DNA from: Bacteroidia bacterium
Lineage (GTDB): Bacteria > Bacteroidota > Bacteroidia > M30B66
Assembly: GCA_019695235.1 (NCBI GenBank)
Contig: JAIBAI010000033.1
Location: forward strand, 1-34,544
Direction of reading: 5' to 3'
Length of the DNA stretch: 34,544 nucleotides
Below, piece by piece: positions 1 through 34,544 of the stretch (the first letter of the stretch is position 1; the number at the start of each line of letters is the position of its first letter). The notes beneath the pieces were generated by a model. It saw only the letters and a list, made by a program, of their open reading frames with translations, was not told the DNA's origin and did no database searches. Position numbers and translations under genes: made by a program.

Positions 1-588
1 AATGGTTCTTACGGACCAAGTTTCCGCCACATTTACCTGGTTACATCTACTGACAATGGTCAAACATGGTCTTCTGAGGGTACTGATAAATTCCCAACAG
101 ATGTAACCCTGCTTGAGGAAGCTGGTTTTGATGCCTTTACTGAATATTCATTCCCAAGCGTTGCAAGGAAAGCAGATGATTTTATTCACTTAACATACAT
201 GAGTGATGAATCGCCAGGGATATACATGAATGTGAACGATCCGAATTACCATCCCTTGAACAACAATCGTATGGTATATCTGAAACTCACACCAGAACTG
301 AACATCAGCACGAAAGATCTTTCTGCACAGGATGCTGGCATTTTCGCCTACCCTAACCCTGCCAATGAGGTGCTATACATTGGCTTTGATCTTAGCAAAC
401 AGGAAAATGTAAGCATGAAAGTTTCAAACATGCTAGGACAAACTGTTTTAACCCGCAAGGCACAAGCATTTGCTACAGGAAAGTCGGCTGTACAGTTGGA
501 TGTTTCTTCTCTTACTTCCGGAATTTACCTTGTTAATGTACAGGTTGGTACAAAGACCTATACAAGCAAAGTAATCATAGGAAAGTAA
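1..588 (+). CDS. T9SS-sorted secreted protein, 3' part only
   Basis: The reading frame is open from the first base of the window, so the gene begins upstream; 195 codons are visible. An Asp-box-like stretch (STDNGQTWS) near visible residues 16-24 resembles the BNR/sialidase-type beta-propeller repeat. The last ~80 residues form a typical type A T9SS C-terminal sorting domain: a YPNPANE start, then a VSNMLGQTV strand, LTSGIYLVNV, and a short basic end. The protein is therefore expected to cross the outer membrane by the type IX system and be anchored at the surface or released, with the tail cleaved off. The catalytic or binding function lies in the missing N-terminal part and cannot be named; Asp-boxes alone do not prove sialidase activity. 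A strong terminator follows 15 bases after the stop. Confidence 0.85.
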   Translation, partial: NGSYGPSFRHIYLVTSTDNGQTWSSEGTDKFPTDVTLLEEAGFDAFTEYSFPSVARKADDFIHLTYMSDESPGIYMNVNDPNYHPLNNNRMVYLKLTPELNISTKDLSAQDAGIFAYPNPANEVLYIGFDLSKQENVSMKVSNMLGQTVLTRKAQAFATGKSAVQLDVSSLTSGIYLVNVQVGTKTYTSKVIIGK

Positions 589-602
589 TTTCTGCATCAA
601 AT

Positions 603-639
603 AAAAACGCCCGAAATCAATTTGATTTCGGGCGTTTTT
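603..639. terminator. Bidirectional intrinsic terminator
   Basis: An 18-base inverted repeat (603-620 and 622-639) has a GC-rich core CGCCCGAAATC/GATTTCGGGCG flanked by A5 on one side and T5 on the other, so it reads as a hairpin plus T-tract on both strands. It sits between the convergent secreted-protein gene (ending 588) and rsmG (ending 659) and can serve both. Confidence 0.92.
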
Positions 640-658
640 ATTTTCAGCATTCCCTGAT

Positions 659-1294
659 TTATTGGAAGGGTATATAAATTACCTTCTTGGATTCAAAAAA
701 GGGTTCATTGAACCACCGCTGTATTTGCATCACCTGAACCTGTTTAAGGCCGAGAATTTCATTATTTATATCGCCCCCTTTCAGGCAAATCCATGCATTT
801 TTTCCGGATATGTTTTTTTGATTTTTAAGCAAATGTCGGGTCATATTCCGAATTTGCGGAAAAACAGCTACTGCCCGGGAAACGACATAATCATATTGGC
901 CTTTCACATTCTCTGAACGACCGGTATAAAGCTCAACATTCTTCAAACCCAATGAAGTAACTATTTCACTGGCAACAAGCGTCTTCTTCGCAATAGAATC
1001 ACAAAGTATGAAGGCCGAGTCAGGGAATGCAATGGCAAGTGGGATACCAGGGAAGCCTCCTCCACTCCCAAGGTCAAAAATCCGGGTGCCTGGTTCAAAG
1101 CTAATTGCTTTCGCAATGGCAAGGCTATGAAGTACATGGCGCAGGTAAAGCTCATCGAGGTCTTTGCGTGAGACGACATTGATTTTAGCATTCCAATATT
1201 CATACAGAGGAGCCAATTGTTCGAATTGCTGAATTGTTTTTGGGTCAAATTCAGGGAAATAATGTTGAATCAATGCGGCGCCTTCGGGGTGCAT
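659..1294 (-). CDS. rsmG: 16S rRNA (guanine527-N7)-methyltransferase RsmG
   Basis: At 211 aa this is the usual length for RsmG (GidB), which methylates N7 of G527 in 16S rRNA using S-adenosylmethionine. The family signature YEYWNAKINVVSRKD is at residues 31-45, LRHVLHSL at 51-58, and the SAM-binding glycine motif FDLGSGGGFPGIPLA at 73-87. The later VSRAVAVFP segment fits the family's conserved SRA motif. It is the last gene of a minus-strand run (glycosyltransferase, ECF sigma factor, rsmG) and starts 30 bases after the sigma factor gene. ATG start with no clear Shine-Dalgarno sequence. Confidence 0.95.
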   Translation of the reverse strand: MHPEGAALIQHYFPEFDPKTIQQFEQLAPLYEYWNAKINVVSRKDLDELYLRHVLHSLAIAKAISFEPGTRIFDLGSGGGFPGIPLAIAFPDSAFILCDSIAKKTLVASEIVTSLGLKNVELYTGRSENVKGQYDYVVSRAVAVFPQIRNMTRHLLKNQKNISGKNAWICLKGGDINNEILGLKQVQVMQIQRWFNEPFFESKKVIYIPFQ

Positions 1295-1324
1295 TTTATT
1301 AGGTTTTTTCTGAATGAAATGGGT

Positions 1325-1933
1325 TCAGATTTTTTCCTGCTGGTTCCGGATGATATTGTAAAGAAACTCCCGTGAGCGAAACAATTGTGCCTTAACAGTG
1401 CCCAGAGGGAGGTCAAGTTGCTCTGCTATTTCTTCGTAGGAGAGTTCCTGAAAGTAACGCATCTCAACAAGTATTCTGTAGCGGGGTTTGAGTTTATCAA
1501 CCAATGACCGCATCAAGGCTCCTTTTTGTTTACGGATCATGTTTTCTTCCGGGTCAGGTGTATCCGAGCGGACATCCATTGTCATCTCGCCACCTTCGTC
1601 GTTCATAAAATTCTTATCTAATGATAAGGTAACCGCCTTTTTTTTCCGGATAAAGTCAATACAATTGTTTGTAGCTATTCTAAACAACCAGGTGCTGAAA
1701 GCATAGTTTGGTGTGTACTGAGCGATGTTTTTGAATGCTTTTCCAAATGCTTCAATGGTCAGGTCTTCAGCGTCATCTCTGTTGTTTACCATTTTCATCA
1801 GTAAATAATACACTGAATCCTTGTACCGGTCTAACAGCTCGGCATAGGCAGCCTGGTCGTGCTTATCTACTGCACGTTTCACCAGTTGTATGTCGTACTG
1901 GGCTTTGCCTGAAAGATTTGACTCTAATTCCAT
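1325..1933 (-). CDS. ECF-type RNA polymerase sigma factor
   Basis: A 202-aa sigma-70 family protein of the extracytoplasmic-function type. Region 2 spans about residues 30-100 (DAEDLTIEAFGKAF, FSTWLFRIATNNCIDFIRKKK, the core-binding and -10 recognition helices). Region 4 spans about 140-195, with helix-turn-helix LSYEEIAEQLDLPLGTVKAQLFR. Regions 3 and 1.1 are absent, as usual for ECF factors. An acidic linker (residues 110-135) separates the domains. The gene overlaps the upstream glycosyltransferase by 10 bases, which implies co-transcription. No anti-sigma factor gene lies next to it on either side, so how its activity is controlled is not visible here. Confidence 0.93.
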   Translation of the reverse strand: MELESNLSGKAQYDIQLVKRAVDKHDQAAYAELLDRYKDSVYYLLMKMVNNRDDAEDLTIEAFGKAFKNIAQYTPNYAFSTWLFRIATNNCIDFIRKKKAVTLSLDKNFMNDEGGEMTMDVRSDTPDPEENMIRKQKGALMRSLVDKLKPRYRILVEMRYFQELSYEEIAEQLDLPLGTVKAQLFRSREFLYNIIRNQQEKI

Positions 1934-3057
1934 CGTCTTTGCTTTACAAACATCGTGGAGAGTATATAGGTTGGATAAACAAAAATCCGGTGAATAATTT
2001 CAAGCACCGGCGATAGCCAACCTAAATTTTTCTCTGCAAGCTTGTTTGCTGCGGTGTGCAATATAACTATTTGTGTAATGGTTCTTAAAAGAATACCGAC
2101 GGAGATTATTAACAGGTTCTTTTCGAAAAAAAGCCCCCCGATGGCTGATGCAACAAACAAATACCAACTGAAGGGATAAAGTGCCAGGCTGCTTTTATGC
2201 TCGGTTCTGTAATAACTGGCAGTTGTATGGTGCCGCTTTTTTTGCAAAAACCAGGTCCGCCAGGTTTGTTTGGGTTTTGATACCGTAAATGCTTCTTTGT
2301 CAATTACTACTGATGTGTTTTGGGCATTCGCTACCTGGTTGATAAAAAGGTCATCATCGCCCGACTGAATATGCATGTGTGATGCAAAACCTTTTACTTG
2401 GAAGAACAGTGACCTATGGTAGGACAAATTGCGTCCGACTCCCATATAGGGATTCCCTTTCAAAGCATAAGAGAGGTATTGTACTCCGATAAAAAACGCA
2501 TCAAAGCGTATGAGCGTGTTCAGCAACCCCCCGGCAGGTTCATACTTCCCATAGCCAAGTACTATTTGCTTGCCTGGTGCATAAGCCGACATCATTTTCT
2601 GAATCCATTGTTTGTCTGATGGATAACAATCAGCATCAATCAAAAGCAGGGTTTCATAGCTGGCTGCCTTAATTCCTATTGTTAATGCAAATTTTTTTCC
2701 GTGTTCACGCCCCTCCACCTCTCTTATGTCAGCTACTTTCAGGTTAGAATAGTGATGTGCAAAGCTTTTTAACACATCAATTGATTTATCGAACGAACAG
2801 TCATTCACCACAACTACTTCAAAATGTGGGTACTCTTGCTCTAAAACCTTTGGTAAAAATTTTGCAAGGTTTTCTTCTTCATTACGTGCACAGATAATCA
2901 CAGACACCGGTGGTTGATGGGTAGTCTGTTGGATAGGTTTGAATACCGCAATGCGCATGTAAGTAAAATAAAAGTAATATAGCTGTATTGCTAATGCAAG
3001 CAGAAATACTACCAGCCAAATGGCACCGACGCCGGTATCCGGCAAATACTCCAACAT
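1924..3057 (-). CDS. Membrane-anchored family 2 glycosyltransferase
   Basis: A 377-aa processive-type GT2 enzyme. A transmembrane helix at about residues 11-32 leads into the GT-A domain: SVIICARNEEENL (52-64), VVVVNDCSFD (81-90), the DxD metal/nucleotide-sugar motif as DADCYP (141-146), and SGDDDLF near residue 233 as the acceptor/catalytic region. A QKKRHH stretch resembles the QxxRW-type motif of this family. Two to three hydrophobic segments near the C terminus suggest it is held in the inner membrane. It probably extends or transfers sugars onto a lipid or surface polymer; donor and acceptor are unknown. It heads the run that contains the ECF sigma factor. Confidence 0.88.
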   Translation of the reverse strand: MLEYLPDTGVGAIWLVVFLLALAIQLYYFYFTYMRIAVFKPIQQTTHQPPVSVIICARNEEENLAKFLPKVLEQEYPHFEVVVVNDCSFDKSIDVLKSFAHHYSNLKVADIREVEGREHGKKFALTIGIKAASYETLLLIDADCYPSDKQWIQKMMSAYAPGKQIVLGYGKYEPAGGLLNTLIRFDAFFIGVQYLSYALKGNPYMGVGRNLSYHRSLFFQVKGFASHMHIQSGDDDLFINQVANAQNTSVVIDKEAFTVSKPKQTWRTWFLQKKRHHTTASYYRTEHKSSLALYPFSWYLFVASAIGGLFFEKNLLIISVGILLRTITQIVILHTAANKLAEKNLGWLSPVLEIIHRIFVYPTYILSTMFVKQRRWN

Positions 3058-3107
3058 AAATGATACGGTATAAATTACCTCTGAATTTGATTTCTGTCAA
3101 AGGCGTA

Positions 3108-3115
3108 CAAAAGTA
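3108..3115 (-). promoter_or_regulatory. -7 box for the glycosyltransferase-sigma-rsmG run
   Basis: On the minus strand the sequence is TACTTTTG, an exact match to the Bacteroidota -7 consensus TAnnTTTG, 50 bases upstream of the glycosyltransferase ATG. No good -33 TTG is seen at the standard distance, so the call rests on the -7 box and its place in a divergent intergenic region. Confidence 0.5.
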
Positions 3116-3140
3116 GGTATAGCACGAAGATTGATTCGGT

Positions 3141-3148
3141 TATCTTTG
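3141..3148 (+). promoter_or_regulatory. -7 box for tgt-lptF/G
   Basis: TATCTTTG matches the Bacteroidota TAnnTTTG -7 consensus exactly and ends 19 bases before the tgt ATG, leaving a short leader. The -33 TTG is not clear. Confidence 0.55.
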
Positions 3149-3167
3149 CCTGACTTTTTAACAGCTA

Positions 3168-4298
3168 ATGAACTATTCGCTAATCGCAACCGACAAGAAT
3201 TCGAAGGCAAGAGCGGGAAGCATAACTACAGAACATGGAGTAATTGATACTCCGGTATTTATGCCAGTGGGTACCGCCGGAAGCGTAAAAGCTGTGCACC
3301 AAAAGGAACTTTATCATGACATCAAAGCACAAATTATTTTAGGGAACACCTACCATCTTTTTCTTAGACCAGGCCTTGAAACACTCGAAAAGGCTGGTGG
3401 TTTGCATAAGTTCAACGGGTGGAACAGACCAATACTTACCGACAGCGGGGGCTATCAGGTATTCTCTTTGTCGGACCGCAGAAAAATTAAGGAGGATGGT
3501 GCCATTTTTGCTTCACATATTGATGGGTCAAAACATCTATTCAGCCCTGAAAATGTGATGGATATCCAACGCACCATCGGGGCCGATATTATCATGGCCT
3601 TCGATGAATGTACCCCCTATCCATGTGAGCGTGATTATGCTAAAAAAAGCATGGAACGTACCCACCGCTGGCTGGATCGTTGCATTGAACATTTTGGGAA
3701 GACATCCGGGAAATATGGTTATTCACAGGCGCTTTTCCCGATTGTTCAAGGAAGTGTGTATGATGACCTCCGTGAAAAATCAGCCCAATATATTGCGAAC
3801 GCTGATATGCCAGGTTGTGCAATTGGGGGACTTTCAGTAGGCGAACCCACAGAAGACATGTACCGTATTACCGAATTGGTTTGTGCTATACTACCGGATA
3901 ACAAACCTCGTTATTTAATGGGCGTGGGTACTCCGGCAAATATTTTAGAAGGCATTTCCAGAGGCGTTGACATGTTCGACTGCGTGATGCCAACCCGCAA
4001 TGCACGCAACGGTATGCTCTTTACAAGTGAAGGCATCATTAATATTCGAAATAAAAAATGGGAGCATGATTTTTCACCTCTCGACCCACTACTCACCACC
4101 TTTGCAGATCAGGATTATACCAAGGCTTATTTGCGGCATCTGATGATTGCAGGGGAGTATTTAGCCGGGATGATTGCCAGTGTACACAATTTAGGGTTTT
4201 ATTGTTGGCTTACACGTGAAGCAAGAACGCAGATTCTGAATGGCACCTTTGCAAGCTGGAAGGAGCAGATGATTCCAAAGATTTCGAGGAGGTTATGA
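3168..4298 (+). CDS. tgt: tRNA-guanine transglycosylase (queuosine pathway)
   Basis: A 376-aa enzyme that exchanges guanine-34 of GUN-anticodon tRNAs for the queuosine precursor preQ1. Visible family motifs are PVFMPVGTAGSVKA (29-42), the catalytic DSGGYQVFS (Asp92), IVQGSVYDDLR, IGGLSVGEP, and the nucleophile region GVDMFDCVMPTRNARNG (Asp271). The C-terminal zinc site expected as CxCxxC followed by a histidine is altered: around residues 303-325 the text reads SPLDPLLTTFADQDYTKAYL with no cysteines, although the RHL histidine is kept. Its stop overlaps the start of the LptF/G gene by 4 bases (ATGA), so the two are translationally coupled. Confidence 0.95.
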   Translation: MNYSLIATDKNSKARAGSITTEHGVIDTPVFMPVGTAGSVKAVHQKELYHDIKAQIILGNTYHLFLRPGLETLEKAGGLHKFNGWNRPILTDSGGYQVFSLSDRRKIKEDGAIFASHIDGSKHLFSPENVMDIQRTIGADIIMAFDECTPYPCERDYAKKSMERTHRWLDRCIEHFGKTSGKYGYSQALFPIVQGSVYDDLREKSAQYIANADMPGCAIGGLSVGEPTEDMYRITELVCAILPDNKPRYLMGVGTPANILEGISRGVDMFDCVMPTRNARNGMLFTSEGIINIRNKKWEHDFSPLDPLLTTFADQDYTKAYLRHLMIAGEYLAGMIASVHNLGFYCWLTREARTQILNGTFASWKEQMIPKISRRL

Positions 4299-5386
4299 AC
4301 GGCTGGATGACCTTGCTCGACCGGTATATCATCCGGAAATTTATGGGCACATTTTTTTATGCCATCCTCCTTTTGGGGGTGATAATTCCTGTGATTTTCG
4401 ACCTGACCGAGAAAATAGACGATGTTGTTGAGAAAGATATCCCGATTACGGAACTCGTATTTTCATACTACATTAACTTTATCCCCTACTTTGCAAATCT
4501 ATTTACCCCTCTATTTCTTTTTATTAGTGTTGTTTTCTTTACCTCGCGTTTAGCCAACCGTACAGAAATTACTGCGATACTATGTAGTGGCGTTAGCTTT
4601 TATCGTTTTCTTCGACCATACATTTTTTCAGCTTCACTGATTGCAATTCTTTCTTTTCTACTCAACAGTTTTATTATTCCACCGGCAAATGCAAAAAGAC
4701 TGCAGTTCGAATACAAGTATTTAAAATTCAACTGGAATAGGAATTTCAACAACCTGCACCGACAAATCGCACCGGGAACATTTATCTATATGGAAAGCTT
4801 TGTTTCACAAAGTGCCACAGGCTATAAATTTACCCTTGAAAAATTAAATCAGCAGGAAATGCTCTACAAACTCAGTGCCGATTACATTCGTTGGGATTCG
4901 GTTACAGGGAAATGGTACCTTGAGAACTTTACACTGAGAAAATTTAGCGGAAAGAAAGAATCACTCATCCGAAAAGCACAAATAGATACAGTGTTTCAAT
5001 TTAGACCACAGGATTTTGCGTATGCAGATGATGATGTGGAAATGATGAACTATTTTGAATTAAATCAATTCATTGCCAACGAACAGGAAAAAGGTTCTGA
5101 TTTTGTTGATTATTATATTTACGAACGCCATCGCCGGATGGCAAATTCAGTAGCTACGATTATTCTGACCTTGATTGCCGTGCCTATGTCGGGTCGAAAA
5201 GTAAGGGGTGGCACCGGCCTGCACATTGGTCTTGGCATCGGGATTGCATTCACCTATGTGATGATGATGCAGGTGTCTTCAGTTTTTGCAACTATGGGAG
5301 GCGCCAATCCTGCGATTGCCGCATGGATTCCGAATCTAATTTATTTTGTAGTGGCTTTATTTTTGATAATAAAAGCCCCAAAATAA
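4295..5386 (+). CDS. LptF/LptG family LPS-export permease
   Basis: A 363-aa member of the YjgP/YjgQ family, the membrane half of the ABC transporter that extracts lipopolysaccharide from the inner membrane and feeds the LptC-A-D bridge. The layout is typical: N-terminal LLDRYIIRKFMGTF, three transmembrane helices by about residue 135 with LANRTEITAILCSGVSFYRFLRP between helices 2 and 3, a periplasmic beta-jellyroll domain (about 140-275), then three C-terminal helices starting near SVATIILTLIAVPMSG. Which of LptF or LptG it represents cannot be decided by eye. It is coupled to tgt by a 4-base overlap; no obvious terminator follows. Confidence 0.9.
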   Translation: MNGWMTLLDRYIIRKFMGTFFYAILLLGVIIPVIFDLTEKIDDVVEKDIPITELVFSYYINFIPYFANLFTPLFLFISVVFFTSRLANRTEITAILCSGVSFYRFLRPYIFSASLIAILSFLLNSFIIPPANAKRLQFEYKYLKFNWNRNFNNLHRQIAPGTFIYMESFVSQSATGYKFTLEKLNQQEMLYKLSADYIRWDSVTGKWYLENFTLRKFSGKKESLIRKAQIDTVFQFRPQDFAYADDDVEMMNYFELNQFIANEQEKGSDFVDYYIYERHRRMANSVATIILTLIAVPMSGRKVRGGTGLHIGLGIGIAFTYVMMMQVSSVFATMGGANPAIAAWIPNLIYFVVALFLIIKAPK

Positions 5387-5630
5387 AAAAGTTTAAAAAA
5401 AAATCCGATGTATTTTTTGTGCTGCATCGCCCGGTATTAATGTGTTTCAGATGATGCTAAGCAAGTATTTTTTGCATCCCATGCAAATCTTTTGCATAGG
5501 ATGCAAAAGCACCTGAGTAAATAAATCGTAAGTTTCGACTGGGGAGGAGGTTGGCGGCCCCCTTGCTTAAATTATACAACAGGCTGACTATCAGGATGTT
5601 ATCTGTTTTTGGTATTTGGATTAGAACTTG
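5387..5630. other. Convergent intergenic gap
   Basis: These 244 bases lie between the 3' ends of the LptF/G gene (+) and the DUF3817 gene (-). I see no gene and no classic hairpin-plus-T-tract terminator. The notable content is the four-part palindrome at 5470-5508. Confidence 0.8.
5470..5508. repeat. Nested palindrome, four TTTGCAT/ATGCAAA half-sites
   Basis: Seven-base half-sites start at 5471 (TTTGCAT), 5481 (ATGCAAA), 5491 (TTTGCAT) and 5501 (ATGCAAA), exactly 10 bases apart and alternating in orientation. Each adjacent pair is a palindrome with a 3-base spacer. The whole is also an 18-base inverted repeat (5470-5487 and 5491-5508, one mismatch) around TCT. No T-tract follows on either strand, so it does not look like an intrinsic terminator. 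A multi-dimer protein-binding site or a cruciform/hairpin element are possible readings. Confidence 0.85.
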
Positions 5631-5930
5631 CTAAGCCCAGTTTTTGGGTTCTTTTTGAATTTTTCGATCCAACCAGAATGTTCCAAATGGAATCCATGCA
5701 GCGAGAAAACCAATTACCCATTTACGGGTATTCCATTTTTCTGTATTTGCAGCCAGAATAAGCAAGCCTACATATAATATAAACAGAACCCCGTGAACCC
5801 ATCCGGTATACTTTACAACCACAGGATAGTCGGCAATGTATTTCAAGGGCATTGCAATAAATAATAAAACTACAAATGACCAGCCTTCCAATACTGCTAC
5901 TTTTCTAAATTTTGTTACAATGTCGTTCAT
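5631..5930 (-). CDS. DUF3817 small membrane protein
   Basis: A 99-aa integral membrane protein of the DUF3817 (YdzA-like) family, whose function is unknown. The family pattern is clear: FRKVAVLEGWSFVVLLFIAMPLKY at the N terminus, YTGWVHGVLFILYVGLL in the middle, and WIPFGTFWLDRKI near the C terminus, giving three transmembrane helices. I chose the ATG at 5930; an upstream in-frame TTG at 5954 would add eight residues not expected in the family. It is the last gene in its direction before the convergent gap and is separated from the upstream glycosyltransferase by 131 bases, so it is probably transcribed alone. Confidence 0.88.
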   Translation of the reverse strand: MNDIVTKFRKVAVLEGWSFVVLLFIAMPLKYIADYPVVVKYTGWVHGVLFILYVGLLILAANTEKWNTRKWVIGFLAAWIPFGTFWLDRKIQKEPKNWA

Positions 5931-6061
5931 GGCTGCAAATAACGAACAAATCAATTAAGAAAGTGTGTTGGCGGTAAAAAGTCAATCATATAGCCTAGGC
6001 ATGCCCTTATTTACCAAGTGGTCGCTACCAGTGAGTTGCCGACATGCACCAAAGACCCAAC

Positions 6062-6988
6062 TCAGATAGTTTCTCTGGTCTTTTCTGCAATTATATAAAT
6101 CGGTCTGTTTTTAACGCCTTGGAAGGTTTTCCCAACATAAAGGCCGACAAGACCTAATGTTGACAGAAGCAGGCCGCTGAGAAACCAGATGGAAACAAAC
6201 AGACTGGTATACCCTAACACCTTAATATCTCCCACTAACCACTGAAAAAGGACCTTAATAGCCACAATAAAAGAAAACAACGACACAAGCAGCCCCAATT
6301 TCACTAACAAGCGTATGGGTTTGTCAGAATAGGCAAGAATTATATCCATTGCAAGATGAAGCATCTTTTTTAGGTTATATCCTGATTTTCCTTCCTCACG
6401 CTGACTATGTTCGACATTTATTTTAGTGGCTTTAAAACCCACCCATTTAACCATTGTGGGGAAATAGCGAATTGATTCACGCATACTACATACTGCCTGA
6501 ATAACCTTTTTGTGGTAAATACCAAAGTTTGCAACACTTTCATCTTGCTGAAAACCGGTAAGATAGCCCAGGGTTTTATAAAAAGTAAATGAAAAAAGTT
6601 TCTTTAAAAAGCTGTCCTTGCGTTCAAAACGTCTTGCAAGTACGATGTCGTACCCTTCAATGGCTTTTGCATACAAGGCAGGAATCTCCTCCGGCCTATC
6701 TTGCAAATCACAGTCCATTACTACCACCCATTCACCTTTTGCATGATCAAGACCTGCTGTAATGGCATAATGTTGACCAAAATTTCTGCTGAGCCTTATT
6801 CCGATTACCTTCTCATGTACTTGTGTTTCTTTTAAAATAGCTTCCCAGGAGTTATCCGGGCCACAATCATCAACCAGGATGATCTCATAGTCGTTCGTTA
6901 TGCTTGTAACAGCTGCTGAAATTCGATTTACCAACTGGGGTATTAGGCGCTCCGCACCATAAACAGGACTAATAACAGACAGTTTCAT
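6062..6988 (-). CDS. GtrB/DPM1-like polyprenyl-phosphate glycosyltransferase
   Basis: A 308-aa family 2 glycosyltransferase with the GtrB/ArnC/DPM1 layout. The catalytic domain opens with MKLSVISPVYGAERLI, continues with YEIILVDDCGPDNSW, and has the metal-binding VVVMDCDLQDRPEEI (DxD then Q-D-R-P-E) and RRFERKDSF. Two C-terminal transmembrane helices (about residues 228-250 and 262-287) follow. Such enzymes load a sugar onto undecaprenyl phosphate at the inner membrane for later transfer to lipid A, O-antigen or protein. It lies 22 bases downstream of a WecD-like acetyltransferase, which suggests a pair acting on surface sugars. Donor sugar not determinable. Confidence 0.9.
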   Translation of the reverse strand: MKLSVISPVYGAERLIPQLVNRISAAVTSITNDYEIILVDDCGPDNSWEAILKETQVHEKVIGIRLSRNFGQHYAITAGLDHAKGEWVVVMDCDLQDRPEEIPALYAKAIEGYDIVLARRFERKDSFLKKLFSFTFYKTLGYLTGFQQDESVANFGIYHKKVIQAVCSMRESIRYFPTMVKWVGFKATKINVEHSQREEGKSGYNLKKMLHLAMDIILAYSDKPIRLLVKLGLLVSLFSFIVAIKVLFQWLVGDIKVLGYTSLFVSIWFLSGLLLSTLGLVGLYVGKTFQGVKNRPIYIIAEKTRETI

Positions 6989-7010
6989 CTTCTATTTAAT
7001 GCAATTGTAA

Positions 7011-7730
7011 TTATAAACTTTGCCAAAGATGATAAAAGTAAAGCATTGATTCTCTTTCGTATCCACAACTTTCATATAACCGGCATGCTGGGGCGTTATC
7101 TCCCTGGGTTACTACCTGCAGCTCAGAAAAATTATTTTTCAGGAACCAATCTTCTGCTGCCAGCATCAGTTTTCTTCCTATTCCCTGACCTCTGAAATTT
7201 TCATCTACTGCAATAATTCCGATATCACCTCTGCCCTGCTTCTCACCCAGTGTAACAAACCCTGCTATCTGTTGATTCACATTGTATACAAGCACCTCCC
7301 TGGCAATGCTTTTATCAACCGACTTTCTTATCCATAGTTCATATAAACTTTCAAATTTCCCGGGTTCAAAGTGCTTATCAATGTTAAACCTTGAATACAC
7401 ACCGCTTTCAATCGCAAGTCTGATGAGTTCACCAGTCGGCTCAGGTGCGGTGTAAGGCTGAATGTGCGTATCAGGAACACCTGCATTGGCATTTGCCTTC
7501 TTATAGAAAGTAAGTTTCCTGTCAGCTAAATACGCTTTATAGGATGTATTTTCACCACACGACAGCAGTTGTTCACTGGTGTAATATGCAAGCTTTATAT
7601 CATTCGCCAACAACTGAGAACAAAGCAATTCCCAATCATTTTCATTGTCAATATTTGCATCAACACGTACAACATTAAACCCAAAAAATGAGCTGTCCCA
7701 CTCAAGCGCTTTAAACATTTCTGTATGCAT
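7011..7730 (-). CDS. WecD-like GNAT N-acetyltransferase
   Basis: About 239 aa, in two parts like WecD/TDP-fucosamine acetyltransferase: an N-terminal segment with LEWDSSFFGFNVVRVD, and a C-terminal GNAT fold with acetyl-CoA loop RGQGIGRKLMLAAEDW and the late LYESCGYERES motif. It would acetylate an amino group on a sugar nucleotide or another small amine. ATG at 7730 is preferred; an in-frame TTG lies at 7739 and another ATG at 7718, just before the conserved LEWDSSFFG. Its position directly before a lipid-sugar glycosyltransferase supports a surface-glycan role; this is inference from context. Confidence 0.82.
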   Translation of the reverse strand: MHTEMFKALEWDSSFFGFNVVRVDANIDNENDWELLCSQLLANDIKLAYYTSEQLLSCGENTSYKAYLADRKLTFYKKANANAGVPDTHIQPYTAPEPTGELIRLAIESGVYSRFNIDKHFEPGKFESLYELWIRKSVDKSIAREVLVYNVNQQIAGFVTLGEKQGRGDIGIIAVDENFRGQGIGRKLMLAAEDWFLKNNFSELQVVTQGDNAPACRLYESCGYERESMLYFYHLWQSL

Positions 7731-7755
7731 AACCTTCAAATGCGGTGCTTTTATC

Positions 7756-9630
7756 TCAATAGTTATCAGGTGGCATCAATACCAAAGCAGCTCCTTCTGA
7801 ACCACCCTCTAACCTAACAACAACAATGCCCGTGGGAACTTGTGAAACCGTAAACGATTGACCAGCAGGATGGGCACTTAGGCGCTCTTGTTTTAACAAT
7901 CTTCCGGTAATATCATATACCGATAAAATGCATGAAGAAACAAATGGTTGTTCAGGCAAAATCTCGAGATTGCCGTTATATGCCCTTATTACTTTAAATC
8001 CGTTACCGCGCTCTTTTAAATGTGGTATTATCCCTTTTGGCAACAATGTATATCTTGCAAAAAACCAGGAACCGGTATTTTCTGAAAAATTACTGAGCGT
8101 GTTTTTGGCCGTTCCAGGATCAAGATCGAGGCTGGCACGTATGATACTCCCGCCTCCACTTGTGGTCAGGCCACGTAGCCAGCCCAGAAGTGTAACCTCA
8201 TCCATTGGCCCGGTTAAAATTGCTGTTATATTTTCATTCCCCGGACCGGGAAAGGTTGTTAGTCCTGTGAGTGTACCAGAGGTGTCACAGAAAAAGGTGT
8301 AGGCATCCTCTCCGGCAATTGCAGCTTTGATATTTTTCGCTGTGGGGGAAGGATCAAAATCATTTGTACAGGTGTATGAGCCACATGCGTATAGCTTGCC
8401 TGATTGATAGTGTAAATCATACATCCTTCCTGAATTTACCCCTTGCCCTTGACAGTCAGTGAAATTCTTCACCCAAATCACTTTCCCCTTCGAATTGTAT
8501 TTGATAATGAAATCACCACCTTGCTGAAATGGCACATTTATCTGGCCATCTGAATTAATGTCGGCATCAAAACCAGATAGGCTCTTACCTCCGAGATAAA
8601 TATTTCCGGCCTCATCAAGACATATTGCAACAGGCAAATCAGAAGCATCATTCTCAAAATGTACTCCTCCGAATACTCCACCCCATAAATAATCACCGTT
8701 AGCAGCAAATTTTAAAAGCAAACCATCATCAACACCCTTTGCACTTAATCGCAGGTCAGCCGCACCAGGGTCATAATCCCGGTCCCCTCCCATTCCCAAT
8801 AGCCCTGTGAGGTACACCTCACCAAGAGGTGAAATAGCCATATCAATTGGCTCTATGCCCCCTCCGCTTGTAAGGGTGTTTTTGGTCCCGATGAACCATA
8901 CAGAGCGAAATGCTAAACTGGTATCGTAACTGGCTATAAAAACCGTACCGCCAACTGTTGTTTTCCCGGATGGTGTTGTAGCAATTGGTGTTCCAGGGTC
9001 AAAATCAGCGTTGCCCAGCACCTGCCCGCAAACAAATAAAGTACTATCGTTACCCGTTCTAATGATAAACGGTTTTAAAAATGCGTCATTATTTATGCCA
9101 AGGCCAGAAATATCGAATGCCTTGATAAATACCCCGTCAGAGGAGTATTTTGTAACATAGACACTTTGATTTGCCTCAATATTATTTGAGTTCCTGGTTC
9201 TCAAAACACGACTTCCAGGTCCCGGGTCAAAATCAAGTGAGTCAGTAAACAAGCCTGTCACGTATATGTTATCAGCTGCATCTGCTGTTAAATCAAATGC
9301 CTCCTCAAAACTGTTGATTGTTTTTTTTGTTGCCAAATCATGCATCCAGGCAAATGTGCCGTCTGCATTGTATTTGGCCAATACAGCCCCTGACTGTGTT
9401 AAGCCATTAAAAATCACTTCCGGCGCTCCATGGTCTAAATCACATGTATCAGTACCAAAAGGTAATGGATGCAAAATACAGGCAAATGAGCCGTCAGAAA
9501 GCGTAATCAGCTTTCGGGCATAACTGGTCACCTCGCCTCCTATTTTAAAGGCATAACGATATTTAAGATCTTGGGCAAGGCCTTGTAGTATGCTGCCTAT
9601 AAGGCAAATAATCAGGACAACGTATTTCAT
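7756..9630 (-). CDS. Secreted DFDPG-repeat propeller protein with degenerate T9SS tail
   Basis: A 624-aa protein with a signal peptide at residues 1-19 (hydrophobic VVLIICLIGSILQG, cut after LAQ). The body is built from repeats of about 60-70 residues that each carry a D(F/Y/L)DPG-type loop (LDFDPGPGS, ADFDPGTPI, RDYDPGAAD, NDFDPSPTA, LDLDPGTAK) and strands such as GNIYLGG, the pattern of SBBP-type beta-propellers common in Bacteroidota secreted proteins. The C terminus has a sorting-domain-like end (SVYDITGRLLKQERL, VPTGIVVVRLEG), but it lacks the usual YPNP opening. Exported and probably surface-associated; ligand unknown. The WecD-like gene follows 25 bases downstream of its stop, so they may share a transcript. 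Confidence 0.85.
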   Translation of the reverse strand: MKYVVLIICLIGSILQGLAQDLKYRYAFKIGGEVTSYARKLITLSDGSFACILHPLPFGTDTCDLDHGAPEVIFNGLTQSGAVLAKYNADGTFAWMHDLATKKTINSFEEAFDLTADAADNIYVTGLFTDSLDFDPGPGSRVLRTRNSNNIEANQSVYVTKYSSDGVFIKAFDISGLGINNDAFLKPFIIRTGNDSTLFVCGQVLGNADFDPGTPIATTPSGKTTVGGTVFIASYDTSLAFRSVWFIGTKNTLTSGGGIEPIDMAISPLGEVYLTGLLGMGGDRDYDPGAADLRLSAKGVDDGLLLKFAANGDYLWGGVFGGVHFENDASDLPVAICLDEAGNIYLGGKSLSGFDADINSDGQINVPFQQGGDFIIKYNSKGKVIWVKNFTDCQGQGVNSGRMYDLHYQSGKLYACGSYTCTNDFDPSPTAKNIKAAIAGEDAYTFFCDTSGTLTGLTTFPGPGNENITAILTGPMDEVTLLGWLRGLTTSGGGSIIRASLDLDPGTAKNTLSNFSENTGSWFFARYTLLPKGIIPHLKERGNGFKVIRAYNGNLEILPEQPFVSSCILSVYDITGRLLKQERLSAHPAGQSFTVSQVPTGIVVVRLEGGSEGAALVLMPPDNY

Positions 9631-9720
9631 TTTGCCGGATTTGTTGCTCTAAAATAGTTATTTATTTGCGAAATACTGAACGTTTGCAAAATTTACTCCA
9701 AAAAGTAAGTAGGTATAAAT

Positions 9721-9752
9721 AAAAAAGCCCGGAAAAATTTCCGGGCTTTTTT
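9721..9752. terminator. Intrinsic terminator after the small T9SS gene
   Basis: A perfect 15-base inverted repeat (9721-9735 and 9738-9752) with core GCCCGGAAA/TTTCCGGGC flanked by A6 and T6. It lies 17 bases past the stop of the minus-strand gene ending at 9769 and separates it from the next minus-strand gene, which starts at 9630. Confidence 0.92.
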
Positions 9753-9768
9753 AGGAAGAGAAATCCCC

Positions 9769-10824
9769 TTATTTAATAACTACCGGGTAAGATTCTACCT
9801 TCTGACCATTGAGAACATTTACCAAATAAAATCCTGGTGAAACATTCTTCAATGACAGTTGGAGGTTAAATTGCTGCCCGTTAAGGTTGCCGGTGTACAA
9901 ACGTTGTACATGCTGACCTGTAACAGAAAGTAGATCAACTGTCATATTGCCGTTTTCAGCTTTGCCACTCAGGTTAAAGATATCTTGCATAGGGTTAGGA
10001 TAGATTGTAAAAGAACGGTTCGGAATATCTGCAAAACCAACATCGCCCGGGTTGGTGTACCATGCAGTTCCCTGAACTGCTCCTAAATTGACTGTCCCGA
10101 GATCTGTCACGTCCTTTTCAATGTACAGCAACGTAACCCCTCTGGTGCCTGGTGATATCCATGACCATGAATGAATCAACTTGTAATTGAAGTTTCCGTC
10201 AATGTGTGATGAATCTTTGAATTCTTTGATAGTAAAAAAGCGTAATACGTTTTCATAAGTACCTGCCGGAGTAGTCAGCGTTCCATATCCGTCAAACATA
10301 ACTTGCTCAGTACCTGTTCTTACGATGGTATCCGGAAGCATTATCCGCACCCCGTGAATTTCCTGATTAAATGTGCTGCCCATCGTTGAAGGGAAACGAA
10401 ACACGTCGACAGGAGGATTGTAAATCATCGGACCGTTAGCTCCGGGAGGGGGCGGGAAACCATCAAATGAGAATTGAAAGAATCCGTTGTGAGCAAAAGC
10501 ATTATCGTTTACTTCGTAATAATTGTAAATCGAGTCAGTACCTGCCATCCCTCCAAACACATAGGTACTGGTCTGAAAAGTTTCATAAGGACCTTGCGTT
10601 CCTAATGGTGCAGCAATTTCTTCACTGCTCATCAAGGGAGTCAGTGGAAAGTTCCAAACTGAGTTGGGTCCGGTACTGTCGGTGTTGATTTCATCAGGAC
10701 TAACCATCGTTTTCTGGTAGGCTGTACCTGCAGGGAACATGTCGCTCCGGTTGAATGTAGGTTGGGCGATAGCTGCAGCTGACAGCAAGATCCCAAACGA
10801 GAGTATTGGATATTTCATACGCAT
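9769..10824 (-). CDS. T9SS-sorted secreted protein of unknown function
   Basis: A 351-aa protein with signal peptide MRMKYPILSFGILLSAAAIA, cut before QPTFNRSD. The middle (about 25-265) is rich in Thr, Gly and aromatic residues and looks all-beta, but I recognise no named domain. The last ~75 residues are a textbook type A sorting domain: IYPNPMQDIFNLSG, VDLLSVTGQHVQRLY, VSPGFYLVNVLNG and a VVIK end. It should be exported by Sec and then T9SS. The ATG at 10824 is used; a second ATG at 10818 is equally possible. A -7 box ends 10 bases upstream, and a strong terminator follows the stop, so it forms a single-gene unit. Confidence 0.85.
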   Translation of the reverse strand: MRMKYPILSFGILLSAAAIAQPTFNRSDMFPAGTAYQKTMVSPDEINTDSTGPNSVWNFPLTPLMSSEEIAAPLGTQGPYETFQTSTYVFGGMAGTDSIYNYYEVNDNAFAHNGFFQFSFDGFPPPPGANGPMIYNPPVDVFRFPSTMGSTFNQEIHGVRIMLPDTIVRTGTEQVMFDGYGTLTTPAGTYENVLRFFTIKEFKDSSHIDGNFNYKLIHSWSWISPGTRGVTLLYIEKDVTDLGTVNLGAVQGTAWYTNPGDVGFADIPNRSFTIYPNPMQDIFNLSGKAENGNMTVDLLSVTGQHVQRLYTGNLNGQQFNLQLSLKNVSPGFYLVNVLNGQKVESYPVVIK

Positions 10825-10833
10825 ATTTTAAAC

Positions 10834-10841
10834 CAAAATTA
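10834..10841 (-). promoter_or_regulatory. -7 box for the small T9SS gene
   Basis: The minus strand reads TAATTTTG, matching TAnnTTTG. It lies only 9 bases upstream of the ATG at 10824, so transcription would begin almost at the start codon (very short or no leader). No convincing -33 element. Confidence 0.4.
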
Positions 10842-10917
10842 ACCAGCCCAACGGGTGGTTTGCTCCGATTCAACCGTAGAATATAAACGGTTTTATTAAC
10901 AGCGTCAAATTGCCTTG

Positions 10918-12408
10918 CTAACTGTGCATCCGGCGTTTCCAGGCTCTTTTGGATGCCTGCTGCTCCAGGCCAGTACTTTTTACAACAGGCTTTTCTTCCT
11001 GTCTGGCAAGTACTGCCATGATAGCTGCAATTTCAATTTCATCAGCACTTAAGGGCTTTTCAAGTAAGGCTGGGTTAAAGTAGTGCTTTACGAAATTTGT
11101 GTCGAATGTTCCCTTTCTGAATGCCTCATGATTCAAGGCAAATGAACAAAAATCAAGGGTAGTTTTCACGCCAGTTACCTGATAATCTCCAATGGCACGC
11201 AGCATTTTATCAATAGCTTCTGAGCGATTGCCGGCATGTACAATCAACTTACTGAGCATCGGATCGTAATAAATCGGAATATCCATTCCTTCTTCAAAAC
11301 CTCCATCAACCCTCACCCCATTTCCGGCGGGCAAACGGTAAACCTCTAATTTGCCAATGTCTGGCAAAAACTGATTGGAGGGGTCCTCTGCGTACACCCT
11401 TATTTCGATAGCATGGCCGTTTATTCGTAAATCCTCCTGCGAAAAACTCAACTTCTCTCCCCTGGCTACCTGAATCTGTTCACGAACCAAATCTATACCG
11501 GTAATCAACTCAGTAACAGGATGTTCCACCTGTAAACGGGTATTCATCTCCAGAAAATAAAAGTTCAGATTTTCATCTACTAAAAACTCAACCGTTCCGG
11601 CACCAACATAATTACACGAGCGGGCTACCATCACTGCACATTCGCCCATGGCTTTGCGCATTTCTTCACTAAGAATAGCCGAGGGTGCTTCTTCAATTAC
11701 TTTCTGGTGGCGTCGCTGAATACTGCAATCACGCTCGAAAAGGTAACAGATATTGCCATGCGTATCTGCCATAATTTGTATTTCAATGTGACGCGGGGCA
11801 CCCACGTACCGTTCAATGAAAACCGAACCATCTCCGAAAGCTGACAAAGCCTCAGAAACAGCTAATTGCAGCTGCTCTGCAAAGTCTGCATCTTTCTCTA
11901 CCACACGCATCCCTTTGCCTCCACCACCGGCCGATGCTTTAATTAGCACCGGGAAGCCAATTGAGCTGGCAATCTTACGCGCCTCATCCGTATCGGTTAT
12001 CGCCTCATCAGTTCCCGGCACCAACGGAATGTTATACTTCTTTGCCGCAGCCTTGGCAGCCAGCTTTGAACCCATCATCTCCATTGATTCAGGTGAAGGG
12101 CCTATCAGGGTGATGCCCGCCTCTTTTACCATGCGCGCAAAAGCAGCATTCTCCGACAAAAATCCATAGCCGGGATGTATGCCGTCAACCCCTAAAGCCT
12201 TACTCACTTCAATAATCTTTTCAGCTTTCAGGTATGACTGTGATGAAGCCGGCGGGCCGAGTAATACTGCTTCATCAGCATAACGAACATGAGGTGCATT
12301 GCGATCCGCTTCTGAATAAACAGCAACGGTTTTAATTCCCATTTCCCGGGCGGTACGCATAACGCGCAACGCAATCTCACCCCGGTTGGCTACCAGAATC
12401 TTCTTCAT
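10918..12408 (-). CDS. accC: Biotin carboxylase subunit of acyl-CoA carboxylase
   Basis: A 496-aa ATP-dependent biotin carboxylase, which carboxylates biotin on its carrier protein for malonyl- or another acyl-CoA synthesis. Canonical motifs are MKKILVANRGEIALRVMRTA at the N terminus, HPGYGFLSENAAFA, the ATP-grasp glycine loop KASAGGGGKGMRVV, FGDGSVFIERYV, and the catalytic FLEMNTRLQVEHPVTE. The start was moved from an upstream TTG to the ATG at 12408 because MKKILVANRGE is the family's usual beginning. At 496 aa it is about 45 residues longer than E. coli AccC; the basic C-terminal tail (SKRAWKRRM) is an addition. No biotin carrier or carboxyltransferase gene lies nearby, so accetyl- versus propionyl-CoA carboxylase assignment is open. 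Confidence 0.93.
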   Translation of the reverse strand: MKKILVANRGEIALRVMRTAREMGIKTVAVYSEADRNAPHVRYADEAVLLGPPASSQSYLKAEKIIEVSKALGVDGIHPGYGFLSENAAFARMVKEAGITLIGPSPESMEMMGSKLAAKAAAKKYNIPLVPGTDEAITDTDEARKIASSIGFPVLIKASAGGGGKGMRVVEKDADFAEQLQLAVSEALSAFGDGSVFIERYVGAPRHIEIQIMADTHGNICYLFERDCSIQRRHQKVIEEAPSAILSEEMRKAMGECAVMVARSCNYVGAGTVEFLVDENLNFYFLEMNTRLQVEHPVTELITGIDLVREQIQVARGEKLSFSQEDLRINGHAIEIRVYAEDPSNQFLPDIGKLEVYRLPAGNGVRVDGGFEEGMDIPIYYDPMLSKLIVHAGNRSEAIDKMLRAIGDYQVTGVKTTLDFCSFALNHEAFRKGTFDTNFVKHYFNPALLEKPLSADEIEIAAIMAVLARQEEKPVVKSTGLEQQASKRAWKRRMHS

Positions 12409-12438
12409 AACAAAGGCCAAAAATACACATTCAGCGAA

Positions 12439-14814
12439 CTATTCACCCGTTTGTTTAATGATTCTGATAATTTCCGGATGAAGTCGGCCTGCTGTATATA
12501 AATGTAAATAATAAAAGCCGGAAGTGATTCCCGTGAAATCAAGCGTATGCCTGTGTCCCCCCTTAAATTGTTCACTTAAAATCACCCTTCCGCTCACATC
12601 AAACAATTGTAACCCGAAGGGCTCATTGCTATATGAAAAAATATTTAGCCTATCGCCTGCAGGAACGGGGCCAACATAAAAACTTCTTTCTTCTCTTGCT
12701 ATGTTGTTTTCACCTGTGAAACCATAAGGCCAGGGTTCTGAAATTTGTGTGCATCCCCAGCTATTTGAAACTTCAACCCGGTAATAACCCGCTTTTTCCG
12801 GAATAATAAAATTACCTACCTGCCCCTCAAGTATTTTCTCATTGAGATACCACTGCAAAGGCCCCTGCGAAAGTGTGTAAAGTTTATTCCCGGAAAACGC
12901 AATAAGCGGAATTTCCCTTTGAGGCAGCCAACGTACTACAATCACCGTGTCGAGGGTATCTGCCTTGTTTTCTGCTTTTGCAATTATCCGAATTGAAAAT
13001 GCCCCGGACTGCATCACCTGTATTGCCGGATTGATTTCATCAAACTCCTGCGTTTGGTTTACAAACCATTGAAATTCAGTCGCATTACTACTATTATTTA
13101 TCAGTTGTAAACGCTGCCCCTGACAGAGGTCGCTTGACAAGGTACTGAACCGGGCTATTGGTTTTGCCGGATGAATTAATGGGCAATTATCACCACTCAT
13201 TACTGTGACCCATTGCGCAACCTTCGCAGTATCGAATTGATTTGCTCCGCCAATAACTAAGCTCACCGCGAATACCCCGCTTCTTTCATAATATACAACC
13301 GGGTTCTGCAATACTGAGGATGCTATGCTTCCTCCCGGGAATTCCCATAAAAGCAAGTCGTAAGGCGCTGAGCTTTGGTTGAAAAACTGAATACTATCGC
13401 CCTGACAGATGGTGCTATAAGAAGAACTAAACGCTGCCCGCGGCTTTAAAGCAGGATTGCAGGGCATGTCACCCAAAGATTTGAGCGGCTTTTCAAGGTC
13501 TAACCTGCGTCCTTCTGCTACCAAACCATTTAAAGTTCCGGGCCTGTCTGCCCCGTCAAGCAATAACTGTCGAACAGTACTAGCGCCCTCAGCAGGATGT
13601 TGCCGGTAATATTCTGTAAATTCTCCACAGGCTTCCGAATACATCAACCCCAGTGCCCCCGCAACCATCGGCGAAGCCATAGAAGTTCCTGTGCGATAGC
13701 CATAGGCACTCCCTGCATTGGTTGAATAAATACCAGTGCCAGGAGCGGCAATATCAATATGCTCGACTCCAAAGCCAGCGGCAGGGTTCTTCTCATCATT
13801 GTTCATTGAATTGGTAACTGCAATCAGATACTCAGATGGACAAGCCGTTGGAATGTCACCATTTAGGTCAACATTTATATTTGAATTAGTAGTTGCTGCA
13901 ACATTTAAAATACCATGCTGCCCCAATGAATCATACAAAGCGCACCAGATAGGGAATTGCTCTGGCTTGCCCTGATTGACCCCAAAGGAGGCATTTGTTG
14001 CCACTACAAATGCACCTCGCCTGCCATTGGTAGCGTTGTACAAAGCACGCATCTCTGCCACATAGCCATAAGCTGCAATTACTTTGGCTTCATTTTCAGA
14101 CGAACCGGCTACCGGTAGAATTTTCAGGTTCCAGTTAATCCCGGCAATCCCTTGTGCATTATCGCCTCTGGCAGCAATAATCCCGCATACATGGGTGCCA
14201 TGAGAACTCAGTGGAATATTACCGCTATTCTGATAGGCATTCCAACCCTGAACATCATCGGTATATCCATTGCCATCATCATCTATGCCATTTCCAGGCA
14301 CCTCCCCAGCATTTTTAAAAAACACATTCTCTAAATCGGGATGATCTAATTGAAAACCTTCGTCAATCACAGCCACAACCACCTGGTCACCCCTTGAGTT
14401 TTTACCACCAGTATTGATGGCCCATGCCGCAGTGGCACTAATGTCGGCCCCCTGTATCCCACCATTTTGCCCTGTGTTCATCAAGGCCCATTGCTGTGAA
14501 AATAAAGGATCATTTGGTGTTTTATCTCTCAGCTGCACCTTGTGATTTAGCTGTATCGCCATCACCTCTGGATGCTTTGAAAATCTATCAATTAAGCCTT
14601 GTTCTTTTCCGGGAGTACAAGCATAAAGGTGTATGCCAAAGCGCAGTGACAACACCTCAATATGATGCAGTGAACTGTCATCCGGCAATGTTCGGCGGCC
14701 GCTTAACTCCGCCCCATGCCGTAATTGAATGATTAGCTGACCCGCAACATAATCCGGTTGCGCCGCACTAAGCAAGGGGAGCCATACAAGTAAAAACAGG
14801 ATGCGCATTTTCAT
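12439..14814 (-). CDS. Secreted S8 subtilisin-like protease with T9SS tail
   Basis: A 791-aa protein in this order: signal peptide (1-18, ending LLSAA), an inhibitor/fervidolysin-like propeptide (about 22-97), an S8 catalytic domain (about 105-450), two PKD-like immunoglobulin-fold modules (about 460-640), a further beta domain, and a T9SS sorting domain (YVGPVPAGDRLNI, LQLFDVSGRVILSEQ, ITSGFYYLHLY). The catalytic triad is complete: Asp151 in VAVIDEGFQLDHPDL, His205 in SSHGTHVCG, Ser378 in GTSMASPMVAG. It should be exported, processed and held at the surface, where it degrades proteins into peptides. It lies between sucC (23 bases upstream) and accC (30 bases downstream) and may share their transcript although functionally unrelated. 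Confidence 0.92.
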   Translation of the reverse strand: MKMRILFLLVWLPLLSAAQPDYVAGQLIIQLRHGAELSGRRTLPDDSSLHHIEVLSLRFGIHLYACTPGKEQGLIDRFSKHPEVMAIQLNHKVQLRDKTPNDPLFSQQWALMNTGQNGGIQGADISATAAWAINTGGKNSRGDQVVVAVIDEGFQLDHPDLENVFFKNAGEVPGNGIDDDGNGYTDDVQGWNAYQNSGNIPLSSHGTHVCGIIAARGDNAQGIAGINWNLKILPVAGSSENEAKVIAAYGYVAEMRALYNATNGRRGAFVVATNASFGVNQGKPEQFPIWCALYDSLGQHGILNVAATTNSNINVDLNGDIPTACPSEYLIAVTNSMNNDEKNPAAGFGVEHIDIAAPGTGIYSTNAGSAYGYRTGTSMASPMVAGALGLMYSEACGEFTEYYRQHPAEGASTVRQLLLDGADRPGTLNGLVAEGRRLDLEKPLKSLGDMPCNPALKPRAAFSSSYSTICQGDSIQFFNQSSAPYDLLLWEFPGGSIASSVLQNPVVYYERSGVFAVSLVIGGANQFDTAKVAQWVTVMSGDNCPLIHPAKPIARFSTLSSDLCQGQRLQLINNSSNATEFQWFVNQTQEFDEINPAIQVMQSGAFSIRIIAKAENKADTLDTVIVVRWLPQREIPLIAFSGNKLYTLSQGPLQWYLNEKILEGQVGNFIIPEKAGYYRVEVSNSWGCTQISEPWPYGFTGENNIAREERSFYVGPVPAGDRLNIFSYSNEPFGLQLFDVSGRVILSEQFKGGHRHTLDFTGITSGFYYLHLYTAGRLHPEIIRIIKQTGE

Positions 14815-14837
14815 AAGCTGACCATCCTGTGGCAGGT

Positions 14838-16028
14838 TTAGGCAAGAACTTCTTTCACCTTGTCAGCAGCCTCCTGCAACAAAATGGCTGATTTTACCAA
14901 TAAACCTGAATCGTCAATGATTTGTTTTGCCTCTTTGGCATTTGTACCCTGCAAGCGAACAATAATCGGCACCTTGATCTCGCCAATGTTTTTGTATGCA
15001 TCAACAATGCCCTGCGCAACGCGGTCGCAGCGCACAATTCCGCCAAAAATATTCACCAGGATTGCCTTTACATTGGGGTCGCGTAAAATAATACGAAATG
15101 CCTCTTCAACCCTTGCCGCATCAGCAGTTCCACCAACATCTAAGAAGTTGGCAGGGTCGCCTCCGGCTAATTTGATAATATCCATGGTTGCCATCGCCAA
15201 ACCGGCTCCGTTAACCATACATCCGATGTTGCCATCGAGCTTTACATAGTTCAGGTTATGCGCCCCTGCTTCCACCTCTGTCGGGTCTTCCTCATCTGTA
15301 TCACGCAAAGCATAAATTTCCGGATGACGGTACAATCCGTTTTCATCAAGGTTTACTTTGGCATCAACTGCCATGATTTTCCCCTGTGAGGTTTTTAATA
15401 CAGGATTGATCTCAAACATTGATGCATCAATGCCCTCATAAGCTTTGTACAAGGCATTGATGAACTTCACCATCCCTTTGTTTGCTTCTCCTGTCAAGCC
15501 AAGGTTATATGCTATTTTCCGTGCCTGGAATGCTTGCAGGCCCACGCGTGGGTCAATTTCTTCATTAAATATCTTTTCCGGAGTATTATGGGCTACGGTC
15601 TCAATATCCATCCCCCCTTCGGTAGTGTACATTACAGTATTCCTGCCGGTTTGCCTGTTAAGTAAGATACTTACATAAAACTCTTTTATTTCTTCCGGCC
15701 CTGGTTCATAAACATCCTGGGCAATCATCACCTTGCGAACAAATTTTCCTTCAGCTCCTGTCTGTGGTGTTACCAATGTCATTCCAAGGATTTCTCCACT
15801 GATACGCGCCACATCATCAAGTGATTTCGCCAATTTTATACCACCGCCTTTTCCACGGCCTCCGGCGTGTACCTGCGCCTTTACTACCCACCAGGAGGTG
15901 CCTGTGAGTTCCTGCATTTTTTTGGCAGCAGCTACCGCCTCCTCCGGAGTGTGTGCCAAAATGCCTTCCTGCACTGCAACTCCATATTTTTTTAAAATGT
16001 CTTTTGCCTGATATTCGTGAATGTTCAT
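14838..16028 (-). CDS. sucC: Succinate-CoA ligase, beta subunit
   Basis: A 396-aa ADP/GDP-forming succinyl-CoA synthetase beta chain, the citric-acid-cycle enzyme making succinate and NTP from succinyl-CoA. It begins with the family's MNIHEYQAKDILKKYGVAV and contains KAQVHAGGRGKGGGIKLA (ATP-grasp), FEINPVLKT, VDAKVNLDENGLYRHP, GNIGCMVNGAGLAMATMD, and the C-terminal CoA-ligase region ILVNIFGGIVRCDRVAQG. The length is the usual one. The ATG at 16028 was preferred over an upstream in-frame TTG (16064) because the motif starts there and a good promoter lies between. The alpha subunit gene sucD is not in the window. Confidence 0.96.
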   Translation of the reverse strand: MNIHEYQAKDILKKYGVAVQEGILAHTPEEAVAAAKKMQELTGTSWWVVKAQVHAGGRGKGGGIKLAKSLDDVARISGEILGMTLVTPQTGAEGKFVRKVMIAQDVYEPGPEEIKEFYVSILLNRQTGRNTVMYTTEGGMDIETVAHNTPEKIFNEEIDPRVGLQAFQARKIAYNLGLTGEANKGMVKFINALYKAYEGIDASMFEINPVLKTSQGKIMAVDAKVNLDENGLYRHPEIYALRDTDEEDPTEVEAGAHNLNYVKLDGNIGCMVNGAGLAMATMDIIKLAGGDPANFLDVGGTADAARVEEAFRIILRDPNVKAILVNIFGGIVRCDRVAQGIVDAYKNIGEIKVPIIVRLQGTNAKEAKQIIDDSGLLVKSAILLQEAADKVKEVLA

Positions 16029-16045
16029 CCGGAAAATTTTGTGCC

Positions 16046-16074
16046 CAAAAATAGGGTATTTCAACGGATGACAA
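16046..16074 (-). promoter_or_regulatory. Promoter of sucC (-33 TTG, -7 TATTTTTG)
   Basis: On the minus strand TTG (16072-16074) is followed after 18 bases by TATTTTTG (16046-16053), close to the Bacteroidota TTG-N19-TAnnTTTG arrangement. The expected transcript start is about 10 bases before the sucC ATG at 16028, which supports that start over the TTG at 16064. Confidence 0.65.
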
Positions 16075-16114
16075 TGGCAATTCTGTTTTTCTTTGTCATG
16101 ATTGTTTATCCGGC

Positions 16115-18298
16115 TTATCTTACAAGTTTCATTTCCCGCACCAGATGCCCGGCTCCGGCTACCTTGTCAATAAGAAAAAGTACGTACCTGATATCTACTG
16201 AGATATTTCGCACCTGATTGATGTCGTAAAAAATATCGCTCATCGTGCCTTCCCAGTTACGGTCAAAGTTCACTCCCACTAATTCGCCTTTGCCATTCAG
16301 TACCGGACTCCCTGAATTACCCCCGGTGGTGTGGTTACTGGCGATAAAACAGGTACGTAATTTGCCGCTCTTATCTGCATAAGCGCCAAAATCTTTTGAA
16401 CGAATCTTCACGGCCAGTATTGAATCAAGCTCATAATCCGGATTACCGCCTGCATATTTTTCTAAAATCCCCTCAGCATCGGTGTACCAGGGATAATGAA
16501 CTGTTGCTGAGGGGGAATATCCTTCTGCCTTGCCGTAAGCTAAACGCAAGGTAAAATTTGCATCCGGGTAAAAAGGCCGCTCAGTGAATACAAGTCGCTG
16601 TGCCTCAATATACTGCCTCCCCAAACCAGCAAGGGCAGTTTGTAGGCGCTGTACCTCCTTGCCAGGCACCCGACGGTAATAATCATTGTAAAACAAAGCA
16701 CATTGTGCGAGCGGATCGGTCTGAAGGCGCCCCGGCAAGGTACTGTCGGCCATTGCAATAGCCCCCAATAACACTTCCGGATTGTCAAGTATGCTTGTTT
16801 CAAACATATAATCTACCACCGCTGAAATATGTATAGCATCTGTGTTTCCCGCAATTTGTTTTAAATTCTCCGGCAAAGCTTTTACAACTGATTGCCTCAT
16901 ATATACTTCAAGCATATTTTTCATAATTTGCCTGTCAATAGGGGCATAATAATCTTTTTTGAAACTGCTCAGCAGCTTTATCCACCCCTGCGCCTGCTCG
17001 GTCTTCATTTTTTCTGCAAAAACAGCCCCTTTCATTTCTATGAGCTCTTTCAGGTTCTGCGCCAACTTTATCACCTCAACTGTGAGAACACCTTCGGTCA
17101 TTAGGTCGGCTTCAGGCTGAAAACGTGAAAGGGTGTCATGCAAAGCTTTTATTTTTGGTAACAAAGCATCAAATGTTTTGAAACGTGCATCTGCTCCGAT
17201 ACGTCTGATAAATTCTGCTTCAAACTGCTGCTTCTTGCCTATCGCATCTGCTGCTAACAAACCTTTTGTCTCTCCCGCCCACTTTTTGTGATAATTGCTC
17301 ACTGATGAATATTTAGAAGCATATTTGATAAAAACTTCTCGGTTAGCGTCCATTGAAGGCTTCATCACCTCCAGACGTTTTGCCCGCAGAGATACCTTCA
17401 GAGGGTTGTCATGTTTAACAATTTGTTCAACAGCATACGAGCTGAGGTATTCGTTTGTCCTGCCCGGAAACCCATATACCATCGTAAAATCATTTTCTTT
17501 TAAGCCGGAAGTATTTACCGGGAAGAAATGCCTGGGCTTAAAGGGAACGTTGTCTTTACTATAATCTGCCGGCTTATTGTCTTTTCCGGCATAAATACGG
17601 AACACACTGAAATCGCCCGTATGGCGCGGCCACGACCAGTTATCGGTATCTCCGCCATAATTGCCAACTGAGGCCGGTGGAGCGCCAACCAAACGAATAT
17701 CACGAAAAACTTCCATTACAAACAGGTAATAAGCATTGCCCTGGTACATGGGCCGCACAACTGCTTCATAGTGGGTACCATCAATTGCCTGCCTCACCAA
17801 ATCAAGCGAGCGACTTGCAACAAGCTGCTCTCTCGATGCTTCCGTAAGCACCGTATCAAAGCCCTCCATGATTTGCTTGCTTACATCTTCCATCCGTATG
17901 ATAAATGTTACTGTAAGACCGGCATTGGGCAATTCTTCCTGATGCGACTTGGCCCAAAAACCTTTCTTTAAATAATCATTTTCAAGTGAAGAATGTTGTT
18001 GAATCTGCCCATATCCGCAATGGTGGTTGGTAATAAGCAAGCCCTGATTACTTACAATTTCACCTGTACAGCCCCTGCCAAACTGAACCACAGCATCTTT
18101 AAGGCTCGACTTGTTGATACTATATATGTCTTCCGCCTTGAGTTTCAAACCCATAGCTTGCATACGGGGCTCATTGAGTTGCTTGAGCAATACCGGCAGC
18201 CACATGCCTTCATCGGCACGAAGGGGCTTTATAAGGCTTCCCAGAAGTAAGCTAAAAAGTAAAACAGCAATTCGAATCATTTGACTTTTACTGAACAT
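16115..18298 (-). CDS. S46 dipeptidyl-peptidase, DPP11-like
   Basis: A 727-aa S46 serine exopeptidase (DPP7/DPP11 family) that releases dipeptides from peptide N termini in the periplasm. Signal peptide: MIRIAVLLFSLLLGSLIKPLRA, then the family start DEGMWLPVLL. The chymotrypsin-like triad is visible: His in ITNHHCGYGQIQ, Asp in NWSWPRHTGDFSVF, and Ser662 in TGGNSGSPVLNG. Eighteen residues after that Ser is Arg680 (NFDRNWEGTMSD). In P. gingivalis enzymes this spot is Arg673 in DPP11 (Asp/Glu-specific) and Gly673 in DPP7, so Asp/Glu specificity is inferred. The start is ambiguous between ATG 18298 and ATG 18280; an upstream TTG (18328) is unlikely. It complements the secreted subtilase two genes downstream. 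Confidence 0.93.
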   Translation of the reverse strand: MFSKSQMIRIAVLLFSLLLGSLIKPLRADEGMWLPVLLKQLNEPRMQAMGLKLKAEDIYSINKSSLKDAVVQFGRGCTGEIVSNQGLLITNHHCGYGQIQQHSSLENDYLKKGFWAKSHQEELPNAGLTVTFIIRMEDVSKQIMEGFDTVLTEASREQLVASRSLDLVRQAIDGTHYEAVVRPMYQGNAYYLFVMEVFRDIRLVGAPPASVGNYGGDTDNWSWPRHTGDFSVFRIYAGKDNKPADYSKDNVPFKPRHFFPVNTSGLKENDFTMVYGFPGRTNEYLSSYAVEQIVKHDNPLKVSLRAKRLEVMKPSMDANREVFIKYASKYSSVSNYHKKWAGETKGLLAADAIGKKQQFEAEFIRRIGADARFKTFDALLPKIKALHDTLSRFQPEADLMTEGVLTVEVIKLAQNLKELIEMKGAVFAEKMKTEQAQGWIKLLSSFKKDYYAPIDRQIMKNMLEVYMRQSVVKALPENLKQIAGNTDAIHISAVVDYMFETSILDNPEVLLGAIAMADSTLPGRLQTDPLAQCALFYNDYYRRVPGKEVQRLQTALAGLGRQYIEAQRLVFTERPFYPDANFTLRLAYGKAEGYSPSATVHYPWYTDAEGILEKYAGGNPDYELDSILAVKIRSKDFGAYADKSGKLRTCFIASNHTTGGNSGSPVLNGKGELVGVNFDRNWEGTMSDIFYDINQVRNISVDIRYVLFLIDKVAGAGHLVREMKLVR

Positions 18299-18348
18299 CC
18301 TGCAAAAAAAAGAAAATAAGCTATTCAAAAACAGGATAAAAAACTTCC

Positions 18349-18356
18349 CAAATTTA
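18349..18356 (-). promoter_or_regulatory. -7 box for the S46 peptidase
   Basis: The minus strand reads TAAATTTG, an exact TAnnTTTG match, about 50 bases upstream of the chosen ATG (18298). The -33 region has no clear TTG. Confidence 0.5.
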
Positions 18357-18558
18357 ATTTTGCCTCCTATTAGCTATCCGCTTGGGCTACAGCTTCGTAA
18401 CATGGTAGTGGCGGGGGCCCGGTGGTCCCCTTTAATATAATATAGCAGCAAAATTTCAAGATGATTAAACCCTTGATGTAAGATTTTCCTTACATACCTG
18501 CCCATAATACCTGATTTAGCCCCCAAAGCGCAACAGCATAGCAACTTATATAAGTACA

Positions 18559-18612
18559 ACCGCTGCGGCTTTTAGGCGAGGCCGACACAAGCGGTAAGTG
18601 GTTGCTTTTTTT
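18559..18612 (+). terminator. Possible hairpin plus T7 upstream of the SpoIIE gene
   Basis: ACCGCT (18559-18564) pairs with AGCGGT (18590-18595), and inside it CGGC (18566-18569) pairs with GCCG (18581-18584). Seven T bases follow at 18606-18612, ten bases beyond the stem. The distance to the T-tract and the internal bulge make it weaker than the two clear terminators in this window. If real, it would end a short plus-strand RNA or act as a leader attenuator ahead of the sensor gene. Confidence 0.3.
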
Positions 18613-18717
18613 AACAGGTTGTAAATATAGTTGATTTGAAAGCTTCCCCTTGTTTACCGCATCAAATTCAACAATATTTATACACAAATAGTCAGTATTT
18701 GAAATATTTACCCCATC

Positions 18718-21700
18718 TTGCTGTTTGCCAAAACCTGCAAATTGCATCGCTTACGCCGCAATATAGTTGCTTTATGTACCAGTTGGGTACTGGCATTGCC
18801 CATCCCCCTTTGGGGTCAACAGTTGTACTTTGCCAATTATTCGGTTGATGATGGTTTGCCACATAGTCAGGTAAATCACATCATTCAGGCAAAAGATGGC
18901 TATTTGTGGGTTGGTACCAACATGGGCCTTTCACGTTTTGATGGCCATGAATTTCGCAACTATTCAAGCAAAGACGGCTTAGGTGACAACAAGGTGAGGG
19001 TAATTTTCGAACCTTCTGCCGGAAACCTTTTGATAGGCCACGAAAATGGAACGTTAAGCTGGTGGACCGGAACACACTTCGAGGTGTTTCAGCTTGATAA
19101 GGCAAGCGGTAGAATTCTGTGTATCTTTCAGGATAGAGATAAAAACCTTTGGATTGGCACAGAACATACCGGGGTTTTTATGTTAGCAGCCAAAGATTTG
19201 TTGGCAAACCTTCGACAAAAAAAATTCAAACACTATGCCCACAAAGAAGGACTCTCTCGTGATGTATTAGGGCTTGCACAGGATAAAAACGGCAACTACC
19301 TGTTTATCACTGATCTTGGCTTAAAACAACTGGATTCAAAATCTGGAATATTTTCTTTTTTTAAACCTAAAGGGCTTGATGTGGTGCAATTCTCTGCTGT
19401 GTTGTTCGACAAACACAATACGCTCTGGCTGGGAACTGTGAAAGAAGGCCTTTACTCATATAACACTGAAAAAGAATACTTTGTACGTCATGACACGCTA
19501 TCCGGCTACCTGAAGAGTAATTTTGTAACAAGTCTTACTTTAGACAAAAAAGGTGCTATTCTTGCCGGAACATGGGGCGGAGGACTGTCGGTTGTTGCTG
19601 ATAATCAGGCTACTATACTTACAGAGGACAAAGGTCTTGGGGAAAATAAAATCCGCTGTGCGATGGTGGATGACGAAGGTAATATCTGGGCAGGAACCAA
19701 CCAGAATGGTTTGTCTTGCTACCGGGGTGACCGTTTTGAGGTCTTTTTCAAATCAAGAGGCGGGCCTAACACACAGGTGGGAGCAGTGTTTGGTGATTCA
19801 AAAGGCCGTATGTGGTTTGGTGCGAATAACCATATCATGCTAATTAAACAAGCGGGAGCCATACCTGAAAAAATTGACCTTGGTTTTGCCGGAAAAGAAA
19901 CGGAAGTAACCTCAATTATTGAAGACCAAAAAGGCACTATCTGGATAGCAACCTGGGGGCGCGGGGTGTTTCTACTAAATACCTCAACACTTGAACTAAC
20001 CCGTTTTACAGGTCGTATTCCTGCTTCAAGCGACATTTCCTTCAACGAAAACTTCATTTATGCTTTGTATAAAGACAAAACAGGTCGCATCTGGTTCTCC
20101 ATGCTGCAAGGCCTGGCAGTATACCATCCGGCCCAGAACAGTATAAAAACTTATACGAAAATAGATGGACTTCCCGGCAACAGTATTACCGACATCCAGG
20201 AAGACCACCTGAGACGGCTTTGGATTGGTACTGCCGACAAAGGGCTTTCTATATTTGACAATGGTCACTTTACCTCAATAAACCCTCCTGACATCCGGAT
20301 CAATCCTGCCATTTCATCACTTGCCTTAGACAAGGCAAACAAAATGTGGATTGCAACTGAAGGGGGTGGGCTTTATTGCTTCGATGGCAAACAATATGCT
20401 AATTATTCTACCGAACAGGGCTTACCAAGTAATTATATCTCATTTGTCGAAACTGATCTGAATGGGAAAATTTGGCTCGGAACCCACAAGGGAATTTGTC
20501 GTTTTGACCCTCTGGCGAAAACCAATATCAACTTCGACAAAACCGATAAACATGCACGTATTGAGGCAAAACCAAATGCCGTATTTCTTGACCCTACAGG
20601 CTATATCTGGGCAGGCACTATCAATGGGGCATTAAAAATCAACACAAATAAGGTCATTCAGAACACAAAAGAATCTGTTACCTATATCACTACAGTAAAG
20701 GTTTTTCAGGATACGCTTTCCAGAACAGGACTCGAATTGAACTACCGAAGAAATTACCTGAGCTTTTATTTTATGGGAATTTGTTACAGCGACCCCGACA
20801 AAGTAATGTACCAGTATAAGCTCGAGGGTACCGATAAAGAATGGCAAAAGGTTACACAAAACTTCGTTAACTACAACAACCTAAACCCGGGTTCTTACGT
20901 GTTTATGGTACGCTCATGCAATAACGATGGTTTATGGAATCGCTATCCAACAACCTTTAGTTTTAAAATAACCCCGCCGTTCTGGATGACTTGGTGGTTT
21001 TACACTGGTAGCGGCTTGCTCTGTCTGCTGGTGATATATTCAATCGTTAAGTTTCGTGAACGCAACCTGCGCCTTGAAAAGAAACACCTTGAGCTGATGG
21101 TACTCTCAAGAACCCAGGAGATTGTAAGGCAGAAAGAAGAAATTGAAACCCAGCGTGATGAATTACAGGAAAGCAGTACCATCATCGAACAAAAAAACCA
21201 GGCTATTACCGATAGTATTCGCTATGCACAGAGAATCCAGCTAGCAACCCTCCCTTATTACGATGTTATATACAAGAACCTGACAGATACGTTAATTCTG
21301 TACAAACCAAAAGATATCGTTAGTGGCGATTTTTACGCTTATGCCAAAAAAGATACAAAGCACATCTTTGCAGTTGCCGACTGTACCGGGCATGGTGTGC
21401 CAGGGGCCTTCATGAGCATGATCGGAACCAATCTTTTCAACCAGATAATCAATGAAAAGGGCATCACTCAACCTGCCGAAATATTGCGCCATCTCGACAT
21501 TGGTATCGAGAGGGCGCTCAAACAGGATGAGAGTGAAAACCACGATGGAATGGACATGATTATTTGCTCCCTTGATTTCACCAATAAGCAATTTGAATAC
21601 GCAGGAGCCAACCGCCCACTCTGGATAATGCACCAGCAACCAACTAATACCCTGTACCCACAGGGGCCTGGCTTGCGTGCTGAATTATATGGTGAATATA

Positions 21701-22023
21701 TGTGTATGATTAAACCCGACAAAGTTCCTATCGGTGGGTTTCTCCGACTGTCAGAAAGTAGTTTCACCAATCACTTATTTATTTTTCAACCGGGCGATGC
21801 CATCTATCTCTTTACTGATGGCTTTGCCGATCAGTTTGGCGGCGAACACGGTCGCAAGTTGCTTTCAAAACGCTTCAGAGATTACCTGATTTCAATTCGG
21901 GATAAACCTGTGAAGGTGCAGGAAGATTTGTTGAATTTATATTTCGAAAACTGGAAACAAAACAGAGAGCAGGTAGATGATGTGTTGGTTGTTGGCATCT
22001 GGCATCATGGCAATGCTACCTGA
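18718..22023 (+). CDS. Two-component-type propeller sensor with SpoIIE phosphatase output
   Basis: About 1,100 aa. A signal peptide (VALCTSWVLALPIPLWG) is followed by a large Reg_prop beta-propeller region (about residues 35-670) with repeats such as DGYLWVGTNMGLSRFDG and GNIWAGTNQNGLSCY. Next come a Y_Y_Y domain (about 680-752), one transmembrane helix (762-779), a coiled coil (780-835) and a C-terminal PP2C-like SpoIIE phosphatase (about 840-1098; GDFYAY, VADCTGHGVPGAFMSMIG, DGMDMIICSLD, YLFTDGFADQFGG). It should sense a periplasmic signal and dephosphorylate a cytoplasmic serine/threonine target, such as an anti-sigma antagonist. There is no histidine kinase or receiver domain. No ATG is available: TTG 18718 or TTG 18742 are the candidate starts, the latter giving the cleaner signal peptide. 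The stop overlaps the convergent neighbour by 8 bases. Confidence 0.9.
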   Translation: MLFAKTCKLHRLRRNIVALCTSWVLALPIPLWGQQLYFANYSVDDGLPHSQVNHIIQAKDGYLWVGTNMGLSRFDGHEFRNYSSKDGLGDNKVRVIFEPSAGNLLIGHENGTLSWWTGTHFEVFQLDKASGRILCIFQDRDKNLWIGTEHTGVFMLAAKDLLANLRQKKFKHYAHKEGLSRDVLGLAQDKNGNYLFITDLGLKQLDSKSGIFSFFKPKGLDVVQFSAVLFDKHNTLWLGTVKEGLYSYNTEKEYFVRHDTLSGYLKSNFVTSLTLDKKGAILAGTWGGGLSVVADNQATILTEDKGLGENKIRCAMVDDEGNIWAGTNQNGLSCYRGDRFEVFFKSRGGPNTQVGAVFGDSKGRMWFGANNHIMLIKQAGAIPEKIDLGFAGKETEVTSIIEDQKGTIWIATWGRGVFLLNTSTLELTRFTGRIPASSDISFNENFIYALYKDKTGRIWFSMLQGLAVYHPAQNSIKTYTKIDGLPGNSITDIQEDHLRRLWIGTADKGLSIFDNGHFTSINPPDIRINPAISSLALDKANKMWIATEGGGLYCFDGKQYANYSTEQGLPSNYISFVETDLNGKIWLGTHKGICRFDPLAKTNINFDKTDKHARIEAKPNAVFLDPTGYIWAGTINGALKINTNKVIQNTKESVTYITTVKVFQDTLSRTGLELNYRRNYLSFYFMGICYSDPDKVMYQYKLEGTDKEWQKVTQNFVNYNNLNPGSYVFMVRSCNNDGLWNRYPTTFSFKITPPFWMTWWFYTGSGLLCLLVIYSIVKFRERNLRLEKKHLELMVLSRTQEIVRQKEEIETQRDELQESSTIIEQKNQAITDSIRYAQRIQLATLPYYDVIYKNLTDTLILYKPKDIVSGDFYAYAKKDTKHIFAVADCTGHGVPGAFMSMIGTNLFNQIINEKGITQPAEILRHLDIGIERALKQDESENHDGMDMIICSLDFTNKQFEYAGANRPLWIMHQQPTNTLYPQGPGLRAELYGEYMCMIKPDKVPIGGFLRLSESSFTNHLFIFQPGDAIYLFTDGFADQFGGEHGRKLLSKRFRDYLISIRDKPVKVQEDLLNLYFENWKQNREQVDDVLVVGIWHHGNAT

Positions 22024-23719
22024 AACTGCGTTTATCAAGCTCCTCTTTTGAAAACACCGGTGGCGAAATCTTGCTTTTTAAACTCCGCTCCTGAGGAGGC
22101 TTAAACAATTCCCCAGCCAGTTTTCTGTAAAGTGTCTGGTAGGCTGGCAAAGTCATCCGGCCATAAAGGGTATAGCCCCCCTCGAAAGATTGTTCCATAT
22201 ATTCTTCCGGTGTTACAGCATATCCTGCCATTTCATTGGCGTAGGTAGTGATGATAACATCCAGAATATCGTACTTCTCTAATGCTTTCAAAACGGTATG
22301 CCGCAAACGCATTCCTGCTGTAGTACTTAAATCGCCCGGAAAGCCAATAATTACCAGTGCACCTATGCGCATCATTTGTAGGGGTACAATCACCGGAAGC
22401 CAGCTGTGCTCTGTCAGTGCACCGGCTTCATATTGCCGTTTTATCTCGTCTTTTATCTCTGCCTGCCCGGTTGCAATAGGCAGTTTATTAAGCCGCTTGT
22501 AACCCAGCAATCGTTTTTGCTGCATTTCAACTGCAAGTACTTTGGGATGATGTATCTGCTTTAATGCATTCAGTCGCTGGCGTTCTCCCCGAATGCCTGT
22601 TAGAGGCATGGTATTTATTAACTCCCGCACCCGTATTAGTGAACGCAGCACCCCGCTTGTAAATGCATCAGTTCCATCAATGTCAGGTGAAGTACCTTCA
22701 AGAAATGACAAACCAACTACAGCCTGGCCGGTTCTACATGCTTCATCACCAACACAGAATTCGGCATCACACAATACATCCGACATATCAACGTACATCA
22801 TAACTGCATCAAGTTCACCACTCACCGGAATCTGAAATTCCTTACCCTCCGCCATTTGTCGCGCCTTTTCAAACTGTAAAAACCCGTTCGAATAGGCACT
22901 TTTAAAATCATCCTCGTAACGTCCACGTGGCCACCATTTGGCTTTCCCGTAATAATTTGGCGAAACATCGGCGGCAGCTTCCTGGCAAAAAGCAGCAATA
23001 AAGTTTGGGCCTGTCCGCTGATCATTTTCTAACAACGAAGCAGCATACCCTTTGTTATCTGCATTTATCTTGTGATTCGTGCTACTTATTGAATTCGCCT
23101 GCACCCCAAACCAGTTGATCAGGCCTTTATCACCAGGTTCCTTGGCACCAATCCGAAGCTGCTTCATCATGCGGTTCAGGGCCAGATGGGTTTGCATTTC
23201 ATCCCTTTGCACTACCTCCGGATTTCGATTGTATGCATCAAGTGAGCGATTAAACGCAACATCTGCTTCTTCCTGAAACAAATCTGCATTAAGACTAAGC
23301 TGGCTTTCTGCTAAATCACCTGCTGCCTCTTTTAATGCATCAAAACAGGCATTCAGGTAAGCCTGAAACACTTCCGGACGAAAACCCTTACAGGTGAGGT
23401 TGTGAAATGCGTAGTGCGAATGTCCGCCTGGCGCACTATGGGTATGTTGTGCACAAAGCAGCAGGTTTTCAATTGACAGGTGCAATGATGTAAGATTTTT
23501 CTTACATCGCTCTATCAATGCCTCTTTTAAATGATGACTGATGTAACTGCACTCTAGTACAACAAGCGCTATTACTTTGCTACTTTGTGAGAACACAAAA
23601 GCCCGGGCATAGAGTTCTGTCTCAAACCCATCAGCTAACACCCCAACTACCGGATAGCCATGCAAAGGCAGCAATGCCTTGCGAAAGCTCACTTTCGACT
23701 TGCCAACACCTGCTTTCAT
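22016..23719 (-). CDS. Neutral ceramidase-like protein with altered metal ligands
   Basis: A 567-aa protein resembling the N-terminal catalytic domain of neutral/alkaline ceramidases, which split ceramide into sphingosine and fatty acid. Matching landmarks are CAQHTHSAPGG (89-99), an FGVQANSISSTNHK segment (204-217) followed by DNKGYAA, FIAAFCQEAAADVSPN (nucleophile-equivalent Ser253), FPGDLSTTAG (460-469) and AGYAVTPEEY (498-507). Compared with remembered P. aeruginosa ceramidase ligands (His97, His204, Glu411, Tyr448), the second His appears as Gln207 and the Glu as Asp463; the Tyr is kept as Tyr500 with the same 37-residue spacing. There is no signal peptide and no C-terminal Ig-like domain, so it looks cytoplasmic. 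Activity on ceramide is doubtful. Confidence 0.8.
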   Translation of the reverse strand: MKAGVGKSKVSFRKALLPLHGYPVVGVLADGFETELYARAFVFSQSSKVIALVVLECSYISHHLKEALIERCKKNLTSLHLSIENLLLCAQHTHSAPGGHSHYAFHNLTCKGFRPEVFQAYLNACFDALKEAAGDLAESQLSLNADLFQEEADVAFNRSLDAYNRNPEVVQRDEMQTHLALNRMMKQLRIGAKEPGDKGLINWFGVQANSISSTNHKINADNKGYAASLLENDQRTGPNFIAAFCQEAAADVSPNYYGKAKWWPRGRYEDDFKSAYSNGFLQFEKARQMAEGKEFQIPVSGELDAVMMYVDMSDVLCDAEFCVGDEACRTGQAVVGLSFLEGTSPDIDGTDAFTSGVLRSLIRVRELINTMPLTGIRGERQRLNALKQIHHPKVLAVEMQQKRLLGYKRLNKLPIATGQAEIKDEIKRQYEAGALTEHSWLPVIVPLQMMRIGALVIIGFPGDLSTTAGMRLRHTVLKALEKYDILDVIITTYANEMAGYAVTPEEYMEQSFEGGYTLYGRMTLPAYQTLYRKLAGELFKPPQERSLKSKISPPVFSKEELDKRSFR

Positions 23720-23726
23720 GAATATG

Positions 23727-23734
23727 CAAAACTA
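23727..23734 (-). promoter_or_regulatory. -7 box for the ceramidase-like gene
   Basis: The minus strand reads TAGTTTTG, matching TAnnTTTG, and ends only 7 bases before the ATG at 23719, implying a nearly leaderless transcript. No -33 TTG at the usual distance. Confidence 0.4.
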
Positions 23735-23764
23735 AGCCTTATTTAGCTTGTTTCCACTGAAAAC

Positions 23765-24172
23765 TCAGCCCATTCCCAAAGAAATTATCCTGTCGAACTC
23801 TTCAACTTTCAAAGGCATCACACTGAGCCTTGATTGCCTTATCAAGCCGATGTTCTCAAGTATGCTGTCTGCTTTCATCTGCTGCAGACTTACCGGATGT
23901 TTCAGCTCCTGATAATATGAAAGCTCTACCGATACCCAACGTGCATCATCCGTGCCAGGGTCTTGAAAGAACTCGCGGCTAACCTTTGCAATACCCTGAA
24001 CCGCCATCCCTTCATTACTATGATAAAAAAGGACCAAATTGCCCTTTTTCATTTCTTTCAGGTTATTTCTAGCCTGGTAATTTCGTACACCATCCCAAAC
24101 CGTTTTACCCTCTTTTTTAAATCGCTCCCATGAATAAGCTCCTGGTTCAGATTTAACAAGCCAATATTGCAT
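23765..24172 (-). CDS. EVE-domain protein (THYN1-like)
   Basis: A 135-aa stand-alone EVE domain of the PUA-like fold. It starts MQYWLVKSEPGAYSWERF and contains VWDGVRNYQARNNLKEMKKGNLVLFYHS, the family's aromatic-cage region thought to read modified bases. It matches the usual bacterial/THYN1 length. The ATG at 24172 overlaps the holA stop by one base (TGATG), so translation is coupled; an in-frame TTG one codon earlier is less likely. It is third in the amn-holA-EVE run. The role is unknown; recognition of modified nucleic acid bases is inferred from the family. Confidence 0.9.
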   Translation of the reverse strand: MQYWLVKSEPGAYSWERFKKEGKTVWDGVRNYQARNNLKEMKKGNLVLFYHSNEGMAVQGIAKVSREFFQDPGTDDARWVSVELSYYQELKHPVSLQQMKADSILENIGLIRQSRLSVMPLKVEEFDRIISLGMG

Positions 24173-25179
24173 CAATGTAAAATTTTAAAAACAAGTTCTT
24201 TCAAAAGATCACCGCCACTGGCACTTTCATTATTTACGCCTTTGCTGCGCATATCATTGTCACGTAAATGGTGAATTATCCGGATGATTTTTGCCGGACT
24301 GTAATTATTTGCGGCAATTTCATAGTCTCTGATAAAGTAGGGATTCACCCCCATTGACTTTGCAAAATCAGTGTTTCCCTTACTTCTAAGCCATTGATAA
24401 TGCAACACTTTTGAGAAGTAGCCAATAAACGACCCTAGAATTGCCTGAATAGGATGGTTTTTCGGGTTGCCCGCCATAAAAAAAGCAATCTTATTAGCAG
24501 TAAAGATGTCTTTTTTGCCTAAAGCTTTCTGCAACTCAAACACATTGTACTCCCTGCTTACCCCTACTATTCGTTCAATATCTTTTTCAGTAAACTCATA
24601 GCCTGTCTGGAAGTTCACCATGAGTTTTTCGGCTTCGTTGGCAACTTTCTCTAATTCATTTCCGACAAATTCAGCCATCATGATGGCCGCTTTGGGCTGT
24701 ATTTTAAAACCCCGTTTAAAAAGAAAACGACCAATCCATTCAGGGATCTTATCATCTTTTAATCTGTCAGATTTTACATAAACAGCTTCCTTCTCAAGTA
24801 TCTTAGAAAAAGTCTTGCGTTTGTCTGGTTCCTTTCCTTTGTAACAAATAACAAGTACCGTACTGGGCTGGGGTTTTAGAATATACGGCTCGAGTGCTTC
24901 CATCCCCTTCATCAGTTGCGCCTCTTTTACCAGCACCACCTGGTACTCGCTCATCATCGGAAAACGCTTGGCCACCGCAACAACATCTGAGGCACTTACT
25001 TCCAAACCATACAAAACGCTTTGGTTGAAATCACGCTCAGATTCCTCCAGAATACTTGATTCAATAAACGATGATATCTGGTCAATATAAAAGGGCTCTT
25101 CACCACATAAAAAATAAACCGGATGAAATTGCCGGTTCTTCAAATCTTTTAAAACTGCTTCGGCTGTAACTTGGGGCAT
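24172..25179 (-). CDS. holA: DNA polymerase III, delta subunit
   Basis: A 335-aa HolA protein, the clamp-loader subunit that opens the sliding clamp. The N terminus shows the family pattern VYFLCGEEPFYIDQISSFI; then VVAVAKRFPMMSEYQVVLVKEA, the central VGNELEKVANEAEKLM and IERIVGVSREYNVFELQKAL, and a C-terminal helical domain. The length is normal. It follows amn by 9 bases and is coupled to the EVE gene by a one-base stop/start overlap. Confidence 0.93.
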   Translation of the reverse strand: MPQVTAEAVLKDLKNRQFHPVYFLCGEEPFYIDQISSFIESSILEESERDFNQSVLYGLEVSASDVVAVAKRFPMMSEYQVVLVKEAQLMKGMEALEPYILKPQPSTVLVICYKGKEPDKRKTFSKILEKEAVYVKSDRLKDDKIPEWIGRFLFKRGFKIQPKAAIMMAEFVGNELEKVANEAEKLMVNFQTGYEFTEKDIERIVGVSREYNVFELQKALGKKDIFTANKIAFFMAGNPKNHPIQAILGSFIGYFSKVLHYQWLRSKGNTDFAKSMGVNPYFIRDYEIAANNYSPAKIIRIIHHLRDNDMRSKGVNNESASGGDLLKELVFKILH

Positions 25180-25188
25180 AATAGTGTA

Positions 25189-25962
25189 TCAATCGAAACG
25201 AAGGTGCTTAACGGTATGTCCGTTGTGAATCAATTCATTCAGTGATGCAATTCCAATCTTGATATGGTCATCTACAAAGTTTTGTGTTACAATGGTATCA
25301 CTCTTTTCTGTCTTGACCCCGGTGGCAACCATTGGCTGATCACTTACCAACAAAAGAGCTCCGGTAGGTATTTTATTCGCAAACCCCACAGTGAAAACAG
25401 TGGCAGTTTCCATATCAATAGCCATTGCCCGGGTCTTGCGAAGTGTGTCTTTAAAGTCGGTATCATGCTCCCATACCCTTCTGTTGGTAGTAAAAACCGT
25501 ACCAGTCCAATAATCTTTACCGTAGTTCCGAATAGAAGTCGAAACTGCTTTTTGCAAACTAAATGCCGGAAGAGCCGGAACCTCAGGAGGTAAATAATCA
25601 TTAGAAGTACCTTCACCCCTAATGGCGGCAATAGGAAGAATCAAATCACCCACTTCATTTTTCTTCTTTAACCCCCCACATTTACCAAGAAATAAACATG
25701 CCTTGGGTTGAATCGCCGAGAGCAGGTCCATGATGATGGCTGCATTGGGGCTTCCCATACCAAATTTTATTATAGTGATTCCATTGGCCGTGCTGGTAGG
25801 CATTGGCCGGTCAGCACCTTCAACTGTAGAACCCATAAACTCAGCAAATTTCTCAACATAATTGGTGAAATTGGTGAGCAGTATATATTTGCCGAATGAT
25901 TCCAACGACAAACCGGTATACCGGGGTAGCCAGTTGGCAACTATTTCTTCCTTGCTTTTCAT
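25189..25962 (-). CDS. amn: AMP nucleosidase
   Basis: A 257-aa protein of the PNP/UDP phosphorylase superfamily, of the short AMP-nucleosidase type common in Bacteroidota, which hydrolyses AMP to adenine and ribose 5-phosphate. Landmarks are IIKFGMGSPNAAIIMDLL, CLFLGKCGGLKKKNEVGDLILPIAAIRGEGTS (written here in two family blocks), TNRRVWEHD, AMAIDMETATVFTVGF (the ME(T/A) catalytic region) and LLLVSDQPM. The ATG at 25962 shares its CATG with the ATG of the divergent HsdR_N gene, so there is no intergenic space. A near-match -7 element (TATAATTTG on the minus strand, 25971-25979) lies within the neighbour's coding region. Confidence 0.93.
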   Translation of the reverse strand: MKSKEEIVANWLPRYTGLSLESFGKYILLTNFTNYVEKFAEFMGSTVEGADRPMPTSTANGITIIKFGMGSPNAAIIMDLLSAIQPKACLFLGKCGGLKKKNEVGDLILPIAAIRGEGTSNDYLPPEVPALPAFSLQKAVSTSIRNYGKDYWTGTVFTTNRRVWEHDTDFKDTLRKTRAMAIDMETATVFTVGFANKIPTGALLLVSDQPMVATGVKTEKSDTIVTQNFVDDHIKIGIASLNELIHNGHTVKHLRFD

Positions 25963-26428
25963 GAATACTTCAAATTATAGTTTCCCAAACCTGCAACTGC
26001 CTTCATTTGAAGCCAAGATACAGACGGTTCTACAAAGAACGGAAATTTTCGATGTATTCAGAAAAAGGTTTGTGCTTTTAAGTCCGGAAGAATGGGTACG
26101 ACAGCACATGCTTCACTATATGGTGGGGCACCTCGGCTATCCGCCCGGTTTATTGGGCGTTGAAGTATCACTTCGGCTGCATGGCCTCGTAAAACGCGCC
26201 GACATTGTGCTCTATGACCGCAAAGCTGAACCCTGGATGCTCGTTGAATGCAAGGCGGCACATGTGCAACTCAATCAAAATGTATTTGATCAGGCAGCCA
26301 GATACAACGTTCAAATGCGCGTACCTTATCTGGTTATTACCAATGGCAATAAGCTCATGGCAGCCGAAATAAACCAGCAAACGGGTACCATCCGACCATT
26401 GCAGCAAATGCCTGTCTTTAATCCTTAA
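25961..26428 (+). CDS. HsdR N-terminal-domain nuclease-fold protein
   Basis: A 155-aa protein that is essentially the N-terminal nuclease domain of type I restriction R subunits (HSDR_N) standing alone. The PD-(D/E)xK core is visible: Asp81 in KRADIVLYD, Glu96 and Lys98 in LVECKA, and a QxxxY motif (Gln111, Tyr115). The earlier VLLSPEEWVRQHMLHYMV block is characteristic of the Bacteroidota stand-alone family. The ATG at 25961 is chosen because the protein then begins with the family's short leader; a longer frame from 25862 would lie wholly opposite amn. No HsdM, HsdS or helicase is nearby, so restriction is unlikely. It ends 7 bases before the convergent P-type ATPase gene. Confidence 0.88.
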   Translation: MNTSNYSFPNLQLPSFEAKIQTVLQRTEIFDVFRKRFVLLSPEEWVRQHMLHYMVGHLGYPPGLLGVEVSLRLHGLVKRADIVLYDRKAEPWMLVECKAAHVQLNQNVFDQAARYNVQMRVPYLVITNGNKLMAAEINQQTGTIRPLQQMPVFNP

Positions 26429-26435
26429 ACGCCAT

Positions 26436-28352
26436 TCACTGGATGCGTACTGCATTAAATATGGCTAAAAGCGCAACCCCTACATCAGCAAACACTGCTT
26501 CCCACATCGTAGCGATACCACCTGCACCCAAACCAAGTACAAGCGCTTTTACAAAAAAAGCCATTGCAATATTCTGCCATACAATTTGCTTGGTTTTTTT
26601 GCTGATTTGAATGGCCAATGCAATTTTTTCCGGACGATCATCCTGGATTACAATATCTGCTGTTTCAATGGCAGCATCACTACCCAAGCCTCCCATCGCA
26701 ATGCCTATGTCGCTGATTGCCAAAGCAGGTGCATCATTAAACCCATCGCCCGCAAATGCAACTGTTTCACCTGTTGATTTGATAGCCTGAATTATTTGCA
26801 CTTTCTCCTCAGGCAACAAGTCTCCATAGGCTTCCAATACGCCTAATTGAGCAGCAACTTTCTGAACAACTGCCTCTTTGTCGCCGCTTAGCATCACCGA
26901 GCTGATGCCCAATGCATTCAAGCGCTCTAACATATAACCAGCGGTAGGTTTCACCTGATCAGCCAGCAGAAAGCTTGCAGCGAAGCGTCCTCCGTATGCC
27001 ACGCCAACCCAGGTATATGCCTCAGCGTTTGCTTGGGGTACCCCTGAAATTGCAAAACGCTTCATCAGCTTTTGATTTCCTACCAGTAACTCATCAGCAC
27101 CGACCATTGCCCGAAGCCCAAATCCCGGTATTTCCTCAATATTACTAAGTTCAGTACCATTATCCGACCGCCCGATATATTTTACAATTGCTGCAGCAAT
27201 CGAGTGGGTGCTGTGCTTTTCTAATGCGTAAACCAGCGGTAATAACGTTTTCGGGTCAAAACCTTCTTGAATGTTTTGCTCTTGTACCCTGAAAACCCCT
27301 TCTGTTAAAGTGCCTGTCTTATCTATTGCAAGGGTACTCGTTTTTGCCAGAAGGTCTAAGAAATTCCCACCTTTTACGAGAATACCGTGCCGGCTGGCTG
27401 CCCCAATCCCACCAAAATAACCCAGTGGAATAGATATCACCAGGGCACAGGGGCAGGAGATTACCAGAAAAACCAGGGCACGGTACAACCATTCGCTAAA
27501 CTGATACTGCGGTAGCAAAATCATTGGCAGGAAGCAAATAAGCAAGGCCATCGCTACCACTATGGGAGTGTAGATGCTGGCAAACTTGCGAATAAACAAT
27601 TCTGTTGGTGCTTTGCGGGCTGTTGCCTGCTGTACCAATTCGAGTACCCTGCTCAGCTTGCTATCAGCAAATGGCGCATTGACCACCACTTCTGATGGCT
27701 GGTTTAAGTTAATCATTCCGGCCAGCACAACATCTCCTTTTCTCTTTACTACAGGCATACTTTCACCAGTCAGCGCTGCTGCATTAAATACTGCGGACCC
27801 TGATTCAAGTATCCCGTCAAGTGCCAAGCGTTCGCCAGCTTTTAGCCGTATTAAAGCCCCTACCTGCACGCTTGCTGCTTTCACTTTTTCTTCACCCTGC
27901 GCTCCAATTAGCAACACCTCTTCGGGGCGCTGATCAAGCATCTGCTGAATGGAAGTGCGTGCACTGCGAACGGCCATCGTCTGAAACGTTTCTCCGACAG
28001 CGTAGAAAAGCATCACCGTTACAGCCTCAGCAAACTCACCAATAACAAAGGCTCCAACTGTTGCAAGCGTCATCAGGAAAAATTCAGAAAAAACCTCACC
28101 TTTACGTATACTGTTGAATGCCGCTCTAATTACCGGGAAGCCCGTTGGGAGGTAAGCAAGTAAATACCCTCCCAAACGCCAGTTCCCGCTAAACCATGGG
28201 GCAGAAAACCAGTGGTCAAGAGCAATAGCTGCAAGAAGAAAGCCCAGGGTAGTAAGGGGTGCGGCAAACATACGCCAGTGCGAAGTAGCATCTGATACAT
28301 GGTCATGCGAATGTTCATGGCCGTGTTCATCAATAGTATGTTTATGGCTCAC
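26436..28352 (-). CDS. P1B-type Zn2+/Cd2+-transporting ATPase
   Basis: A 638-aa heavy-metal efflux ATPase. Landmarks (numbered from the chosen start): a His-rich N terminus (HGHEHSHDH), TGES near 195, the CPC metal site in VISCPCALVISIP near 300, phosphorylation Asp344 in DKTGTLTEG, the HP-type EKHSTHSIAAAI segment, and GDGFNDAPALAISDIGIAMG. The last helix carries Asp in FADVGVALLAIFNAVR, the mark of the ZntA-like Zn/Cd/Pb subgroup. There is no HMA domain; the His cluster may replace it. The start is uncertain: GTG 28352 (GGAG three bases upstream) is preferred because TTG 28376 falls inside a -7 box; ATG at 28271 would remove the His region. Confidence 0.92.
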   Translation of the reverse strand: MSHKHTIDEHGHEHSHDHVSDATSHWRMFAAPLTTLGFLLAAIALDHWFSAPWFSGNWRLGGYLLAYLPTGFPVIRAAFNSIRKGEVFSEFFLMTLATVGAFVIGEFAEAVTVMLFYAVGETFQTMAVRSARTSIQQMLDQRPEEVLLIGAQGEEKVKAASVQVGALIRLKAGERLALDGILESGSAVFNAAALTGESMPVVKRKGDVVLAGMINLNQPSEVVVNAPFADSKLSRVLELVQQATARKAPTELFIRKFASIYTPIVVAMALLICFLPMILLPQYQFSEWLYRALVFLVISCPCALVISIPLGYFGGIGAASRHGILVKGGNFLDLLAKTSTLAIDKTGTLTEGVFRVQEQNIQEGFDPKTLLPLVYALEKHSTHSIAAAIVKYIGRSDNGTELSNIEEIPGFGLRAMVGADELLVGNQKLMKRFAISGVPQANAEAYTWVGVAYGGRFAASFLLADQVKPTAGYMLERLNALGISSVMLSGDKEAVVQKVAAQLGVLEAYGDLLPEEKVQIIQAIKSTGETVAFAGDGFNDAPALAISDIGIAMGGLGSDAAIETADIVIQDDRPEKIALAIQISKKTKQIVWQNIAMAFFVKALVLGLGAGGIATMWEAVFADVGVALLAIFNAVRIQ

Positions 28353-28373
28353 GGGCTCCGGAAAAAGATTAGT

Positions 28374-28381
28374 CAAATGTA
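28374..28381 (-). promoter_or_regulatory. -7 box for the P1B ATPase
   Basis: The minus strand reads TACATTTG, an exact TAnnTTTG match. Transcription would start near 28367, downstream of the TTG at 28376 and upstream of the GTG at 28352, which argues for the GTG start. No clear -33 TTG and no recognisable metal-regulator operator. Confidence 0.4.
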
Positions 28382-28432
28382 TGTATTGCCAGTTAATGCG
28401 ACCTTATCATCGGGTATGCTCCTTTTGATATA

Positions 28433-28756
28433 TCAGGAAACCATTTTCAAACCTACCACAGACCCTATCAGGGTGAACAAAAAGAAAATCCGCAAAAATG
28501 TGGCTGGCTCTTTAAAAACAAAAATTCCAAGCAATGCCGTGCCTGCTGCACCAATACCAGTCCACACTGCATAGGCAGTACCCAGCGGCAAGGTTTGGGT
28601 TACCTTTATTAACAGCGCCATGCTTGTAACCAGGGCAGCCAGAAAACCAACATACCATAGTATTATCTCTATACCTGACGCTGTTCGCGCCTTGCCCAGA
28701 CAAAAAGCAAATGTGACCTCAAATAATCCGGCAACAATTAAAAGCAACCAATTCAT
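28433..28756 (-). CDS. SMR family exporter, Gdx/SugE-like
   Basis: A 107-aa four-helix small multidrug resistance protein that works as a proton-coupled antiparallel dimer in the inner membrane. The essential membrane glutamate is in GLFEVTFAF (helix 1). The block LPLGTAYAVWTGIGAAGTALLGI matches the SugE/Gdx (guanidinium exporter) subgroup better than EmrE (which has a TGIAYAIWSG version), so guanidinium export is the likelier role. I see no guanidine riboswitch in the 49 bases upstream. It is the last gene of a probable trmH-like, corA, SMR run. Confidence 0.88.
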   Translation of the reverse strand: MNWLLLIVAGLFEVTFAFCLGKARTASGIEIILWYVGFLAALVTSMALLIKVTQTLPLGTAYAVWTGIGAAGTALLGIFVFKEPATFLRIFFLFTLIGSVVGLKMVS

Positions 28757-28805
28757 AATTTTTCAATTAACCTCGTAAAATCTCATTCAAGAACGCAGCA
28801 TAAGA

Positions 28806-29900
28806 CTAAAACCACGCTTTTTTCTTAAAATACCAAAGCATCCCTCCTGTTATGGCAATCATGAGCCCCCACACAGCAGGATATGCCCACCAAACACGCA
28901 ATTCAGGCATGTAATCGAAATTCATGCCATAAATACCAACAATAAAAGTTAGTGGAATGAAAATAGTTGCGATAATGGTCAGCGTTTTCATTACCATGTT
29001 CATTTTATTGCTGATTGAATTCAGGTAAATATCCATCAAGCCACTGGTAAGGTCACGATAAGTTTCAATTGTGTCAATGGCATGCACACAATGGTCGTAC
29101 ACATCGCGCAGGTATAAATCTGTATTGCCCTTTAAAAACCGGCTGTCACTTTTTGTCAATAAACCTATCACTTCCCGCATTGGCCAAATAGCCTTCCGGA
29201 GAAAAATTAATTCTTTTTTTAAACGATGTAACTCAACCTGATTGCTCTTAACGGCCTCATCAAGTAACTGAAATTCAAGTTCTTGCAACTGGTCGCCGAT
29301 TTTCTCCAATACCACAAAATAATTGTCAACAATCATATCGAGCATTGAATACATCAGATAATCAGCACCTGATTTACGCAGCTTCATGTTGCCCTTTTTC
29401 AAGCGCTCACGCAATGCTTCAAACACATCACCCTTGTCTTCAATAAAACTCACCAAAGTATTTCCGCACAGCACTATGCTCAATTGTTCGGTGGTAACAC
29501 ACTGGTTTGTTTGATCAAAGTCAATCATCTTCACCACCAGATACAAATAGGTGTCGTAATCATCAACTTTCGGCCTTTGCTCTGTATGTACTATATCTTC
29601 AAGTGCAAGGACGTGGAGACCCAGTTGCTGGCCAATCATCGCAATTTTGTCGGGCTGATGCACGCCTGTGACATGATACCAGTACACTTCGTCAGAAGCC
29701 TGCCCGAAGGTGATTTCATGTAAGTCAATCGCTGCTTTGTGGGCTATTGTTTCATTAGTGTACCTGAACAATTCAGCTTTAATCGCAAAATCACGCTTTT
29801 CGCCCAAATAAGTCAGCGTACCAGGTGCCAAACCGGCTTTGCGGCCAAATCGTGTACGACGGTGTTCTCGGGTTTGTGCAATTACTGTTTTCCTGGCCAT
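28806..29900 (-). CDS. corA: CorA-type magnesium/cobalt transporter
   Basis: A 364-aa CorA protein, a homopentameric Mg2+ (also Co2+/Ni2+) channel of the inner membrane. A long cytoplasmic domain contains VLALEDIVHTEQRPKVDDYDTYLYLVVKM-type family blocks (around 95-125) and a long helix (LQELEFQLLD, LHRLKKELIFLRKAIWPMREVI). Two C-terminal helices follow, with the signature YGMNFDYMPEL between them near residue 323 and a basic end (FKKKAWF). The N terminus is basic (TREHRRTRFGRKAG), unusual but seen in some family members. It starts 28 bases after the TrmH-like gene and is probably co-transcribed. Confidence 0.95.
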   Translation of the reverse strand: MARKTVIAQTREHRRTRFGRKAGLAPGTLTYLGEKRDFAIKAELFRYTNETIAHKAAIDLHEITFGQASDEVYWYHVTGVHQPDKIAMIGQQLGLHVLALEDIVHTEQRPKVDDYDTYLYLVVKMIDFDQTNQCVTTEQLSIVLCGNTLVSFIEDKGDVFEALRERLKKGNMKLRKSGADYLMYSMLDMIVDNYFVVLEKIGDQLQELEFQLLDEAVKSNQVELHRLKKELIFLRKAIWPMREVIGLLTKSDSRFLKGNTDLYLRDVYDHCVHAIDTIETYRDLTSGLMDIYLNSISNKMNMVMKTLTIIATIFIPLTFIVGIYGMNFDYMPELRVWWAYPAVWGLMIAITGGMLWYFKKKAWF

Positions 29901-29928
29901 TGTCTGTTCAAATTATCAATTAACTTCA

Positions 29929-30699
29929 TCAAGCAAGCCCTAGTCTTCTTCTTAGCTCTCCTATAATCAGGGCCGCAGCTACCGCAGCATTCAGCGATTC
30001 TCCTGCCTGACTGTCTGCCGGATATCGTGGTATGTGCATGTAGGTATTTACATAAGGTCTAATTTCTGTACTGATTCCATGGGCCTCACTTCCGATTATC
30101 AGGATTCCCTGCATGGCGTTTCCAGGCTGATAAATGGATTCGCCCTGAAGATCTGCCGCCATCACCAGAGTACCCCTCGGCACCTGCTCAAAAAACGTTG
30201 GTGCTACGACCCTATTGACCTGCACCCTGGTAAATGCGCCCATACTTGCCTGAATCACCTTGGGGTTGGTCCAGTCAACCGTTTGCTCGCATGCAAATAC
30301 TTGCCGGATACCAAACCAATCGGCCAGACGTATGAGGGTGCCAAGGTTTCCCGGATCGCTGATTTTGTCGAGATAGAGGCTTAACTCATCTTTTAAAGGG
30401 ACTATTTGCTGCTGTTCTGGGATAGTGCAAACCGCAATGACTTCCTGTGGTGCCTCCAGGTTGCTTATTTTTTTTATTTCTTGTACCGTACAGGTAATAA
30501 GCGCTGCCCCGGTATTCTGCACCAGCTTTTTATTTGCCTCAAACCAGCTGCTGCTTGCCAAAATATGCGTGCATGGGTATGCCTGCCGGATGATTTCAAG
30601 TACAATTTTATGCCCTTCAGCAATAAATTGCTGATGGAGTAAACGGTACTTTTTTTGATGCAGGGAACTGAAATGTTGAATCTTATTTTTGCCTGGCAT
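29929..30699 (-). CDS. SpoU/TrmH family RNA 2'-O-methyltransferase
   Basis: A 256-aa SPOUT enzyme that would methylate a ribose 2'-OH of tRNA or rRNA with SAM. An N-terminal substrate-binding domain (LHQKKYRLLHQQFIAEGHKIV) precedes the trefoil-knot catalytic domain with the three family motifs: ISDPGNLGTLIRLADWFG, LIIGSEAHGIS, and IPRYPADSQAGESLNAAVAAAL. Length and pattern fit the YsgA/RlmB-like group; the target nucleotide cannot be assigned. It is divergent from the TamL gene (46 bases between starts) and heads the run with corA and the SMR exporter. Confidence 0.93.
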   Translation of the reverse strand: MPGKNKIQHFSSLHQKKYRLLHQQFIAEGHKIVLEIIRQAYPCTHILASSSWFEANKKLVQNTGAALITCTVQEIKKISNLEAPQEVIAVCTIPEQQQIVPLKDELSLYLDKISDPGNLGTLIRLADWFGIRQVFACEQTVDWTNPKVIQASMGAFTRVQVNRVVAPTFFEQVPRGTLVMAADLQGESIYQPGNAMQGILIIGSEAHGISTEIRPYVNTYMHIPRYPADSQAGESLNAAVAAALIIGELRRRLGLA

Positions 30700-30718
30700 C
30701 GAAAAGCCTTTAAATTTG
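30689..30718 (+). promoter_or_regulatory. Promoter of tamL (-33 TTG, -7 TAAATTTG)
   Basis: TTG (30689-30691, within TTTTTG) is followed after exactly 19 bases by TAAATTTG (30711-30718), an essentially ideal Bacteroidota promoter. The transcript would start near 30725, which supports ATG 30745 as the tamL start and rules out the upstream in-frame TTG/ATG codons at 30655-30675. The -33 part lies inside the divergent TrmH-like gene's first codons. Confidence 0.75.
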
Positions 30719-30744
30719 AGGCATTAAAGGTATCAATTCCCGGG

Positions 30745-33192
30745 ATGTTTTTTAGACAAAACAGGCAGATTGCCCCCTTCTTTGCTGTGGTAATCAGCCT
30801 GGTGCTGTTTTTTACTGCATGCAGCCCGGTGCGTAAATTGAAAGAAAATGAGCGGCTTATCGTATCAAACCACATCCAGGTGCTTGATAATTCACTTCCA
30901 AAAGAAGACTTGAAAGCCTTCATCCGGCAAAAGCCCAACAAAAAAACACTCGGTATCTGGCGCTTAAATTTGCAACTTTACAACCTGGTCAATCAGGATA
31001 AATTTATTCCCCGGTACGAGAAAAGAAAACAAAAACGGGCCGAAGTAAATCGGAATCGGGCAATTAGAAATCAAGCAAATCAGCGTAAAGGGAAACGCCG
31101 AATCAAATCCCGGAAAGACAATCCGTTCAGCCTTGCCCGATGGTTGTTAAATATTGGCGAACCCCCGGTTATTTATGACAGTCTCCTTGCCCACCGTTCT
31201 GCAACACAGCTTGAGCTCTACCTGCAAAGTAACGGATTCTTTCAGGCCTCAGTAAAAGACACACTGATTTTGAAGCATCCTCAGAAAGCAGATGTTCATT
31301 ACAACATCAGAACAGGCAAAGCATACAAAATCGGGAAGGTTCATTATGACATCAGTGATGAAACCATTTCAAGCCTGGTAATGGCCGACCGAAAAAATTC
31401 AAATATCCAGTCGGGAGAGCAATATTCAACCCAAAAACTGGATGCTGAACGTGACCGCATCACCGACTACCTGAAAGACCTTGGGTATTATGCCTTTGTG
31501 AAGAATTATATAAGTTATGTTGCCGACAGTAGTATTGGCAACAAACAGGTTGAATTAAGTATTGAAATAGCGAATCCGGAATACAAAGTTCCTGGTTTTG
31601 TTGACAGTACGCAAAGCACCACACATAAGCGGTATAAAATCAACGATATTTACGTTTATGGCAATTATAATTTAAGGCCCGACAGCAATCAGGTAAATGA
31701 TACCCTTTACTTTAACAATACAAGTTACATTTCTTCCGGTTTGCTGAAATTTAAGCCCAATGCAATCAAATCTGCAATCTATATTCAAAGGGGCGACTTA
31801 TACAGCAAGCAGCTGGCCTTGCGCACCTATAAGCGTTTGTCTGATTACCGTGCATTCAAATATATCAACATTCAATTCAAACCCCTTCAGGCCGATTCAT
31901 CTGAGCTATTAAACTGTGAAATACAGGTTAGCCCTATGTCAAGGCAATCATTCACTTTTCAAACCCAGGCAACCAATACGCAGGGTAACATCGGTGTGGC
32001 GGGTGATTTGATTTACCAAAACAGAAATCTGTTTAAAGGACTTGAATTGCTTGAACTTCGCTTAAACGCAGGCCTTGAAGTGCAACGTCTGGCAAGCAGC
32101 GAAAGTGAAGGTAAAAATATACAGGAGCTGATTCCATTTAATACCCTGCTTTTAGGCCCTGAGTTGTCGCTTAACTTCCCAAAACTTATTTGGCCTTTCC
32201 GGAAAATTCAGAAATCAGTTCCTAAAACAAGAATATCAAGCGCATATAATTTTCAGAAACGGCCTGATTATGAGCGCTCTATCTTCAACCTTTCGTATGG
32301 CTACTCCTGGAAGCCCTCTGCGCAGAAAACATTAATATTCAACCCGATAGAGATAAACTTTGTTAATGTTACCCTGGGGAAGAACTTCGAAAAATTACTG
32401 AATGTTTCGAATAACCTTTTTCTAAAAAACAGCTTTACCAGCCAGTTTATCACAAGTTCAAAAGTCACCTGGATGTATTCAGGCCAGATAGTGGGAGCCC
32501 GGAAGAATTTTCTTTTTACCCAGTTGAACCTTGAAAGCTCAGGGCTGTTTTTCTCAGGCACCCGTATGCTTTATCAAAACCCTGGTACCGACGAGCAAGG
32601 CAAATACCTTGTGCTCGGCACCCGCTACTCTCAGTTCATTCGTTTTGACACCGATTTCCGGTATTATGATTACCTGAATAAACGGGCATCTCTGGCCTAT
32701 CGTTTTATTTTAGGACTTGGCATACCTTACGGCAACAGTGACGTGATGCCTTTTGTACGTAGTTTCTTTTCCGGAGGTGCGAACGACTTGCGCGCCTGGC
32801 AGGCACGTTCAATTGGTCCGGGCTCATTCAGAGATTCACTCGGGCGACGCTACGACCTCATTGGCGATATCAAACTTGAATTGAACGCCGAATATCGCCT
32901 TAGGGTATATAAAATGTTCGAGACTGCCATTTTTGTGGATGCTGGTAATGTTTGGCTACGCAAGCCAAATCCTTCAATGGTAAATGGCGAATTTAGATTC
33001 GACAGGTTTTACAAGGAGATAGCCATCGGAGCTGGAATAGGGCTTCGGTTGAATTTTGATTATTTCATCATCAGGCTTGATGCAGCCCATCCAATCCACG
33101 ACCCTTCGTATATACCGGGCGAGCGCTGGGTATATAAACAGTTGATGCTTTCGCACCTCAACTTCAATCTGGGTATTGCCTACCCCTTCTAA
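30745..33192 (+). CDS. TamL-like outer-membrane assembly lipoprotein (BamA/TamA superfamily)
   Basis: An 815-aa protein with a lipoprotein signal peptide ending LVLFFTAC (Cys26), then SPVRKLKENERLIVSNHIQV, the usual start of Bacteroidota TamL proteins. POTRA-like domains occupy roughly 30-410 (GKAYKIGKVHYDI, YKINDIYVYGNYN), followed by a 16-strand surface-antigen (D15) barrel with late motifs RSFFSGGANDLRAWQARSIGPG and IFVDAGNVW and a C-terminal aromatic (YPF). TamL with inner-membrane TamB is thought to help insert outer-membrane proteins or move phospholipid; no tamB lies here. A basic, Lys/Arg-rich insert (about residues 90-125) is notable. The start is fixed by the promoter at 30689-30718. 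Confidence 0.9.
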   Translation: MFFRQNRQIAPFFAVVISLVLFFTACSPVRKLKENERLIVSNHIQVLDNSLPKEDLKAFIRQKPNKKTLGIWRLNLQLYNLVNQDKFIPRYEKRKQKRAEVNRNRAIRNQANQRKGKRRIKSRKDNPFSLARWLLNIGEPPVIYDSLLAHRSATQLELYLQSNGFFQASVKDTLILKHPQKADVHYNIRTGKAYKIGKVHYDISDETISSLVMADRKNSNIQSGEQYSTQKLDAERDRITDYLKDLGYYAFVKNYISYVADSSIGNKQVELSIEIANPEYKVPGFVDSTQSTTHKRYKINDIYVYGNYNLRPDSNQVNDTLYFNNTSYISSGLLKFKPNAIKSAIYIQRGDLYSKQLALRTYKRLSDYRAFKYINIQFKPLQADSSELLNCEIQVSPMSRQSFTFQTQATNTQGNIGVAGDLIYQNRNLFKGLELLELRLNAGLEVQRLASSESEGKNIQELIPFNTLLLGPELSLNFPKLIWPFRKIQKSVPKTRISSAYNFQKRPDYERSIFNLSYGYSWKPSAQKTLIFNPIEINFVNVTLGKNFEKLLNVSNNLFLKNSFTSQFITSSKVTWMYSGQIVGARKNFLFTQLNLESSGLFFSGTRMLYQNPGTDEQGKYLVLGTRYSQFIRFDTDFRYYDYLNKRASLAYRFILGLGIPYGNSDVMPFVRSFFSGGANDLRAWQARSIGPGSFRDSLGRRYDLIGDIKLELNAEYRLRVYKMFETAIFVDAGNVWLRKPNPSMVNGEFRFDRFYKEIAIGAGIGLRLNFDYFIIRLDAAHPIHDPSYIPGERWVYKQLMLSHLNFNLGIAYPF

Positions 33193-33201
33193 TAAAAACA
33201 G

Positions 33202-33240
33202 GCAGGTAAAACCGGCGAACCCCGGCTCAACCTACCTGAC
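33202..33240. terminator. Weak hairpin between convergent genes
   Basis: CAGGTA (33204-33209) can pair with TACCTG (33233-33238), with a CCGG/CCGG pairing inside. It sits just past the tamL stop (33192) between convergent genes, the right place for a terminator, but the stem is interrupted and only a loose AT-rich stretch follows. Confidence 0.3.
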
Positions 33241-33276
33241 TATTTATTTATGTTGGTTTTACGAAATTATCCCGGT

Positions 33277-34224
33277 TCAGGCATAATTATCATCGTAATC
33301 GCCAAGGCCCATTGTAAGCTCTACATCTTCTGAGACTTTCCTTACATTTTTTGCCACTTCGTTGCCTTTCTCGTTCACTTCTACAGTGAATTCAACCGTA
33401 TCGCCATCATGGATGTCATTGAAGTCGCCCTCTACCACGTCGAGGTAATGAAAAAACAAATTGTTGGGCGGGAAGGCTACAAAGCCATAGCCGCTTTTCA
33501 TGTTAAGTGTCTTTGAAACCTTTACATCGCCCTTATCAATGATGTTTTTATAGGATTTAGGGGCGCTCTCCTGGGCAACAAACAAACCATTTACCATCGC
33601 ATCAGTTGTGCTTGCCTCATCTATCAAATCTTGCATCGGTACCGGATAACTAACCTCTTCTAAAAGGTCTTGTGAGGTACGCGTTATGATTTCACGCCCT
33701 GTATCGTCAGTATATTCAAAATCCCAGCTCAAAACCATCACGCGTGTACCGAGGGTGTTCACCTTACGAATTAAAGGCACAAAATCACCATCAGAGGTAA
33801 TCAGTACCATTATGTCGTATTTTTTCATCCAAACCAACTCCAGTGCTTCCAATGCAAGCCACACATCTATTCCTTTTTCCTCTTTCCGCCCTGCCCTGGT
33901 ACGCAACGGAAGGTAATGAGTAACAACGCCTTCTGTCATTAACACATCGTCAAATAAGCGGTCATTGTATAACTGATTGCCTCTTTGACTCGCTTCATAG
34001 GCACTCATCCGGCCTCTGAAATAATGCGCATCAACCACCTGGCAAAGTTTGTAATCAATGCCCATCTCGGCTGCCGCCTGTGCCCTGATGAAAGAATGCA
34101 ATCCGGCAATGCTTATTCGTCTTCTTTTCGGATGAAAATAGTTGTAATAATTACTAACGTGCAAAAAGTAGTTACCGTCGTAAAAAACGCCGATCTTCAC
34201 TACCCCATCTCTCGGTTCAAACAT
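33277..34224 (-). CDS. NYN/LabA-like RNase domain fused to cold-shock-like domain
   Basis: A 315-aa two-domain protein. Residues 8-195 form an NYN (PIN-like) nuclease domain: GVFYDGNYFLHV (first Asp), EKGIDVWLALEAL, and VLITSDGDFVPLIRKVNTLG carry the acidic residues that bind the catalytic metal. Residues about 235-300 look like a cold-shock/OB-fold nucleic-acid-binding domain (SGYGFVAFPPNNLFFHYLDV, IHDGDTVEFTVEVNEKGNEA-type pattern). The C terminus is acidic (MGLGDYDDNYA). The architecture suggests RNA cleavage or binding with the OB fold guiding substrate choice; the substrate is unknown. It is transcribed alone towards tamL, and its upstream side borders the terminal repeat array. Confidence 0.87.
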   Translation of the reverse strand: MFEPRDGVVKIGVFYDGNYFLHVSNYYNYFHPKRRRISIAGLHSFIRAQAAAEMGIDYKLCQVVDAHYFRGRMSAYEASQRGNQLYNDRLFDDVLMTEGVVTHYLPLRTRAGRKEEKGIDVWLALEALELVWMKKYDIMVLITSDGDFVPLIRKVNTLGTRVMVLSWDFEYTDDTGREIITRTSQDLLEEVSYPVPMQDLIDEASTTDAMVNGLFVAQESAPKSYKNIIDKGDVKVSKTLNMKSGYGFVAFPPNNLFFHYLDVVEGDFNDIHDGDTVEFTVEVNEKGNEVAKNVRKVSEDVELTMGLGDYDDNYA

Positions 34225-34418
34225 AATTGAAGAATTAAATTAAAAAATAGAATAACAATAATGCACAAAAAGTGTTCCGGAATTATCAATGAAATTTCCC
34301 CAATTCCTTACATGACCTCTATTACTCTAGCTGCCTACAAAATTATTGTTTTCAGTAAACTGAATTCGCCAATTTTATGTCTGAACTTACGCGAAGATTC
34401 TATAAACGCAATAAAAAA
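34225..34418. other. AT-rich intergenic stretch before the repeat array
   Basis: No recognisable gene. It must contain the promoter of the minus-strand NYN gene, but I find no exact TAnnTTTG in the bases next to its ATG. A small open frame running into the repeats is not credible as a gene. Confidence 0.6.
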
Positions 34419-34544
34419 CCAAAAGATGCCGAAGGCATCTAACCTATAAAGCTGTAATCCCGTTGGGATTATTGAAAAATGACCAAACGATGCCGAAGGC
34501 ATCGTACCTATAAAGCTGTAACCCCGTTGGGATTATTGAAAAAT
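34419..34544. repeat. 64-bp tandem repeat array, cut by the window edge
   Basis: Two direct repeats: unit 1 at 34419-34482 and unit 2 at 34483-34544 (62 of 64 bases before the window ends), differing at 4 positions. Each unit holds two short palindromes: GATGCC-GAA-GGCATC and AATCCC-GTT-GGGATT, joined by TATAAAGCTGTA. The array presumably continues beyond the window. It resembles the intergenic hairpin repeat families seen in Bacteroidota genomes; no transposase is visible here. Confidence 0.9.

Follow-up and report, generated by a model that had tools for sequence, protein, structure and literature searches.

The solved neutral ceramidases most similar to the protein considered here are those of Pseudomonas aeruginosa (PaCD, or CerN; PDB entries 2zws and 2zxc) and human (ASAH2; 4wgk). 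The zinc ligands of PaCD, which we take to be His97, His204, Glu411, and Tyr448, provide the reference for the metal site; the last two of these had also been named in the sequence-only reading of this DNA. For the human enzyme, a structural review names His196, Arg257, Tyr579, and Tyr591 as catalytic and assigns Ser354 the positioning of the catalytic Arg (PMC6952831). In P. aeruginosa, the SphR regulon includes cerN together with sphC and sphD, encoding a flavin oxidoreductase and a PLP aldolase, respectively, and SphC and SphD have been proposed to convert sphingosine to an aldehyde plus glycine (PMC3900636). Sulfonolipids, by comparison, are analogues of ceramide-1-phosphate, and Lys281 distinguishes SulA, an enzyme of their synthesis, from serine palmitoyltransferase (SPT) (PMC9304779).

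Fold and zinc-ligand positions

A ceramidase-like gene is located on the minus strand at 22016..23719 of the window (the whole 34,544-nucleotide stretch of DNA that was analysed). It starts with an ATG at 23719 and encodes a protein of 567 aa with the PF04734 catalytic-domain fold; the genome contains no second PF04734 gene. The match to PF04734 (neutral ceramidase; E=8.5e-91, 305.5 bits) is above the curated cut-off of 32.1 bits, and sequence searches against solved structures returned PaCD (2zws, E=2.9e-58) and the human enzyme (4wgk, E=8e-47). The AF2 model (pLDDT 90.5) has 2zxc as its best PDB match (TM 0.78), and its top PDB matches are the same two ceramidases that were matched by sequence, the likeness to PaCD extending over the whole length. 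The ceramidase fold landmarks claimed at the outset are thus borne out. The equivalog NF041649 (neutral ceramidase), with a cut-off of 1200 bits, was not reached by the window protein (223 bits). For L035, the most degenerate member of the family described below, the AF2 model has a pLDDT of 92.0, and the closest PDB entries are likewise ceramidases.

In the HMMER alignment, in which the chain numbers of PaCD coincide with the published ligand numbers, PaCD His97, His99, His204, Glu411, and Tyr448 correspond to His92, His94, Gln207, Asp463, and Tyr500 of the window protein, whose ligand set therefore reads His92, Gln207, Asp463, and Tyr500 instead of His-His-Glu-Tyr. The sequence-only reading had arrived at the same alignment, which is upheld: the sequence alignment of all homologues offers no other His or Glu for the ligand columns, because the motifs NWFGV-Q/H-xxS, DNKG, and PG-D/E align consistently in every one of them.

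Gln207 (23099..23101, minus strand), which takes the place of PaCD His204 and of human His303 (number by offset), was found in all ten genomes of the window's GTDB-level family—hereafter the Gln-type family—and in none of 80 non-redundant homologues outside it, all 80 of which keep both His ligands. Of these 80, a class-wide search supplied 43; the other 37 represent Bacteroidota, Moraxellaceae, Streptomyces, P. aeruginosa, and a single MAG labelled Cyanobacteria. Because Gln207 occurs in ten of ten independent family genomes and nowhere else in the comparison, it is due neither to chance nor to sequencing error; the proposed change of the second His ligand to Gln is confirmed, and it is fixed across close homologues. 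Furthermore, the first His position is lost in most of the family: His92 (23444..23446, minus strand), the equivalent of PaCD His97, is kept in the window protein and in L005, and is replaced in the other eight members by Asn (six) or Ser (two). As these eight proteins also carry Gln207, they have no zinc-ligand His at all. Tyr500 (22220..22222, minus strand), equivalent to PaCD Tyr448 and human Tyr579, is invariant.

The change at the Glu position is of a different kind. Asp463 (22331..22333, minus strand) replaces PaCD Glu411 in the window protein and L005 only, the other eight members having Glu, so that the ligand positions of the ten proteins follow the patterns H-Q-D-Y, N-Q-E-Y, and S-Q-E-Y. 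The substitution that had been pointed out is real, but it is not fixed in the family, being common to just one of nine relatives. Asp463 was also rejected as a key change, given that eight of nine relatives keep Glu and that L146 and L148 have Asp together with intact His ligands. Both are distantly related PF04734 proteins, about 420-427 aa long, of a separate subfamily in Bacteroidia; their zinc positions read His, His, Asp, and Tyr, and the Ser column is occupied by Gly or Ala.

Family history and the wider active site

The ten Gln-type proteins form a single clade (support 100/100), nested among His-type sequences and with a long stem (0.78 changes per column). All come from the window's GTDB-level family and order, the named records of which are MAGs; the isolate labels of several point to ponds and lakes, and the term "freshwater" rests on these labels. 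Since Gln207 is present in every member of one clade, the simplest account is a single ancestral loss of His204 followed by differing further changes. The open frame is full-length in all ten family genomes, with one truncated only by a contig end, and many columns are invariant at a pairwise identity of about 50% within the family. The dN/dS of about 0.035 in the closest family pair (dS about 2; the remaining pairs are saturated) indicates that the gene is not decaying.

The nearest relatives, at about 32-40% identity, are found in Bacteroidota and Moraxellaceae and are short PF04734 proteins of the His type (e.g., L042, L044, and L056). They have the same length and start point, but, unlike the Gln-type proteins, keep the zinc ligands. 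Unlike PaCD, and unlike the human enzyme with its C-terminal Ig-like domain, the window protein has no C-terminal domain: PF17048 was detected by profile search neither in it nor in the short His-type relatives, and was found in a Streptomyces protein (L055). In the alignment, the only guide used for the N-terminus, residue 3 of the window protein falls at the first strand of the mature form, and no secretion signal of the kind present in PaCD was seen. Because the short His-type relatives share its length, its start, and its absence of PF17048, the short and probably cytosolic form does not set the Gln-type proteins apart. Thus, of the earlier proposal of a distinct cytoplasmic branch with an altered metal site, the branch and its site stand, as a strongly supported clade with a fixed substitution, but the apparent lack of a signal peptide and the absence of a C-terminal domain do not mark it.

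With respect to the residues that are important in the human enzyme, His94 (23438..23440, minus strand; PaCD His99, human catalytic His196) is kept in the window protein and is Arg in one relative, L006. Arg158 (23246..23248, minus strand; human catalytic Arg257) and Ser253, in a DVSPN motif (22961..22963, minus strand; human Ser354), are invariant in the family. The human catalytic set is nevertheless incomplete: His94, Arg158, and Tyr500 are retained, but human Tyr591, equivalent to PaCD Tyr460, is replaced in the alignment by Phe512 (22184..22186, minus strand). Phe occupies this position in four family members including the window protein, a change absent from the sequence-only reading. 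Ser253 had been described as a nucleophile-equivalent serine; the residue is indeed present, but a nucleophile role is not backed, the review of the human structure giving it the positioning of Arg (PMC6952831). Its presence says little, because the same column holds Thr or Met in many zinc-intact homologues (L014, L015, L016, L025, L030, and many of L090-L142), a variation that, as far as sequences go, agrees with a positioning rather than a nucleophile role.

Fifty columns are at least 95% conserved in the His-type homologues. Of these, 34 are fully kept in the Gln-type family and 16 are broken, with most of the broken columns being ligands or parts of adjoining motifs (H97, H99, H204, A242, Q243, E411, Y441, Y445, Q458, Y460, E461, and G463). 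The Q243 column holds six residues across the family (Q, G, A, V, N, and C) and the Y441 column four (Y, N, C, and L); six different residues at Q243 appear as a pattern of lost constraint. In addition, cysteines were gained. Cys89 (23453..23455, minus strand), in the strand leading to His92, is invariant in the family and mostly Thr or Ser elsewhere. Nearly all His-type homologues have Ala where the window protein has Cys245 (22985..22987, minus strand), and a Cys occupies either 245 or 246 throughout the family, at the formerly invariant FAQ motif. Cys317 was gained as well and is invariant in the Gln-type family.

Lipid background and partner enzymes

The window's genome encodes three alpha-oxoamine synthases, namely Kbl (L060), a SulA-like protein (L061), and a BioF-like protein (L062). 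The SulA-like protein matched solved cysteate acyltransferase/SulA structures with 578-608 bits, versus 230 bits for SPT, and the diagnostic SulA Lys is present in it (the K in FAKSLPM) and in eight other family loci that were read. No SPT match exceeded the family cut-off in any Gln-type family genome. The combination of SulA carrying the diagnostic Lys with no SPT leads to the prediction that the host makes sulfonolipids, not sphingolipids. The earlier remark that the host belongs to a group making its own sphingolipids is accordingly wrong here, where SulA (a cysteate acyl-ACP transferase) is found and no SPT passes the cut-off. SulA is encoded in all Gln-type family genomes and also in most of 100 Bacteroidia sampled; it therefore sets the lipid background, and by itself identifies no substrate. 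For the same reason, its co-occurrence with the Gln-type protein was rejected as a statistic for a sulfonolipid substrate.

The 100 Bacteroidia genomes of the co-occurrence sample comprised 19 His-type, 10 Gln-type, and 71 non-carrier genomes. A SphD-like PLP aldolase was found in nine of the 100, all nine of them ceramidase carriers, and an ALO-type FAD oxidase in 15, including 13 carriers. The oxidase and/or the aldolase was present in 18 of 19 His-type genomes versus 2 of 71 non-carriers (p=9e-16), and, when counted by family, in 11 of 12 His-type versus 2 of 43 non-carrier families (p=7e-9). Both enzymes were absent from all ten Gln-type genomes, including that of the window, which in this respect differs from P. 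aeruginosa with its SphC and SphD. Completeness reaches at least 90% in six of these ten genomes, and thus the absence is not attributable to MAG incompleteness. Because the Gln-type family is one clade, the loss of partners and the loss of ligands make up one correlated event, not independent trials.

The His-type ceramidases not only co-occur with these partners but are sometimes adjacent to them. A fold-III PLP protein, divergent but related to 3-hydroxy-D-aspartate/D-threonine aldolase, is encoded directly downstream of the ceramidase in L042, L044, L045, and two Acinetobacter loci, and an ALO-type FAD oxidase is also nearby in three of these loci (L045 and both from Acinetobacter). Such pairings of canonical short ceramidases with partner genes were noted at L042:12935-14134, L044:8074-9252, L045:9164-10345 and 11118-12413, L056:11728-14193, and L058:11632-14291. 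Together, the His-type ceramidase, oxidase, and aldolase look like a CerN-SphC-SphD-type set for sphingoid-base degradation, and by analogy the Bacteroidota and Acinetobacter set would fit a role like that of its P. aeruginosa counterpart. From this comparison, such a three-gene set in Bacteroidota and Acinetobacter is now testable. One further genome, G055 (L018, L032, and L084), encodes two His-type ceramidases and a PLP aldolase, with no SulA-like match and no SPT over the cut-off; its organism is a possible consumer of foreign sphingolipids.

Possible functions and gene neighbourhood

We consider it rather probable that the Gln-type protein abandoned zinc-dependent hydrolysis of sphingoid amides a single time, in the family's common ancestor, and has since been retained in the cytosol for a different task. 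It would then be a clade-specific member of the ceramidase family, retained as a ligand-binding or repurposed protein and probably no longer cutting ceramide. Most members have lost both imidazole ligands, neighbouring positions have changed in varied ways, and the partners are missing, all of which favours an exit from zinc-dependent hydrolysis; the purifying selection and intact fold imply that some function is still selected. In the proposed sequence of events, His204 would have changed to Gln once, in the ancestor of an uncultivated freshwater Bacteroidia family; His97, Gln243, Tyr441, Tyr445, Gln458, and Tyr460 would have changed afterwards, differently in different lineages, with the fold, Arg158, Ser253, and Tyr500 meanwhile retained under purifying selection. 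Without the zinc ligands, water would no longer be activated to cut ceramide. The amphiphile pocket is probably retained, such that an N-acyl amine may be bound without hydrolysis, or with slow hydrolysis only, giving the protein a role as a carrier, sensor, or pseudoenzyme partner. Since the host has SulA but lacks SPT, the likeliest ligand that can be put forward is an N-acyl-capnine, or a precursor of it, in place of ceramide, although this suggestion is speculative and itself rather doubtful.

The same site can be read in other ways. Gln207 is fixed, and each of the ligand replacements (Asn, Ser, Gln, and Asp) is an oxygen donor. This is a tidier pattern than decay alone would leave, and it could reflect a retuned metal site. 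Moreover, conservation persists at Arg158, Ser253, Tyr500, and (in nine of ten members) His94, all of them important in the human enzyme. The main rival, which is tentative, builds on these features: the protein would still hydrolyse an N-acyl amine such as N-acyl-capnine, using another metal on oxygen donors or the new cysteines, with a candidate centre formed by Asn/Ser/His92, Gln207, Glu/Asp463, and Tyr500, or by Cys89 and Cys245/246. The invariance of the catalytic Arg158 and Tyr500, the new invariant Cys89, and the family-wide Cys at either 245 or 246 suit such an amidase, as does the occurrence of SulA in all family genomes, sulfonolipids being ceramide-1-phosphate analogues (PMC9304779). 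However, the neighbouring Gln243, Tyr441, and Tyr460 are swapped for unlike residues across lineages, SulA is not specific to these genomes, and the downstream sphingoid-degrading enzymes are gone. A stronger version, in which the fold has been rebuilt on a non-zinc centre of oxygen donors and/or cysteines that deacylates or binds the host's own sulfonolipids, seems unlikely; if true, it would be the first sulfonolipid-specific branch of the neutral ceramidase family. It is similarly improbable that the protein is an ordinary zinc ceramidase in which His92, Gln207 (via its O), Asp463, and Tyr500 hold the metal, with Gln and Asp as weak ligands. In the window protein, His92, His94, Arg158, and Tyr500 are indeed kept and none of the ligand positions lacks a possible donor; in addition, Asp occupies the Glu position in the two distant His-type proteins mentioned above. 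Since the window protein and L005 are the least altered members, the window protein taken alone could still bind zinc weakly. Against this, eight close relatives with the same Gln have no His ligand left at the site, Tyr460 is Phe, and both an endogenous SPT and the partner enzymes are missing. A pseudogene decaying in a lineage that gave up sphingolipid use would account for the lost partners and active-site residues, but is scarcely credible for a gene with a full-length frame in all ten genomes (one cut by a contig end), the low dN/dS, a high-confidence fold, and many invariant columns despite about 50% identity.

The second His ligand and often the first, Gln243, Tyr441, other residues near them, and both sphingoid-pathway partners have been lost, a picture that suits loss of the ancestral reaction better than the "different metal chemistry" suggested earlier. 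A literature search on ceramidase pseudoenzymes found no paper, and a clade-wide loss of the zinc site in neutral ceramidases thus appears undescribed in the literature searched. The ten Gln-type proteins constitute a natural mutagenesis series for distinguishing the parts of the site that serve catalysis from those that serve binding. Furthermore, they occur in predicted sulfonolipid makers, and no sulfonolipid-degrading or -sensing protein was found in the literature covered.

No family-wide operon partner of the Gln-type gene was found in the neighbourhoods of the ten family loci. Its most recurrent neighbours are convergent, namely a PD-(D/E)XK protein (five of ten loci) and a Reg_prop/Y_Y_Y/SpoIIE regulator (four of ten). 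In the window, the gene for this regulator (18718-22023, plus strand) and the ceramidase-like gene overlap by 8 bp at their 3' ends (22016-22023), and the convergent regulator is also present in three relatives (L034, L035, and L040). Directly upstream, and on the same strand as the ceramidase-like gene, the genes for an EVE-domain protein and DNA polymerase III delta (23765-25179) overlap each other by 4 bp. As this pair is located a few kb off on the opposite strand in L039, it forms no stable operon with the ceramidase-like gene. Farther along, 26436-28376 encodes a P-type (E1-E2) ATPase that may export zinc or other heavy metals and whose N-terminus is rich in His (HKHTIDEHGHEHSHDH); a CorA transporter gene (28806-29900) is found near it.
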